Source: Streptacidiphilus pinicola (GTDB lineage: Bacteria > Actinomycetota > Actinomycetes > Streptomycetales > Streptomycetaceae). Taken from it: DNA of 57,966 bases. The notes under the pieces are model-generated. The model was not told the origin of the DNA and made no database searches. It worked only from the letters and a program-made list of their open reading frames with translations. A program made the translations under genes and the position numbers. Location of the stretch: NCBI RefSeq assembly GCF_003258295.1, contig NZ_QKYN01000006.1, positions 1-57,966 of the forward strand. Direction: 5' to 3'. Position 1 is the stretch's first letter; every line of letters begins with the position of its first letter. Shown one piece after another: positions 1 through 57,966 of the stretch.

Positions 1-427
1 CCGTCGCCTTGGCGTCGGCGGCAGCCTTCGCGTCGGCGGCGGCCTTGGCCTTCGCGGCGGCGTCAGCCTTCGCCTTGGCGTCGGCGGCAGCCTTCGCGTC
101 GGCGGCGGCCTTGGCCTTCGCGGCGGCGTCAGCCTTCGCCTTGGCGTCGGCGGCGGCCTTGGCGGCGGCCGCGGACTGGCTGGCCAGCGGGGCGCGCTGC
201 TCGGAGCGGTTCGCGGTGTCGGTGGTGGGACGCGCGGCGGCCTGGGTGCTCGCGGCGGCGGCCATGTGGGTCGAGCCGTCGTTGCCGGTCAGGGCGACGG
301 CGGTGCCGGTCGCGGCACCGGTGACGAGCAGCGCGGCGCCGATGCCGGCCGACACGCGCTTGTTCAGGCGCACGGTGGCGAGACGCTTGTTGAGCTGCAC
401 GAGGGAAAGGCGGAAGCGGGGACGCAT
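1..427 (-). CDS. Secreted or membrane-anchored Ala/Lys/Asp-repeat protein (partial, C-terminus outside window)
   Basis: The ATG is at 425-427 with GGAG four bases upstream; the gene runs off the left edge. The N-terminus is basic, followed by a hydrophobic stretch (about residues 24-46, Ala/Gly/Val/Leu) that reads as a signal peptide or membrane anchor. A low-complexity segment then leads into a 22-residue repeat built from KADAAAKAKAAADAKA-type units, expected to form a long charged helix. In streptomycetes this architecture often precedes a peptidoglycan-hydrolase domain (M23, NlpC/P60 or transglycosylase), but that domain is not in the window, so the enzymatic role is inference. What is seen is only the export signal and the helical repeat stalk. 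Confidence 0.7.
   Translation of the reverse strand, partial: MRPRFRLSLVQLNKRLATVRLNKRVSAGIGAALLVTGAATGTAVALTGNDGSTHMAAAASTQAAARPTTDTANRSEQRAPLASQSAAAAKAAADAKAKADAAAKAKAAADAKAAADAKAKADAAAKAKAAADAKAAADAKAT
5..160. repeat. 66-bp tandem repeat inside the partial gene
   Basis: Two DNA-identical 66-bp copies occupy 5-70 and 71-136, followed by the start of a third copy from 137 that diverges after about 20 bases. The period equals 22 codons, so the repeat keeps frame and lengthens the helical stalk of the encoded protein. Identity at the nucleotide level, including third positions, suggests recent amplification or ongoing homogenisation. More copies may lie to the left of the window. Confidence 0.85.
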
Positions 428-773
428 GTCACTCCAATGTCGACGGAACTGCCCGAGGCCGAGGACGTACGCATCCGCGCGCTCGCCGAGAACGGCGTCG
501 CTACGAGAGGGGTCTCGCACACGGCTCATCGGGACTGGCCCGACCGAGCAGGGGAGCGGATCGGCGTTTGACAGGTCGGCGCTGTGTGCACCGGATCGCC
601 GCGCTCCCGGCGGGTTCTCTTTCGACCCGCCTCAGGCACATTCACATGAGCTTTACAAGCGGAGCAAGCGTTACCGCTAGTAAGTGCCGCACGCCACAGC
701 AGGCCCGTGACCTGCGTCTCAGCGGCTCCGGAAGGGACCTACGTCCCCGAACTGCCCCCCGCGAACGGCGGAA
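428..773. other. Intergenic region, 346 nt, upstream of the partial repeat-protein gene
   Basis: No convincing coding frame. It should hold the minus-strand promoter and leader of the partial gene. I looked for c-di-AMP (ydaO) riboswitch signatures, which often precede streptomycete cell-wall hydrolase genes, and did not find the conserved GGGTGAATC-type core. A short hairpin (GCGGGT/ACCCGC arms, about 610-632) is the only clear structure. Confidence 0.4.
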
Positions 774-803
774 GGCCGCCCCCGCCGAGCGGCGGGGGCG
801 GCC
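774..803 (-). terminator. Hairpin terminator after the small secreted protein gene
   Basis: A perfect 13-bp GC stem (774-786 with 791-803) closes a GAGC loop, 26 nt downstream of the stop of the minus-strand gene at 829-1371. There is no U-tract, as is usual for actinomycete terminators. Confidence 0.75.
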
Positions 804-828
804 TCCTACCTGGGCTTTAGTGCGGAAC

Positions 829-1371
829 TCAGTGGAGAACGGCCGTGCACTGACCGTCGGAGAACATCGGCGTCGTGTCGACCGTCAGCCCCGGGTCCGG
901 GTTGACCACGATGTCCGCGTTGTCCCGCGTGACGGAGGCCTCGCAGTCGTCCAGGGCGGGCTCGGGCTGCATGGCGTCGTTCGGACCCATCCAGAGGTCG
1001 ACGTGGCGGACGCCGTTGTTCCAGTCACTGGTGCACTCGACGCAGCCGTCCTCCATGATGAAGTACTTCTGCAGGTGCGGGACGTAGATGATCGTCCCGG
1101 GGGCGAACTCGTTCTCGTCGGTCGCGAAGGTCACCGGGTCGTCGTAACTGCCGCTGCCCTCGGTGGCGATGCTGTGGATCTGCGGGTAGGCGATCACGGC
1201 GTTGCCGTAGCTGCCGTCACCGTTGTCGTTGTCGTTGTATCCGTAGGACGTGACGTTGACCTGCAGCGTCTGGCTGTCCGCGGTCTGCGCGTGGGCGGGC
1301 GAGGCCACGACGAGCAGGCCGAGTGTGGCGAGAGCGGCCGCCACGGCGCGGGGTGCGCGCGAGGAACGCAT
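829..1371 (-). CDS. Small secreted protein, probable 3D/double-psi beta-barrel-like fold
   Basis: The 180-residue product has a clear Sec signal peptide (RSSRAPRAV, hydrophobic core, cleavage near SPAHA-QT). The mature part contains YGNAVIAYP, APGTIIYVPHL, a Cys pair in EDGCVEC and HVDLWMGP. The order of an Asp-rich start, a G-x-IYVP strand and a terminal Asp-Leu-Trp segment resembles 3D-type or RlpA-like double-psi beta barrels that bind or cut cell-wall glycans; this fold call is inference. Start ATG at 1369-1371 is preceded by AGAGGAG eight bases away. It stands alone with its own terminator. It is not close to any named family that I recognise with certainty. Confidence 0.75.
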   Translation of the reverse strand: MRSSRAPRAVAAALATLGLLVVASPAHAQTADSQTLQVNVTSYGYNDNDNGDGSYGNAVIAYPQIHSIATEGSGSYDDPVTFATDENEFAPGTIIYVPHLQKYFIMEDGCVECTSDWNNGVRHVDLWMGPNDAMQPEPALDDCEASVTRDNADIVVNPDPGLTVDTTPMFSDGQCTAVLH

Positions 1372-1482
1372 GCGGGGACTCCTCTGCGAGATTGAGTGGT
1401 GGGGGACATGTCAATCTGCGAGCTCGCAAGGGGAGCCTAGGTGGGGGACGAGTCGCCCCACAAGGGTTGTTAATAAACTTTC

Positions 1483-2580
1483 TTAACCAGCCGGCCCGTT
1501 GCCCAGGGCGAGGCGGGACGACTGCGCCTGGCCGTTGCCGTCGGTCCAGCCGAGGGTGACCGTGTTGCCGGGGTGGTAGCGGCCGAGCAGCGCGGTGAGC
1601 GCGTTGGCGTCCGCGACCGAGGAGCCGTCGAGCGAGGTGATCACGTCGCCCGGGACCAGCCCCAGCTGGTCGGCGGGGGAGTTCGGCACCACCTGCACGA
1701 CCGTCGCACCGGCGCCGGCCAGGTTCTGGTTCGAGCTGCTGACCGCGATGCCCAGCCAGGCCGTCGCGCCGATGTGCACGGTCGAGGAGGACTGACCGGC
1801 GGCGATGGCGTTCGCCGTCGCCCGGGCCTGGTCGGCCGGAATGGCGAAGCCCTGGGCGGGCGCGTTCTGGAACTGGTAGCCGACGGAGGCGGCCGTGTCG
1901 ATGCCGATCACCTGGCCCTGGGCGTTCACCAGCGGGCCGCCGGAGTCGCCGGCCTGGATCGGGGCGTCCACCTGGATCAGGCCGCTGAGCTGCTCGGAGC
2001 TGCCGGTCGACTCGTCCGAGGCGGTGATCTGCTGGTCCAGCGCGGTGACGGAACCGCTCGCCCGGCTCGGCTGACCGCCCCGTCCGCCCGCGTTGCCGAG
2101 CGCGGTGACCGCCTCGCCCACGGAGACCCGCGTGCCCGACGCCAGGTCGAGCGTCTGCAGGCCGGAGGCCCCGTGCAGCTGGACCAGGGCGAGGTCGTGG
2201 CTGCGGTCGTAGCCGATCACGGACGCGCTGTAGCTGTGGCCGTTGCCGATGTCCACGGCGGTCAGCGAGGTGGCTCCGCTGATCACGTGGTTGTTGGTGA
2301 GCACCTCCCCGTCGGAGGTCAGCACGATGCCGGTACCGGCCGCCTCGGTGCCGGACAGGCTCTGCTCGCTGACCAGGTCGACGCTGCCCGCGGCGACCTG
2401 GGCGAGCGTCCGGGACCCGGATCCGCCGCCCGCGCCGGAGGACGTCGACGAGGTCGACGACGCCGGCGTGTGCGTGGGCCACGACGACGTCGTGGACGTC
2501 GACGACGAGACCGTGCACCCGGCGATGCCGAGGGACACGGCTATTCCGCAGGCCGTGAGTCCGGCTGCGCTCCACCTCAT
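1483..2580 (-). CDS. HtrA/DegP-like trypsin-fold serine protease with PDZ domain, lipoprotein
   Basis: The 365-residue product starts with a lipoprotein signal (LGIAGC, Cys22), so it is likely anchored outside the membrane. A Ser/Thr-rich linker (about 23-56) leads to a trypsin-like domain with all three catalytic residues visible: His98 in LTNNHVI, Asp129 in SHDLAL and Ser213 in GDSGGPL. A PDZ domain follows (about 270-355; WLGIAVSS, PADQLGLVPGDVI). The family degrades or quality-controls exported proteins. Start ATG has GGAGGTGG just upstream. It lies 138 nt downstream of the peptide-export operon on the same strand, so it could be co-transcribed and act on exported peptide, but it has its own strong RBS and may be independent. 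Confidence 0.92.
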   Translation of the reverse strand: MRWSAAGLTACGIAVSLGIAGCTVSSSTSTTSSWPTHTPASSTSSTSSGAGGGSGSRTLAQVAAGSVDLVSEQSLSGTEAAGTGIVLTSDGEVLTNNHVISGATSLTAVDIGNGHSYSASVIGYDRSHDLALVQLHGASGLQTLDLASGTRVSVGEAVTALGNAGGRGGQPSRASGSVTALDQQITASDESTGSSEQLSGLIQVDAPIQAGDSGGPLVNAQGQVIGIDTAASVGYQFQNAPAQGFAIPADQARATANAIAAGQSSSTVHIGATAWLGIAVSSSNQNLAGAGATVVQVVPNSPADQLGLVPGDVITSLDGSSVADANALTALLGRYHPGNTVTLGWTDGNGQAQSSRLALGNGPAG

Positions 2581-2718
2581 GGCGCCACCTCCGTGCTCGG
2601 CGCGCCCCCTCTCCGATGACTGACCAGTGCCCGCCGGACCGGACCGTCACGCCTGAGGTGGGGTGATTTGAAGGCCTTTCTCATACTGCCCGGCCCTCAT
2701 GAAGGACGCAGCCCGGGC

Positions 2719-5700
2719 TCACTGCATCTGGCGACGGGCCAGCTGGTGGAAGGGGCCGGTGGTGTCCGCGAGCAGCGCGGTCGGGGTGCCCTCCTGGACG
2801 ATCCGGCCGCCCGCCATCACGATCACCCGGTCCGCGTCCAGCACGGTCGACAGCCGGTGCGCGATCACGACGCGGGTCGCCCGCAGCCGCCGGGTGCTCT
2901 CGATCACGATCCGCTGCGTCTCGTTGTCGAGCGCGCTGGTGGCCTCGTCGAACAGCAGGATGCGCGGACGGCGGACCAGCGCCTGAGCGATCATCAGACG
3001 CTGTCGCTGGCCGCCGGAGACTGTGCCGCCGCCGTCGGACAGGACGGTGTGCAGGCCCATCGGCATGGCCTTGATGTCGTCCGCGAGACCGGCCATCGCC
3101 GCGGCCTCCCAGACCTCCTCCATGGTGTGCGGCTCGGTGCCGCGGATGCAGTCGAGGATCGAGCCGTTGAAGGGCTGCGCGTTCTGCAGCACCACGCCGC
3201 ACTGGCGGCGCACCGCCGCCTGGTCCAGTGAGGTGAGGTCCTGCCCGTCGAAAAGCACCCCGCCCGAGTCGGGGCGGTCGAAGCCGATCAGCAGCCGCAG
3301 CAGCGTCGACTTGCCGCTGCCGCTCGCCCCCACCACCGCGACGAACTCGCCCGGCGCGATCCGCAGGTTCACGCCGTCCAGCACGACCGGACCGTTCTCG
3401 GTGTAGCGGAAGGAGAGGTCGCGGACCTCGATCTCGCCGGTCAGCGTGCCGGGCGCGGCGCTGCCGCCGCGCACCTCGGGGACCTCCTGCAGCACCGGCT
3501 TGATCTGCTCGAACAGCGGCAGCGAGGCGGCCGCCGAGAGCAGCGAGCCGGTGAGCTGGGTGACCGAGGTCAGCACCATCGTCACCGAGCTGCTGAAGGT
3601 GAGGAAGCTGCTCGCCGACATGCTGCCGCGCGCCGGACCGGCCAGCAGCATGAACATCACCAGCATGCACAGCGGCAGATAGACCGAGTTGGCGACGGTG
3701 ATCAGGTTCTTGATCCGGCCCACCCGGCGCTGCAGTTCGCGGCTGCGCGCGAACTCGCTCGCCCAGGCGCCGTAGGCGAAGTCCTCGGCCGCGGCGACGC
3801 GCAGCTTGGGCAGGCCGCGCAGGGTCTGGAAGGCCTGGTTGTTCAGCTTGTTGTTGAGCGCGGTCAGCTTGCGCGCCCAGCGCAGCTGCCACAGGCCGAG
3901 GCCCAGGAAGAGGGCGGCGATCAGGATCAGCATGCCGATCGCGGCCAGGGCGAGCGGGACGCTGTAACAGAGCAGCAGCACCAGGTTGACCAGCCCGACC
4001 GTGCCGGCCTGCACGACCACCGAGCTGATGCCGGACAGGATCCGGCGGATCGCGCTGATGCCCATCGCGGCCGAGGCCAGCTCGCCCGTCGACCGTCCGG
4101 TGAAGAAGCGTGTCGGCAGCCGCAGCAACCGGTCCCAGACCGCCGGTTGCAGGGTCGCCTCGATACGGCCCTCCAGCCGCAGGATGGAGAGGTTCTCCAT
4201 CAGCATGAAGGCTGCGGAGACCAGCGTGGTGGCGACGATCGCCAGTGAGAACAGCACGATGAGGTCGTTCTCGGCGTTCGGCACGAAGTCGCCGAGCACC
4301 TGACCGGTCGCGATCGGCACCAGCGTGCCGAGCACGACCGCGACCAGGCCGCTGACGACCAGCCGCCGCACGTCCGCGCGGGTGCCGCGCAGGCTGAACC
4401 GCAGCAACTGCCGGGCCGAGAGCGGCTTCTCGGGCAGCGGGCGGTAGAACATGATCGCCAGCGGCTCGAACTGGTCCGCGTTGTCCTCGTCGATCCGGGT
4501 GCGCCGGCCGCCCGACGGCTCGACCGCCTCGTAGCCGCCGCGCCGCCACAGCAGCGCCAGCGGCGCGCCGTTGGCCAGCTTGAACCCCAGCAGCGGCCCG
4601 GCGTCCTGACGCCACCAGCGCCCCTGCAGCCGCACCTGCCGGGTGCGGAAGCGCGAGGCGACGGCGATCTTCTCGATGGGCGAGAGCCGGTCCTCCGTGG
4701 GGCCGCCGCCGGTGGGCGTGGTGAGGGTGATCCCGGCCGCCTCGCCCACCATGCGGCAGGCGGCGAGCACCGCGTCGTCGAGTCCGGCCGCGGAGCCACG
4801 CCCGCCCGCCGCTCCCGCGCGCCCGCGGTCCGAGCGCTGCAGCGAGGTGAGCAGCGCCTGGTCGGCCTGGGCGCGCGCGGCCTCCCCGGCCTTGACGCCG
4901 GCCTCGGCGCGGTCCTCGTAGGCCCGCTCCAACTGGTCGATCCAGCGGTCCAGCGCGAACAGCAGCCGGCTCTGCTGGTCCACCAGCCGCTGCCAGGTCG
5001 CCGGATCGATGAACAGGTCCTGTGCGGTCTCCTGGCTGTAGACGCCGCCGAGCACCAGGCTGCCCGGGGTCACCGACATCCACTGGATGTCGTCGCCCAT
5101 GTCCTCGACCACCGCGTCGCGCCCCGCCAGCCGGCCGTCGGCGCGCGCCTCGAAGAGCAGCCGCAGGCTGCGGCCGATGCCGCGCGCGAAGGCGTCCTCC
5201 AGCGGGGTCAGCAGGCCGTTGGCGCCGTAGTAGTTCCACTCGGGCGCGTACTGCGGGCCGAAGAACAACTCGCGCAACTGGATCCGGCGCAGCACGCAGC
5301 CGGTCAGCGGCCGCCCGATGACGGTGTGCTGCGGCCCGTCCACGGGCCCCGGCAGCAGCGCGCCCGCCTCGAGCCGGCCGAGGAAGTGCCAGCGCCCTTC
5401 GAGCACCGCGTCCACGGCGAACAGGTCCATCGCCCCGGCGACGACCAGCCAGACCACGTGCGGTCCCTCCAGCGACAGCCGACGCACGCCGGTGGTGTCG
5501 ACGCCGGTCCCGAGCGCGCCCAGCGTGGCGAGCACGCCGTCGTCGGCCGGGCCCGGCTGCCCGCCGTACTCGGCCTGCGGCGGGACCTGGGGCAACTGGC
5601 CGGTGTGGTACGCGTCCTGCTGCACCTGCGGCAGCTGCCCGGTCCCGTACGAGTCCTGGGGGACCGGAGGCACCTCTCCCGTCCGGTACTGCGGGATCTG

Positions 5701-5760
5701 GCCGGACTGGTACGGGTCCTGGGCGTCCTGGGGGAACGTCGGGGGGTTGGCGAACGACAC
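2719..5760 (-). CDS. NHLM/NHLP-type peptide export ABC transporter, permease/ATPase subunit without peptidase
   Basis: The 1013-residue product has, in order: a Pro/Gln/Tyr-rich N-terminus with repeats of the GQLPQV type (about 15-70), a cyclic-nucleotide-binding-like region (about 90-170), a long soluble linker, an ABC exporter membrane domain (about 465-740), and an ATPase domain. Walker A is GASGSGKS (811-818), signature VSGGQ (914-918), Walker B ILLFDE (934-939) and H-loop His968. This layout matches the second, peptidase-less ABC subunit of NHLM/NHLP bacteriocin export systems. Start is GTG at 5758-5760, one base after the TGA of the C39 transporter gene, so the two are translationally coupled and probably form a heterodimer. 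The Pro/Gln repeats are unusual. Confidence 0.92.
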   Translation of the reverse strand: MSFANPPTFPQDAQDPYQSGQIPQYRTGEVPPVPQDSYGTGQLPQVQQDAYHTGQLPQVPPQAEYGGQPGPADDGVLATLGALGTGVDTTGVRRLSLEGPHVVWLVVAGAMDLFAVDAVLEGRWHFLGRLEAGALLPGPVDGPQHTVIGRPLTGCVLRRIQLRELFFGPQYAPEWNYYGANGLLTPLEDAFARGIGRSLRLLFEARADGRLAGRDAVVEDMGDDIQWMSVTPGSLVLGGVYSQETAQDLFIDPATWQRLVDQQSRLLFALDRWIDQLERAYEDRAEAGVKAGEAARAQADQALLTSLQRSDRGRAGAAGGRGSAAGLDDAVLAACRMVGEAAGITLTTPTGGGPTEDRLSPIEKIAVASRFRTRQVRLQGRWWRQDAGPLLGFKLANGAPLALLWRRGGYEAVEPSGGRRTRIDEDNADQFEPLAIMFYRPLPEKPLSARQLLRFSLRGTRADVRRLVVSGLVAVVLGTLVPIATGQVLGDFVPNAENDLIVLFSLAIVATTLVSAAFMLMENLSILRLEGRIEATLQPAVWDRLLRLPTRFFTGRSTGELASAAMGISAIRRILSGISSVVVQAGTVGLVNLVLLLCYSVPLALAAIGMLILIAALFLGLGLWQLRWARKLTALNNKLNNQAFQTLRGLPKLRVAAAEDFAYGAWASEFARSRELQRRVGRIKNLITVANSVYLPLCMLVMFMLLAGPARGSMSASSFLTFSSSVTMVLTSVTQLTGSLLSAAASLPLFEQIKPVLQEVPEVRGGSAAPGTLTGEIEVRDLSFRYTENGPVVLDGVNLRIAPGEFVAVVGASGSGKSTLLRLLIGFDRPDSGGVLFDGQDLTSLDQAAVRRQCGVVLQNAQPFNGSILDCIRGTEPHTMEEVWEAAAMAGLADDIKAMPMGLHTVLSDGGGTVSGGQRQRLMIAQALVRRPRILLFDEATSALDNETQRIVIESTRRLRATRVVIAHRLSTVLDADRVIVMAGGRIVQEGTPTALLADTTGPFHQLARRQMQ

Positions 5761-5761
5761 G

Positions 5762-8053
5762 TCAGTGCTCCCTGACCAGCTGGGCGTAGGGCCCTCCGGC
5801 CACGACGAGGTCCTCGTGGCGGCCGCGCTCGACGACCACGCCGCGGTCCAGCACGACGATCTCGTCGCTGTCGCGGACCGTGCTGAGCCGGTGGGCGATG
5901 ACCACGCAGGCGCAGCCGCGGCGGCGCAGGTTGTCCATGACGACCAGTTCGGTCTCCGCGTCCAGCGCGCTGGTCACCTCGTCCAGCACCAGCACGCTGG
6001 GCTGGCGCACCAGGGCGCGGGCGATCTCCAGGCGCTGGCGCTGGCCGCCGGAGAAGTTGCGGCCGTCCTGCTCGACCCGGCTGTGGATGCCGCCGGGACG
6101 CCGGGAGACGGCGTCGAGCACGGCGGCGTCGCGCAGCGCGGCGGTGACGGCCTCGTCGGAGATGGAGGGGTCCCAGAGCGCCACGTTGTCGCGGACGGTG
6201 CCCTCGAAGAGGAAGACGTCCTGGTCGACGAAGGAGACCGACGCGGAGAGCGAGCTGCGCGGAATGTCGGTCAGCCGCCGGCCGTCGACGGTGATCTCGC
6301 CCTCCCACGGCTGGTAAAGGCCGGAGATCAGCCGGGACACCGTGGACTTGCCGCTGCCGGACCCGCCGACCAGCGCCACCTGGCGGCCGGGGCCCACGTC
6401 GAGCGAGAAGCCCTTGAGCAGCGGCGCGTCCAGCGCGCTGTAGCCGAAGGTGACGTCCTCCAGCAGCACGTGGCCGCTGAGCCGGCGCGTGCCGGCACCG
6501 GCGCGGGAGCGGGCGAGCCGGGCGTCGGCCGGAAAGCTCTCGACGTCCTTGAGCCGGGCCATGTCGGCGGTGAAGTCCTGCACCCGGCCGGCCACGCCGT
6601 TGAGCCGGGCGACCGGCGCGGTGAAGCTGGCCACCAGCGCCTGGAACGCGACCAGCAGACCGATGGAGATCTGTCCCTCGACCGCCCGCAGACCGCCGAT
6701 CAGCAGGATCAGCGCGCTGTTGAGCGCGGCCAGCGTCGGGGCGACGACGCTCAGCGCCGCACTCGGCACGCCCAGCCGCTGCTCGCCGTTGAGCGTGACC
6801 GCGTGCTGTCCGGCCCAGCGGCGGAAGTAGCCCGTCTCGCCGCCGGTGGCCTTCATCGTCTCGATCAGCTGCAGGCCGCTGTAGGAGGTGTTGGTCAGCC
6901 GGGCGCTGTCGGCGCGCAGCTTCTGCACGCCGGTGCCGCGGATCCGCACCACCACGCGCAGCGCCACCACGTTGAGCAGCGCGATGCCGATGCCGAGGAC
7001 GGTGAGCTGCGGGTCGTACGTCCACAGCAGCACCGCGTAGAGGACGACGACGATGGCGTCGACGCCGACCGCCGCGAGGTCCCGCGCCAGGGTCTCGGCC
7101 ACCGAGTCGTTGGACTGTAGGCGTTGCACGAGGTCGGCCGGGTTGCGCTGGGTGAAGAAGGCCACCGGCAGCCGGAGCAGATGACGCAGGAAGCGTGCGC
7201 TGCTGAGGGTGGAGGCGAGCATCCGGCCGCGCAGCAGGTTGGCCTGCTGCACGCCGGTGAGCACACCGGTCAGCACCACCATGGTCGCCATCGACGCGAA
7301 CAGGACCGGCAGCAGCGAGGTCTGGCCGCCGATCAGGAAGGAGTCGATGTACGTGCGGCTCAGCGCGGGCAGCGCCACGCCGACGGCGACGAGCAGCAGG
7401 CTCGCCAGCAGCACGGCGGGCGTGGTGCCCTGGGTGCCGCGCAGCCGCGCCGGCAGCGCGCTCAGCACGCCGGGCCGCTTGCCGCCGGGACGGAAGTCGG
7501 GACCTGGCTCCATGGTCAGCACCACGCCGGTGAAGCTGGAGTCGAAGTCCTCCTCGGCCACGAACCGACGCCCGCGCGCGGGGTCGTTGAGCTGCACGCC
7601 GCGCTTGCGCAGCCGGCGGCTGATGCCCTCGTAGACGACGAAGTGGTTGAACTCCCAGAAGAGGACGGCCGGGGTCTGCACCTCCTCCGCCAGGGCGGTC
7701 GGCTCCATCTGCATGCCCTTGGCCGTGAGCCCGTAACTGCGGGCGGCCTTCAGCACGTTGCTCGCACGCGAACCGTCGCGGGAGACGCCGCAGGCGATGC
7801 GCAGCTCCTCCAGCGGGACGTGCCGGCCGTAGTGGCCGAGCACCATGGAGAGCGCGGCGGCACCGCACTCCACGGCCTCCATCTGCAGGACGGTGGGGGT
7901 GCGGACGGTCTTCTGGCGCTTGGCGCTCTTCCGCGCCGGGGGACGTTGGCGGGCGCGGCCGCGCCCGCCGCTCGGCGTGGGCGCGGCCGTGCGGTTCGCG
8001 GCGCGCGGGTTCGAGGCCGGGCGCGGGTTGGCGGCGGCGCGTCGTCCGCTCAC
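5762..8053 (-). CDS. NHLM/NHLP-type C39 peptidase/permease/ATPase peptide exporter
   Basis: This gene encodes a peptidase-containing ABC transporter of 763 residues. After a basic Ala/Pro/Arg-rich tail comes a C39 cysteine peptidase with QMEAVECG (Cys63), FNHFVVYEG (His137) and LNDPARG (Asp157). This is the domain that cuts double-glycine leaders. The exporter membrane domain follows, then an ATPase with GGSGSGKST, FSGGQRQ, LVLDE and AHRLS motifs. I place the start at GTG 8051-8053, giving a GTGA overlap with the stop of the upstream HlyD-like gene; a TTG 12 nt earlier is possible. Its expected substrate is the Gly-Gly precursor at 9016-9279. Confidence 0.93.
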   Translation of the reverse strand: MSGRRAAANPRPASNPRAANRTAAPTPSGGRGRARQRPPARKSAKRQKTVRTPTVLQMEAVECGAAALSMVLGHYGRHVPLEELRIACGVSRDGSRASNVLKAARSYGLTAKGMQMEPTALAEEVQTPAVLFWEFNHFVVYEGISRRLRKRGVQLNDPARGRRFVAEEDFDSSFTGVVLTMEPGPDFRPGGKRPGVLSALPARLRGTQGTTPAVLLASLLLVAVGVALPALSRTYIDSFLIGGQTSLLPVLFASMATMVVLTGVLTGVQQANLLRGRMLASTLSSARFLRHLLRLPVAFFTQRNPADLVQRLQSNDSVAETLARDLAAVGVDAIVVVLYAVLLWTYDPQLTVLGIGIALLNVVALRVVVRIRGTGVQKLRADSARLTNTSYSGLQLIETMKATGGETGYFRRWAGQHAVTLNGEQRLGVPSAALSVVAPTLAALNSALILLIGGLRAVEGQISIGLLVAFQALVASFTAPVARLNGVAGRVQDFTADMARLKDVESFPADARLARSRAGAGTRRLSGHVLLEDVTFGYSALDAPLLKGFSLDVGPGRQVALVGGSGSGKSTVSRLISGLYQPWEGEITVDGRRLTDIPRSSLSASVSFVDQDVFLFEGTVRDNVALWDPSISDEAVTAALRDAAVLDAVSRRPGGIHSRVEQDGRNFSGGQRQRLEIARALVRQPSVLVLDEVTSALDAETELVVMDNLRRRGCACVVIAHRLSTVRDSDEIVVLDRGVVVERGRHEDLVVAGGPYAQLVREH

Positions 8054-8889
8054 GGCAGGATCCAATCGATCGGGTGCTGTCCGGCCAGATGCACGGCAGC
8101 GCTCAGCAGTTGCGTCGACTGCAACGCGTACGGCGGACCCTGCTGCGAGGACCAGGCGTAGCCCGACTTCGTGCCGCTCGACCGCTCCAACTGGACGACG
8201 ACCGGCACCGGCTCGCCCTGCGTGCTGAACGCCTGGCCGAGCTGCGCGCTGCCGAGGAAGTCGGCGATCTGCTGCGCGGCCTCGGGGCTGTGGCCGATCG
8301 ACACGACGTGTCCGCGCAGCAAGCCGTACTGGGAGACCGGCACGGACTGGACCGTGAGGTCGACCTCCGCGCCGACAGGGATCGACTCGGCGTTGTTCGG
8401 GGCCGCGTACAGCACCGCGACCAGCGGCTCGTCGGCGCTGTTGATCCGCTCCACGGTGGCCAGCTGGGAGCCGACCGTGACGACCGAGCCGAGCGCGGCG
8501 GTGAACGTGCTGAGGCGTCCCGCCGACACGGCGCGGACGAGCTGCGTCTTCGGCGCCGCCGTGCCCGTGCCCGTGCTCACGCTTGCACTCGTGCGCACGC
8601 CGAGCAGCGGCGCGTTGGCGGCCACCGTGTCACCCGGCTGTGCGTACACGGCGACGACCTGGCCGGCGACGGGGCTCTGCAGCGTGTAGCTGCCCTCCGC
8701 GTGGAAGAGGATCCCGGGCGCGCTCACCTTGGACGAGACCGTGCCGGTCACTGCCCAGAAGCACGCGGCCGCCACCACCGCCGCCGTGACCAGGAGCACG
8801 AGGCGCCCCTGCGGACGGGCCAGATGAGCCGGCACGTCGAGATCCTCGGGCGACTGCTGCTTGGCCAGCGCCTGCTGCCGGAACTGCAC
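8050..8889 (-). CDS. HlyD-like membrane fusion protein of NHLM/NHLP peptide export
   Basis: The product is a 279-residue adaptor. It has an N-terminal cytoplasmic tail, one membrane helix (about 30-50), and a biotinyl-lipoyl-like barrel split by a short insert (LQSPVAGQVVAVYAQPGDTV, then PVGAEVDLTV and GLLRGHVVSIG). The long coiled coil of Gram-negative HlyD is absent, as is usual for NHLM adaptors. Start is GTG at 8887-8889 with AAGGA eight bases upstream. It is first of the three transporter genes and is separated from the precursor gene by a strong hairpin. It overlaps the next gene by GTGA. Confidence 0.88.
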   Translation of the reverse strand: MQFRQQALAKQQSPEDLDVPAHLARPQGRLVLLVTAAVVAAACFWAVTGTVSSKVSAPGILFHAEGSYTLQSPVAGQVVAVYAQPGDTVAANAPLLGVRTSASVSTGTGTAAPKTQLVRAVSAGRLSTFTAALGSVVTVGSQLATVERINSADEPLVAVLYAAPNNAESIPVGAEVDLTVQSVPVSQYGLLRGHVVSIGHSPEAAQQIADFLGSAQLGQAFSTQGEPVPVVVQLERSSGTKSGYAWSSQQGPPYALQSTQLLSAAVHLAGQHPIDWILP

Positions 8890-8948
8890 AGGGTATTTCC
8901 TTAGAACTGCTCGACGTCAAATACACCGAATTGAATCAGAGCGCGATA

Positions 8949-8980
8949 CAGGCCCTGGAACAAAATTGTTCCAGGGCCTG
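8949..8980 (-). terminator. Hairpin between precursor and transporter genes, likely attenuator
   Basis: Perfect 15-bp arms CAGGCCCTGGAACAA (8949-8963) and its complement (8966-8980) lie between the precursor stop and the HlyD-like start. No U-tract follows on the minus strand. A partial terminator or RNA-stabilising hairpin here would give more precursor than transporter mRNA. Confidence 0.65.
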
Positions 8981-9015
8981 ATCCCGAACCGTTCGGCTCG
9001 GCGGAGATATCTGAA

Positions 9016-9279
9016 TCAGATACCCGAGACCACGGAGGTCAGGTTGCCGACGGTGCCGGTCAGGCCGGTCAGGCCGGTGACGGTGGAGACCAGGCCGCCC
9101 ACCGGGACGATGTTGCCCACGGTGGTCAGTGCGTCGCCGACGCCGTTCACGTGAACGCCGAGGCCGCCAAGCCCGTTCAGGCCGGCACCGGCGCCGAGGC
9201 CGAGGCCGCCGGCCACGCCGTCAAGGTCGGTGTCGGCGATCTCGCGGGTCTCGACCTGCGGCGTGAAGTCGCTGCGCAT
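9016..9279 (-). CDS. Double-glycine-leader peptide precursor with Gly-rich, Cys-free core
   Basis: The gene encodes 87 residues. The leader (1-25) ends in EIADTDLDGVAGG, the Leu-x-x-Val-x-Gly-Gly pattern cut by C39 peptidases. The predicted 62-residue core starts LGLGAGAG and contains 18 Gly, many Leu/Val/Thr, no Cys, Lys, Arg or Glu, one Asp and one His. Its C-terminal half repeats a V-T-G-L-T-G pattern (STVTGLTGLTGTVG). Start ATG at 9277-9279 has GAGAGGAAA upstream; a longer frame lacks an RBS. It lies directly before a C39-type exporter, which is the best support for the call. Without Cys it cannot form lanthionines. It could be an unmodified class II-like bacteriocin or a surface-active/aggregating peptide. 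The cargo family is not one I recognise. Confidence 0.85.
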   Translation of the reverse strand: MRSDFTPQVETREIADTDLDGVAGGLGLGAGAGLNGLGGLGVHVNGVGDALTTVGNIVPVGGLVSTVTGLTGLTGTVGNLTSVVSGI

Positions 9280-9295
9280 GAGTGTATTTCCTCTC

Positions 9296-9310
9296 AATGC
9301 TCTGAGCATT
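9296..9310. promoter_or_regulatory. 15-nt palindrome next to the precursor ribosome binding site
   Basis: AATGCTCTGAGCATT has perfect 7-base arms around a single central base and starts 17 nt upstream of the precursor ATG, directly before its Shine-Dalgarno. It could be an operator near the transcription start or an RNA hairpin controlling translation. Confidence 0.55.
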
Positions 9311-9403
9311 ACCAGTAGAGGGAACGGGAAAAACCCGCCCCTTTCTTGGCATGATCCAACCAGCAGATGAGCATACATGTCCACTCGGGCCGATCGGGTT
9401 TTT

Positions 9404-9633
9404 GTGTGAACGTTCGCAATGGTTCGTGAGCGGGTGGATTCGCGGGTCCGCCGAATTTATGGGGCTCTCGTGAACAAGAGTGAACGACCTTGGTGCATCT
9501 GCGTTCGTTCTGTGATGCCCCGGAGGTGCTGATGTGTCCGGATCGGGTGCTCGTGTGCCGAACGCGCAGAAGGTGCGCACGAAGTGAGGAGTCGTCCGAT
9601 GTTTGCCCGGCGCGGAACCGCGTGTGAACGTTC
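9404..9633. repeat. Direct repeat GTGTGAACGTTC (9404-9415 and 9622-9633)
   Basis: Two identical 12-base copies, 218 bases apart (about 21 helical turns), each including the 8-base palindrome GAACGTTC. The first is about 125 nt upstream of the precursor start. Spacing near a whole number of turns would suit DNA looping by one regulator; this is inference. Confidence 0.4.
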
Positions 9634-9811
9634 TGCGAAGCATCCGGCTCCGGATCCGTCGATCGGCGGTACGGGTGCCTCCGAACGGTGGTACCCGACC
9701 CCCGGGCGGATCCGGAACCATGGGATGCGGAACGCCCGTCCGCGACCGTGGACGGGGGCCGCCCCGGCCGTCGTGCTCGGCCGGGGCTCAAACAGACGTC
9801 GGCACAACGCA

Positions 9812-9845
9812 CTCGGGGCCCGGTGAGAAGTCACCGGGCCCCGAG
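9812..9845 (-). terminator. Strong hairpin terminator after the DUF4190-like gene
   Basis: A perfect 15-bp stem (9812-9826 with 9831-9845) has a GAAG loop and lies 24 nt past the stop of the minus-strand gene at 9869. It also insulates the export locus from that operon. Confidence 0.8.
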
Positions 9846-9868
9846 GGGTGTTGCGGGGGGAGACGCCG

Positions 9869-10135
9869 TCAGGCGGTGTGCCAGATGGTGCCGTGGCTGG
9901 CCATGACCGTGACCGCGAGGACGGCGAGGTCGGCGGCGCCCAGGGCGATGCCGAGGCCGGCCCGGACGGGGCGGCGGGTGCGGCGGAACAGGGCGACGAC
10001 CGCGAGGCCGATCGCGCACGGGCCCAGCACCAGGTTGAAGACGAGCAGCCCGAGCAGGCCGAGGATGAACGACGCGACGGCCATCTGGTCGGCGTCGAAG
10101 ACGCGTTGACGTTGCGTGGTGACGGTGGTGTCCAC
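9869..10135 (-). CDS. Small DUF4190-like membrane protein
   Basis: The 88-residue product has two membrane helices: VASFILGLLGLLVFNLVLG and GIALGAADLAVLAVTVMAS. They are separated by a basic loop (ALFRRTRRPVR), matching the usual DUF4190 layout (D-x-x-A-V-A-S-F-I-L-G-L at the start of helix 1). No enzymatic residues are visible. I chose GTG at 10133-10135 because GGAG lies seven bases upstream; the longer frame is Arg/Pro-rich shadow sequence. It follows the other small membrane gene by 20 nt, so the two form an operon likely controlled by the divergent FabR-like regulator. Function unknown. Confidence 0.75.
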   Translation of the reverse strand: MDTTVTTQRQRVFDADQMAVASFILGLLGLLVFNLVLGPCAIGLAVVALFRRTRRPVRAGLGIALGAADLAVLAVTVMASHGTIWHTA

Positions 10136-10155
10136 GGTGTGACTCCGGGGGATGG

Positions 10156-10311
10156 TCAGTGCTGCTTCCGGCGGGCGATTGCCTCGCGTGCGGCGAAGGC
10201 GAGCAGCCAGGCGGTGATCACCGTGGCGCCGTAGACGAGGGCGGACGTGCTGGTGTGGAACGCCGCGCCCGGCAGCAGGCTGACGGCGACGAGGGCGAGC
10301 AGGAGACTCAC
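10156..10311 (-). CDS. Very small two-helix membrane protein
   Basis: The product is about 51 residues from GTG 10309-10311: helices SLLLALVAVSLLPG and ALVYGATVITAWLLAFAA, then a basic tail ARRKQH. A frame-compatible TTG at 10375-10377 would add 22 residues, but that codon lies inside the operator region. A plausible promoter (TTGTCA, 16-nt spacer, AATGTT on the minus strand) would place the transcript start downstream of it. It is the first gene of a two-gene operon divergent from the TetR gene at 10445. No known family recognised. Confidence 0.55.
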   Translation of the reverse strand: MSLLLALVAVSLLPGAAFHTSTSALVYGATVITAWLLAFAAREAIARRKQH

Positions 10312-10356
10312 AGCGAGGCTCTTCTCTTGGCGGAGGTGCGGGCGGCGTGAACATTC

Positions 10357-10386
10357 AGCGAACACTTGAGATGACAACTGTTCGCT
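10357..10386. promoter_or_regulatory. FabR-like operator pair overlapping the small-membrane-gene promoter
   Basis: Half sites AGCGAACA (10357-10364) and TGTTCGCT (10379-10386) form an inverted repeat; with flanks the arms match at 13 of 14 bases. TGTTCGCT is the same half site I recall from E. coli FabR operators (18-bp, 8-2-8), but here the two perfect halves are 14 nt apart, so two overlapping degenerate sites are possible. Confidence 0.6.
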
Positions 10387-10419
10387 GACTTCTTCATCCT
10401 ACGCCGAGTGGCGGATTTC

Positions 10420-10437
10420 AGCAAACAGTTGTTTACT
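10420..10437. promoter_or_regulatory. 18-bp FabR-type operator at the regulator's own start
   Basis: AGCAAACAGTTGTTTACT is an 8-2-8 palindrome with one mismatch per arm, ending eight bases before the GTG of the TetR gene. It shares AGCnAACA/TGTT half-site logic with the 10357-10386 sites. Its position suits autorepression. Confidence 0.6.
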
Positions 10438-10444
10438 CAATGGC

Positions 10445-11065
10445 GTGAGTCACACGACAGGGGTCCGCCAGGCCCAGAAGCAGCAGTCCCGCCGCGCTCT
10501 GATGGACGCGGCACTGCAGCTGTTGGAGCATCAGAGCTTCTCCAGCCTCGGCATGCGCGAGGTCACCCGGGAGGCGGGCATGTCCCCGGCCGGCTTCTAC
10601 CGGCACTTCCGCGATCTCGCGGACCTGGGCGTGGCGCTGGTCGAGGAGGCGCTCGACAGCCTGCACGCGATGGTGCGCGCCGCGTTCGCCGAGCAGGGCG
10701 ACCCGGAGGAGCTGATAGACCACGCCGTGCAGGTGATCGCCGACCACGTCCGCGAGCACCGCGCCCACGTCCGCTTCATCGCGCGCGAGCGCTTCGGCGG
10801 AGTGCGCCCGGTCCGCGAGGCGATCGATGCGGAGCTCGCGCGGTTCACCGACGAGGTCGCGGCGGCGCTGGCGGCCCAGCCGGTCTCGGCGAAGTGGAGC
10901 CCCGAGGACATCCGGATGGTCGCCCAGCTCTACGTGGACCACATGGTGCTCACGGCGGCGGCGCTGCAGGAGGCGGACGCCGAGGGGGAGCGGCGGATCG
11001 CCGCGACCGCCCGCCGCCAACTGCGCCTGATCAGCCTCGGCCGGCATCACTGGATGGCGGACTGA
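10445..11065 (+). CDS. FabR-like TetR-family transcriptional regulator
   Basis: The 206-residue product begins with a TetR DNA-binding domain; the helix-turn-helix reads MREVTREAGMSPAGFYRHF, very like E. coli FabR, followed by ligand-domain segments FIARERFGGVRPVREAIDAE similar to FabR's RLLLRERSG region. FabR controls unsaturated fatty-acid genes in E. coli; whether this protein does is not shown. Start is GTG at 10445-10447 with no Shine-Dalgarno, so the mRNA may be leaderless. It is divergent from two small membrane-protein genes, and palindromes at 10357-10386 and 10420-10437 match the expected half sites, which suggests it represses both directions. Confidence 0.85.
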   Translation: MSHTTGVRQAQKQQSRRALMDAALQLLEHQSFSSLGMREVTREAGMSPAGFYRHFRDLADLGVALVEEALDSLHAMVRAAFAEQGDPEELIDHAVQVIADHVREHRAHVRFIARERFGGVRPVREAIDAELARFTDEVAAALAAQPVSAKWSPEDIRMVAQLYVDHMVLTAAALQEADAEGERRIAATARRQLRLISLGRHHWMAD

Positions 11066-11072
11066 GGACGGC

Positions 11073-11495
11073 TCAGTCGCCCCCGCCCGGGAGCGTCAGC
11101 TGCCAGGAGACGCCGAACCGGTCGTTGACCCAGCCGAACCTGGCGCTGAAGCCGTAGGAGCCCAGCGGCATCAGCGCCTGGCCCCCGTCGGCGAGCGCGG
11201 CGTAGAGGCGGTCGATCTCCTCCTCGCTGTCGCACTGCACGTAGAGCGACATCGAGGGCGTGAAGCCGAAACCGTGCTTCGCGGGGCTGTCGATGCACAT
11301 GAACGGCTGCCCGGCCAGGCTGAACAGGGCGTGCCGCACGGTGCCCTCGGGGCCGTCCTCGCCCGGGCCGTAGTGGCTGACGGACAGCACCTCGGCGTCC
11401 GGGAACAGCGAGGTGTACCAGCGCATGGCCTCCTCGGCCCGGCCCTCGAACATGAGGAACGTGGTGATTTTCTGGGGCGACGTCGAGATGGCCAT
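11073..11495 (-). CDS. VOC-superfamily (PhnB/3-demethylubiquinone methyltransferase-like) protein
   Basis: The 140-residue product shows the PhnB-like pattern: KITTFLMFEGRAEEAMRWY, SLFPDAEV, LAGQPFMCID, FTPSMSLYVQC, then a second half ending GSYGFSARFGWVNDRFGVSW. This group belongs to the vicinal-oxygen-chelate fold; members near TetR genes often have unknown substrates. Start ATG 11493-11495 has AAGGCGG upstream; longer frames extend without an RBS. It converges on the FabR-like gene with 7 nt between stops. No active-site metal ligands can be assigned with confidence. Confidence 0.85.
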   Translation of the reverse strand: MAISTSPQKITTFLMFEGRAEEAMRWYTSLFPDAEVLSVSHYGPGEDGPEGTVRHALFSLAGQPFMCIDSPAKHGFGFTPSMSLYVQCDSEEEIDRLYAALADGGQALMPLGSYGFSARFGWVNDRFGVSWQLTLPGGGD

Positions 11496-11584
11496 CGGGA
11501 TCGTCCGCCTTTCCGGGTGTTGTCGGTGACCGTGTCCGTCTACCAGGATGATCGAACACGCACCGACCGATGGGGGAGACACTC

Positions 11585-13273
11585 TTGACCACGCCGAACA
11601 CCCCGCGGGCCCTCGCCGACGACCACGTGACCCGGGTCGCCGCCCTGGACCCGGGGGTGACCACCTGGCTGGGCCTGGACCCGACCGACGACCGGCTGCC
11701 GGACGTCTCGCCGCAGGGCCTGGAGGCGCTCGCCGAGGTGGCGCGCGCCACGCTGCGGCAGCTGGACGCGCTGCCCGGCGACGCGACCGCGGACCCCGCC
11801 GAGCAGGTCTGCGCGCGGCTGATGCGTGAGCGGCTCACCGCCGAACTGCAGGTCTTCGACGCGGGCGAGCACCACCGCGCCGTGCGGAACATGCAGACTC
11901 CCGTGCACGGGCTGCGCGGCATCCTCACCCAGATGCCCACCGCCACCGACGCGGACTGGGCGCCCGTGCTCGGCCGGCTGCGCAAGCTGCCCGCCGCGCT
12001 GGAGGGCCACCGGGCCACCCTCGCCGAGGGCGTCAAGCGCGGGCTGCTCGCCGCTCCCCGCCAAGCCGAGGTGCAGGCCCAGCAGTTGACGGAGTGGACG
12101 GGCGAGAACGACGGCGGGGCCGGCTGGTTCGCCGAGTTCGTCGAGCCCGCGCCGCAGGCGCTCCGCCCCCAGCTCGACGCCGCGGCCCGCGCCGCGACCG
12201 AGGCCGTCGCCTCCTTCCGGGACTGGCTGCTGGGTGACTACGCGGCCGCCGCCGAGGGCACCCCCGACGCCGTCGGTCGCGAGCGCTACCTGGTGGAGGC
12301 CCGCGAGTTCACCGGCTCGGACCTCGACCTGGACGAGACCTACGCCTGGGGCTGGGAGGAGTTCCACCGCGTCTGGGCCGAGCTGCGCGCCGAGGCCGAG
12401 CGCGTGCTGCCCGGCGCCACCGTGCAGGAGGCGCGCGAGCACCTGAACCGGAACGGGCACGTCGTCCAGGGCGCCGAGCAGATGCGGGCCTGGCTCCAGC
12501 AGCTCACCGAACAGGCCATCGAGGACCTCGACGGCACCCACTTCGACATCCAGGGCCCGCTGCGCCGCGTCGAGACCCGGATCGCCCCGTCCGGCAGCGC
12601 CGCCGCGCCGTACTACAGCGGCCCGAGCCTCGACTTCAGCCGTCCGGGCCGCACCTTCCTGCCGCTCGCCAACGGCGACGCCGAGGAGCGGTTCCACACC
12701 TGGCGGCTGGTCAGCACCTGGTACCACGAGGGCGTGCCGGGCCACCACCTGCAGATCGCCTCATGGGCCGCGGCCGCGGACCAGCTCTCGCGCTACCAGG
12801 TCACGCTCGGCAAGATCAGCGCCAACGTCGAGGGCTGGGCCCTGTACGCGGAGCGCCTGATGGACGAGCTCGGCCACCTCACCGATCCCGCCCGCCGGCT
12901 GGGCTACCTGGGCAAGCAGATGATGCGCATCGTCCGGGTCGTCATCGACATCGGCATGCACCTCGAACTGGCCATCCCGGCGCACTCCCCGTTCCATCCG
13001 GGCGAGACCTGGACGCCGGCACTGGCCACGGGCTTCCTGCACGAGTACGTCGGGATGCCGCCCGCGGCCCGGGACAGCGAGATCCTGCGCTACCTGGGCC
13101 GTCCCGGCCAGGCCATCGGCTACAAGCTCGGCGAGCGCGCCTGGCTCTCCGGCCGTGACGCGGCCCGCGCCCGGCTCGGGTCCGCGTTCGACCTGAAGAC
13201 CTGGCACATGGCCGCGCTGCGCCAGGGGTCCCTGGGCCTGGACGACCTGGCGGACCACCTGGCTGCGCTCTGA
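11585..13273 (+). CDS. DUF885-family putative zinc metallohydrolase
   Basis: The product of about 562 residues is typical of the DUF885 family. The key motif YHEGVPGHHLQ (about residue 380) supplies the HExxxxH-type zinc ligands, with a downstream Glu in NVEGWALYAERLM as the likely third ligand. Upstream segments match the family's helical body (EARQFxG-like REFTGSDLDLDETYAWGW). Members are presumed peptidases or hydrolases, substrate unknown; no signal peptide, so cytoplasmic. I prefer TTG at 11585 because GGGGGAG sits six bases before it; ATG at 11570 lies upstream of that SD. It stands alone between divergent and convergent neighbours. Confidence 0.88.
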   Translation: MTTPNTPRALADDHVTRVAALDPGVTTWLGLDPTDDRLPDVSPQGLEALAEVARATLRQLDALPGDATADPAEQVCARLMRERLTAELQVFDAGEHHRAVRNMQTPVHGLRGILTQMPTATDADWAPVLGRLRKLPAALEGHRATLAEGVKRGLLAAPRQAEVQAQQLTEWTGENDGGAGWFAEFVEPAPQALRPQLDAAARAATEAVASFRDWLLGDYAAAAEGTPDAVGRERYLVEAREFTGSDLDLDETYAWGWEEFHRVWAELRAEAERVLPGATVQEAREHLNRNGHVVQGAEQMRAWLQQLTEQAIEDLDGTHFDIQGPLRRVETRIAPSGSAAAPYYSGPSLDFSRPGRTFLPLANGDAEERFHTWRLVSTWYHEGVPGHHLQIASWAAAADQLSRYQVTLGKISANVEGWALYAERLMDELGHLTDPARRLGYLGKQMMRIVRVVIDIGMHLELAIPAHSPFHPGETWTPALATGFLHEYVGMPPAARDSEILRYLGRPGQAIGYKLGERAWLSGRDAARARLGSAFDLKTWHMAALRQGSLGLDDLADHLAAL

Positions 13274-13311
13274 CCCGTCGCGGGCGTCTCCGTTCTCAGA
13301 GCGCGCGGTGC

Positions 13312-14202
13312 TCAGGAGGCGCCCGCGAGGTCCTTCGCGAGGGCGAGGGCCATGGCGGGGAACGGGCCCCGGCAGCTTCCGCAGGCCGGGCCCGGGCCCG
13401 GATCGTTGAGCCAGAATCCGTCGACGTGCGGCCGCACGGCCCGTGCGGCGTTCTCCACCTGACCGGCGGTCACCGTCCGGCCGTTCGGGTTGGTGCTGAT
13501 CCCGGCGAGCACGCGCAGGTGCGCGTTCGCCTGGCGCGCCTGCGCGGCGGCGGCGTCGACGAACCGGGAGAACTCGGCCTGATCGCTCTCCGAGCCCTGG
13601 GCCTGGACGTCGACGACGTCGGTGAAGGGGGCGATCTGCCGCAGCAGGCCCAGGTTCAGGAACGCCTGGTAGACGTCGGTCGCGCCCGGCTGCAGCACCT
13701 TGACCAGGTCGGTCGCGGGCGAGGCGAGGAAGAGCAGGTGGTGGCTGTGCACCAGCGTCGCCGCGAGCCGGTCGTAGCGGACCGGGTCCTGCTGCTCGTT
13801 CGTCGGCGTCAGCTTCCAGTGCTCGTTGTCGTAGAGCACGGCGCGGATCCGCGGATCGACGGTGTGTCCGGCGAAGGCGGCCTGCAGGGCCGCGTAGCTC
13901 GAGAAGCTCGCCGTCGGGGTGCTGCTCCAGCCGGAGGGGATGCCCCAACTGGCCTTGCTCGTCAGGACATACGTGCTGGGGTGGTCGAACGCCCGCTGCG
14001 CCCCCGCGCCGTTCTCGGCGACCAGCCGACCGAGCTCCGCACCGCTGATGATCCACGCGGGACCGGAGCTCGTCACCGTCCCCGCCGCGCCGGGTGACGC
14101 CGCGGCGGCACCACCCCCGAGTACGCCCGCGCACCCCGCGAGCGCGACCAAGACCCCGGTCACCAAGGCGAGCACGGCCTTGCGCGGTCGGAATTCCCCC
14201 AT
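13312..14202 (-). CDS. Secreted lipoprotein of unknown function
   Basis: The 296-residue product has a lipoprotein signal ending LVALAGC (Cys24) and a Gly/Ala-rich linker. The body contains WGIPSGWSSTPTASFSSY, IRAVLYDNEHWKLTP, LLFLASPATDLV and VLAGISTNPNGR, and ends HVDGFWLNDPG. Alternating beta-strand and helix segments suggest a TIM-barrel-like fold; I do not recognise a catalytic signature or named family. Start ATG has GGAGGTG seven bases upstream. It converges with the DUF885 gene (38 nt apart) and is followed upstream by a DUF3291 gene on the same strand. Likely anchored to the outer face of the membrane. Confidence 0.75.
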   Translation of the reverse strand: MGEFRPRKAVLALVTGVLVALAGCAGVLGGGAAAASPGAAGTVTSSGPAWIISGAELGRLVAENGAGAQRAFDHPSTYVLTSKASWGIPSGWSSTPTASFSSYAALQAAFAGHTVDPRIRAVLYDNEHWKLTPTNEQQDPVRYDRLAATLVHSHHLLFLASPATDLVKVLQPGATDVYQAFLNLGLLRQIAPFTDVVDVQAQGSESDQAEFSRFVDAAAAQARQANAHLRVLAGISTNPNGRTVTAGQVENAARAVRPHVDGFWLNDPGPGPACGSCRGPFPAMALALAKDLAGAS

Positions 14203-14244
14203 CTCGCACCTCCGTCGTCATCGTCGAGCCGACCACGAACGACG

Positions 14245-14724
14245 CTAGGAAGGCTCCTTGTGGAAACCCTGTGACGGGGCCGGGTGCGGGTCCCGGAACG
14301 TGAACGCCCGTGGCCCGGGGCCGTGTCGGCGGAGTAGGGCCAGACGTTCCATGGCTTCGGCGACGCTCGGTCGATGACCCGCGGGGACCCACCACATCGC
14401 CAGGTGCGGCTCCCCGGGTCTGACGAACCACTCGCGGCGCTTGGCGAGCACGGTCAGGTGGTCGCTGCGGTAGACGTAGTCGCGCAGGGCCTCGAGGGAC
14501 TCCCAGACCGAGCAGTTGACGAGCAGCAGCTCGTCGGCGTCGTCGGGCCGTACGGCCGTCGCGTCCGCGCCGTCCTCGTCGACCATGCGCCAGATGAAGC
14601 CGGGTGATTCGTCCGCGAGCCGGTTGATGCGCGGAAGCTCCGCGACGAAGCCGGCGAGCTCCGGGCCGTCGAGTGGGCCGACGATGTGCCCGACATTGAC
14701 CTGGGCGAGGTGAAAGCCAGTCAT
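14245..14724 (-). CDS. DUF3291-family protein
   Basis: The 159-residue product has the DUF3291 signature: HLAQVNVGHIVGPLDGPELAGF, ESPGFIWRM, LLLVNCSVWESLEALRDYVY, EWFVRPGEPHLAMWWVPAGH. The family has a dimeric ferredoxin-like fold related to monooxygenases; its reaction is unknown. I place the start at ATG 14722-14724: there is no good SD, but TTGACG-18-CATCCT ends six bases before it, which fits a leaderless mRNA. It lies 55 nt downstream of the SufR-like regulator on the same strand and may be a partner in the same stress response. Confidence 0.85.
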   Translation of the reverse strand: MTGFHLAQVNVGHIVGPLDGPELAGFVAELPRINRLADESPGFIWRMVDEDGADATAVRPDDADELLLVNCSVWESLEALRDYVYRSDHLTVLAKRREWFVRPGEPHLAMWWVPAGHRPSVAEAMERLALLRRHGPGPRAFTFRDPHPAPSQGFHKEPS

Positions 14725-14730
14725 GGAACA

Positions 14731-14760
14731 AGGATGGCTGTCTCCTTGCTCTATCGTCAA
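14731..14760 (-). promoter_or_regulatory. Candidate leaderless promoter of the DUF3291 gene
   Basis: On the minus strand TTGACG (14755-14760), an 18-nt spacer and CATCCT (14731-14736) end six bases before the ATG. The -35 is near-consensus; the -10 keeps only the second A and final T. Confidence 0.45.
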
Positions 14761-14779
14761 TGGATATTGGTTTTAGAAG

Positions 14780-15433
14780 TCAGGCCGATTCGGGTCGCCT
14801 CCGGAGCGCGACGCAGCAACGGTCCGGGCCGGGAGCCATCTCGGCCGTCCACTCGCCGTCCGCGCCGACCAGGCCCTCGATCAGGGCGAGGTTCATGCCG
14901 CAGACCAGCGCCGGGTACTCCTCCGCGAGCGCGTGGAACGGGCAGTTGCGGAGCCGGATCAGCTCGTCGTCCGCGTCGGGGGAGGGCGCGTAGCCCTGCG
15001 CGCGCAGCGTCCCGACCGGGTCGTCGGAGGTCCGCGCCGCGCCCCGCTCGCGGGCGACCGCCTGCAATTCGCGGTCCAGGCCGGCGCGTTCGAGGGTTTC
15101 GGCGAGCAGCCGCCCGGCCGTGTCGTAGCTGCGCGGGGGCAGCGAGAGCGTGTGCTCGCGCCGGGCCCGCCGGTACAGCTTGGCGGGCCGCCCGGCGCCC
15201 GGGCCGCTGCGGCCCGACAGCCGCCGGAACGTCACCTCCAGCAGCCCGGCCTCGACGAGCTTGTCCAGATGGAACGCGGCCAGCGCGCGCGAGACCCCGG
15301 CGACCTCCGCCGCGGCGTCCCGGCTGACCTCCCCGGGTGCGGCCGCCACCACGTGGTACAGCCCGCGTCGCACCGGCTCGCCCAGGACGCCGAAGGCGTC
15401 GAGCACCGCGTCCTCGTCCACTTCGTCGCTCAT
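14780..15433 (-). CDS. SufR-like winged-helix regulator with C-terminal cysteine cluster
   Basis: The 217-residue product has an N-terminal winged helix-turn-helix (GEPVRRGLYHVV, AAEVAGVSRALAAFHLDKLVEAGLL) and a C-terminal domain with Cys164 in RNCPFHALAEEYPALVC, Cys178 and Cys206-Cys207 in PDRCCVAL. The spacing resembles SufR-type regulators that bind an iron-sulfur cluster, so redox or iron sensing is likely; this is inference from the Cys pattern. Start ATG 15431-15433 has only a weak GC-rich upstream region. It is transcribed toward the DUF3291 gene and is divergent from the secretory lipase gene. Confidence 0.8.
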   Translation of the reverse strand: MSDEVDEDAVLDAFGVLGEPVRRGLYHVVAAAPGEVSRDAAAEVAGVSRALAAFHLDKLVEAGLLEVTFRRLSGRSGPGAGRPAKLYRRARREHTLSLPPRSYDTAGRLLAETLERAGLDRELQAVARERGAARTSDDPVGTLRAQGYAPSPDADDELIRLRNCPFHALAEEYPALVCGMNLALIEGLVGADGEWTAEMAPGPDRCCVALRRRPESA

Positions 15434-15662
15434 CGCCCGAGTCTACGACCGCCCGCCGATCCGGCGGGGCGGTCCGATGGCGTCACTCCATCGGGTTCAC
15501 CTGGAGCTTTCCATCCGGCCGCACGCCGCCCGCCTCGCCCAGCCGGCGGCGCGCTGACCAGGTGTCAACGGACCACGAGCACCCTTACGGCCTCGGCGCG
15601 TACCGCCCGGTGCGCGCCGGGGCCGCCGTAAATTTCTCGTGTCGGACCTCTGGGCAGCAGCT

Positions 15663-15676
15663 TTACCACGCGGTAA
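15663..15676. promoter_or_regulatory. Near-palindrome in the AT-rich divergent region
   Basis: TTACCACGCGGTAA has perfect 5-base arms (TTACC/GGTAA) and lies in the AT-richer 15630-15720 stretch, 55 nt before the lipase start. The whole 15434-15730 interval has no gene and must carry promoters for both directions. Confidence 0.35.
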
Positions 15677-15730
15677 CTTACCCCGCAGTCAGGTCCACCT
15701 GTGATCCGTTTCACGCACCTGGGGGAGCTC

Positions 15731-17086
15731 ATGTCCAGACGAGCCGTTCGGCTGCTGGCCACCGCCGTCGCCGCCGTGACCACCGCCGCGGTCGTCCCGG
15801 CCACCGCCGCGGAGGCGGCCGGCGCCACGCCGGCGAAGTCGGCGACGCGGGTGAACTCCGCGGCCGGCGACCCGTTCTACACGTACACCGGCAGCACGCC
15901 GCTTGCCTCCTACACGCCCGGCACGGTGCTGAAACAGCGGACGCTCCAGTACCACGTGCTCGGCCTGCCCACACCGGTGCAGGCGATCCAACTGCTCTAC
16001 CGCACTGTCGACGCCCAGGGCCGCCCGGCCGCCGGTGTCACCTCGGTGGTGCGCAGCCTGACGGGCGACAGCAGCAAGGCCGTCTCCTACCAGTCGTTCT
16101 ACGACTCCCTCGACCCGGCGGACAGCCCCTCGCGGGCCATCGCCGGCGACGTCACGCTGGGCGGCGTGATCCCGAACGCCGAGTCGCTGCTGATGGTCCC
16201 GCTGCTGCTGCAGGGCTACAGCCTGATCATCCCGGACACCGAGGGTCAGACCGCCGACTTCGCCGCCGGTCCCGAGTACGGCGAAACGACGCTGGACTCG
16301 ATCCGCGCCGCGAGCCGGGCCGGGGGCACGACCGTGAACAGCACCACCCGGGTCGGGCTGATGGGCTACTCCGGCGGGGCGATCGCGACCGACTGGGCCG
16401 CGGCGCTGGCGCCGACCTACGCGCCGGAGGTGAACCGTCGGCTGGTCGGCTTCGCCGAAGGCGGCGTGCTGGTGGACCCGGCGCACAACCTCAAGTACGT
16501 GGACGGCTCGCTGGTCTGGTCCGGCGTCATCCCGATGGCGCTGATCGGAGTGGCCCGCTCCTACGGTCTGGACCTCCAGCCCTACCTGAGCAGCTACGGC
16601 CAGCAGGTCTTCAACGACCTGCAGCACACCTCGATCGTCGGTGCGCTCGGCCGCTACCCGGGGCTGACCTGGAAGAAGATGGCCAAGCCGCAGTACGCGA
16701 ACCCGGACTCGGTGCCCGCCTTCGTCAACGCGGTGAACCGGATCAACCTCGGCTCGGCCGGCACCCCGACCATCCCCGGCTACATCGGCCAGGGCGACGG
16801 CGGCGTCTTCGAGGGCACCTTCAGCAACGTCACGGGCATCGGCACCGGCGACGGTGTGATGGTCGCGGGGGACGTGCGCGCGCTCGCCCGGCAGTACTGC
16901 GCCACCGGCAACCACGCCATCGACTACCAGCAGTTCGACCTGCTCAGCCACGTCGGCACGGCCGTGCCGTGGGCGCCGCTCGCGATCGCGTGGCTGGACG
17001 CGCGCTTCGCCGGACTGCAGGCGCCCTCCGACTGCGGTTCGATCGCCGCCGGCAACTCGCTGGCGCAGGAGGTGACGACGGGCTGA
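15731..17086 (+). CDS. Secreted lipase/alpha-beta hydrolase of the secretory lipase (LIP) family
   Basis: The 451-residue product has a Sec signal peptide (SRRAVRLLATAVAAVTTAAVV, cleavage near ATAAEA). The mature part follows the LIP-family pattern: DPFYTYTG near the N-terminus, GYSLIIPDTEG, and the nucleophile elbow GLMGYSGGA (Ser in G-x-S-x-G). The His/Asp partners lie probably near GYIGQGDGG and CATGNHAIDY. The family hydrolyses acylglycerols outside the cell. ATG 15731 is chosen over ATG 15701 because GGGGGAG precedes it and the signal peptide then starts properly. It converges with the MMPL gene 23 nt downstream. Confidence 0.87.
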   Translation: MSRRAVRLLATAVAAVTTAAVVPATAAEAAGATPAKSATRVNSAAGDPFYTYTGSTPLASYTPGTVLKQRTLQYHVLGLPTPVQAIQLLYRTVDAQGRPAAGVTSVVRSLTGDSSKAVSYQSFYDSLDPADSPSRAIAGDVTLGGVIPNAESLLMVPLLLQGYSLIIPDTEGQTADFAAGPEYGETTLDSIRAASRAGGTTVNSTTRVGLMGYSGGAIATDWAAALAPTYAPEVNRRLVGFAEGGVLVDPAHNLKYVDGSLVWSGVIPMALIGVARSYGLDLQPYLSSYGQQVFNDLQHTSIVGALGRYPGLTWKKMAKPQYANPDSVPAFVNAVNRINLGSAGTPTIPGYIGQGDGGVFEGTFSNVTGIGTGDGVMVAGDVRALARQYCATGNHAIDYQQFDLLSHVGTAVPWAPLAIAWLDARFAGLQAPSDCGSIAAGNSLAQEVTTG

Positions 17087-17109
17087 CGGTCCGTCGCAGA
17101 GTACGCGCC

Positions 17110-19308
17110 TCAGACCCGGGCGTCGGTGGAGCCGTGCGGGACCCCGAGCTGGTCCTCCAGACGGCTGCCCTCGATGTCCGGGTCGGGCACGTAACGGGCG
17201 AACCAGCGCGGATGGTACCAGATCCGGGCGCCCACGATCGCCATGACCGCCGGGACGACGGTCAGCCGGACCACGAAGGCGTCGAGGAAGACCCCGACGG
17301 CGAAGCTGAAGCCGATCGCCTTGATGGTCGGATCGCTGGTGAACATGAAGGCCACGAAGATCGAGAACATGATCAGCGCGGCCGCGGTGACCACCCGCGC
17401 GGAGCGCGCGGTGCCGCGTCTGACGGCGCCGCGCGCGTCGTCGCTCGCGGTGTAGTCCTCCTTGATCCGCGAGACGACGAAGACCTCGTAGTCGCTGGAG
17501 AGGCCGAAGATGATGGCCAGCATGATCAGCGGCAGGAAGCTGATGGTCTCCGTCGGAGTGATGCCGAAGATGTGACGTCCCCAGCCCCACTGGAACATCG
17601 CCACCTGCGCGCCGAACGCCGCCGCGACCGAGAGCAGGAAGCCGATGATCGACTTGATCGGCACCAGGATCGTCCGGAAGGCCAGCGTCAGCAGCACGAA
17701 GGCCAGCCCGACGACCACGGCCAGGAAGACGGGCAGCGCGTCGGCCAGCTTCTGCGAGACGTCGATGTTGGACGCCGTCGTCCCGCCGATCAGCACCGGT
17801 GCGCCGACGACCGCCTCGATCGCGGCGCGGTGGTCGCGCAGGCCGTGCACGAGGTCCGCGGTCGCAGGGTCGTTCGGCCCGGTCTTGGGCACCACCCGCA
17901 CGATCGCGACCTGCGGGTTCGCCGCGAGCGGCGCGGCGGCGGCCACGCCCTGCTGGGTGGCCAGCGCCGCGGCCAGGCGCTGCGCGGCGGCCGGCGGCAC
18001 GCCGTGTTCGGTGACGACGAGCAGCGGGCCGTTGTAGCCGGGGCCGAAGTGAGCGCTGATCAGGTCGTAGGCGCGCCGCTGCGTGTTGGAGGTGGGCTTC
18101 GAGGCGCCGCTCGGCAGTCCGAGCTGCATGTCCAGGGCGGGCAGGGCCAGCAGCAGGAGCAGCGCGACCCCGGTGAACGCGACCAGCCAGTCGCGCCGCA
18201 CCACGAAACGGGACCAGCGCGCCCCGCGCGTGGTGGGGGACTCGGCGGCGGAGGTCTTGGCGACGCGCTCGTGGTGGCCGGGACGCACCCGGGTGCTGAT
18301 GAACCTCGTGATCCGGTGGCCCGCGAAGCCCAGCAGCGCGGGCAGCAGTGTCAGTGCGATCAGCAGCGCGATGGCGACGGCCGCCGCCGCGGACAGGCCC
18401 ATCACCGTCAGGAACGGGATGCCGACCACGGACATGCCGCACAGCGCGATGATCACCGTCAGCGCGGCGAAGACCACCGAACCGCCGGCGGTGCCGACCG
18501 CCAGGCCGACCGACTGCTCCGTCTCCATGCCCTGCAGCAGCTGGTTGCGGTGGCGGAAGAGGATGAACAGGCCGTAGTCCACGCCGCAGGAGAGCCCCAG
18601 CATGATGGCCACCGTGGTCGAAGCCGAGGCGATGTTGATGACCGAGGCCAGCGCGGTGATGCCCATCAGCGAGACGACCACGCCCAGGATTGCCGTCAGG
18701 ATCGGCATTCCGGCGGCCACCAGCGCACCGAAGGTGATCAGCAGGATGACGAACGCGATGATCAGGCCGATCAACTCGGGCAGCTCCGAGGGCACCAGCC
18801 GCCACCCCGGGTAGACGCTGCCGGAGTACTCCACCTGCACGCCCGCCTGCCGGGCGGGGGTGACCGCCGTCTCCAGGGCGTCCAGCGAGGCGTCCTTCAC
18901 GTCCGGCGGCTGCGCGCCCCACTGCACCGAGACCAGCGCGACCTGCCCGTCGGGCGAGACGCCGTGCGCGGTGTAGGGGTCGGAGACGGTCGCGACCTGC
19001 GGCACGCCCTTGATCCGCGCCAGTGAGGCGTCGACCGCGGCGCGCGGTCCGGGGTCGGTGATGTGCCGGCCGGCCGGCGCCGCGAAGACCACCTGCGTCT
19101 GCCCGCCCGCCAGCGCCGGGAGCGTGTGCTGCAGCAGGTCCGTGGTCCGCTGCGACTCGGTGCCGGGGATGGTGAAGGTGTCGTTGGTCTTCCCGCCGCT
19201 GGCGGTGGCCAGGACCACGGCGAGCACGGCGACGAGCAGCCAGATCCCGAGCACGAGGCGTCGCCGCCGGAACGCCCAGCGCCCGAGCGCGAAGAGATAG
19301 GTGGACAC
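17110..19308 (-). CDS. MMPL-family RND exporter
   Basis: The 732-residue product has the two-fold MMPL layout: a first membrane helix (about 18-37), an outside porter domain, five to six helices, and a second copy starting near residue 365. Family motifs include GVDYGLFILFRHR in the first half and GLSSDYEVFVVSRIKEDY in the second, each carrying the proton-relay Asp-Tyr. MMPL proteins export lipids, pigments or polyketides; substrate here is unknown. Start is GTG 19306-19308 without a clear SD. It is divergent from the YciO-like gene with 100 nt between. No TetR regulator sits directly beside it. Confidence 0.92.
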   Translation of the reverse strand: MSTYLFALGRWAFRRRRLVLGIWLLVAVLAVVLATASGGKTNDTFTIPGTESQRTTDLLQHTLPALAGGQTQVVFAAPAGRHITDPGPRAAVDASLARIKGVPQVATVSDPYTAHGVSPDGQVALVSVQWGAQPPDVKDASLDALETAVTPARQAGVQVEYSGSVYPGWRLVPSELPELIGLIIAFVILLITFGALVAAGMPILTAILGVVVSLMGITALASVINIASASTTVAIMLGLSCGVDYGLFILFRHRNQLLQGMETEQSVGLAVGTAGGSVVFAALTVIIALCGMSVVGIPFLTVMGLSAAAAVAIALLIALTLLPALLGFAGHRITRFISTRVRPGHHERVAKTSAAESPTTRGARWSRFVVRRDWLVAFTGVALLLLLALPALDMQLGLPSGASKPTSNTQRRAYDLISAHFGPGYNGPLLVVTEHGVPPAAAQRLAAALATQQGVAAAAPLAANPQVAIVRVVPKTGPNDPATADLVHGLRDHRAAIEAVVGAPVLIGGTTASNIDVSQKLADALPVFLAVVVGLAFVLLTLAFRTILVPIKSIIGFLLSVAAAFGAQVAMFQWGWGRHIFGITPTETISFLPLIMLAIIFGLSSDYEVFVVSRIKEDYTASDDARGAVRRGTARSARVVTAAALIMFSIFVAFMFTSDPTIKAIGFSFAVGVFLDAFVVRLTVVPAVMAIVGARIWYHPRWFARYVPDPDIEGSRLEDQLGVPHGSTDARV

Positions 19309-19408
19309 TTACGCATTCTCGGGAACGTCTGTGCGAGCCCGCGATCCGAGGGGTCCATCCGGGGTGCTGAGTCGCTCGGATCGGGGCTCGATCCCCTACG
19401 CTCGGCGG

Positions 19409-20029
19409 ATGGCGAAGTACTTCGACGTGCATCCGCAGAACCCCCAAGCGCGCATCCTCGACAACGTGGCCGACCTGGTCCGGTCCGGGTCGCTGATCGC
19501 CTATCCCACCGACTCCTGTTTCGCACTCGGCTGCCAGGTCGGCAACCGCGAGGGCCTGGCCCGGATCCGGACCATCCGCCACCTCGACGACCGGCACCAC
19601 TTCACGCTCGTGTGCCAGAACTTCGCCCAGCTGGGCCGGTTCGTCCACATCGACAACAACGTCTTCCGGGCGATCAAGGCGGCGACGCCGGGCAGCTTCA
19701 CCTTCATCCTGCCCGCGACGAACGAGGTGCCGCGCCAGCTGCTGCACCCCAAGAAGCGGACGGTCGGGGTGCGGATCCCGGACCACGTCGTCACCCAGGC
19801 CCTGCTCGCGGAGCTGGGCGAGCCGCTGCTCTCCAGCACCCTGCTGCTCCCCGACGAGGAGGAGCCGATGACGCAGGGCTGGGAGATCAAGGAGCGGCTC
19901 GACCACGTGGTGGACGCCGTGCTCGACTCCGGTGACTGCGGCACCGAGCCGACCACCGTGATCGACTTCTCCAGTGGCGTCGCCGAGATCGTCCGTCAGG
20001 GCGCCGGCGACGCCACGCGATTCGAGTGA
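19409..20029 (+). CDS. YrdC/Sua5/YciO-family protein (threonylcarbamoyl-AMP synthase-type)
   Basis: The 206-residue product has the YrdC fold. SGSLIAYPTDSCFALGCQ binds the nucleotide, then IRTIRHLDDRHHFTLVC, ATPGSFTFILPAT and KKRTVGVRIPDH follow. Length and the R-H-L-D-D-R-H-H variant fit the YciO subfamily rather than the TsaC subunit for tRNA t6A, so its physiological role is uncertain. Start ATG 19409 has no SD; TACGCT seven bases upstream could be a -10 for a leaderless transcript. Its TGA abuts the stop of the next, convergent gene with no base between. Confidence 0.88.
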   Translation: MAKYFDVHPQNPQARILDNVADLVRSGSLIAYPTDSCFALGCQVGNREGLARIRTIRHLDDRHHFTLVCQNFAQLGRFVHIDNNVFRAIKAATPGSFTFILPATNEVPRQLLHPKKRTVGVRIPDHVVTQALLAELGEPLLSSTLLLPDEEEPMTQGWEIKERLDHVVDAVLDSGDCGTEPTTVIDFSSGVAEIVRQGAGDATRFE

Positions 20030-21772
20030 TCAGGAGACGTTGAGCGCGGTGTCGTCGAGGACGAAGGAGGTCTGGTACTCGTTGTCCTCGGTGCCGGTGA
20101 ACTTCAGCGTCACCGTCTGGCCGGTGTAGCCGGACAGGTCGAAGGAGTGCTGGGTGTAGCCGGTGTTGGCGTCGAGGTTGGAGTAGCCGGCCAGGGTGCC
20201 GAGCACGGTGCCGGAGCCGCTCAGGACCTGGACCTGGAGAGTGTCGTAGGCCTTGGTGGTGCTGGTCTCGGCGGTGTCGACGTGGAGCCAGAAGGAGAGC
20301 TTCGCGGTGGTGCAGCCGGCCGGGACGGTGACGGTCTGGGCGAGGGTGTCGGTGTGGGTGCTGCCGTAGCCGTCGAGCCAGGCGTCGTAGCCGCCGGAGT
20401 GGGCGGGCTCGGAGGTCAGGTCGCTGTTGATGACGCTGGCGGAGGTGGTCCACGGGGAGGCGGAGCCGCTCTCGAAGCCGGGGTTGCCGAGCAGCTGCGC
20501 CGCGGTGCAGCCGCCCGTGCCGCCGCCACCGCCGGTGGTCGGGTTGACCGTCCAGGTGAAGGAGGCCGAGCCGGAAGCGCCGGTGGTGTCGGTGGCGGTG
20601 ACGGTGACGTTGGAGGTGCCGGCTGTGGTCGGGGTGCCGGAGACCAGACCGGCCGAGGAGATGCTCAGACCCGCCGGGAGACCGGTGGCCGAGTAGCTGA
20701 GCGCCGCACCGCCGGAGTCGGTGCCGCTGACCTGCAGCGACGCGGCGGTCCCGACGGTGCCGGTCTGGTTGCCCGGGCCGGTCACCGACACCGTGTTGCC
20801 GGAGCTGGAGCCGCCGGTGCCGGAGGCGAGCCAGGCGGTCGCGTTCAGCGCGAGCTGCGCGTCGGTGCCCTTGGGGTCGTCCCAGCCGTTGTAGACGGTG
20901 TGGCCGGGCTCGCCGGTGCCGTCGTCGATGGCGGAGCTGTCGCCCCAGATCGCGACCCGGCCGCTGCCGAAGGTGCTGGTGGAGAAGAACGCGCCGGAGG
21001 TGCCGCCCGGGGTCGAGCCGGTCGTGTAGACCAGGCCCTTGACGTTCGGGTTGTCGGCCGGGTGCAGCGTCTCGGTGGTGCCGTTGTAGATGACGCTGCC
21101 GGTGACGGTGCCGAAGGCGCCGTGCAGCACGGGGTTGGTCGCGTCGTTGATCGCGGTCGGGTAGTCGTTGACGATGTTCTTCAGGTCGACGCTGAAGCCG
21201 AACGGGTCGTTGTTGTCGACGCCGTTGTTGGTCAGCAGGTCGTTGACGATGGCGGGCGAGTCCCAGCCGTTGTTGTTGCGGTCGCTGCCGGTGTGGTCGA
21301 CCACCATGAACAGACCGCCGCCGTTCTGCACGTAGTGCATCACCGCGGCCTTCTCGGCCGCCGACAGCTGGTCCTGGGGCTCGGGCAGGACGAAGGTGTC
21401 GAAGTGCGACAGGTCCAGCGGGTTGCTGCTGTCCCCGTAGGTGATCGTGTTGCCGGGCGGGAGCGTGTTCAGGCTGTAGCCGCCGGCCTTCTGCAGCGCG
21501 ACGCCCCAGGCGGAGATGGCGCCGGTCCAGTCGGTCTCCGTCTGCGGGTTCGGGTTCTGCTGAAGCGGGTCGGGCATGCTCGTGCTGATGATCCAGTCCG
21601 AGTTGCCCGCCGTCTCCGACTTGCTGTCGTCGAAGAGGACGTGATGGACCGTCGAGGACGAGGCCGAGGTGGCCGCCGTGGCGCCCGGGGCCACGGCGAT
21701 CGCGGTGGCCGTCGCGAGGACGACAGAGGAGGCGAGCAGGGCGCTGCGCCCGAGGGTGGAAGTTCTGAACAT
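20030..21772 (-). CDS. Large secreted protein: GATase-like N-terminal domain, Ig-like domain and jelly-roll module
   Basis: The 580-residue product has a Sec signal ([26 protein letters not shown]). Residues about 40-330 look like a class I glutamine-amidotransferase/GldG-like fold ([64 protein letters not shown]). An Ig/He_PIG domain follows ([36 protein letters not shown]), then a C-terminal jelly-roll resembling carbohydrate-binding modules ([15 protein letters not shown]). A substrate is not evident; polysaccharide binding is inferred. Start ATG has AGGAG eight bases upstream. It is divergent from the transporter operon. Confidence 0.82.
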
Positions 21773-22045
21773 GAGTCGAACTCCTGACTGCCGTTCCGTT
21801 TGTGGCGGTTCGGCGCTCGTGGGACCGCTACGCGCGTAGGGCAGCGGATGCCACGAGCATCGGGTTCGCAGGAGTACCGCGACCACCGTAATGACATGTC
21901 CACTACATGAACGGCAGATGCCCGGTTGTGGACGGAAGGGCGGCGGGCCGGCGTCAGATTGGAGAAGTGCCGAACATTACAGAATATCTGACGCCGTGGA
22001 ATGTAGCCCACCGCGTCGGCAACTTGTCACCGACCGTTGGTTCCG

Positions 22046-23029
22046 ATGACATCTTCGCTCGCGACAGTTCCCGCCGTGACCGCAACGACCACGGCCGGGC
22101 CGGCCGTCGCCACCCGCAGCCGTACGCGCCGCCGGACCCCGGCCCGTGACTTCCGCACCACCCGCTGGGGCTGGGCCTACTCCGCCCCCGCGGTGCTGAT
22201 CTTCGCGACCTTCGTCATCGTCCCGACCGGCTACACCTTCTACGTCTCGCTGTGGAAGTGGAACGCCCTGAACCCGGCCATGTCCGTCTACCGTGGCCTC
22301 GGCAACTACCAGCGGCTCTTCGACTCCACCCAGCCGACGTTCGGGTCCAGCCTGTGGCACTCGCTCTACTTCAGCGGCGCGATGGTGATCGGCGGGACCG
22401 CCCTCTCGCTCGCTCTGGCGCTGCTGCTGCAGCGTGGCGGGGCGCTGCTCAACGCCTCACGGGTGGCGCTCTTCCTGCCGCACGCCACGCCGGTGATCGC
22501 GACCTCGATGATCTGGGTCTGGATTTTCAACCCCCGCTTCGGCCTGGCCGACTGGCTGCTGCACAGCCTGCACCTGCCCACCTCCCAATGGCTGCAGTCC
22601 TCGACCTCGGCCATGCCGGCCGTCATCGTCTACAGCCTGTGGCACGAGGTCGGCTTCACCACGGTGGTCTTCCTCGGCGGGCTGGCCGTGCTGCCCAACG
22701 AGCTCAGCGAGGCTGCCCGGATGGACGGTTGCAACGCCTGGCAGGAGTTCTGGCACATCACCTGGCACCAACTGCGGCCGGTCACCGTGTTCGTGGTCGC
22801 GATCACCGCGATCACCTCGCTGCAGGCGTTCACGCAGTTCTACCAACTCTCCGACGGCGGCCCGGTCTACGCGACGACGACGCTCAGCTACCTGGTCTAC
22901 CAGGAGGCCTTCGTCCTCAGTGACACCGGCTACGGCGCCGCACTGGCCGTCGTGCTCTTCGCCGTCACGGTCTTCTTCACCCTCGTCCGGCGTCGCACCG
23001 CCTCCGGCGCCGACTCCGCCCTCGCCTGA
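22046..23029 (+). CDS. Sugar-type ABC transporter permease (MalF/UgpA-like)
   Basis: The product is about 327 residues with six membrane helices. The cytoplasmic EAA loop is clear: SEAARMDGCNAWQEFWHITW, which docks the ATPase. First gene of a tightly packed operon: permease, binding protein, permease, HAD, MBL hydrolase. There is no SD; ATG 22046 and TTG 22037 are both possible and the mRNA may be near-leaderless. The operon has no ATPase gene, so it probably uses a shared MsiK-type ATPase encoded elsewhere, as is common for streptomycete sugar importers. Confidence 0.92.
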   Translation: MTSSLATVPAVTATTTAGPAVATRSRTRRRTPARDFRTTRWGWAYSAPAVLIFATFVIVPTGYTFYVSLWKWNALNPAMSVYRGLGNYQRLFDSTQPTFGSSLWHSLYFSGAMVIGGTALSLALALLLQRGGALLNASRVALFLPHATPVIATSMIWVWIFNPRFGLADWLLHSLHLPTSQWLQSSTSAMPAVIVYSLWHEVGFTTVVFLGGLAVLPNELSEAARMDGCNAWQEFWHITWHQLRPVTVFVVAITAITSLQAFTQFYQLSDGGPVYATTTLSYLVYQEAFVLSDTGYGAALAVVLFAVTVFFTLVRRRTASGADSALA

Positions 23030-23081
23030 ACCACAACCCTCCCCGCACTCCCCGCACACAGAACGAAGGAACGGACCTCCC

Positions 23082-24401
23082 ATGCGTTTCCGCATCGCCG
23101 CTGTCGCCTCGCTCGCGGCCCTCAGCCTCACCGCCTGTGCCGGCGGCGGCACGCCGGCCGCCACGACCTCGGCGCCCGCCGCTGCCTCCGGCACCGAACT
23201 CGCGGTCCCCACCAAGCCGGTGACCATCACCTTCGAGGAGGCGATGACGATCGGGACGCTGAAGCCGGCGATGGAGAAGCTGGTCGCCGACTTCCAGGCG
23301 AAGTACCCGAACATCACCGTCAAGCTCCAGGGCGACCCGGACTACGCGACGATGTACACCAAGGAGAAGGCCGAGGTCCAGGCCGGCAACGCGCCCACCA
23401 TGGGCCAGGCCTACGAGAGCTGGGCCTCCTACTTCCAGTCCGGCGGCGCGATCACCCCGATCAGCGAGCTGGCCGGTACCGACACCCCGCCCCAGGTGTC
23501 CACCTTCTACAAGGGCGTGCAGAAGGACCTGACCCTCGGCGACGGCAAAACCTGGATGTGGCCGTTCAACAAGAGCGTGCTGATCCTCTTCTCCAACGCC
23601 GACATGCTGAAGGCCGACGGCCAGAGCGCGCCCAAGACCTGGGACGACTACGCCTCGGTGATGAAGGCGGTCTCCAAGGGCGGCGTCACCGGCTCCACCA
23701 TCGACCCCGGTTCGGCGGCCGGTGCCACCTTCGGCACCCAGTGGTTCGAGATCCTGGACAAGTCAGACGGTGGGACGCTCTACGACAACGACGGCACGCC
23801 GCACCTGAACGACGCGGGCGCGGTCAAGGCGCTGACCTACCTGAAGGGCCTCAAGGACGCGAACGCGCTGGCCACCGGCAAGAACTACCCGGGCGAGACC
23901 GCGCTGGGCGCGCAGAAGGGCGCCTTCGACATCTCCTCCGCGGCCGGCTACGGCTTCGAGAAGAAGACCGTCGGCGGCAAGTTCGACCTGGGCATCTCGG
24001 CCCTGCCGACCGGCGCCTCCGGCCCGGTCAACGAGCTGACCGGCACCAACATCGTGGTGTTCAAGAACGCCACGGCCGACCAGAAGGCCGCCGCCTGGGC
24101 GTTCCTCAAGTTCATCACCAGCCCCGCCGAGCAGGCCGGTTGGGGATCCACCTCGGGCTACCTGCCGGTCACCCCGCAGGCGCTGCCGCTGATGCAGAAG
24201 TTCGTCGCGCAGAACCCCTACGAGACGGCCGCCGTCTCCGAGCTCGACACCGCGTTCGCGCTGCCGCCGTTCAGCTGGATCTTCAAGTGCCAGGGCTACG
24301 AGGCCACCGCGATCCAGGACGTGCTCGACAACGGTGCCGCGCCCGCCGACGCCCTGAACACCGCGCAGACCGCCTGCACCGCCGCGAAGACCCAGGGCTG
24401 A
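23082..24401 (+). CDS. ABC transporter solute-binding lipoprotein, UgpB/sugar-binding family
   Basis: The 439-residue lipoprotein has a signal ending LSLTACAGG (Cys19). The body is a family-1 extracellular binding protein: KPVTITFEEAMTI, MEKLVADFQAKYPNITVKL, QAGNAPTMGQAYESWASYF. The A-G-N-A-P-x-x-x-Q-x-Y-E segment is reminiscent of glycerol-3-phosphate binding protein UgpB, which suggests a phosphorylated polyol or phosphodiester ligand rather than a plain sugar; this is inference. Start ATG 23082 with GAAGGA about ten bases upstream. It lies 52 nt after the first permease and 4 nt before the second. Confidence 0.92.
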   Translation: MRFRIAAVASLAALSLTACAGGGTPAATTSAPAAASGTELAVPTKPVTITFEEAMTIGTLKPAMEKLVADFQAKYPNITVKLQGDPDYATMYTKEKAEVQAGNAPTMGQAYESWASYFQSGGAITPISELAGTDTPPQVSTFYKGVQKDLTLGDGKTWMWPFNKSVLILFSNADMLKADGQSAPKTWDDYASVMKAVSKGGVTGSTIDPGSAAGATFGTQWFEILDKSDGGTLYDNDGTPHLNDAGAVKALTYLKGLKDANALATGKNYPGETALGAQKGAFDISSAAGYGFEKKTVGGKFDLGISALPTGASGPVNELTGTNIVVFKNATADQKAAAWAFLKFITSPAEQAGWGSTSGYLPVTPQALPLMQKFVAQNPYETAAVSELDTAFALPPFSWIFKCQGYEATAIQDVLDNGAAPADALNTAQTACTAAKTQG

Positions 24402-24405
24402 ACGC

Positions 24406-25284
24406 ATGAAGCTCGCCTCCTCACGGGGGATCCGGTCGATCACCGGAGCCGGCCGCGCCGGGCGTCTCGCCCGGCGCGCGCTGGCGCTGCTGATCGGTGC
24501 CGCGTTCGTCTTCCCGTTCTACTGGACCGTCGTGATCTCGCTCGGGCGTCCCGGCGAGTTCAGCGACTTCCCGCCCGTGCTGCTGCCGCACTGGGACTGG
24601 TCCAACTGGTCCCGCGCCTGGCATGCGGCGCCGTGGCTGCGGCTGTTCGGCAACACGGTCCTGATCGCCTCGGCGACGGTGCTGCTGTGCCTGGCGACCT
24701 CGCTGCTGGCCGGCTTCGCCTTCGGCGTGCTGCGGTTCCCCGGGCGCAAGGTGCTGACCGTGGTGGTGCTGTCGGTGCTGATGATGCCGGGCACCGTGCT
24801 GATCATCCCCGACTACGTGCTCGCCAACGACCTGCACCTGCTCAACACCTACTGGATCCAGATCATCCCCTGGGGCGCCAGCGTCTTCGGCATCTTCCTG
24901 GTCCGCCAGTTCTTCCTGGCGATCCCTCAGGAGATCCTGGACGCCGCCGCGCTGGACGGCGCGTCCCGGCTGCGGGTGCTCCGGTCGATCGGCGTGCCGA
25001 TGGTCCGCCCGGCGCTGGTCATCATCGCCGTCAACGTCTTCCTGGGCTCGTGGAACTCCTTCCTGTGGCCGGTCATCATGACTAGCAGCAGCATGGACTC
25101 CAGCAACACGGTCCAGCCGGTCGAGGTCGGCCTGTCCACCTTCGCGTCCGCCGAGGGCACCGACTTCCCGGGGCTGGCCGCCGCGGTCACCTTCACCACC
25201 CTGCCCGTGATGGCGTTCTTCCTGGTGCTGCAGCGGCAGTTCATCCGGGGCGCCCTGTCCGCCGCCGGAGGCGTGCGTGGCTGA
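24406..25284 (+). CDS. Sugar-type ABC transporter permease (MalG/UgpE-like)
   Basis: The 292-residue product has six helices, a typical N-terminus (ALLIGAAFVFPFYWTVVISL) and the EAA loop DAAALDGASRLRVLRSIGVP. It pairs with the permease at 22046. The ATG follows the binding-protein stop by four bases, and its own stop lies inside the start of the HAD gene (8-nt overlap), showing translational coupling of transport and metabolism. Confidence 0.92.
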   Translation: MKLASSRGIRSITGAGRAGRLARRALALLIGAAFVFPFYWTVVISLGRPGEFSDFPPVLLPHWDWSNWSRAWHAAPWLRLFGNTVLIASATVLLCLATSLLAGFAFGVLRFPGRKVLTVVVLSVLMMPGTVLIIPDYVLANDLHLLNTYWIQIIPWGASVFGIFLVRQFFLAIPQEILDAAALDGASRLRVLRSIGVPMVRPALVIIAVNVFLGSWNSFLWPVIMTSSSMDSSNTVQPVEVGLSTFASAEGTDFPGLAAAVTFTTLPVMAFFLVLQRQFIRGALSAAGGVRG

Positions 25285-26044
25285 CGACCGACCGATCCTG
25301 GTCAGCGACTTCGACGGCACGGTGTACCGGGGCGACGACCCGGTGCGCCACTACGCCCGACAGGTCGCGGCCGCCCTGCCGAGGGAGGAGGCCGGCGGCC
25401 TCCTGGACACCTTCGAGCGCTTCCTCGCCGAGGGCATCGCCGCCGCCGGCTCCGCCGCGACGCCGGCGGAGGCGCGTGCGCTGCGCGCGGCGCAGGACGG
25501 CTGGGGGCTGGTCCAGCTCCTCGCCGCCGACCTGGGGCTCGCCGAGGCGGTGACGCAGCAGGCGTTCCTGGACAGCCGGATCCACATGCTCGACGAGGCC
25601 TGCGCGTTGGACGTCGTCGAGCCTCTGGTCGCGCACTTCGCCGCGCTGCGCGGCGACGGCCGAGTGCGGGTCGTGCTGGCCACCAACAGCCCGCCCGAAG
25701 GGCTCGCGCCGCTGCTCGTGCGCATGGGTCTGACGGACGCGTTCGACGAGGTCGTCCCCGCCGCAGGAAAGCCCGCGGGCCTGCGCTCGTGGATGGCCCG
25801 CGCGCTCGGCGGGCGGCCCGCGTCCGCGCTCTTCTCGCTGGGCGACCACTACCGCAACGAAATCGAACCCGCCGTGGCCATCGGCGCCGCCACCGGATAC
25901 ATCGACCGCTTCGGCAGGGCCGACGGCCCCGCCACCGCCACGGCGGAGCGCGTCGAGGACCTCCTGCCGGCGCTGACGACCTGGGCACTCGCCCCGGCCG
26001 TCGGCCACGCACCTTCTCTGGACAGTGAGCACACGAACGTATGA
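25277..26044 (+). CDS. HAD-superfamily phosphatase in the transporter operon
   Basis: The 255-residue product has HAD motif I SDFDGTVYRG (Asp nucleophile near residue 11), motif II in VVLATNSPP, motif III Lys in AAGKPAG, and motif IV SLGDHYRNEIEPA. A helical cap lies between motifs I and II, as in C1-cap phosphatases. Likely removes phosphate from a small imported metabolite or from a downstream intermediate. Start GTG 25277 overlaps the permease stop by 8 nt, and its TGA overlaps the ATG of the next gene (ATGA). Confidence 0.88.
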   Translation: MADDRPILVSDFDGTVYRGDDPVRHYARQVAAALPREEAGGLLDTFERFLAEGIAAAGSAATPAEARALRAAQDGWGLVQLLAADLGLAEAVTQQAFLDSRIHMLDEACALDVVEPLVAHFAALRGDGRVRVVLATNSPPEGLAPLLVRMGLTDAFDEVVPAAGKPAGLRSWMARALGGRPASALFSLGDHYRNEIEPAVAIGAATGYIDRFGRADGPATATAERVEDLLPALTTWALAPAVGHAPSLDSEHTNV

Positions 26045-27315
26045 CGACTGTGGAATTCTGGGGCGGCGTAGGCCTCATCGGCTCCAGCAAGGTCCTGGTC
26101 AGCGAGGGCTCGCACCGGGTCCTGCTGGACTTCGGCACGGACATCCCGGCCGACGCCGACCTGTTCCGCCCGCCGGTCGCGCTGCGACCGGGCCGCGAGC
26201 TGGCCCAGCGGCTCCGGGTGGGCGCCGCCCCGCGTATCGGCGGGCTCTACGACCCGGCGCAGCTCGACGCGGGCGACCCGCTGGCGGAGCGGGGCGCGCA
26301 CACGGAGGTGTTCCTCACCCACGGCCACATCGACCACTGCGGTCTGGCCGGCTTTGTCGACCCGCGGATCCCGGTGCACGCCTCCCCGGCCACCATCGCC
26401 CTGCTGACCGCGCTCGCCGCGTGCGGCGACGGCCTGCCCGGCGGCGACCCGGCCTGGCAGCCGCTGCCGGAGCAGCAGCCCGTGCAGGTCGGCCCGATGA
26501 CGGTGGAGCGCATCACCGTCGACCACGACACCCCCGGCGCCAGCGGCTACCTGGTCACCACTTCCGACGGCGTGCTCGCCTTCACCGGGGACATCCGCTT
26601 CCACGGCCGCAACCCGGAGCGCTCCTGGCACTTCGCCGAGCGGGCCGCCGGCTGCGACGTGCTGGTCACCGAGGGCACCGCCCTGGGGCTCGGCCTGCCC
26701 GCCGGCCCGCCGCGCACCGAGGACGACGTGGCCGCCGACTTCGCCGCGGCGCTCGCCGCCGCCGACCGCGACCTGGTGCTGCTGGCGCTCTACCCGCGCG
26801 ATCTGGAGCGGGTCACCGAGTTCCTCGACATCGCCGCCGCGGCCGGGCGCCGCATCGTCTGGGGCGACCGCGTCGCGGCCTTCCTCGCCGAGGCGGGCAT
26901 CGCCGACGTGCTCGCCTGGAGCTCCCTCGGCGCCGACGCGCTCCGCGCCGACCCGGGCGGCTTCGTTCTCCAGCCCGACCTGGGTGACCTCCGCGGCATC
27001 GCCGACCTGGGCGACCTGCCGCTGGGACCGAAGACGGTCTGGCTGCACGCGAACGGGGAGCCGCTCGGTCCGTTCGAGCCGCGCTGGGAGCTGTTCACCG
27101 AGTGGCTCGCCGCGCTGGACGTCCCGTTGCGGCGGATCGGCTCCTTCGGCCACGCCACCGCCGACGACCTGCACACCTTCGTGCACCGCGTGGCCCCGAA
27201 GGTCCTCGTGCCGATCCACACCCAGGCCCCGGACCTGCTCCATCCGCTGCCCCCGACGCGCCGGGTGATCCCCGCGTACGCGCGCCCTTACCGGATGGAC
27301 GGCAGCGAGGCCTGA
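26041..27315 (+). CDS. Metallo-beta-lactamase-fold hydrolase (RNase J-like) in the transporter operon
   Basis: The 424-residue product has the metal-binding motif FLTHGHIDHCG (His94, His96, Asp98, His99), a second His in VDHDTPGASGYLV, the bridging Asp in AFTGDIRFHG, and a C-terminal VLVPIHTQAPDLL segment typical of RNase J/beta-CASP relatives. It could be a nuclease, but its place after a UgpB-like importer and a HAD phosphatase makes a phosphodiesterase or lactonase acting on the imported compound attractive. ATG 26041 overlaps the HAD stop (ATGA). A strong hairpin follows the gene and ends the operon. Confidence 0.88.
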   Translation: MTTVEFWGGVGLIGSSKVLVSEGSHRVLLDFGTDIPADADLFRPPVALRPGRELAQRLRVGAAPRIGGLYDPAQLDAGDPLAERGAHTEVFLTHGHIDHCGLAGFVDPRIPVHASPATIALLTALAACGDGLPGGDPAWQPLPEQQPVQVGPMTVERITVDHDTPGASGYLVTTSDGVLAFTGDIRFHGRNPERSWHFAERAAGCDVLVTEGTALGLGLPAGPPRTEDDVAADFAAALAAADRDLVLLALYPRDLERVTEFLDIAAAAGRRIVWGDRVAAFLAEAGIADVLAWSSLGADALRADPGGFVLQPDLGDLRGIADLGDLPLGPKTVWLHANGEPLGPFEPRWELFTEWLAALDVPLRRIGSFGHATADDLHTFVHRVAPKVLVPIHTQAPDLLHPLPPTRRVIPAYARPYRMDGSEA

Positions 27316-27323
27316 ACCGCCGC

Positions 27324-27355
27324 GGCCGCCGGCCGGCTTCCGCCGGGCGGCGGCC
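27324..27355 (+). terminator. Hairpin terminator of the transporter/HAD/MBL operon
   Basis: Arms of 14 bases (27324-27337 and 27342-27355) pair with one mismatch around a TTCC loop, starting 9 nt after the stop of the MBL gene. Confidence 0.65.
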
Positions 27356-27394
27356 TGCCGCGTTCACCGAGCGTGAGCGGGGTAAAAATGGCTT

Positions 27395-30151
27395 ATGGGC
27401 AGGTTCGGCCTCTTTCCCACGCAAGGCCGCCATGGCGCGCGGAGGGGGAGGGCACGGCCGACCCCGCTCTTCGGGCTGCGGAGCGTCGCCGGGCAGACGT
27501 TCGTGTGGCAGTTGGCGGTGCTGCTGCTCCTGGCCGCTGCCGCGACGGTCGCCCTGGCGCTGAAGACCACGCACGACGCCCAGAGCGACGCCCGGGACAA
27601 GGCGCTCGCCGTCGCGGCGGGCTTCGCCCACGCGCCCGGGCTGGTGCAGGCCCTGCAGTCGCCGCATCCGACGGGGGCCCTCGAACCGCTCACCCTGGCG
27701 GCCCAGCAGGGCTCCGGCGTGGACTTCGTCGACGTGCTCAGCAAGGACGGCATCCGCTACACGGATCCGGACCCGACGCTGATCGGCAAACGCGCCCAGG
27801 GCGACATCGCCCGCGCCGCGGCCGGAGAGTCCTTCACCGAGATCTTCAACGGCTCGCCGCAGAACGCCGTCCGGGCCCTCGTGCCGGTCAAGGACGCGCA
27901 CGGCACGGTGGTCGGGCTCGTCTCCACCGGTGTGCAGACCACGGACGTCGCGGCCATGGCCAACCGCCAGCAGCCCCTGCTGATCGGTGCCGCGGTGGGC
28001 GCGCTGGTCCTGGCCGCGGGCGGGGCGACCCTGGTGGGCTGGCGGCTGCGCCGGCAGACGCACGGCCTCGGCCCGGTCGAGATGACGCGGATGTACGAGC
28101 ACCACGACGCCGTGCTGCACGCGGTCCGCGAGGGCGTGCTGATCCTGGACGCCGAGCAGCGTCTGGTGCTGGCCAACGACGAGGCGCAGCACCTGCTCGG
28201 CCTGCCGCCGGACGCCCCGGGACGGCCGCTGCACGAGCTGGGGCTGGACCCGGGCATGGCCGCGCTGCTGGCGTCCGGGCGGACCGTCACCGACGAGGTG
28301 CACCCGGCCGGGGACCGGCTGCTGGCCGTCAACCTGCGGCCCACGCAGGTCAGCAGCGGCCCCGCGGGATACGTGGCGACCTTCCGCGACACCACCGAGC
28401 TGCTCGCCGTCGCCGACCGGGCCGACGAGGCCAGGGAGCGGCTGAACCTGCTCTACGACGCCGGCCTGCGCATCGGCACCACCCTGGACGTCCTCGCCAC
28501 CGCGCAGGAGCTGGCGGACGTGGCGGTGCCCCGGCTCGCCGACTTCGTCAGCGTCGACCTGCTGGAGGGCCTGCTGAGCGGCGAGGAGCCCGCCGCCGGG
28601 CCGGTCACCGGGGCGGTGCTGCGCCGGGTGGCCAACCGGTCCGTGATCCAGGGCTCGCCGGAGGCCGTGGTCCAGGTGGGCGAGGTCGACTTCTACACCG
28701 ACGCCTCGCCCCAGGCGCGCGGCCTGGAGGCCGGTCGGTCCGAGCTGCACCAGGTGCGGGACCCGGCCATCGGCGCCTGGCTGGCGCAGGATCCGGCCCG
28801 GTCCGCCGTCTGCCGGACGTACGGGATCCACTCGTGGATGGTGGTGCCGGTGATCGCGCGGGGCACGACCCTGGGCGTGGTGGACTTCCTCCGCTCGCGG
28901 CGGCCGGAGCCGTTCCAGGCCGACGACCTGGCCCTGGCCGAGGAGTTGGTCGCCCGGGCCGCCGTCTGCCTGGACAACGCCCGTCGCTTCACCCGGGAGC
29001 ACGCCGCCGCGCTGACGCTCCAGCACAGCCTGCTGCCGCGGCGGCTGCCGCAACAGCCCGCGGTCGAGGCCGCCTTCCGCTACCTGCCGGCCGACGCCCG
29101 GCTCGGCGTGGGCGGGGACTGGTTCGACGTGATCCCGCTCTCCGGCGCGCGGGTGGCGCTGGTCGTCGGCGACGTGGTCGGGCACGGCCTCCAGGCCTCC
29201 GCCACGATGGGCCAACTGCGCTCCGCGGTGCGAACGCTGGCCGACGCCGACCTCGCGCCCGACGAACTGCTCACCCAGCTCGACGACCTGGTCATCCGGC
29301 TGGCCGCCGACACCGTCACCGAGGACGACCCCACCGGGGCGGAGGTCGGCGCCACCTGCCTGTACGCCGTCTACGACCCGGTGTCGGGCGGCTGCTCGCT
29401 GGCCCGCGCCGGGCACCCGGCGCCCGCCGTGGCGCATCCCGACGGTCAGGCGTCCTTCCTGGAACTGCCGGCCGGACCGCCGCTCGGCCTCGGCGGGCTG
29501 CCCTTTGAGACGGTCGAGACCGTCCTGCCCGAGGGGAGCCTGCTGGCGCTCTACACCGACGGACTGGTCGAGGGCCGGCAGCGGGCCGTGGACAGCGGCC
29601 TGGAGGCGCTGCGGCACGCCCTCGCGTCCCCGGACGGCTCACTGGAGGCGCTGTGCGACCGGATCCTGGCCACCGTGCTGCCGGAGCGTCCCGGCGACGA
29701 CGCCGCGCTGCTCGTGGCCCGGGTGCGCCGCCTGGCGCCCGACCGGGTCGCGACCTGGGACGTGCCCCCCGACCCGGCGGCGGTCGCGGGGGTCCGGGCG
29801 AACGCGATGCGCGCCCTTTCGGGCTGGGGCCTGGAGGAGGCCGGGTTCGCCACCGAGCTCGTGATCAGTGAGCTCGTCACCAACGCCATCCGTTACGGGA
29901 GCCCCCCGATCCAGCTCCGGTTGATCTTCCCCGAGCCGCCCGGCGAGACGGGCGACGCCCCGGTGCGCACGCTGATCTGCGAGGTGTCGGACGGCAGCAA
30001 CACCGCACCCCACCTGCGTCGGGCCCGGGTGTTCGACGAGGGCGGCCGGGGCCTGCTGCTGGTCGCCCAGCTCACCCAGCGCTGGGGGACCCGGCAGACC
30101 GCGACCGGCAAGATCATCTGGTGTGAGCAGACCCTCCTCGCCGACACCTGA
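27395..30151 (+). CDS. Membrane PDC-PAS-GAF-PP2C(SpoIIE) phosphatase with C-terminal anti-sigma-type kinase domain
   Basis: The 918-residue product has, in order: a membrane helix (about 34-56), an extracellular CitA/DcuS-like sensor (about 57-190), a second helix (about 193-215), PAS (VLILDAEQRLVLANDEAQHLLG), GAF (about 350-530), a SpoIIE/PP2C phosphatase (GVGGDWFDVIPL, VGDVVGHG, LYTDGLVEGR, GDDAALLV) and an HATPase domain (ATELVISELVTNAIRYG, DEGGRGLLLV). Such proteins control anti-anti-sigma/anti-sigma partner switching; phosphatase and anti-sigma kinase in one chain. No Ca-like ligand can be named. ATG 27395 lacks a strong SD. Confidence 0.92.
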   Translation: MGRFGLFPTQGRHGARRGRARPTPLFGLRSVAGQTFVWQLAVLLLLAAAATVALALKTTHDAQSDARDKALAVAAGFAHAPGLVQALQSPHPTGALEPLTLAAQQGSGVDFVDVLSKDGIRYTDPDPTLIGKRAQGDIARAAAGESFTEIFNGSPQNAVRALVPVKDAHGTVVGLVSTGVQTTDVAAMANRQQPLLIGAAVGALVLAAGGATLVGWRLRRQTHGLGPVEMTRMYEHHDAVLHAVREGVLILDAEQRLVLANDEAQHLLGLPPDAPGRPLHELGLDPGMAALLASGRTVTDEVHPAGDRLLAVNLRPTQVSSGPAGYVATFRDTTELLAVADRADEARERLNLLYDAGLRIGTTLDVLATAQELADVAVPRLADFVSVDLLEGLLSGEEPAAGPVTGAVLRRVANRSVIQGSPEAVVQVGEVDFYTDASPQARGLEAGRSELHQVRDPAIGAWLAQDPARSAVCRTYGIHSWMVVPVIARGTTLGVVDFLRSRRPEPFQADDLALAEELVARAAVCLDNARRFTREHAAALTLQHSLLPRRLPQQPAVEAAFRYLPADARLGVGGDWFDVIPLSGARVALVVGDVVGHGLQASATMGQLRSAVRTLADADLAPDELLTQLDDLVIRLAADTVTEDDPTGAEVGATCLYAVYDPVSGGCSLARAGHPAPAVAHPDGQASFLELPAGPPLGLGGLPFETVETVLPEGSLLALYTDGLVEGRQRAVDSGLEALRHALASPDGSLEALCDRILATVLPERPGDDAALLVARVRRLAPDRVATWDVPPDPAAVAGVRANAMRALSGWGLEEAGFATELVISELVTNAIRYGSPPIQLRLIFPEPPGETGDAPVRTLICEVSDGSNTAPHLRRARVFDEGGRGLLLVAQLTQRWGTRQTATGKIIWCEQTLLADT

Positions 30152-30252
30152 GCTCCCACCCACTGGCATCTGCGCGCGGTCGCGAGACGATGAGGGGAGG
30201 AATCCCGGGTGCCGGGGCGCGACCAGGTGGGTCCGGCGGAGGGAGGTGGCCG

Positions 30253-32370
30253 ATGGACGCGGCCGAGATGACCGGGCCGGAGCCGGCTCGTGAGCCCCAG
30301 CGCGGGCCGGAGCGCGGCGGAGGCGGCCCCTCGCAGGAGCCCGGCGGCCTGCTGGACGTCCTGGGCGTCGCGGCGGTGGTGCTGAACGCCGAGGGCCGGA
30401 TCGTGCTGTGGAGCCCGCAGGCCGAGGCCCTGTTCGGCTGGTCCGCGGCCGAGGCGCTGGGCCGGCCGGCCGCCCGGGTGCTGGTGGACGAGGAGCACGT
30501 CACCTGGGTGCTGTCGTGGTTCGCCAGGATCATGTCCGGTGGCGGATCCTGGGCGGGCGTCTTCCCGGTCCGGCACAAGGACGGCTCGCGGCAGCTGACC
30601 GAGTTCCGCAACATGCGCCTGGAGGACAGCCGGGGCGGCCACTACGCGCTGATGCTGGCCACCGACCAGGTGACGCTGCGACGGCTGGAGCGCGATCTGG
30701 CCCTGTCGCTGCGCCTGGTCGAGCAGTCGCCGATCGGGCTCGCCGCGGTCGGCCCCGACCTGCGGTACATCCTGGTCAACCCGGCGCTGGAGCGGATCAA
30801 CGGGATCCCCGCCGCCCAGCAGCTGGGCCACACCGTCGGCGAGGCGCTCCCGTTCCTCGACGTCCGGGGGATCGAGTCGGCCATGCGCACCGTCCTCGCC
30901 GGCGGGAACCCGCTGCTGGACCAGCTGACCGTCGGCCGCACCCCCGCCGATCCGGAGCGCGAGCGGGCCTGGTCGGTGTCCTACTACCGGCTGGACGACA
31001 CGGGCGGACGGGTGGTCGGCGTCGCCACCTCGGTCGTCGACGTCACCGAACAGCACAGCTCCGCCATCGCCGCGGCGGCGGCCCGGCGTCGGCTCACCGT
31101 GCTCGCCGACGCCTCGGAGCGGATCGGCACCACCCTCGATCTCGACGTCACCGCACGGGAGTTGGCCGATGTGCTGGTGCCCGAGTTCGCCGACTTCGCC
31201 GCGGTCGACGTGCTGGACTCGGTGCTCTTCGACACCACCGCGCGGACCGGCGACGGCAGCCCGGCGGTCTTCCGCGCGCTAGCGATCAAGACCGCCTACC
31301 GCACGCCGATGGCCGACGCGGCCGACCCGGTCGGCGAGATCGCGCGCTACGACGCCAGGCGCCTGGTCACCCGTAGCGTCCGCAAGGGGCGCCCGCTCCT
31401 GGTCGCCCACGTCACCGAGGCCGACCTGCCGCGGATCGCGCGCGACGAGGCCGCGGCGGAACAGCTGAAGCAGGCCCGGATCCACTCCTACATGGCCGTG
31501 CCGCTGCGGGCCCGCGGGCAGGTCCTCGGCGCACTCGACATGATCCGCGCCCGCAACCCGCGTCCCTTCACCGACGACGACGTCGTGCTGGCGACCGAGC
31601 TGGCCGCGCGGGCGGCGGTCTGCATCGACAACGCGCGCTGGTACCAGCGGCAGCGCCACGCCGCCCTTGCGCTGCAACGTCACCTGCTGCCCGACCGGCC
31701 GCCACAGCCCCCGGGCCTGGAGGTCGCCTACCGCTACCAGCCGGCCGACAGCGCCGTCGAGGTGGGCGGTGACTGGTTCGACGTCATCGCCCTCGCGGAC
31801 GACAAGACCGCCCTGGTCGTCGGCGACGTCATGGGCAGCGGCATCAACGCGGCCGCGGCGATGGGCCAACTGCGCACCGCCGCCCGCACCCTGGCCCGCC
31901 TGGACCTGGCTCCCGCGGTCGTGCTCACCCACCTCGACGGCATCGCCGAGGGGCTGGACGAGACCATCGCCACCTGTATCTACGCCGTCTACGACCCGCG
32001 CGGCCGCAGCTGCCGGGTCGCCTGCGCCGGCCATCTGCCCCCGGTGCTCACCCGCCTCGGCAACCCGCCCCGTCTGCTCGACCTGCCCACCGGCGTGCCG
32101 CTCGGCGTCGGCGGCACCTCCTTCGAGGACGTGCTGCTGGAGTTCGGCGAGGGCGACGAACTCCTGCTCTACACCGACGGTCTGGTGGAGACCCGGGACC
32201 ACGCGATCGACACCCGGCTGCGCGCCCTCACCGACCTGCTCAACCGCGAACGCCGCTCCCTGGAGGAGACCTGCGACCTGCTCCTGGACGCACTCCACCA
32301 CCACGACGGCAGCGACGACGTCGCCCTGCTCCTGGCCCGCGCCCGGACCTGGCCGCTCAGCCGCCGGTGA
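30253..32370 (+). CDS. PAS-PAS-GAF-PP2C(SpoIIE) phosphatase
   Basis: The 705-residue product has two PAS domains (VVLNAEGRIVLWSPQAEALFGW; LAAVGPDLRYILVNPALERING), a GAF domain (about 280-470) and a SpoIIE/PP2C domain (VGGDWFDVIALADDKTAL, VGDVMGSG, LYTDGLVETRD, GSDDVALLL). Unlike its upstream neighbour it has no membrane helix and no HATPase domain. Start ATG 30253 is set by GGAGGTGG just upstream; the frame extends 63 nt further without an SD. Both genes run in the same direction, 101 nt apart, and look like duplicated environmental sensors feeding a partner-switch. Its end overlaps the convergent TetR gene by 14 nt. Confidence 0.9.
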   Translation: MDAAEMTGPEPAREPQRGPERGGGGPSQEPGGLLDVLGVAAVVLNAEGRIVLWSPQAEALFGWSAAEALGRPAARVLVDEEHVTWVLSWFARIMSGGGSWAGVFPVRHKDGSRQLTEFRNMRLEDSRGGHYALMLATDQVTLRRLERDLALSLRLVEQSPIGLAAVGPDLRYILVNPALERINGIPAAQQLGHTVGEALPFLDVRGIESAMRTVLAGGNPLLDQLTVGRTPADPERERAWSVSYYRLDDTGGRVVGVATSVVDVTEQHSSAIAAAAARRRLTVLADASERIGTTLDLDVTARELADVLVPEFADFAAVDVLDSVLFDTTARTGDGSPAVFRALAIKTAYRTPMADAADPVGEIARYDARRLVTRSVRKGRPLLVAHVTEADLPRIARDEAAAEQLKQARIHSYMAVPLRARGQVLGALDMIRARNPRPFTDDDVVLATELAARAAVCIDNARWYQRQRHAALALQRHLLPDRPPQPPGLEVAYRYQPADSAVEVGGDWFDVIALADDKTALVVGDVMGSGINAAAAMGQLRTAARTLARLDLAPAVVLTHLDGIAEGLDETIATCIYAVYDPRGRSCRVACAGHLPPVLTRLGNPPRLLDLPTGVPLGVGGTSFEDVLLEFGEGDELLLYTDGLVETRDHAIDTRLRALTDLLNRERRSLEETCDLLLDALHHHDGSDDVALLLARARTWPLSRR

Positions 32371-33016
32371 CGGCCTCGGCCTCGGCGTCGTAGAGCCGGG
32401 CCGGGTCGAAGCCCATGCCGGTGAAGTGGCCCGCGAGTTCGAGCGAGAGCACGCCGTGCAGGCGGGTCCAGAAGGCGAGGGCCCGGTGCAGGGCCGGTGG
32501 CGTGGCGGGGTGCTCGCCCGCCCAGGCGCGGTGGTCGGCCAGATGCGCCTGGAGCGGTGACGGCGGCAGCTCGGGCAGCCCCTCGGCCGCGCAGGCGTCG
32601 AGCAGCACGGCCATGACCTCGGCGGAGAGCCGGGTGGTGTCCTCGGGGGCGTGGTAGCCGGGCACCGGGGTGCCGTAGATCAGCAGGTAGCGCTGCGGGT
32701 CGTCGAGCGCCCAGACGCGCAGCGTGTCGGCCAGCCCCCGGAGGCTCGTACCGGCCTCGGCCCGGGCGCGGAAGGTGTCGGCCAGGCTCTGGTAGGCGTC
32801 CCGGATCAGCTCGGTGATCAGCTCGTCGCGGTTGGCGAAGTAGCGGTACAGGGCCGGGCCGCTGAGGCCCATCTGCTTGGCGATCGCGTTCAGCGAGAGC
32901 GCCGACGCGCCGGCCGCCGCGATCTGCTCCCAGGCGTGCCGCTTGATCTCCGCGCGCACCTGCGCGCGGTACCGCTGCCGTGGCGTCGTCGCTTCCGTCG
33001 GGTCCATGCGGTCCAT
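32357..33016 (-). CDS. TetR-family regulator divergent from a quinone oxidoreductase gene
   Basis: The 219-residue product has a TetR DNA-binding domain (SLNAIAKQMGLSGPALYRYFANRDELI) and a WHG-type ligand domain (RYLLIYGTPVPGYHAP, AFWTRLHGVLSLELAGHF). Two in-frame ATG codons (33016 and 33007) are possible starts. It is divergent from the oxidoreductase at 33113, with an inverted repeat between them at 33063-33079, so it most likely represses that gene and itself. Its 3' end overlaps the SpoIIE gene. Confidence 0.88.
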   Translation of the reverse strand: MDRMDPTEATTPRQRYRAQVRAEIKRHAWEQIAAAGASALSLNAIAKQMGLSGPALYRYFANRDELITELIRDAYQSLADTFRARAEAGTSLRGLADTLRVWALDDPQRYLLIYGTPVPGYHAPEDTTRLSAEVMAVLLDACAAEGLPELPPSPLQAHLADHRAWAGEHPATPPALHRALAFWTRLHGVLSLELAGHFTGMGFDPARLYDAEAEAVTGG

Positions 33017-33062
33017 GCGTTAGAAGGTATCACGCAAACAATTGCCATTCACTGAAGCGAGG

Positions 33063-33079
33063 TGTTATACCTTGTAACA
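33063..33079. promoter_or_regulatory. Inverted-repeat operator between TetR and oxidoreductase genes
   Basis: TGTTATACCTTGTAACA has TGTTA/TAACA arms around seven bases. A further copy of AAGGTAT (33024-33030) is inverted relative to ATACCTT inside this site (33067-33073). Both lie in the AT-rich divergent promoter. Confidence 0.55.
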
Positions 33080-33112
33080 AGCGCAAGACCTTCTCAAGAT
33101 TGGTGGCCGACC

Positions 33113-34144
33113 ATGTCCGATCACACCCTCGTCGAGGTGGTTCTGCCGGGCGTCGTGGAGCCTGAGGGCCTGCAGGTCCGCCGGTCCGCGGTGCCGCGGC
33201 CCGGGCCCGGCCAGGTTCTCGTCGCCATGGAGGCGACCGGCGTCTCCTTCGCCGAGCAGCAGATGCGCCGCGGCCGGTACTACGACCAGCCCGCGTTCCC
33301 TTTCGTGCCCGGCTACGACCTGGTCGGCCGGGTGCTGGCCGCCGGCCCCGGCGTGGGGGAGGAGCTGGTCGGCCGGCGGGTGGCGGCGCTGACCAAGGTC
33401 GGCGGCTGGGCCAGCCACGTGCTCGTCGACGCCAGGGACGCGGTCGAGGTCCCCGAGGGGCTCGGCGCCGAGCAGGCCGAGACCGTCGTGGTCAACGGCG
33501 TCACCGCCTGGCAGATGCTGCACCGCCACGCGCGGGTGCGAGCCGGGCAGACCGTCCTGGTGCACGGCGCCAGCGGGGGAGTCGGGTCCGTGCTGGCCCA
33601 GCTCGCGCTCGCGGCCGGCGCGACGGTGATCGGCACCGCCTCCGCCCGGCACCACGACGCGCTGCGGCGGCTCGGCGTCACGCCGGTCGACTACCGCGCC
33701 GGCGACGTGCCCGGCCAGGTCCGTGCGCTCGCCCCCGGCGGAGTGGACGCCGTCTTCGACCACGTCGGCGGCCGCAGCGTCGTCGACTCCTGGCACCTGC
33801 TCGCCCCCGGCGGTGCCCTCGTCGCCTACGGCAGTGCGTCGACGCGCGACGACTCCGGCTCCAAGCAGTGGCCGGTGCTGAAGATCCTCGCCCGCACCTG
33901 GCTGTGGAACGCCCTGCCGAACGGCCGCCGGGCCCGTTTCTACAACATCTGGGCCGGCCGGAGCCTCAGCGCGAACCGCTTCCGCACCCGCCTGCGCGCC
34001 GACCTCGGGGCGGTGTTCACCGCGCTGCGGCGCGGTGAGATCACCGCGCCCATCGCCGCCCGCCTCCCGCTCGCGAGTGCCGCCGAGGCGCTGCGTCTCG
34101 CGGAGTCCGGCACCGTCTCCGGCAAGATCGTCCTGACGCCCTGA
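33113..34144 (+). CDS. Zinc-free medium-chain dehydrogenase/NADPH:quinone oxidoreductase-like protein
   Basis: The 343-residue product has the MDR fold: an N-terminal GroES-like domain (PRPGPGQVLVAMEATGVSFAE, FVPGYDLVGRVLAAGPG) and a Rossmann domain with LVHGASGGVGSVLAQLA, then FDHVGGRSVVDSW and LLAPGGALVAYGS. The catalytic and structural zinc cysteines of alcohol dehydrogenases are absent, so a quinone/enone reductase role is likely. ATG 33113 fits the family start; the SD is weak. Probably induced when the divergent TetR binds a toxic electrophile or quinone. Confidence 0.92.
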   Translation: MSDHTLVEVVLPGVVEPEGLQVRRSAVPRPGPGQVLVAMEATGVSFAEQQMRRGRYYDQPAFPFVPGYDLVGRVLAAGPGVGEELVGRRVAALTKVGGWASHVLVDARDAVEVPEGLGAEQAETVVVNGVTAWQMLHRHARVRAGQTVLVHGASGGVGSVLAQLALAAGATVIGTASARHHDALRRLGVTPVDYRAGDVPGQVRALAPGGVDAVFDHVGGRSVVDSWHLLAPGGALVAYGSASTRDDSGSKQWPVLKILARTWLWNALPNGRRARFYNIWAGRSLSANRFRTRLRADLGAVFTALRRGEITAPIAARLPLASAAEALRLAESGTVSGKIVLTP

Positions 34145-34255
34145 GCCGGGCTTCGGGCGGTGACCCGCCGCTGACCCGCGGCGATGCCCCCGGTACAGTC
34201 TCCCCCGCTCGAACGATCACCGAACGGGCGTCAGGGACGAGGGGGAGCAGACGTC

Positions 34256-34828
34256 ATGGTGTACCGGGACCGGAAACCGATGACCCGCGGCAAGCGCGGC
34301 GTCGCGGCGGCGATCCTCGTCCTCGTCGGTGTCCTGATGGTCGGCGGCTGCGCCAACATGCTCCGCTACACGGCCGGGTGGTCCGGGACACCGGGCACGT
34401 TCCGGCTGCTCTCGTGCGAGACAGTCGGCTCCGGCAAGGGACAGCACACGGAATGCTCCGGCCTATACCGGTCCGACGACCGGCGGACCACCGACCCGGA
34501 CGCCGTGATGTCGCACGCATACGCCCCGGGGACCGTCGTCGCCGTGGAACGGGCCGGCACCGGCACCTACTACCCGACCGGGTTCGGCCCCGACGCGGGC
34601 GCGCTGGCCGGGATCTCCTTCGGCCTGCTGTTCCTCTCGGTCGCCGGGCTGGCCTGCGTGCAGCTGTCGCGCCGCTACCCGTCCGCCACGCCCGGCGGGC
34701 GCCCGCGGGCCGCCGAACTGCCGCGACCGCTGGGCTCGCTGACGCGGTTCTTCAGCTTCGTCGGCCTGGGCGGCCTCGGGGCGTTCGTGTTCTTCCTCAT
34801 CGCCGCCCTCGCCACCAACGGGATCTGA
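34256..34828 (+). CDS. Membrane protein of unknown function with one extracytoplasmic domain
   Basis: The 190-residue product has a basic N-terminus (VYRDRKPMTRGKRG), helix 1 (about 15-33), an outside region of about 80 residues with two Cys (LLSCETVG, HTECSGLY) that may form a disulfide, helix 2 (LAGISFGLLFLSVAGLACV), a basic loop and helix 3 near the C-terminus (GLGGLGAFVFFLIAALA). Start ATG has GGGGGAG eight bases upstream. It stands alone between the oxidoreductase and a convergent serine hydrolase. I recognise no family. Confidence 0.75.
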   Translation: MVYRDRKPMTRGKRGVAAAILVLVGVLMVGGCANMLRYTAGWSGTPGTFRLLSCETVGSGKGQHTECSGLYRSDDRRTTDPDAVMSHAYAPGTVVAVERAGTGTYYPTGFGPDAGALAGISFGLLFLSVAGLACVQLSRRYPSATPGGRPRAAELPRPLGSLTRFFSFVGLGGLGAFVFFLIAALATNGI

Positions 34829-34865
34829 CGGATACCAGTGCCGTGGTGACGGACCCGGCCGGGGC

Positions 34866-36026
34866 TCAGCCGCAGAAGACGGCGGTCTGGGCCGGGCCGA
34901 GCGCGCCCGAGGCAGGGTTCGGGCGCTGCTGCTTCAGGTCCTTGCCGAGATCGAAGACCGTGCCGACCAGGATGAGTTGGCGGTCGGCGTCGGCCGAGGT
35001 CAGCGAGATGCTGGTGAACCCGGGCCCGCCGCCGTCCGTCTCCCAGGCGGCGACCTCGCGCCCGCCGCCGCAGTCGACCGAGGCCCTGGTCACGCCGAGT
35101 GCGTAGCCGTCGTTGTCGGGGACGTCCGGGACGGTCTCCAGGGCGCGCTGCTCGGCCGCGGGCAGCAGCCGGCCGGAGAACAGCGCCCGGTCGAACGTGG
35201 CCAGGTCGCCGAGCGTGGAGACCATCGCGCCGGCGGTCCAGTCGTACGACGGGCTGAACACGGTGACGTCGCGGTGCTCCAGGTCGTAGCCGTGCAGGTG
35301 ACGGCCGTGGATGTGCGGATCGGTCAGCGGCAGCGTGGTGTGGGTCAGGCCGAGCGGACGCAGGATCCGCGCGCTGATCTCCTCGCCCGCGCTGCGCCTG
35401 GTGACCGCCTCGATCACCAGGCCCGCCAGCAGGTAGTTGGTGTTGGAGTAGTTCCACCGCGTCCCGGGCGGGAAGAGCGGCGGATGAGCCACCGCCTCGG
35501 CCACCACCCGGCGCGGGGTGTAGACGTAGTCCATGTCGTGGCGCTGCAGGTAGGGCGCGAAGAAGGCCGGGTCAGTGGTGGGGTCGTAGATGCCGCTGGT
35601 CTGGTTCAGCAGCTGCCGCACGGTGATCCGTCGCCCGTCGTTGCCCGCGCCGGAGACCACGCCCGGCAGCCAGCGGTCGACGCTGTCGTCCAGGCTCAGC
35701 CGGTGCTCGGCGACCAGTTGGAGCAGCACCGTGGCCACGAAGGACTTGGTGTTGCTGGCGATCCGGAACCGGTCGTCGGTCCGCGCCGGGCGTCCGGTCG
35801 CCACGTCCGCCGACCCCGCGGCCGCGGCGGCGGTCTGCCGGCCCCGGCGGGCGTAGGCGACGGCGGCGGGGTAGCCGTCCTTGACGGCCTGGGCGATCGT
35901 GGTGCGCAGGACGCCTTCGAGCGATGGAGGAGTCGGGCTCGGGCCGGCGCCCGCGTTCGCGGGGGCGGCGGCGCAGCTGAGCAGAGCGGCGGCGACGGTG
36001 AGCAGGGCGGCGCGACGGTGGCGCAT
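34866..36026 (-). CDS. Secreted serine beta-lactamase-like hydrolase (class C/D-Ala carboxypeptidase type)
   Basis: The 386-residue product has a signal peptide (RHRRAALLTVAAALLSCAAAPANA). The catalytic S-x-x-K is SNTK in RIASNTKSFVATV, and Y-x-N is YSN in WNYSNTNYLLAGL. The third motif, normally H-T-G or K-T-G, reads TDG in ETDGGGPGF, so the usual basic residue is missing. The family includes D-Ala-D-Ala carboxypeptidases, esterases and beta-lactamases; the changed third motif makes the reaction uncertain. Start ATG with AGG nine bases upstream. It converges with the membrane protein gene and shares direction with the kinase gene. Confidence 0.9.
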   Translation of the reverse strand: MRHRRAALLTVAAALLSCAAAPANAGAGPSPTPPSLEGVLRTTIAQAVKDGYPAAVAYARRGRQTAAAAAGSADVATGRPARTDDRFRIASNTKSFVATVLLQLVAEHRLSLDDSVDRWLPGVVSGAGNDGRRITVRQLLNQTSGIYDPTTDPAFFAPYLQRHDMDYVYTPRRVVAEAVAHPPLFPPGTRWNYSNTNYLLAGLVIEAVTRRSAGEEISARILRPLGLTHTTLPLTDPHIHGRHLHGYDLEHRDVTVFSPSYDWTAGAMVSTLGDLATFDRALFSGRLLPAAEQRALETVPDVPDNDGYALGVTRASVDCGGGREVAAWETDGGGPGFTSISLTSADADRQLILVGTVFDLGKDLKQQRPNPASGALGPAQTAVFCG

Positions 36027-36114
36027 GGGAGGGACCTCGTCGTCAGGTGGGTGCGCGTGCGGTGGTCGCTCTCAGCCTGTCAGCGACCGACCGCACGGCC
36101 CATGGAGAAGCCCC

Positions 36115-36152
36115 CCGACGCCACCGGGGGACAACCCCACCGGCGGCGTCGG
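36115..36152 (-). terminator. Hairpin terminator after the Ser/Thr kinase gene
   Basis: On the minus strand CCGACGCC-G-CCGG-T-GGGG pairs with CCCCCGGTGGCGTCGG around TTGT, with one mismatch and one bulge, 22 nt after the kinase stop. Confidence 0.6.
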
Positions 36153-36173
36153 TCCCCCGCTCCGCGGTCCGCG

Positions 36174-37979
<1,806 letters not shown>

Positions 37980-38387
37980 TGACCCGTTCCCCGTTTCAGC
38001 CACGCAGAGTGCTCTCAATCAATCCCGTGTCGATGCCGTGCCAAGTCTGTCAGTTGTCCGGTGGCTGCTCGTGTGAGGGTATTGGGGAGGCTCGCGCGCA
38101 GGGCCCCGGAATGGTTCCCTCCGTCCCGAAATTTCGTCCGTTCACGGTCGTACACCCACCGTTGACCTGCTGGTCAGCTGCTGCTAACTTCGCCGCACGC
38201 AAGACAGCGGATCTTGATCGGCCGAACGGGCCGAGCCCCGCTTGTGCTCAATTCCACCCTCGTACCACGGAAGCCGGTCCGGCTCAGCGGCGATCCCGCA
38301 TGCCCTCCTCCGGCGCTCCGGTCCCGAAGGTGCCCACCGCAAAAGCGCGGGGGACGCCACGTCTCGAATCGAGAGGCAGCACAGCAC
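37980..38387. other. 408-nt divergent intergenic region
   Basis: No credible gene. It carries the kinase promoter on the minus strand and a good sigma-70-like promoter for the secreted HEYSE protein at 38162-38190, leaving a 5' untranslated region of about 190 nt. That leader contains a small hairpin (TCGGCC/GGCCGA near 38219-38235). Confidence 0.5.
38162..38190 (+). promoter_or_regulatory. Sigma-70-like promoter for the secreted HEYSE-motif protein
   Basis: TTGACC (38162-38167), a 17-nt spacer and TAACTT (38185-38190). Transcription would start near 38197, about 190 nt before the ATG. Confidence 0.55.
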
Positions 38388-39497
38388 ATGACGCTCGGAT
38401 TCATCTCCCGCCACCGCACCACCGCGGCGATCGTGGGCGCGGCCGCGCTTGCGGCCGCCGGAGCCGTGATATCCACCGGCTCCGCCTCCGCCGCGACCAC
38501 CGCCGGCGGCAGCTCCTCCCACGCCTTCACCAACCGCGGCCACGGATACATGCCGGAGCTCGCCAACTGGAAGGCCGCGCAGAAGGGCGCGCGCCACACC
38601 TCGGGCACGCTGACCTACGGCGGCGGCACCGGCGGCGTCGGTGTCATGGACGTCCAGCCCAAGGTCTACCTGGTCTTCTACGGAAGCCAGTGGGGCACCC
38701 AGGGCACCGACGCCAACGGCAACCTGACCTTCAGCAACGACCCGTACAACGCCGCCCCGGTCGCGCAGAACCTGTTCAAGGGCATCGGCACCGGCGGCGA
38801 GCAGTGGTCCGGCACCATGACCCAGTACTGCGACGGCGCGGGCGTCACCAAGGGTGCGACCACCTGCCCGGCCGGCTCGTCCCACGTGCCCTACCCGAGC
38901 AACGGCGTCTACGCCGGCGTCTGGTACGACAACACCGCGGCCTCCCCTGCCCAGGCCACGGGCAACCAGCTCGGCGTCGAGGCCCTGAACGCCGCCCACC
39001 ACTTCGGCAACACCACGTCCGCGGCCAACCGCGGCGCGTACTACGTCATCCTGTCGCCCCATGGCACGAACCCGGACAACTACCAGAGCACCACCACCGG
39101 CTTCTGCGCCTGGCACGACTACAACGGCGACAGCACGCTGACCGGCGGGGCCGTCACCTCCGACGTGGGCAACTTCGCGTTCTCGAACCAGCCCTACAAC
39201 ATGGACGCCGGCGCCAACTGCGGCGTCAACTTCATCAACTCGGGCACCTCCGGCACGCTCGACGGCTGGACCATGACGCTCGGCCACGAGTACTCCGAGA
39301 CGGTCACCGACCAGTTCCCGGCGGGCGGTTGGACCAACCCGAGCAACGGCCAGGAGAACGCGGACGAGTGCGCCTGGCTCAAGACCGGCACCGGCGCCGC
39401 GGGCAGCGTCACCATGGGCAACGGCACCTACACCCTCCAGGGCAGCTGGTCCAACGACACCAACGGCTGCGCCCTGACCCACCCGACGGTCGGCTGA
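38388..39497 (+). CDS. Secreted protein with HEYSETVTD motif, putative metallopeptidase-like
   Basis: The 369-residue product has a signal peptide (RHRTTAAIVGAAALAAAGAV, cleavage after ASA). The mature protein contains VQPKVYLVFYGSQWG, AYYVILSPHGTNPD and a late block LGHEYSETVTDQFPAGGW followed by ENADECAW. H-E-x-x-E with a downstream Glu-Asn-Ala-Asp looks like a zinc-ligand set, and four to six Cys could form disulfides. I recall related actinobacterial secreted proteins carrying HEYSE-VTDP, some resembling plant PHI-1/EXORDIUM proteins, but the activity is not established. Start ATG 38388 with GAGAGG upstream. Preceded by a long leader. Confidence 0.8.
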   Translation: MTLGFISRHRTTAAIVGAAALAAAGAVISTGSASAATTAGGSSSHAFTNRGHGYMPELANWKAAQKGARHTSGTLTYGGGTGGVGVMDVQPKVYLVFYGSQWGTQGTDANGNLTFSNDPYNAAPVAQNLFKGIGTGGEQWSGTMTQYCDGAGVTKGATTCPAGSSHVPYPSNGVYAGVWYDNTAASPAQATGNQLGVEALNAAHHFGNTTSAANRGAYYVILSPHGTNPDNYQSTTTGFCAWHDYNGDSTLTGGAVTSDVGNFAFSNQPYNMDAGANCGVNFINSGTSGTLDGWTMTLGHEYSETVTDQFPAGGWTNPSNGQENADECAWLKTGTGAAGSVTMGNGTYTLQGSWSNDTNGCALTHPTVG

Positions 39498-39539
39498 CCC
39501 AGCAGCGGTCACCGGCACGGTAGGTGAAGGCAGTACCCA

Positions 39540-39579
39540 TGGTGCGGGGCCGCGTCGTCAGCGACGCGGCCCCGCACCA
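39540..39579. terminator. Bidirectional terminator overlapping the end of the MprF-like gene
   Basis: An 18-bp perfect stem (39540-39557 with 39562-39579) has a TCAG loop. The loop contains the stop codon of the minus-strand gene, so one arm is that gene's last six codons. It serves both convergent genes. Confidence 0.85.
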
Positions 39580-42098
39580 CTGCCTTTCGCCGAGGGGTGG
39601 GGGCCGGCGGTGAGGCGGCGGCTGAGGCGCACCATCTGGGCCGGGGTCGTGTGCGGCAGATAGGCCTTGCCGATCGCGTTGGCGATGGCCGGGAGTTGGG
39701 CCGCGTCGGGATAGACCAGGTACAGCGGCAGGTAGGTGGGCTGGAACTTCGCCTTGAAGGCGAGCAACGAGCGGAAACCGTAGGCCGGTTCGAGCGCCCG
39801 GCCGGCCACGTCGAGCACGCGCTGCAGGGCGGCCGGCCGCTCGCCCCGGTCCATCCGGGCCAGCGGGGCGCCGGACAGGCTCAGGAACCGGGCCCCCTCC
39901 TCCTTGAACGCCAGGGCCGCCGTGGCGATGAGGAACTCCATCACGCCCTGGAACGCGCCGTTGCCGCGACGCATGAAGTCCAGCGTCCAGCCGACCGGAA
40001 CGCCGTCCTCGTAGCAGGGGAGCCAACTCGTCACGCCGTGCAGCCGGTTGTCCTCGTCGAGGGCGACCAGGAGGCGCACCCGGGGGTCGTCCAGCTCCGC
40101 GAGGCCGCCCAGGGTGAAGCCCATCTCCGGCAGGCCCTTGTCCGCGACCCACTCCTCGGACAGGGCGCGGACCTGCTCCTGGACGGCGATCGGCGCGGTG
40201 GGCCAGGTGTGCCAGTGCGCGGTCACCCCGGCCTTGCCGGCCCGGTTGAGCGCGGAGCGGACGTCCTGCCACTTCTTGCCGGTGAAGGCGAGGTCGGGGA
40301 GGAGCAGCAGGGTGTCCTCGGCCACCTGGAGCGAGGACCAGCCGAGCGCGTCCGTCGTGTCCTTGGTCTCCTCGGTGACGCTGTAGAGGCACGGCGACCA
40401 GCCCCTGGCGTCGCAGAACGCGGCGAACTCCGCGACCGCGTCGTCGCGGGCGCGCGGATCGCCGTAGGGACCGCCCAGCGTCAGTGCGGTGCTGCCGACG
40501 ACGCGGTAGGCGACGGCGGCCCGGCCGTCCGGGGAGAGCCAGTGGTCGTTGCCCGGCCAGGTGGTCATCCAGGACAGCGTGGAGCCGCCGTAGCGCAGCA
40601 GCACCTGCTCCGCCTCGGCCGAGTTGTCGACCCTGCGGCGGGCGGCGGCCCGCCAGAACGCCACCAGCAGTCCGCCGAGCACGACCAGCCAGAAGACCGG
40701 CCCGGTGAACTCCCACAGCGCCTTGGCGTGCAGCGTGACCGGGAGGAACGCGCCCAGGTGCTTGCCCAGCAGCGGCAGGTACGCGGGCGGGACCAGTCGC
40801 TTGGGGTAGTCCGACAGGACCTGGTGGAACGCCGGGACCGGGGTGAACTGGGCGCGGGCGTCGTAGGCGAACTTGATGTAGACCGCGCCGGTGACGACGA
40901 AGGCGAGGACGGCGATGCCCAGGAAGGTCAGGGCCGTCTCCCGCTCGACCCGGATCCGGAAGTGACGTCGGGTCAGGATCAGGACCAGGAGCACGCTGGC
41001 CGGGACGCACAACTGCAGGATCGAGTAGAAGGTGAACGGCCCGCCGGCGGTGCCGCGGTGCAGGAAGTAGTAGCGCAGCTCGGCGGCGATCAGCACCACG
41101 CGCAGCAGTACGGCTGTCCACCAGGCCATCCTCCGGCCGCGCCACAGGCCGACGGCGACGATGACGATGAGGCAGACCGGCACCCAGTAGACGAACACGT
41201 CGGGGCTGTTCGCCAGCGCGCGGTCGACCTGGGCGTTGGTGCACGCCTGGGTGTGCGCCAGGGGCCCGGCGCAGGCCGCCGCGACGGAGGCGGTGGAGCT
41301 GCCGACGCCGATGAACAGCTGCCGGTACAGCGCCAGGGGCCCGTCGGTGTCGCGGGTGAACCAGGTGATCAGCGGACCGAGCGCGGAGACGGAGGCGAAG
41401 ACCGCCACCAGCAGCCGGGTCTCCGCGTGCGAGGAGGGCAGCGGCCGGACGTCCCGCAGCGGGCGCCGGTCGGTGAGCAGCAGCGCGCCGGACAGCAGGC
41501 CGACCAGCGCGGCGCCGGTCCGCGCGACGTCGACGACCTCACCGGCGTAGAGCAGGAACAGCAGGGTCCCGGTGATCAGCAGCAGTCGCAGCCGACGGCG
41601 CCAGAGCGCGGTGAGCGAGGCACTGAGGGCCAGGCCGACCCCGACCAGCCCCGGCGTCGGGCCGACGGTCCGGTTGCCGACGAGGGTGGCCAGCCACGGG
41701 TCGCCGGTCGCCGCCCCGAGCTCGATCACGGCGATCGCCAGCAGCGCGCCGGCGACCTGGCAGAGCAGGAAGAGCCCCACTGCGGGACCCGAGCCCAGGC
41801 GTCGCTCCGCGGGGAGCATGGTGATCAGCGCCAGCGCCGTCGCCACCGCGAACCCGAAGACGCCGTAGTCCCAGACGCCGTAGGTGAACAGCGTCCACCA
41901 GCGACCCTCCGCGACGGTCTGGGTGCCCATGCCCGCCCAGCTCCGTGCGCCCCCGGCGCCGAGGCCCAGCACCCAGAAGAGCACCACCAGCGTGATCGTC
42001 GCCGGCGCCTTCGCCAGGCCGTCCAGTACCGCGACAACCGCCGCCCACCAGCGGCGCAGTCGGCCACTGCCCGTCCGCTCGACCGCAGCCTCGGCCAT
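39558..42098 (-). CDS. MprF-like aminoacyl-phosphatidylglycerol synthase (DUF2156) with N-terminal membrane domain
   Basis: The 846-residue product has about ten to twelve membrane helices in its first half; the first part (about 30-210) has rhomboid-like spacing. The C-terminal DUF2156/GNAT-like catalytic region (about 505-830) includes LLRYGGSTLSWMTTWPGNDHW, VAFRVVGST-like AVAYRVVGSTALTLGGPYGD, SALNRAGKAGVTAHW, GWTLDFMRRGNGAFQGVMEFL and SLSGAPLARMDRG. The family transfers an amino acid from aminoacyl-tRNA to phosphatidylglycerol and flips the product, lowering envelope charge. Which amino acid (Lys, Ala, other) cannot be read here. Divergent from an aspartate 4-decarboxylase gene. Its last codons are built into a terminator. 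Confidence 0.88.
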   Translation of the reverse strand: MAEAAVERTGSGRLRRWWAAVVAVLDGLAKAPATITLVVLFWVLGLGAGGARSWAGMGTQTVAEGRWWTLFTYGVWDYGVFGFAVATALALITMLPAERRLGSGPAVGLFLLCQVAGALLAIAVIELGAATGDPWLATLVGNRTVGPTPGLVGVGLALSASLTALWRRRLRLLLITGTLLFLLYAGEVVDVARTGAALVGLLSGALLLTDRRPLRDVRPLPSSHAETRLLVAVFASVSALGPLITWFTRDTDGPLALYRQLFIGVGSSTASVAAACAGPLAHTQACTNAQVDRALANSPDVFVYWVPVCLIVIVAVGLWRGRRMAWWTAVLLRVVLIAAELRYYFLHRGTAGGPFTFYSILQLCVPASVLLVLILTRRHFRIRVERETALTFLGIAVLAFVVTGAVYIKFAYDARAQFTPVPAFHQVLSDYPKRLVPPAYLPLLGKHLGAFLPVTLHAKALWEFTGPVFWLVVLGGLLVAFWRAAARRRVDNSAEAEQVLLRYGGSTLSWMTTWPGNDHWLSPDGRAAVAYRVVGSTALTLGGPYGDPRARDDAVAEFAAFCDARGWSPCLYSVTEETKDTTDALGWSSLQVAEDTLLLLPDLAFTGKKWQDVRSALNRAGKAGVTAHWHTWPTAPIAVQEQVRALSEEWVADKGLPEMGFTLGGLAELDDPRVRLLVALDEDNRLHGVTSWLPCYEDGVPVGWTLDFMRRGNGAFQGVMEFLIATAALAFKEEGARFLSLSGAPLARMDRGERPAALQRVLDVAGRALEPAYGFRSLLAFKAKFQPTYLPLYLVYPDAAQLPAIANAIGKAYLPHTTPAQMVRLSRRLTAGPHPSAKGSGAGPRR

Positions 42099-42225
42099 GA
42101 CACCAGGATTCCAGACAGGGCCACGAGTCGCTCGGTCGGATCAGCTGCGCAGGTCCCGGGCGGTGGACTGTGGTCGAGTGGTGGGTGTCTGCGCGCGCAG
42201 GCGCGCCCAGAGGAGAGAGCTCCGA

Positions 42226-43875
42226 GTGACGTCGACGCCCAAGGCCAGGACCTCCGCGCGGCTGGGGACGAGCCGCAAGAAGGTCAAGCGGCTCTCCTCG
42301 CTGAGCCCGTTCGAGCTGAAGAACGCGCTGCTCGACCTGGCCTCCGAGTCCACCCGCCCGTCCTCCGAGCAGTTGCTCAACGCCGGACGGGGCAATCCGA
42401 ACTGGAACGCCCTGGGCCCGCGTGAGGCGTTCCTCGCGCTCGGCCACTTCGCCCTGGAGGAGTCCCGGCGGGTCTGGAGCATGGACGACCTCGGCGGGAT
42501 GCCGGAACAGACCGACGCCCGGCTGCGCTTCGAGCGGTTCTGCGAGGCCAACCCGGGGCTGACCGGCATGCGGATGCTGCGCGCGTGCGTGGAGTACGGG
42601 ATCGACCGGCTGGGCTTCGACCCGGACGCCTGGGTGCACGAACTGGTCGACGGCTATCTGGGTGACAACTACCCCGTCCCGGAACGCGCGCTGCACCACT
42701 GCGAGCGGGTCCTGCGCGCGTTCCTGGCCGAGGAGCTGTACCGCGGCGGGGTCGACCCCGACACGGTGGACGTCTTCCCGACCGAGGGCGGCACCGCGGC
42801 CATGTGCTACCTGTTCGACACCCTCGTCACCAACCGGATCCTCAGGCGCGGCGACACCGTCGCCATCATGACGCCGATCTTCACCCCGTACCTGGAGATC
42901 CCGGAGCTGGACCGCTACGCGTTCGAAGTGGTGCGGGTCAAGGCCGACATGATGACCGAGGAAGGCGTCCACATGTGGCGCTACCCGAACGAGGAGGTCG
43001 ACAAGCTCGCCGACCCGAAGGTCAAGGCGCTGATGCTGGTCAACCCGTCCAACCCGCCGTCCATGGCGATGTCGGACCGGGTCCGCGAGCGGATCGCGGA
43101 GATCGTGCGGACCAGCAACCCCGGCCTGGTCGTGATCACCGACGACGTCTACAGCACCTTCGTGCCCGGCTTCCGCTCCCTCGCCGAGGTGTGCCCGCGC
43201 AACACGGCCCTGGTCTACTCGTTCTCCAAGCACTTCGGCTGCACGGGCTGGCGGCTGGGCGTCATCGCCGTCCCGAGGGACAACGTCTGCGACGAGAAGA
43301 TCAGGGCGCTGCCGGCGGCCGAGCGCAGGACGCTGCGCAGGCGCTACGCCACCCTGACGCTGGAGCCGGAGAAGCTGAGCTTCGTCGACCGCCTCGTCGC
43401 CGACTCCCGCCAGGTCGCCCTCAACCACACCGCCGGCCTGTCCACCCCGCAGCAGACGCAGATGACGCTCTTTGCCCTCTTCGACCTGCTGGAGGAGGGC
43501 CGGCGGTACCGGCAGCTGCTGCGCGACATCGTGCACCGCCGCCTGGACCTGCTGATGGAGGGCGCCGGTGGCCACATCAGCGACGACCCGGGCCGCGCCG
43601 CGTACTACGTCGAACTCGACATCCTCGCCGAGGCCCGCGCCTTCGACTCCCCGGAGTTCGCGGACTACCTGGAAGCCACCTACGAGCCGACCGACATCCT
43701 GTTCCGGCTCGCCCACCAGTCCTCGATCGTGCTGCTCAACGGCGGCGGGTTCGACGGCCCCGAGTGGTCGGTCCGGGTCTCCCTGGCCAACCTCCACGAC
43801 CTGGACTACCTCAAGATCGGCCACCACCTCCATGCCATCCTGGAGGAGTACCGCCGCGACTACGGCAACCGGTGA
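42226..43875 (+). CDS. aspD: Aspartate 4-decarboxylase / aspartate aminotransferase (PLP, bifunctional type)
   Basis: The 549-residue length and sequence fit AspD: LSPFELKNALLDLAS at the start, NAGRGNPNWNALGPREAFL, EGGTAAMCYLFDTL, LMLVNPSNPPSMAMSD, VITDDVYSTFVPGF and the PLP Lys in YSFSKHFGCTGWRLG. The enzyme makes L-alanine and CO2 from L-aspartate as large dodecamers in known members. Start GTG 42226 has AGGAG eight bases upstream; the frame extends left without an SD. Divergent from the MprF-like gene with 127 nt between, which suggests, but does not show, a link between alanine supply and lipid aminoacylation. Confidence 0.92.
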   Translation: MTSTPKARTSARLGTSRKKVKRLSSLSPFELKNALLDLASESTRPSSEQLLNAGRGNPNWNALGPREAFLALGHFALEESRRVWSMDDLGGMPEQTDARLRFERFCEANPGLTGMRMLRACVEYGIDRLGFDPDAWVHELVDGYLGDNYPVPERALHHCERVLRAFLAEELYRGGVDPDTVDVFPTEGGTAAMCYLFDTLVTNRILRRGDTVAIMTPIFTPYLEIPELDRYAFEVVRVKADMMTEEGVHMWRYPNEEVDKLADPKVKALMLVNPSNPPSMAMSDRVRERIAEIVRTSNPGLVVITDDVYSTFVPGFRSLAEVCPRNTALVYSFSKHFGCTGWRLGVIAVPRDNVCDEKIRALPAAERRTLRRRYATLTLEPEKLSFVDRLVADSRQVALNHTAGLSTPQQTQMTLFALFDLLEEGRRYRQLLRDIVHRRLDLLMEGAGGHISDDPGRAAYYVELDILAEARAFDSPEFADYLEATYEPTDILFRLAHQSSIVLLNGGGFDGPEWSVRVSLANLHDLDYLKIGHHLHAILEEYRRDYGNR

Positions 43876-43903
43876 GCGTCAGCAGCCGCCGGCGTGACGA
43901 GGG

Positions 43904-44227
43904 TCAGCCGCTGTACTTGTGGAACCAGAGCCCCACGGTGAGCCCGTTGGTGAAGACGGCGCAGATGTGGTTGTCGTACCGGCTCGGGTCGTAGGGGTGC
44001 TCGTTGTAGTAGTTGTTGCAGTTGTCGAACGTCCAGAACCAGGTCTGGTACTCCCAGCACGGGTTCGTGTTGCCGTTGTTGGCGCAGTCGGGGCCGGGGG
44101 AGACCCGGGTCGAGGCCGTCGCGCGGGTCTGTGCGGCGGGCGCTGCGGCTGAGGCAGGGGTCAAGGTCACGGCGGCGAACACGGCCGCCGCGAGGACGGC
44201 CATGAACTTGCTCAAGTGGCGCTTCAT
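43904..44227 (-). CDS. Small secreted Cys/Asn/Trp-rich protein
   Basis: The 107-residue product has a signal peptide (KRHLSKFMAVLAAAVFAAVTL, cleavage near ASA-AAP). The mature part of about 75 residues has four Cys (GPDCANN, NPCWEY, DNCNNYY, HICAVF), many aromatic and Asn residues, and ends LWFHKYSG. It may fold with two disulfides; function unknown. Start ATG 44225-44227 has no SD, but a promoter with its -10 seven bases upstream indicates a leaderless mRNA. It lies convergent to the aspD gene (28 nt between stops). Confidence 0.75.
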   Translation of the reverse strand: MKRHLSKFMAVLAAAVFAAVTLTPASAAAPAAQTRATASTRVSPGPDCANNGNTNPCWEYQTWFWTFDNCNNYYNEHPYDPSRYDNHICAVFTNGLTVGLWFHKYSG

Positions 44228-44234
44228 GTCACGT

Positions 44235-44263
44235 AACGTAGTCAGTTGATGACTCTCCGACAA
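44235..44263 (-). promoter_or_regulatory. Leaderless promoter of the small Cys-rich secreted gene
   Basis: On the minus strand TTGTCG (44258-44263), a 17-nt spacer and TACGTT (44235-44240), ending seven bases before the ATG. The spacing is exact for a transcript that starts at or near the start codon. Confidence 0.6.
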
Positions 44264-44455
44264 AGTCTTAGTCTCCAGAGCCACTCGAACGGCGGAAGCG
44301 AACCAGAAAGGCGGTTCGCCCGGAGTGTCGCTCGGGAGGGCTGACAACGTTGCCAGGGTCGGTCGCGATCCTCATGGCCAGATCATGACGTCACGTCAGC
44401 GCCAGTTGTTGCGCGAGGCCTTGACGCTACGGGCGGGGCGTGAGTCACTGCCGCA

Positions 44456-47400
44456 GTGTCAACGATGACAACGATGTCGATGCCGGTCCTTCGTCAACTC
44501 CGTCGTTCGACCCGATTCCGGCTACGGAGCCGGCTCTCCCCGGGTGGGAGGCTGGCCGCGGCGGTGGCGGGATCGCTGGTCCTGGCACTGACCCCCGTCG
44601 CCGCGCAGGCCGCCACGGCGCAGGCCGTCACCGCGCCGGGCTCCGTCGCCGACCCCGCGGCGCTGGTCGACCCCATGGTCGGCACCGGGAGCGGGGGCAC
44701 CGTCGTCGGCCAGGTCGACACCTTCCCCGGCGCGGACCTGCCGTTCGGCATGGTGCAGTGGAGCCCTGACACCCCGTCACGTCCGGACGGCGGGGGCTAC
44801 AACGTCGCGGACTCCCAGATCACCGGGTTCAGCCTCACCCACCTGTCCGGGCCCGGATGCGCGATCGCGGGGGACTTCCCGATTCTGCCGCTGACCGGTG
44901 CGCTGCCGGGCAACCCCGACTCGGCCGCCGAGACGTACGACCGGGCGTCGCAGACCGCGCACCCCGGCTCGTACACGGTGACCGCAGGTGGCGTGCACAC
45001 GCAGCTGGCCGTGACCGCGCGCACCGGTGTCGCGCGCTTCACCTACCCCGCGAGCCGCCAGGCCCGGCTGCTGGTCAAGGTCGCCGACAGTGCCAACGGC
45101 AGCTCCGCCGCCGACTTCCAGGCCATCGGCGACCGCGAGATCACCGGGTCCGTCACCAGCGGCCACTTCTGTGGCCAGCCGAACAGCTACACGGTCCACT
45201 TCGCCGCCCGCTTCGACCGGCCGTTCACCGCCTCGGGCACCTGGGGCGGGGCGAGCGCCGCACAGGTCGCCACCCGGGCCGGCGCCACGAGCGTGCGCGA
45301 GACGGGCCGGCAGATCCCGCGGTCCAGGACGTACTCGACCACCGGGAGCGCGGCGGGCGCCGCCTCCCAGGGCGCCGGCGTCGTCGCCGGGGGCTGGCTC
45401 ACCTTCGACACCACCAAGGACACCCACGTCGGTATGCAGGTCGCCGTCTCCTACGTGAGCGTCCAGGGAGCGCTGAACAACCTGAACGCCGAGGCGCGCA
45501 GCTACGACGTCGGCCGGGTCGCGCTCGCGGCCAAGGCCGCGTGGAACCGGCAGTTGCGCACCATCTCCGTCGCCGGCGGCAGCCGCACCGCGCAGGCGAC
45601 CTTCTACACGGCGCTGTACCACGCCTCCCTGGAGCCCAGCCTGTTCAGCGACGCGGACGGGCGGTACCCGGGCTTCGACGAGAAGGTCCACCAGGTGCGG
45701 CCGGGGCACGCGCAGTACGCCAACTACTCCGGCTGGGACATCTACCGCTCGCAGACCCCGCTGCTCGCCACCATCGACCCGCCGGTGGCCGCCGACATGG
45801 CGACCTCGCTCCTCAACGACGCGGCCCAGGGCGGCGCGCTGCCCAAGTGGCCCTCGGCCAACGGCTACACCGGCGTCATGAACGGCGACTCCGCCGACCC
45901 GATCCTCGCCGACACCTACGCCTTCGGGGCGCGTGGGTTCGACGCCGCCACCGCCCTCACCGACATGGTCAACGGGGCCGACGGCAACACGGGAGCGCCG
46001 GGCCAGGGTTGGTACGTCGAGCGTCCCAACGGCGCCGCGTACATCAAGGACGGGTACGTGCCGAACATCGGCTCCGACTCGATCAGCCCGGTGCCCAACG
46101 GCGCCTCCGAGACGCTCGAGTACGCTCTCGACGACTTCTCGATCTCACGGCTCGCACAGAGTCTCGGCCACGGCTCGGACGCCGCGGTGTTCACCAGGCG
46201 CTCGCAGAACTGGGCGAACGTCCTCGACACCGCGAACGGCTACGTCGAGCCGCGCGACGCGGCCGGCGCGTTCCCCTCCGGCCCGCCCGTGACGGTCTCC
46301 GGCTTCGGCCAGAGCGGTTTCCAGGAGGGCAACGCCGCGCAGTACACCTGGATGGTGCCGCAGAACCTCGCGGGCCTGGTCCAGGGGCTGGGCGGCAAAC
46401 AGGCGGCGGCCAAGCGGCTGGACAGCTACTTCACCCAGCTCAACGCGGGCCCGAACGCGCCCTACCAGTGGCAGGGCAACGAGATCGCCCTCGATACGCC
46501 GTGGGTCTACGACAGCATCGGCGAGGCCTGGAAGACGCAGTCCGTGGTCCACCGCGTGCTGACCCAGCTGTACGGGCTGAACCCGGGCGGCGAGCCCGGC
46601 AACGACGACCTCGGCGCGATGAGCTCGTGGTACGTGTGGGCGGCCCTCGGCGTGTACCCGCAGACACCGGGTGTGCCGATGATGGTGCTGGGCGCCCCGC
46701 AGTTCCCGTCCGCGACGGTCCACGGGGCGTACGGCGACCTGACGATCGACGCGCGGGGCGCGGGCGACCCGTACGTGCGGTCCCTGCGTGTCAACGGGCA
46801 GGCCACCGGCCACTCCTGGATCGACCTGACCAAGGCGCACCGGCTGGACTACACGCTCTCCAGCACGCCGAACACCGGCTGGGGCGCGGCCGCCGCCGAC
46901 GTTCCGCCCTCGTTCGGGGCGGGCCCGGTGCACTTCCCGCCGAGCACCAGCGCCGCCGTCGAGCTGACCCCGGGTCAGCTGCGCTTCGCCCCCGGGGCGG
47001 GCGCGGCCGTCGCGGTGAAGGTCGACAACAGCCGCGGCACCCGTCCGGCCACGGTCGCCTGGCACGCCACCGCGCCGACCGGACTGTCCGTCACCCCGGC
47101 CGCCGGCACGGTCACCGCCCCGGCCGGCGGCACGGCGCAGACCACGGTGCGGATCGCCGCCGGCGCGGCCACCGCCACCGGCTACTACCAGGTGGCCTTC
47201 GCCTCGCAGGCCTCGAACGGCGCGACCATTCCCGGCGCCTCGCTGCTGACCACGGTCGCCAAGCCCGGCGAGACGATCCCGACCGCGTACGTGACCAACT
47301 ACAGCGACAACACCGTGACCCCGGTGGACACCCGGACCCACAACGCCGGCCCGGCCATCCCCGTGGGCAGCGGCCCGGACGGCATGACCGTGGCCGGCGG

Positions 47401-48151
47401 TGACCTGTTCGTGGCCAACAACAACAGCAACAACGTCACGGTGATCGACACCACGACCAACGCGGTGCGGGGGACCGTCCCCGTCGGCAACGTCGCGGCC
47501 GACCTGTCCGCCACCCCGGACGGGAAGACGGTGTGGGTGAGCAACTACGGCGACGGCACCGTCCAGCCGATCGACGTCGCCACCCTCGTCGCGGGCGCGC
47601 CCGTCACCGTGGGCAGCCAGGCGGAGCGCCTCGCGGTCAGCCCCGACGGCAAGCAGCTGTGGGTCGCGAACCAGGGCGCCGGCACCGTCAGCGACGTCGA
47701 CCTGGCGACGCGCTCGGTCACGCACACCGTCGCGGTCGGCGCGGCCCCGTTCGGCGTGGCGGTGACGCCCGACAGCAGCCGGGTCCTCATCACCAACGGC
47801 GGCGCCGCCTCGGTCTCGGTCATCGACGCCGCCTCGGCGGCGGTGACGGCCACCATCCCGACCGGCGCCGGCCCTCAGGGCGTCGCCGTCTCCCCGGACG
47901 GCACGACCGCCTACGTCGCGGACACCGGCGCGGGCGGCGTCACTCCGATCACCCTCGCGACCACGACCCCCGGCCCCTTCCTCCCGACCGGCTCCGGCGC
48001 CTACGCGGTCGCCTTCAGCCACGACGGCTCCACCGCCTGGGTGGTGGACTCCAACGTCAACCAAGTGGCCCCGATCACGGTGTCCACCGGAACCCTCGGC
48101 TCCCCGGTCACCGTCGGCAACGTCCCCGACGGCGTCCTGGTCGTCGGCTGA
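44456..48151 (+). CDS. Secreted GH92 alpha-mannosidase fused to a seven-blade YVTN beta-propeller
   Basis: The protein has about 1231 residues. A signal peptide (about 30-53, GGRLAAAVAGSLVLALTPVAAQA) precedes a GH92 catalytic region (about 70-800): VDPMVGTGSGG, FSLTHLSGPGC, YSGWDIYRSQ, WQGNEIALDTPWVYD and GNDDLGAMSSWYVWAALG, all standard GH92 blocks. An NEW3/Ig-like domain follows (about 820-940). The C-terminus has seven YVTN-type blades (TAYVTNYSDNTVTPVD, DLFVANNNSNNVTVID, TVWVSNYGDGTVQPID and so on). GH92 enzymes remove alpha-mannose with Ca2+. The start is ambiguous among GTG 44456 and ATG 44465, 44474 and 44480; no SD is clear. The propeller may bind cell wall or substrate. Confidence 0.93.
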   Translation: MSTMTTMSMPVLRQLRRSTRFRLRSRLSPGGRLAAAVAGSLVLALTPVAAQAATAQAVTAPGSVADPAALVDPMVGTGSGGTVVGQVDTFPGADLPFGMVQWSPDTPSRPDGGGYNVADSQITGFSLTHLSGPGCAIAGDFPILPLTGALPGNPDSAAETYDRASQTAHPGSYTVTAGGVHTQLAVTARTGVARFTYPASRQARLLVKVADSANGSSAADFQAIGDREITGSVTSGHFCGQPNSYTVHFAARFDRPFTASGTWGGASAAQVATRAGATSVRETGRQIPRSRTYSTTGSAAGAASQGAGVVAGGWLTFDTTKDTHVGMQVAVSYVSVQGALNNLNAEARSYDVGRVALAAKAAWNRQLRTISVAGGSRTAQATFYTALYHASLEPSLFSDADGRYPGFDEKVHQVRPGHAQYANYSGWDIYRSQTPLLATIDPPVAADMATSLLNDAAQGGALPKWPSANGYTGVMNGDSADPILADTYAFGARGFDAATALTDMVNGADGNTGAPGQGWYVERPNGAAYIKDGYVPNIGSDSISPVPNGASETLEYALDDFSISRLAQSLGHGSDAAVFTRRSQNWANVLDTANGYVEPRDAAGAFPSGPPVTVSGFGQSGFQEGNAAQYTWMVPQNLAGLVQGLGGKQAAAKRLDSYFTQLNAGPNAPYQWQGNEIALDTPWVYDSIGEAWKTQSVVHRVLTQLYGLNPGGEPGNDDLGAMSSWYVWAALGVYPQTPGVPMMVLGAPQFPSATVHGAYGDLTIDARGAGDPYVRSLRVNGQATGHSWIDLTKAHRLDYTLSSTPNTGWGAAAADVPPSFGAGPVHFPPSTSAAVELTPGQLRFAPGAGAAVAVKVDNSRGTRPATVAWHATAPTGLSVTPAAGTVTAPAGGTAQTTVRIAAGAATATGYYQVAFASQASNGATIPGASLLTTVAKPGETIPTAYVTNYSDNTVTPVDTRTHNAGPAIPVGSGPDGMTVAGGDLFVANNNSNNVTVIDTTTNAVRGTVPVGNVAADLSATPDGKTVWVSNYGDGTVQPIDVATLVAGAPVTVGSQAERLAVSPDGKQLWVANQGAGTVSDVDLATRSVTHTVAVGAAPFGVAVTPDSSRVLITNGGAASVSVIDAASAAVTATIPTGAGPQGVAVSPDGTTAYVADTGAGGVTPITLATTTPGPFLPTGSGAYAVAFSHDGSTAWVVDSNVNQVAPITVSTGTLGSPVTVGNVPDGVLVVG

Positions 48152-48172
48152 CGGCGCGGTCGGACGCGCGCC

Positions 48173-48277
48173 TCAGCAGCTGAGCGTGCCCGCGTAGACG
48201 CGGCGACCCGACTGGAGCGCCTGCACCTCGACGGTGCGCGACGTGCCCACGGCGGAGGTGCCGAGGGCGGCCTTCGA
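48173..48277 (-). pseudogene. Possible C-terminal remnant of a secreted protein
   Basis: On the minus strand the last 30-odd codons before a TGA at 48173-48175 read like a genuine protein end (VGTSRTVEVQALQSG, then RRVYAGTLSC). No start or body is present: upstream lies a terminator and the unrelated gene at 48346. This may be the stump of a deleted gene. Chance GC-rich coding appearance is the alternative. Confidence 0.25.
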
Positions 48278-48307
48278 GGCCCAGGGCCTCTCACGCGCGA
48301 TCGAGCG

Positions 48308-48338
48308 TGGCCCCGCGGGCGGCTTGCCGGCGGGGCCA
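48308..48338 (-). terminator. Hairpin terminator after the small secreted gene
   Basis: Perfect 9-base arms TGGCCCCGC (48308-48316) and its complement (48330-48338) with a GC-rich inner loop, 8 nt after the stop at 48346. Confidence 0.6.
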
Positions 48339-48345
48339 TGGGGCG

Positions 48346-48813
48346 TCAGTAGGTGAACGGGCCGGGGGACTGGGCGCTTGTCGCGGTGCAGGTGGCGGTG
48401 ATGCCGAAGACCGAGACGGTCATCGAGGTGGCGGACAGGCTGTCGCCCGCGGCCACGGTTCCGCTCAGCGGGCCGGTGGAGACCGGGCTGCCCGCGGGGA
48501 TGTCGGGGTTGGCAGAGCCGCTGAACACCGCGGTGCTGCCGTCGCTGTTGGTCATCGTCAGGTCGGAGCTCACGGAGTTCGCGCCGATCGCGATCGGCGC
48601 GGTGATGGCGGAGGTGGTGACGGTGATGGTCGCGTTGGTCCCGTCCTGCGTCGCCGTCAGCGTCGCGGAACCGGAGCCGTAGCTGCCGCAGTCGAACGAG
48701 ATCGTCGCCGAGTCCGGCGAGACCGCGCCGGCCAGGGGGGCCTGCACCAGCGCCGTGCCCACGAACGCGCAGGTGACGAGGGCGGCTCCGAGGCCGAGCC
48801 GGGCATGCTTCAT
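48346..48813 (-). CDS. Small secreted beta-rich protein
   Basis: The 155-residue product has a signal peptide (KHARLGLGAALVTCAFVGTAL, cleavage near AGA-VSP). The mature part is Thr/Ser/Ala-rich with two Cys (ISFDCGSYGSG and TATCTATS) and alternating short strands, suggesting an all-beta fold with one disulfide. No catalytic residues are evident and I recognise no family. Start ATG 48811-48813 has AAAGGGGA seven bases upstream. A 19-bp palindrome lies 56 nt upstream of the start, so expression is probably under a dedicated regulator. Confidence 0.78.
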   Translation of the reverse strand: MKHARLGLGAALVTCAFVGTALVQAPLAGAVSPDSATISFDCGSYGSGSATLTATQDGTNATITVTTSAITAPIAIGANSVSSDLTMTNSDGSTAVFSGSANPDIPAGSPVSTGPLSGTVAAGDSLSATSMTVSVFGITATCTATSAQSPGPFTY

Positions 48814-48868
48814 GGTGGTTCCCCTTTCCGGATGTGTGAACGTGGGGTCTCCACGAATCGCTGCCCAT

Positions 48869-48887
48869 TCAGACATGACATGTCTGA
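48869..48887. promoter_or_regulatory. Perfect 19-bp palindrome, probable operator
   Basis: TCAGACATGACATGTCTGA has perfect 9-base arms around one central A. It lies upstream of the minus-strand secreted gene (ATG at 48813) and 216 nt before the ferredoxin-P450 pair. The rest of the 48814-49102 interval has no gene; a TAGGTT (49053-49058) may be the -10 of the ferredoxin promoter. Confidence 0.6.
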
Positions 48888-49102
48888 GACAACAAGGGTC
48901 GTGCGCGAATTCGCCCGATGATTCTTCGTCCTGGCCCGGCTACGGGACTACGCTCGCGAACGCCGTGACGGCCGAATCTGACGAGTGCGGAGCATTTCCG
49001 GCCATTGTCCGTCCGCAGGCCGTTGCGTAGTGCACCTACAGCGGGCGTGGTCTAGGTTGGCGACGTAGTTGGTTTGCTCATGCCACCTGCTGGGAGGCTC
49101 TC

Positions 49103-49297
49103 ATGCGTGTCAGTGTCGACCCGGACCGCTGCTGCAGCTCCGGGCAGTGCGTGATGGCCGTCCCGGAGGTGTTCGACCAGTCCGAGGACGACGGAGTCGT
49201 CCTGCTGATCCAGGCCCGGCCCCCGGCGGAGCTGCAGTCCGCCGTCCGCACGGCGGCCGGCATCTGCCCGGGCCGGGCCATCTCCGTACAGGAGTGA
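49103..49297 (+). CDS. 3Fe-4S ferredoxin
   Basis: The 64-residue ferredoxin has Cys10-x5-Cys16 (RCCSSGQCVMAVPEVFDQ) and Cys55-Pro (GICPGRAI), the ligand set of streptomycete 3Fe-4S ferredoxins; the position of a fourth ligand (13) is Ser. It should carry electrons to the P450 encoded 5 nt downstream. Start ATG with GGGAGG six bases upstream. In many Streptomyces CYP105 pairs the ferredoxin follows the P450; here it precedes. Confidence 0.93.
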   Translation: MRVSVDPDRCCSSGQCVMAVPEVFDQSEDDGVVLLIQARPPAELQSAVRTAAGICPGRAISVQE

Positions 49298-49302
49298 CAC
49301 TC

Positions 49303-50502
49303 GTGACCACTGTGGAGCCGATCGACGCCATCAACTATCCGGCCGCCCGGGGCGGTTGCCCGTTCGCGCCGCCGCCCGCCTACCAGGAGGCCCTGGAGCA
49401 GCGGCCGGTCACCCCCGTCTCGCTCTGGGACGGCTCCCGCGCCTGGCTCGTCACCCGGCACGAGGACGTCCGTTCCGTGATGGGCGACCGGCGGTTCAGC
49501 GCCGACGCACGCCACCCCGGCTTCCCGTTCCTCAGCGACGGACGCCGGGAGCTGGCGGCGCAGAACCCGTCCTTCATCCGGATGGACGACCCCGAGCACG
49601 CCAGGTTCCGGCGCATGCTGACCGGCGACTTCATCATCAAGCGCGTCGAGGCGCTGCGGCCCGAGATCCAGCGGATCGTCGACGACTTCCTCGACCGCAT
49701 GACGGCGCACCACCCGCCGGCGGATCTGGTCGCGGAGTTCGCGCTGCCGGTGCCGTCGCTGGTGATCTGCAGGCTGCTGGGCGTTCCGTACCAGGACCAC
49801 GACTACTTCCAGGAGCGCAGCCGGATCCTGCTGCACAACCACAGCACGACCGAGCAGGTGCGCCAGGCGCGGGACGAACTCGCGCTCTATGTCATGGAGT
49901 TGGCCGACCGCAAGGAGTGGGAGCCGGACGACAGGATCATCAGCCGGCTGGTCGCGCGCGGGGATCTCACGCGCGAGCAGGTGGCCACCATGAGCCTGCT
50001 GCTGCTCGTCGCGGGCCACGAGACGACGGCCAACATGACCGCGCTGTCCACGCTGGCACTGCTGCGGGACCCCGTCCAACTCGCCCGGCTCCGCGAGGAT
50101 CCGACGCTGATCAAGGGTGCGGTCGAGGAGATGCTGCGCTTCCTGAGCATCGTCCAGACCGGCACCGTGCGCGTCGCGGTCGAGACGGCGGAGATCGGCG
50201 GGACGACCATCGAGCCCGGGGAGGGCGTGGTGTGCATGCTCTCCACCGCCAACCGGGACGGTGCCGTGTTCGCCGCTCCGGACGAGCTCGACCTGGGGCG
50301 GGACGCGAGGCGGCATGTCGCCTTCGGGTTCGGCGTGCACCAGTGCCTGGGGCAGCCGCTGGCCAGGTTGGAGCTGCAGATCGCGCTGGAGACCCTGATC
50401 CGGCGGCTGCCGGAGCTGCGGCTCGCGGTGCCGGTCGAGGAGCTGCGGTTCCGCACGGACACTGTGGTCTACGGCGTCGAGGAGCTGCCCGTGGCCTGGT
50501 GA
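49303..50502 (+). CDS. Cytochrome P450
   Basis: The 399-residue soluble bacterial P450 has I-helix AGHETT (237-242), K-helix Glu276-x-x-Arg279 (EEMLRF) and the heme loop FGFGVHQCLGQPLAR with Cys348 as the iron ligand. The N-terminal FIRMDDPEHARFRRML block resembles CYP105-like enzymes, which hydroxylate varied hydrophobic compounds; substrate unknown. Start GTG 49303 has GGAG eight bases upstream, inside the end of the ferredoxin gene region. No ferredoxin reductase is nearby. Confidence 0.95.
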   Translation: MTTVEPIDAINYPAARGGCPFAPPPAYQEALEQRPVTPVSLWDGSRAWLVTRHEDVRSVMGDRRFSADARHPGFPFLSDGRRELAAQNPSFIRMDDPEHARFRRMLTGDFIIKRVEALRPEIQRIVDDFLDRMTAHHPPADLVAEFALPVPSLVICRLLGVPYQDHDYFQERSRILLHNHSTTEQVRQARDELALYVMELADRKEWEPDDRIISRLVARGDLTREQVATMSLLLLVAGHETTANMTALSTLALLRDPVQLARLREDPTLIKGAVEEMLRFLSIVQTGTVRVAVETAEIGGTTIEPGEGVVCMLSTANRDGAVFAAPDELDLGRDARRHVAFGFGVHQCLGQPLARLELQIALETLIRRLPELRLAVPVEELRFRTDTVVYGVEELPVAW

Positions 50503-50548
50503 ACCCAGGCCTGGCACGGCGACGGCGGGGCCGCGCAGCCTGACCAGG

Positions 50549-50580
50549 CCTGACCGGCGGGCTTCTGACCACCGGTCAGG
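50549..50580. terminator. Hairpin between convergent P450 and DUF6493-type genes
   Basis: CCTGACCGG (50549-50557) pairs with CCGGTCAGG (50572-50580) across a 14-nt loop, 6 nt before the stop codon of the minus-strand gene. Confidence 0.5.
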
Positions 50581-50585
50581 TCTGC

Positions 50586-53168
50586 TCAGCCCGCGGTCAG
50601 GACCGTGTGCAGGGCCCGAGCCTCCTTGAATAGGCGGGAGGAGCCGCGTCGTGTGGCGAGGGCCTCGACCACCGGGAGCGCGCCGGTCGCGCCGGAGCGG
50701 GCGGCGCAGTCGGTGGCGATGGCCACCAGCTCCGGCACGCCGCGTATCGGCTCCGGGGCCAGCAGCCCCGGCAGCGCGGCGCGGAGCACCGACCAGACCG
50801 TGCCGTAGGCGCCGGACTCGGCGGCCTGGCGGAGCGCGAGCGGCAGCCGGTTGAGCGGGGCCAGGCCGCAGCGAACCGCATCGGCGAGATCGGCGCCCAT
50901 GCGGTCCGTGTCGAGCACGCCCTGTGCGGCGAGCAGCAGCAACGCGTCGACGGCCGCGGTGCGGTCCTGGGCCGAGGCCGCGCCGAGCGTGCACGCCACC
51001 GTCAGGTGGACCGCGAGACCGGCCGGGCCGCCCGCCTCGACCAGCTGCGGCAGCAGGATCGCGTCGCGCTTGGCGTCGGACTGGGCGGAGTCGATGATCG
51101 CGTTGCCGAGCCGGGCCGCCAACTCCTCGCGATGGCCGGGCAGGGTCGCCAGCGCGAAGCGCGTCGCGATGTCGCCGATGGCGTAGAGCGGGAACCCCTG
51201 CCCGTCCACCAGCGGCCCGAGCAGTCGGCGCAGGACCGGCGGGAGCAGGGACTCGTGCTCGGGCGCCGGCCCGTGCTGGGTGACCATCGGACGCGACCGG
51301 AACCTGGGCGGCACCCGGTCGGTGCGCTGGCCGGGCAGTCCACCCCCGGCGAGCCACTGGGCCAGGCGTCGGCCCTCCGCCGAGCGGAGCTGCCCGGCAG
51401 CCGCGAGCACCGCCGGATCGTCCGTCGGCAGGACGCGGAGCAGCGCCTGGCCGAAGTCGTCCGCGCCGACCCGGCCGCCCACCGCCTCCAGCGCGGCGAG
51501 ACGCTCCACCAGAGCCGACGCCTCCAGCCCGCCGTCGGCGTAGCCGGGGGTGGCGACCAGGAAGGGCGTGCGCCCGAACACGATCAAGGCCGCGGCCTCC
51601 TGGATCCGGGCGGCCAGGACGGCGCGGAACCGCTCCTGACGGTCCACCTGGAGGGGGCCCTGACCGGGATCCTGCAGCATGGCGTGGGCGAGCGACGGGG
51701 GCACCTGACCGGCCGCCGCGGCGGCCGCCAGCCCGATCCAGGTGTGCCATGGTGACCAGACGCTGAGCTCGTCGGCCCACACCCGCTCGCCCAGGACCGG
51801 CTTCAGCGCCACCCGCAGCGCCTCCACGTCCCGGGAGGACTCGCGGACCAGACCGTCCAGCGTCCGCTCGAAGGCGGCCACGCTCTCGTCGCCCGCCAGC
51901 ACGGCGGCCAGCTCCTGAGCGACCGCGACCGGCCCGTCGAGGGGACCGGCCAGCGGCAGCCGCTGGGGGAGCGGCGGCAGCAGCTCCTCGTAGGGCGCGG
52001 CGCCGTCCGGGGCGGCGGGTGCGTCGAGGCCGAAGAGCGCCAGCGCGCCGGCGGCCTGGGCGGGGCCCAGCAGTTCGGCGGCCGCCCGCAGTTCGGGCAG
52101 CAGGGCCGGACCGGCCGCCTCAAGGTGACGTGCCGCCACCTTGAGCGCCCGCTCCTGCAGTTGGGCGTCGCTCTGCCCGAAGGCCAGGGCAGCGCCGCGC
52201 ACGGCCGCCGCCGCGAAGTCCGCGGAGCGCCGGCCGGAACGGTCCAGCCAGGCGAGCTGAGCCCGCAGCAGCTTCTTCTCGCTGCGGAAGAAGACCGTTC
52301 CCGAGGCCTCCACCAGGTGCTCCGGCTCCAGCAGGCCCGCGGCGTCCAGCTCGCCGAGCCGCGCCTGGGCGTGTGCGGCCACCGTCGACTGGCCGTCCAG
52401 CAGCGGCAACCAGGCGCGGATCCGGGCGGCGCTCTCCTGCTGCGTCGGCGCGAGCTCCACCAGCAGTCGCAGGAACCCGCGCTGGTCGCCGGGCCGTCCG
52501 CCGCGGGCAAGCCGGACCAGGCAGCGGTCGAGTATCTCGTCGCGCTCGACCACACCGGCCTCGATCAGGCCGAGGATCGCGCCGCGCCACGCCTCGCCCA
52601 GCCGGTCGCCGGTGCCGACGACGTCGAACAGGCCGAGGACGAGCGCCGGCGTCGACGGTGCCTCGACCAGCCGGAGCAGCATCCCGCGACGCTTCTCGTC
52701 GGTGGCATACGGCCAGTCGTGGTGCTGCTGCCAGGCCAGCACCACACCGTCCGTGACCGGCACCGGCACGCCCGCGGCGCGGGCGAGGCGCTCGACGGCC
52801 GGGTACTCGTCGCCGAACCAGCCCGGCCGCCGGCCGGCGATCCGGCGCAGCACCTCCGCCTGCCACTCCGCCGTCTGCTGCTCGACGACGGCCAGGACCG
52901 CGCCGTCCTGCCAGACCACGATCCCGGCGGGCGAGCCGATGCCGTTCGCCCAGGAGAACGCCGAGGAGGGCGCCGTGTTGCAGCCCAGCCCCGCCACCAG
53001 CAGGGCCCGACTGCGGCTCCCCGCGTGTTCCCACCAGGCGACGGCCATCTCCTGGCGCCGGCGCTTGAGTTCGGGCAGCAGGGCGCGGCGCTCCGCCGCG
53101 CCGAGCCCCGCGAGGGCGGCCACCACGCCGTCGACATCCCCGCGATCCACACAGTCCAGCAGGCTCAT
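50586..53168 (-). CDS. Large DUF6493-like protein, partner of a SWIM zinc-finger protein
   Basis: The 860-residue cytoplasmic protein is Ala/Leu-rich and almost all helical, likely a HEAT-like solenoid. Recognisable pieces are LAGLGAAERRALLPELKRR at the N-terminus, RGFLRLLVELAPTQQE, PFLVATPGYADGGLEASALV and LPPVLRRLLGPLVDGQG. No enzymatic motif is visible. The ATG overlaps the stop of the SWIM-protein gene (ATGA), so the two are made together and probably form a complex. I recall such pairs in actinomycetes, sometimes with MoxR AAA+ and VWA genes; those are absent here. Function unknown. Confidence 0.82.
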   Translation of the reverse strand: MSLLDCVDRGDVDGVVAALAGLGAAERRALLPELKRRRQEMAVAWWEHAGSRSRALLVAGLGCNTAPSSAFSWANGIGSPAGIVVWQDGAVLAVVEQQTAEWQAEVLRRIAGRRPGWFGDEYPAVERLARAAGVPVPVTDGVVLAWQQHHDWPYATDEKRRGMLLRLVEAPSTPALVLGLFDVVGTGDRLGEAWRGAILGLIEAGVVERDEILDRCLVRLARGGRPGDQRGFLRLLVELAPTQQESAARIRAWLPLLDGQSTVAAHAQARLGELDAAGLLEPEHLVEASGTVFFRSEKKLLRAQLAWLDRSGRRSADFAAAAVRGAALAFGQSDAQLQERALKVAARHLEAAGPALLPELRAAAELLGPAQAAGALALFGLDAPAAPDGAAPYEELLPPLPQRLPLAGPLDGPVAVAQELAAVLAGDESVAAFERTLDGLVRESSRDVEALRVALKPVLGERVWADELSVWSPWHTWIGLAAAAAAGQVPPSLAHAMLQDPGQGPLQVDRQERFRAVLAARIQEAAALIVFGRTPFLVATPGYADGGLEASALVERLAALEAVGGRVGADDFGQALLRVLPTDDPAVLAAAGQLRSAEGRRLAQWLAGGGLPGQRTDRVPPRFRSRPMVTQHGPAPEHESLLPPVLRRLLGPLVDGQGFPLYAIGDIATRFALATLPGHREELAARLGNAIIDSAQSDAKRDAILLPQLVEAGGPAGLAVHLTVACTLGAASAQDRTAAVDALLLLAAQGVLDTDRMGADLADAVRCGLAPLNRLPLALRQAAESGAYGTVWSVLRAALPGLLAPEPIRGVPELVAIATDCAARSGATGALPVVEALATRRGSSRLFKEARALHTVLTAG

Positions 53169-54601
53169 CGCGCCGCCACCCCCGTCACACTCGTCGTCGC
53201 GGCGGCCTCGGCCGCCAACCCCACCGCCAGTACGTGCTTGCACGGCCCGCGCCCGCCGCGGTACTTGGCCCACCACAGGCAGGTGCAGCCCAGTGAGCCG
53301 TCCGCGGCGCGGCGGACCCGCTGCACATGATCCTCCACGTGCACCAGCGCCCCGCCGTCGGCCTCCGGACGGACCGCTCCCGCGGCTACCAGGGCACGGG
53401 CCGCCCGCAGCCGCGGGTTGCCGGCCTCGGCCCGACCCGCGTCGTAAGGGAGTCGGCGGTGGAAGAACGCCGCCTCGGCGTTGTCGTAGCCGACCTGGCC
53501 CGACGTGCCGAGCCTGGTCAACGCCGCGCGGACCCGCTGCGGGGACAGGCCCGCCTGCTCGGCCAGCTCCGCCACGTCGATCCGCGACTCCCAGGCCAGC
53601 AGGACGGCGACCAGCTCGGCGTCCTGCTCGCTGCCGGCGGAGGCCAGCGCGTCCAACACGCCGCCCTCGCCGGAGAAGCCGCGGGCCGGGTCGGGGGAGA
53701 GGGTGAGCGTCAGGCGCATACCCGGCAGCTCGACCTCCCAGGCGGAGCCGGTCGGCCGGGTGTCCCCGGCCGTCAGCGGCGGGCCGTAGACACGCAGTGC
53801 GCGGGCGTGCCGCAGCACCCGCTGCAGCGCGACCAGCCGCCGCGGACCGGGCAGGCAGACGGCACCGGGCACCGGCCGACTGGTCGACCGCAGCAGCCGA
53901 CCGGCCGGGAGGACCCACTGCGTCGGACCGGCCGAGCCTCGGCCGCTCCCGGTGCCGCCCGCTGCTCCGGTGCCGCCCGCGCCGCCTCCCGCTGTGAGCG
54001 AGCGCAGGAACCGGACCGCCTCGGCCGCGGGCAGCTCCGCGCGCAGGTCGAAGCCGGCGGCCACCACCTGCGTCTCGGCGAAGCCGCGCAGCCAGCGCTC
54101 CGGCAGCGGCACCTGCTTCTCCACCACCGGGCCGTCCAGCGTGGTGACCTCCAACTCCTCCGGGCCGACCGCGAGCCGCAGCGGCTCGGCCGGGCCGAGC
54201 CGGCCGAGCGCGTCCCGCAGTGGGACGTTGACGTCGACGTTGGTGGTGCCGTGGCCGATCTCCCCGCCGTCGACGCCGGATTCGAGCACGTCGAGCCGGG
54301 CGTGGACGCCGCCGCAGCCGGAGAAGGACTCGAACCGCAGCCGGTCGCCGTTGGCGGTGACCACCGGATCCAGCGAAGCGGCCGGCCGGGGCAGGTGGTA
54401 GCGGGCGGCGGCCACGTCGGCGACCGCGAGCAGCCCGGCGGCCGCGGCCGAAGGGGATGTCAGCACCCCTTCGAAGAACCGGGGATGGGCGACCTCGCCG
54501 AGGGGTGTGGACCCACCGGAGGTCTCCAGCCCGAGGCGCCCGTGCCGGTCGTCCAGCACGGAGGAGCGCAGGTAGTGGTACGGGTGAGCGGCTTGCGTCA
54601 T
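53165..54601 (-). CDS. SWIM zinc-finger protein
   Basis: The 478-residue product ends with a SWIM finger: GCTCLWWAKYRGG then GPCKHVLAVGL, i.e. Cys-x-Cys-xn-Cys-x-His. The N-terminal 300 residues contain strands and FEGVLTSPSAAAAGLLAVADVA; a winged-helix-like segment lies near 370-410 (DVAELAEQAGLSPQRVRAALTRLG). SWIM fingers bind DNA or proteins. Start ATG 54599-54601 has no SD; TAGCGT seven bases upstream suggests a leaderless transcript. First gene of the two-gene operon. Confidence 0.87.
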   Translation of the reverse strand: MTQAAHPYHYLRSSVLDDRHGRLGLETSGGSTPLGEVAHPRFFEGVLTSPSAAAAGLLAVADVAAARYHLPRPAASLDPVVTANGDRLRFESFSGCGGVHARLDVLESGVDGGEIGHGTTNVDVNVPLRDALGRLGPAEPLRLAVGPEELEVTTLDGPVVEKQVPLPERWLRGFAETQVVAAGFDLRAELPAAEAVRFLRSLTAGGGAGGTGAAGGTGSGRGSAGPTQWVLPAGRLLRSTSRPVPGAVCLPGPRRLVALQRVLRHARALRVYGPPLTAGDTRPTGSAWEVELPGMRLTLTLSPDPARGFSGEGGVLDALASAGSEQDAELVAVLLAWESRIDVAELAEQAGLSPQRVRAALTRLGTSGQVGYDNAEAAFFHRRLPYDAGRAEAGNPRLRAARALVAAGAVRPEADGGALVHVEDHVQRVRRAADGSLGCTCLWWAKYRGGRGPCKHVLAVGLAAEAAATTSVTGVAAR

Positions 54602-54788
54602 GTCGCGAACGCTAGGGCAGGGCACTGACAGCGCCCGGCTCCGGGTCCGCGGCATCCGGTTGTCCACCTTCCGGAGGTACGGCTGTCCCCAGGGGTGAAA
54701 GGCGTGGAGGCCCGATGGCTGACGGGGAGTCGCGTTGCGAGGATCGGTGCGTCCGCGTACGCACCGCCGCAGCCTGCAGGAGTCTCCC

Positions 54789-56066
54789 ATGCGCAGCACT
54801 CGTCTCGTCGCCGCTTCCGTGGCCGGGATCGTCGTCGCCGGTATCGCCGTGTCGAGCGCGGTCCCGGTGTGGGCCGCGCCCGCCTCGCGCGCCGCCGCGA
54901 CGCCGTCCGTGTCCGCGCGGTCGTCGCACCACGCGAAGCGGGCCACGCTCACGCTTCCCGCGCCACGCGGCCGCTACGCCACCGGTGAGTCGACCTTCCG
55001 GCTCGTCGACCCGAAGCGCGCGGACCCGTGGCTGCCGGGACGGCACGACCGCGAGCTGATGATCAGTGTCTTCTACCCGGCGGTGCACACGGGCGGTCGG
55101 CCGTTCACGCACCAGTTCCCGCCGGTGGTGGCCGCGGCGGTCGGTCCGGCGGTCGAGCAGAACAACAACCTGCCCGCCGGTCTGGTGAACTGGGCCGCGA
55201 CCAGGACGCACTCGGTGAAGGACGCGGCGACGGCGCCGGGCCGCTTCCCGGTCGTCCTGTACTCGCCCGGCGCCGGCGACGCGCGGGACTGGAACGTCTC
55301 GCTGGTCGAGGACCTCGCGTCGCACGGCTATGTGGTGGTCACCATCGACCACACCGGGGAGGCGCCGGCGACGCAGTTCCCCGACGGCCACGTGGTCGGC
55401 AACGCGACGGTGCTGGCGGCCTTCGCCACCGCGTACAAGAACGGCACGACGCTGGCGTTCTTCACCAAGCTGATGACAGCGCGTCAGGCCGACACCGAGC
55501 TGGTCCTGGACCGGCTGACGACCCTGCCGCACCGGCTGACCGAGGGCATGGACCTGGGCCGCATCGGCATGTTCGGGCACTCCGCCGGCGGGTTCACGAC
55601 GGCCAACGCGATGGACACCGATCCGCGGATCAAGGCGGGCGTCGACATGGACGGCACCCTGGAGTACACCGTCAAACCGGACGGCACCCACCTGAGCCAG
55701 GTCGCGCAGCACGGGCTGGACCGGCCGTTCCTGCTGATGGGCAGCTCCGGACGGGACGCCAGCAACGTGCACGGCGAGCCGTCGTGGGCGTCGTTCTGGC
55801 GGCACCAGCGCGGATGGAAGGCCGACGTCACGCTGGACCACTCCGAGCACGTCTCGTTCACCGACGGCGAGGCGCTGATCCCGCAGCTGGCCGGCCGGGT
55901 ACCGGCGGCGACGCTCGTCGCGGCGGTCGGCAAGGTCGACCCGCATCGCGCGGTGACGGCCGACCGGGCGCTGGTCACCTCGTTCTTCGACCGCTTCCTG
56001 AAGGGCTGCGACGACCACCTCCTGGACGGCGGCCCGACGCCGTACCCGATCACCTTCGTGCACTGA
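54789..56066 (+). CDS. Secreted alpha/beta hydrolase, PAF-acetylhydrolase/chlorophyllase-like
   Basis: The 425-residue product has a signal peptide (STRLVAASVAGIVVAGIAVSS). The mature fold shows RFPVVLYSPGAGD (oxyanion region), SHGYVVVTIDHTGEAP, the nucleophile elbow IGMFGHSAGGFT (Ser in G-x-S-x-G), a likely Asp in AGVDMDGTLEY and a His in TLDHSEHVSF. This order matches PAF-acetylhydrolase type II-like lipases/esterases. Start ATG has AGGAG seven bases upstream. No partner genes; likely a free extracellular esterase. Confidence 0.88.
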   Translation: MRSTRLVAASVAGIVVAGIAVSSAVPVWAAPASRAAATPSVSARSSHHAKRATLTLPAPRGRYATGESTFRLVDPKRADPWLPGRHDRELMISVFYPAVHTGGRPFTHQFPPVVAAAVGPAVEQNNNLPAGLVNWAATRTHSVKDAATAPGRFPVVLYSPGAGDARDWNVSLVEDLASHGYVVVTIDHTGEAPATQFPDGHVVGNATVLAAFATAYKNGTTLAFFTKLMTARQADTELVLDRLTTLPHRLTEGMDLGRIGMFGHSAGGFTTANAMDTDPRIKAGVDMDGTLEYTVKPDGTHLSQVAQHGLDRPFLLMGSSGRDASNVHGEPSWASFWRHQRGWKADVTLDHSEHVSFTDGEALIPQLAGRVPAATLVAAVGKVDPHRAVTADRALVTSFFDRFLKGCDDHLLDGGPTPYPITFVH

Positions 56067-56242
56067 CCCCGCGGCGGTCCCTCGGCGTGCTGGCGGATCA
56101 CCCAGTTCCGGGGCGGCAGCACCGTGTGGATCACCAATGGGCTACCGGCGGGTCGACCGCCAGTCTGTCGGTGCTCGTCCGCACACGCTTCCAGCCGCGC
56201 CGACCGCGGCACCGCCGCCGGGGCGCCAGAAGGGACCGCTTG

Positions 56243-57322
56243 ATGTCCATTCGAATTTCGCGCCGCCTCGCCGCGGGGAAGGCGCTCGTGATCGGCGCCG
56301 TCCTCGTGGTGGCCGCGCCCGGCCTCGCATACGCCAACACCGTCAGCGCCACCGTGCGCACCCCCGGAGCCACCCTCGGCCCCACCTCGACCTTCTCCGA
56401 GATCTCCACCCACGCCGACTGCGGCACCGGCCTGATCTCCGGCGGAGGCATCAACCAGGCCATCGGCACCGGCAGTGCGGCGCCCGGCAACCACGTCAAC
56501 GGCACCGAGCCCAGCCCCGACGGCAGCACCGAGTACACCGGATCCACGGGTGTCGTGGGCACCGACGTGACCCACTGGCTGGGCATCGGCGGCAGCGGGG
56601 GCGCGGTCAACAGCTCCTTCTCGACCACCCCGTACGCGGTCTGCTTCACCAGCAACCTGATCAACCACACGCAGGTCGTCATGAACGACCTCGCCGGGCC
56701 GACCTCCGCCGCGACGGTGGGGCTGACCGTCGCCACCTGCCCGTCCGGCACGCGCCTGCTCGGCGGCGGCGCCCGGACCACTCCGGCCAGCGTCGGCAGC
56801 CTCAAGCCCGCCGCCAGCTACCCCACCTTCGACAACGCGGCCCACGACTACGGCCAGAAGGGGGCGGCGGACGGGGAGACGAACCCCGACTCCTGGGCCG
56901 CGGTCGGCTGGAACGGCGGAGGCGGCGGCACCACCAACACCACCTACGCGTACGCGATCTGCAGCGGGAGCGGCATCAACGTCAGCGGCGCCACCGTGAC
57001 GGTGCGCTTCAGCGAGGTGAGCGGTCCGAACAGCGCCAACACCGGTCAGACGGCGACCGTGGGCTGCGGTGCGAACGACGGCACGCTGGTGAGCGGCGGG
57101 GCCGCGATCAGTGGCGGCAACGTCACCACGACCGACTTCACCGGCCCCGGCTCGGGCGGCGACCACCTCAACGGCAGCTACCCGAGCGACTCGAGCGGCA
57201 ACCCGGTGTCCGACGGCGCCACCACGGCCGCCTCCTGGACCGCCTACGGGCACACCGGCGGCGGTGGCTCCACGAACAACCACACCGACGTCTGGGCGCT
57301 CTGCGCGAACGACGGCTCCTGA
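56243..57322 (+). CDS. Secreted protein with three tandem Cys-pair repeats
   Basis: The 359-residue product has a signal peptide (AAGKALVIGAVLVVAAPGLAYA). The mature part is three repeats of about 105 residues. Each starts with Cys then a Gly-rich turn (CGTGLISGGGI, CPSGTRLLGGGA, CGANDGTLVSGGAA), goes on to a Trp segment (THWLGIGGSGG, SWAAVGWNGGGG, SWTAYGHTGGGG) and ends with Cys (YAVCF, AYAIC, VWALC). Each repeat probably closes one disulfide in a beta fold. Function unknown; surface binding is plausible. Start ATG with AAGGGA about nine bases upstream. A strong hairpin follows. Confidence 0.82.
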   Translation: MSIRISRRLAAGKALVIGAVLVVAAPGLAYANTVSATVRTPGATLGPTSTFSEISTHADCGTGLISGGGINQAIGTGSAAPGNHVNGTEPSPDGSTEYTGSTGVVGTDVTHWLGIGGSGGAVNSSFSTTPYAVCFTSNLINHTQVVMNDLAGPTSAATVGLTVATCPSGTRLLGGGARTTPASVGSLKPAASYPTFDNAAHDYGQKGAADGETNPDSWAAVGWNGGGGGTTNTTYAYAICSGSGINVSGATVTVRFSEVSGPNSANTGQTATVGCGANDGTLVSGGAAISGGNVTTTDFTGPGSGGDHLNGSYPSDSSGNPVSDGATTAASWTAYGHTGGGGSTNNHTDVWALCANDGS

Positions 57323-57341
57323 TCCGTCCCGCACCCGACCG

Positions 57342-57402
57342 TCGCGGGGGAACGGGCAGCCGGCCTGTCGGCCCACCCTCCCAGCCGCCCGTTCCCCCGC
57401 GA
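57342..57402 (+). terminator. Hairpin terminator after the three-repeat secreted gene
   Basis: Perfect 16-base arms (57342-57357 and 57387-57402) enclose 29 nt with its own small GGCC-rich stem, 20 nt after the stop. Confidence 0.7.
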
Positions 57403-57459
57403 TCTGACGAACCGTCACGGATCGGCCGACGCCGATCCGGAGAGGCAGCAGCAACCCCC

Positions 57460-57966
57460 ATGAGAAGACCCGTCCTGATCGCGCTCGCCGGCACGGCCGG
57501 CCTGCTGGCGGCCGCGCTCGTTCCCCTCGCGGTGAGTCCCGCCGCGGCCGCCGACACCTCGCCCTGCGGCGCGACCGGCGTCCTCGCCACCACCTCGCCG
57601 AACGCGTGCACCTACGCGGCCACCGGCACCGACACGTTCACCGTGCCCGCCGGTGTCACGGCGGTCACCGTCGACCTGTTCGGCGCCGAGGGCGGCAGCG
57701 CCGCCGGATACGTGCTCCCCAACCCGCCGAACACCGGGGCGCCGGGCGGCCTGGGCGGTGAGTCCCGAGCCACCCTCTCTGTGCAGCCGGGACAGACCCT
57801 GCAGCTCACCATCGGCGCCGCCGGCACCCCCGGCAGTTCGCGCCACGGCGAGTTCGCCCGACCGGGAGGCTTCGGCCACGGCTCCGGGGGCGGGGGCGCC
57901 GATGGTGAGCTGCAGGGTCTGTCCCGGCTGCACAGAGAGGGTGGCTCGGGACTCACCGCCCAGGCC
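57460..57966 (+). CDS. Glycine-rich secreted protein (partial; 3' part disturbed by inverted repeat)
   Basis: The ATG at 57460-57462 opens a signal peptide (RRPVLIALAGTAGLLAAALV). The mature start TYAATGTDTFTVPAGVTAV then VDLFGAEGG is typical of actinomycete Gly-rich surface proteins, with PGQTLQLTIGAAGTPG further on. From about residue 146 the frame reads ELQGLSRLHREGG, which is the antisense of the gene's own earlier segment because of a 72-bp inverted repeat. The true continuation is therefore probably not seen. The gene is cut by the window end. Confidence 0.75.
   Translation, partial: MRRPVLIALAGTAGLLAAALVPLAVSPAAAADTSPCGATGVLATTSPNACTYAATGTDTFTVPAGVTAVTVDLFGAEGGSAAGYVLPNPPNTGAPGGLGGESRATLSVQPGQTLQLTIGAAGTPGSSRHGEFARPGGFGHGSGGGGADGELQGLSRLHREGGSGLTAQA
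57748..57966. repeat. Perfect 72-bp inverted repeat ending at the window edge
   Basis: 57748-57819 and 57895-57966 are exact reverse complements, separated by 75 nt. Identity starts sharply at the inner edge and runs to the very last base given. The right arm is antisense within an otherwise sensible frame, which suggests a foldback at a contig end rather than a natural hairpin. Confidence 0.9.

Follow-up and report, generated by a model that had tools for sequence, protein, structure and literature searches.

We found that the window (the whole stretch of 57,966 nucleotides from Streptacidiphilus pinicola analysed here) carries on its minus strand a four-gene operon in which the gene of a small cargo peptide comes first, followed by the genes of a short HlyD-like adaptor, of a C39 peptidase-ABC transporter and of a second ABC subunit. 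Taken as a whole, our explanation, to which we give slightly better than even chances, is that this operon is a self-contained secretion system for an unmodified peptide, that it derives from an NHLP/TOMM export system, and that its product is predicted to be membrane-active.

The cargo precursor is an 87-residue open reading frame (9019..9279, minus strand; stop codon at 9016-9018) with a ribosome-binding site, GAGGAAA, 5' of its start. It divides after DLDGVAGG into a leader of 25 residues (9205..9279, minus strand) and, assuming a cut behind the Gly-Gly pair, a core of 62 residues (9019..9204, minus strand) which is the predicted secreted product. An earlier note, made from the letters alone, had described this precursor, its leader end and its place 5' of the exporter genes: the reading frame, the coordinates and the profile matches all agree with that description. 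It had also called the leader short and the core Gly-rich, with 18 Gly and with Cys, Lys, Arg and Glu all absent; our recount confirms this and finds a single Asp and a single His. Four other Streptacidiphilus genomes encode full-length relatives of the peptide (74-78% identity), and this, together with the gene order conserved among relatives (see below), means that the reading frame is not there by chance. The window peptide matches no Pfam and no NCBIfam family. AlphaFold, run on 44 sequences of the family, returned a poor model (pLDDT 56, pTM 0.18), which counts against our explanation.

The adaptor (8050..8889, minus strand) scores 151.5 bits with TIGR03794, slightly below the cut-off of 156.2, its best stretch corresponding to model positions 255-417 of 421; this score also speaks against us. 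The protein has 279 residues for 421 model positions. The C39-ABC subunit (5762..8053, minus strand), which probably starts at a GTG overlapping the hlyD stop, satisfies TIGR03796 (997.3 bits for a cut-off of 853.3). Its peptidase domain lies at 7499..7900 (minus strand). In the frame read from 7933, Gln17, Cys23, His97 and Asp117 occupy the positions expected of the catalytic set (Gln17 and Cys23 were placed by eye), and we take these residues to hold the C39 catalytic roles; the intact Cys, His and Asp reported before are indeed in place. The second ABC permease/ATPase subunit (2719..5760, minus strand) satisfies TIGR03797 (884.2 bits for a cut-off of 709.4) and is longer at its N-terminus by about 327 residues. 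Both ABC subunits have their Walker A, signature and Walker B motifs. The window starts at the first base of its contig, so that 2.7 kb are visible 3' of the operon; the loci of relatives cover the gap.

Among the 80 relatives' loci which we fetched, 72 have the cargo gene directly 5' of the same exporter genes. Conversely, at least 113 of 143 exporters have a cargo gene within 6 kb upstream, with a median of 1043 bp to ABC1. An exporter above the cut-off is found in 121 of the 124 genomes with cargo and in 16 of the 125 without cargo among the matches listed, these counts ignoring kinship. The earlier note had proposed a homologue search with a listing of neighbours, and had named as fatal to its idea the absence of homologues beside other NHLP transporters or the presence of another conserved cargo; both points were checked, and the counts above, with the YcaO counts given below, left its idea standing. 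The family is present in at least 124 of 249 surveyed Streptomycetaceae genomes, that is about half, and was seen here in Streptomycetaceae only: a class-wide search of 296 genomes gave 22 with cargo, all of them Streptomycetaceae, and we therefore claim no wider range. No plasmid-borne relative was found in PLSDB at E 0.01. No title or abstract among the literature matches listed names this peptide family, which is outside the curated protein families.

The two ABC subunits and, with its score slightly below the cut-off, probably the adaptor are those of the NHLP/N11P export system (TIGR03794, TIGR03796, TIGR03797; Haft et al. 2010, PMC2887384), and the 25-residue leader, by its end, resembles motif 2 of the NHLP leaders, given there as ELSDEQLDAVAGG. 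In contrast to that system, the window has no detected nitrile-hydratase-like or Nif11 leader domain, no adjoining YcaO or LanM gene, and a long Cys-free core; for the nitrile-hydratase-related leader domain, neither Pfam nor NCBIfam gives a match to the window peptide at E up to 1. The YcaO-linked NHLP loci of Streptomycetaceae (L063, L066, L118 and relatives) are near in the exporter tree, their ABC1 being 52-61% identical to that of the window, and in those of genus g4 the leaders end like that of the window cargo. They differ by the presence of modification genes and, in g4, by long precursors in which a long leader, with ELRELSEADLESVAGG, is followed by a short Cys-rich core.

In the tree, the exporters with short-leader cargo form, with four whose cargo is not labelled, one clade of 38 (SH-aLRT 100), and rooting with an outgroup places it among two clades linked to YcaO, with support of 90 and 94 at the forks. 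The position of the root depends on long outgroup branches, which drew a warning from the program, and this weakens our explanation. L207, whose 83-residue cargo was recognized by a wider pattern, was kept in the group without labelled cargo; in the YcaO group of 15, 14 have a YcaO gene within 10 kb, and L117, on a cut contig, has none among the matches listed. The combination pointed out for the window, in which an NHLP-type exporter goes with a Cys-free, almost uncharged cargo with a short leader and with no modification gene, is the rule for one exporter clade. Its position among YcaO-linked exporters and the likeness of the leader to motif 2 suggest that the system probably arose by loss of the modification step: the enzymes which form heterocycles would have disappeared, and the leader would have shed its nitrile-hydratase-like part and kept only the export signal.

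Scanning 16 neighbouring genes of the window (6 + 10) with Pfam, we found no modification enzyme, LanM included, so that the absence asserted earlier holds for these neighbours. Among the matches listed, YcaO occurs within 10 kb of none of the 113 cargo-linked exporters, against at least 17 of the 30 others. It could still be imagined that an enzyme from another part of the genome, such as a Ser/Thr dehydratase, acts on the core in trans, which would make the product a RiPP. Thr and Ser make up 12.4% and 6.8% of core residues. The window genome has one LanM (contig C209) and three YcaO matches, all away from the operon, and some members match models of modified peptides weakly (the type-A lantibiotic model PF04604 in 7/44, GRASP_targ_2 in 6/44); both facts count against an unmodified product. 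Besides, according to PMC13047742, NCBI gives the name "type A2 lantipeptide" to a Streptomyces peptide, which may or may not be related to the cargo family, and the predicted cluster of that peptide includes Peptidase_C39. However, lanthionine cannot form in a core which has no Cys, and the leader is without the nitrile-hydratase-like part. Furthermore, LanM is absent from 86 of the 124 cargo genomes and less frequent in these than in the remaining 125 (the two are anti-correlated), while 14 of the 20 genomes without YcaO among the matches listed have cargo and no LanM, which makes at least 14 cargo genomes deprived of both. The absence of YcaO near cargo-linked exporters and that of LanM from so many cargo genomes are evidence against modification, and we consider a modified core unlikely.

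The cores vary in sequence while their composition is kept. Cys is absent from the cores of all 72 distinct precursors, Lys and Arg are absent from 70 of the 72, and 65 of the 72 cores have no aromatic residue. Over 33 cores, the hydrophobic moment has a z of 10.7 at 100 degrees (z > 0 in 23/23 less redundant cores) and of 0.5 at 170 degrees. The cores are helix-like, not strand-like, in their hydrophobic periodicity overall. Weak matches to bacteriocin models are found with PF10439, Bacteriocin_IIc (3/44 members, best E 3.2e-4), with TIGR01847 (9/44, best E 0.0099) and with the class IIb model TIGR03949 (2/44). The product is most likely an unmodified, helix-forming, class II bacteriocin-like peptide with putative membrane activity, whose amphipathic helices would act at membranes; this is the least certain step of our explanation. 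With class II bacteriocins (PF10439, TIGR01847, class IIb), the system shares a Gly-Gly leader, a C39 exporter and an apparently unmodified hydrophobic peptide; it differs by a cargo which is almost uncharged and mostly non-aromatic, and by an HlyD-like adaptor with two ABC subunits. In class II microcins, of the microcin V and E492 type, the cargo is likewise rich in Gly and weakly charged, and it leaves through a C39 exporter with an HlyD-like adaptor, but the homology is unconvincing (PF17508 in 1/44, E 0.067) and the host is an actinobacterium. Several further observations count against our explanation. The positive charge usual in bacteriocins is absent from the cores; these evolve almost neutrally (dN/dS of 1.08 in the Streptacidiphilus comparison including the window, 0.66 in Streptomyces); and no immunity-like gene, which would set the system apart from both bacteriocins and microcins, recurs beside the operon at 72 linked loci, among reading frames of at least 50 residues with high third-position GC, a length below which a very small immunity gene could escape.

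A self-assembling peptide, of the glycine-zipper or amyloid-like kind, coating hyphae or spores and not antimicrobial, would agree with a composition better conserved than the sequence, with an almost uncharged core, with no immunity gene having been seen, and with the spread of the cargo through half of the genomes surveyed in a family which forms spores. Over the 33 cores, GxxxG and TGL are enriched (z 6.2 and 14.6), and two models of the functional-amyloid chaperone FapA are weakly matched by 4/44 and 2/44 members. But strand periodicity at 160-180 degrees is absent over the 33 cores, although two single ones (L132, L140) exceed z 2 at 170 degrees, the cores have no Cys, and the 125 of 249 genomes with no cargo among the matches listed mean that the peptide is not a core developmental part. 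Chaplins are hydrophobic, Gly/Val-rich small proteins of streptomycetes, and the cargo is similar in this respect; it has no Cys pair, what reads by eye as an acidic Gly-Gly leader instead of a Sec signal, and another export route. The suggestion of the earlier note that the peptide might be chaplin-like is not supported: the cores have no Cys, their periodicity is helix-like overall, the window peptide has no Pfam match, and the 44 members match 8 Pfam families with no chaplin among them. The glycine-zipper propensity which it proposed to predict is not supported for the window core either, where GxxxG occurs 2 times against 4.7 in shuffled sequences; this low count is unfavourable to our explanation too. 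We regard a surface or matrix role as possible but doubtful.

Upstream of the cargo gene, a promoter-like block (9348..9386, minus strand; consensus.GATTGGA.G.............C.TG.TTTGATCCT, here GAGTGGACA...CTGGTTGGATCATGCC) was recognized with a weight matrix built from 21 linked loci, the threshold being that passed by 1% of shuffled regions. It passes at 69 of 73 linked loci, including 48 of 52 outside the training set. In the gap between the cargo gene and hlyD stands a perfect 14-bp hairpin (8949..8980, minus strand), probably a partial terminator or an mRNA-stability element. Perfect stems of at least 7 bp occur in 58 of 73 such gaps; 20 rounds of shuffling gave 6.7 on average and 12 at most. 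PHO-box regulation, to which GTTCAC repeats upstream had drawn our attention, was dropped, the motif being present in 10/34 less redundant upstream regions. A riboswitch in the 5' region was likewise rejected, all Rfam matches there being below the gathering scores.

There are also unlinked cargo genes, one of them in the window genome, and some have the promoter-like block of the operon: 7 of 8 pass the threshold, 1 of these 7 marginally. The second cargo gene of the window genome has no such block, which counts against our explanation. The exporter probably serves these dispersed cargo genes as well. The block, the hairpin, the unlinked cargo, the likeness to motif 2 and the YcaO-linked sister exporters all go beyond the earlier note. 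C39 exporters also serve pheromones such as ComC, and one exporter for several dispersed cargos might suit a core which acts as a signal to the producer itself; a pheromone model is weakly matched by 7/44 members (best E 0.0046). But the core is long and evolves almost neutrally, and genes outside the operon recur at no more than 38 of the compared loci, which therefore share no receptor or kinase. We hold a signalling role to be very improbable.

According to the secretion model which we prefer, the cargo gene would be transcribed from the conserved promoter-like element, and the hairpin 3' of it would probably hold the cargo RNA above the exporter RNA. The leader would dock in the C39 domain and be cut after Gly25, and both ABC subunits, helped by the short adaptor, would carry the core outside. 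These export steps follow family knowledge; what we observed is the gene order, the intact motifs and the co-occurrence. More tentatively, and with considerable doubt, we can picture a class of helical peptides specific to Streptomycetaceae, which have no Cys, hardly any charge and no modification, keep composition over sequence, leave by a repurposed TOMM exporter serving a dispersed cargo regulon, and assemble jointly at the membrane or surface, so that no immunity protein is needed.

Roughly every second Streptomycetaceae genome surveyed has the family, yet Pfam and NCBIfam models miss the window peptide. If export without modification is confirmed, nature would here provide an NHLP export signal uncoupled from the part of the leader which serves modification, and streptomycetes would offer a new group of peptides to assay.

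The operon, on the minus strand, has the make-up that the earlier note had read from the sequence. An ORF at 9019-9279 (minus) encodes an 87-residue precursor whose 25-residue leader and 62-residue core meet after DLDGVAGG; 18 of the core residues are Gly, one is Asp and one His, and the core is free of Cys, Lys, Arg and Glu. The three exporter genes follow downstream on the same strand, as had been claimed: an adaptor (8050-8889, minus; TIGR03794 score just below the cut-off), a C39-ABC subunit (5762-8053, minus; start codon inferred; TIGR03796 well above the cut-off) and a second ABC subunit (2719-5760, minus; TIGR03797 well above the cut-off). The C39 residues said to be intact (Cys/His/Asp), together with Gln, were all found in the C39-ABC subunit, and nucleotide-binding motifs in both ABC subunits, partly by eye. 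Against the PDB, the top scores of the C39-ABC subunit are P-glycoproteins, over the ABC part, and its residues 14-719 align with PDB chains labelled as ABC-type bacteriocin transporter, 4ry2 among them. Its C39 domain is the only one in this genome (E up to 0.001). The second ABC subunit carries an N-terminal extension, which at residues ~15-65 shows repeats like DxYxTGQLPQV. The window begins at base 1 of the contig, so that the downstream side of the operon is truncated by the contig end. A Trypsin_2 and PDZ (HtrA-like) protease gene lies immediately downstream (1483-2580, minus), and its relatives adjoin the operon in loci L071, L072 and L075 too; at 9-680, one frame reads as alanine/phenylalanine-rich repeats (ASAAALAFAAASAFAL).

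Used as sole query, the window peptide has relatives in 33 of 120 genomes, its own counted. A profile (A2) that combines it with 43 of 80 relatives retrieved finds the peptide gene, hereafter the cargo, in 124 of 249 Streptomycetaceae genomes and 8 of 17 genera; in a class-wide search it was positive in 22 of 296 genomes, every one Streptomycetaceae. A scan of named genomes confirmed at least 354 relatives, of which the best 80 were retained, from Streptacidiphilus, Streptantibioticus, Actinacidiphila, Kitasatospora, Streptomyces and one actinomycete MAG. The nearest of these named relatives point to Streptacidiphilus as the genus of the window.

When the neighbours of these matches were examined, homologues of the precursor were found beside other NHLP exporters: the adaptor gene follows the cargo in 72 of the 80 loci, and both ABC genes are also present in 70 of these 72 (L135 and L189 run into the ends of their contigs). 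The remaining 8 loci hold orphan cargo. Across the 249 genomes the cargo occurs in 124 and the exporter in 137, both together in 121, the cargo only in 3 and the exporter only in 16 (Fisher p = 1.7e-48, kinship not corrected). Counting among the matches listed, with weaker cargo matches left out, 113 of 143 exporters have a cargo at most 6 kb upstream; 37 of the best 150 cargo places listed are unlinked, some merely through contig breaks.

Of the 30 exporters without linked cargo, 17 have one of the roughly 150 listed YcaO matches within 10 kb; of the 113 with linked cargo, none has. LanM is also rarer with the cargo (38 of 124 cargo genomes against 83 of 125 others), and 14 of the 20 genomes listed without YcaO have the cargo and lack LanM. 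The enzymes surveyed were YcaO and LanM. The core is likely to be exported from the cell unmodified. Around the 72 linked loci and L201, the commonest neighbour outside the operon is a divergent streptogrisin-like protease gene (38 loci), followed by sensor/phosphatase-like genes (27 and 17 loci), the families being named by eye.

The 81 precursors (window and 80 loci) comprise 72 distinct ones, with cores of 39-62 residues and GRAVY from 0.66 to 1.39. None of these cores has Cys, 70 of 72 lack Lys and Arg, and 70 of 72 end in Leu or Ile; in the A1 set of relatives (36 rows) Lys or Arg occurs in 3 cores and Cys in none. Purifying selection acts on the leaders (dN/dS 0.17 and 0.41). The core values are 1.08 for six Streptacidiphilus pairs with the window among them, 0.34 for three that leave it out and 0.66 for 692 Streptomyces pairs; the pairs are not independent. 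The core is thus much less constrained, which means that its composition is conserved while its sequence drifts. Helical periodicity exceeds that of shuffles in all 23 less redundant cores; strand periodicity is not above shuffles overall, with single-core exceptions. TGL and GxxxG are enriched across 33 cores, GxxxG not in the window core itself, and AlphaFold gave no reliable model of the peptide. Our reasoned guess is that the core is membrane-active.

A promoter-like block lies at 9348-9386 (minus). With a matrix from 21 linked loci and a threshold at 1% of shuffles, it is found in 69 of the 73 linked loci (for the 52 outside training, in 48) and in 7 of the 8 orphans. Five of those seven (L128, L130, L140, L144, L156) are close relatives of each other, and the score of L141 (7.9) is marginal, below the highest shuffle (12.7). 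L092, not among the eight, scores 9.3. The cargo-adaptor gap of the window holds a perfect hairpin; 58 of 73 such gaps have stems of at least 7 bp, a number that never exceeds 12 of 73 in shuffles, and folding z is below -2 in 66 of 73 (mononucleotide shuffles). A second 5' element like GCATCAGGCGACCGT, ~95 nt upstream of the cargo, was seen in 3 of the 73 upstream regions of linked cargo (L126, L131, L176) and in 5 of the 14 remaining ones (orphans L130, L140, L141, L144, L156), followed in several loci by a CCGGCCG inverted repeat.

A further cargo gene of the window's genome, unlinked, lies on another contig, C131 (L201:8001-8231; E 5.2e-9); its product ends in VQTTPGI. It belongs to an orphan type (B) that occurs in other genera too, and relatives of this type are at L091, L094, L095, L096 and L141; B-type orphans have at most one Lys/Arg. 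The promoter-like block is lacking in this gene and in four other B-type orphans; since most lack it and L141 is marginal, no regulation common to B type and the operon is demonstrated.

A tree was built from 60 of 70 C39-ABC sequences. In it the short-leader exporters group as a single clade with 38 members, of which 34 have cargo and 4 have cargo not labelled (two contig-end cases, one odd 46-residue peptide, one cargo found later). This clade falls among two YcaO-linked clades, with a root that depends on long outgroup branches. In loci of one genus (g4), YcaO- and SagB-like genes were identified by eye, the YcaO being confirmed with PF02624; their precursors have a long leader ending in ELRELSEADLESVAGG or a close variant, then a Cys-rich core. 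Motif 2 of NHLP leaders reads ELSDEQLDAVAGG in Haft et al. 2010 (PMC2887384), which also argues that the exporter is reflected in leader conservation. Compared with NHLP leaders, the short leader resembles motif 2 alone, and hence the simplest reading is that the system was derived through loss of the modification step. NHLP-type loci L063, L066 and L118 have YcaO- and SagB-like genes and Cys-rich precursors (ends SCSCSPCCTST, CCCCSPCCCCT), candidate TOMM products. Double-glycine peptides of 35-37 residues, with cores of just 4-7, occur at L209:2820, L210:9191 and L087:778 and 14401, and the L209 and L210 exporters are sisters of the short-leader clade. The odd 46-residue Gly-Gly peptide (L208:7478, minus; core AVHPVSQRY) accompanies an exporter inside that clade.

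The window peptide has no Pfam or NCBIfam match at E up to 1. In PMC13047742, a predicted cluster with a Peptidase_C39 is reported to hold a Streptomyces peptide to which NCBI gives the name 'type A2 lantipeptide'. Judged against two profile libraries and a literature search, the window system is a novel variant of double-glycine peptide export.
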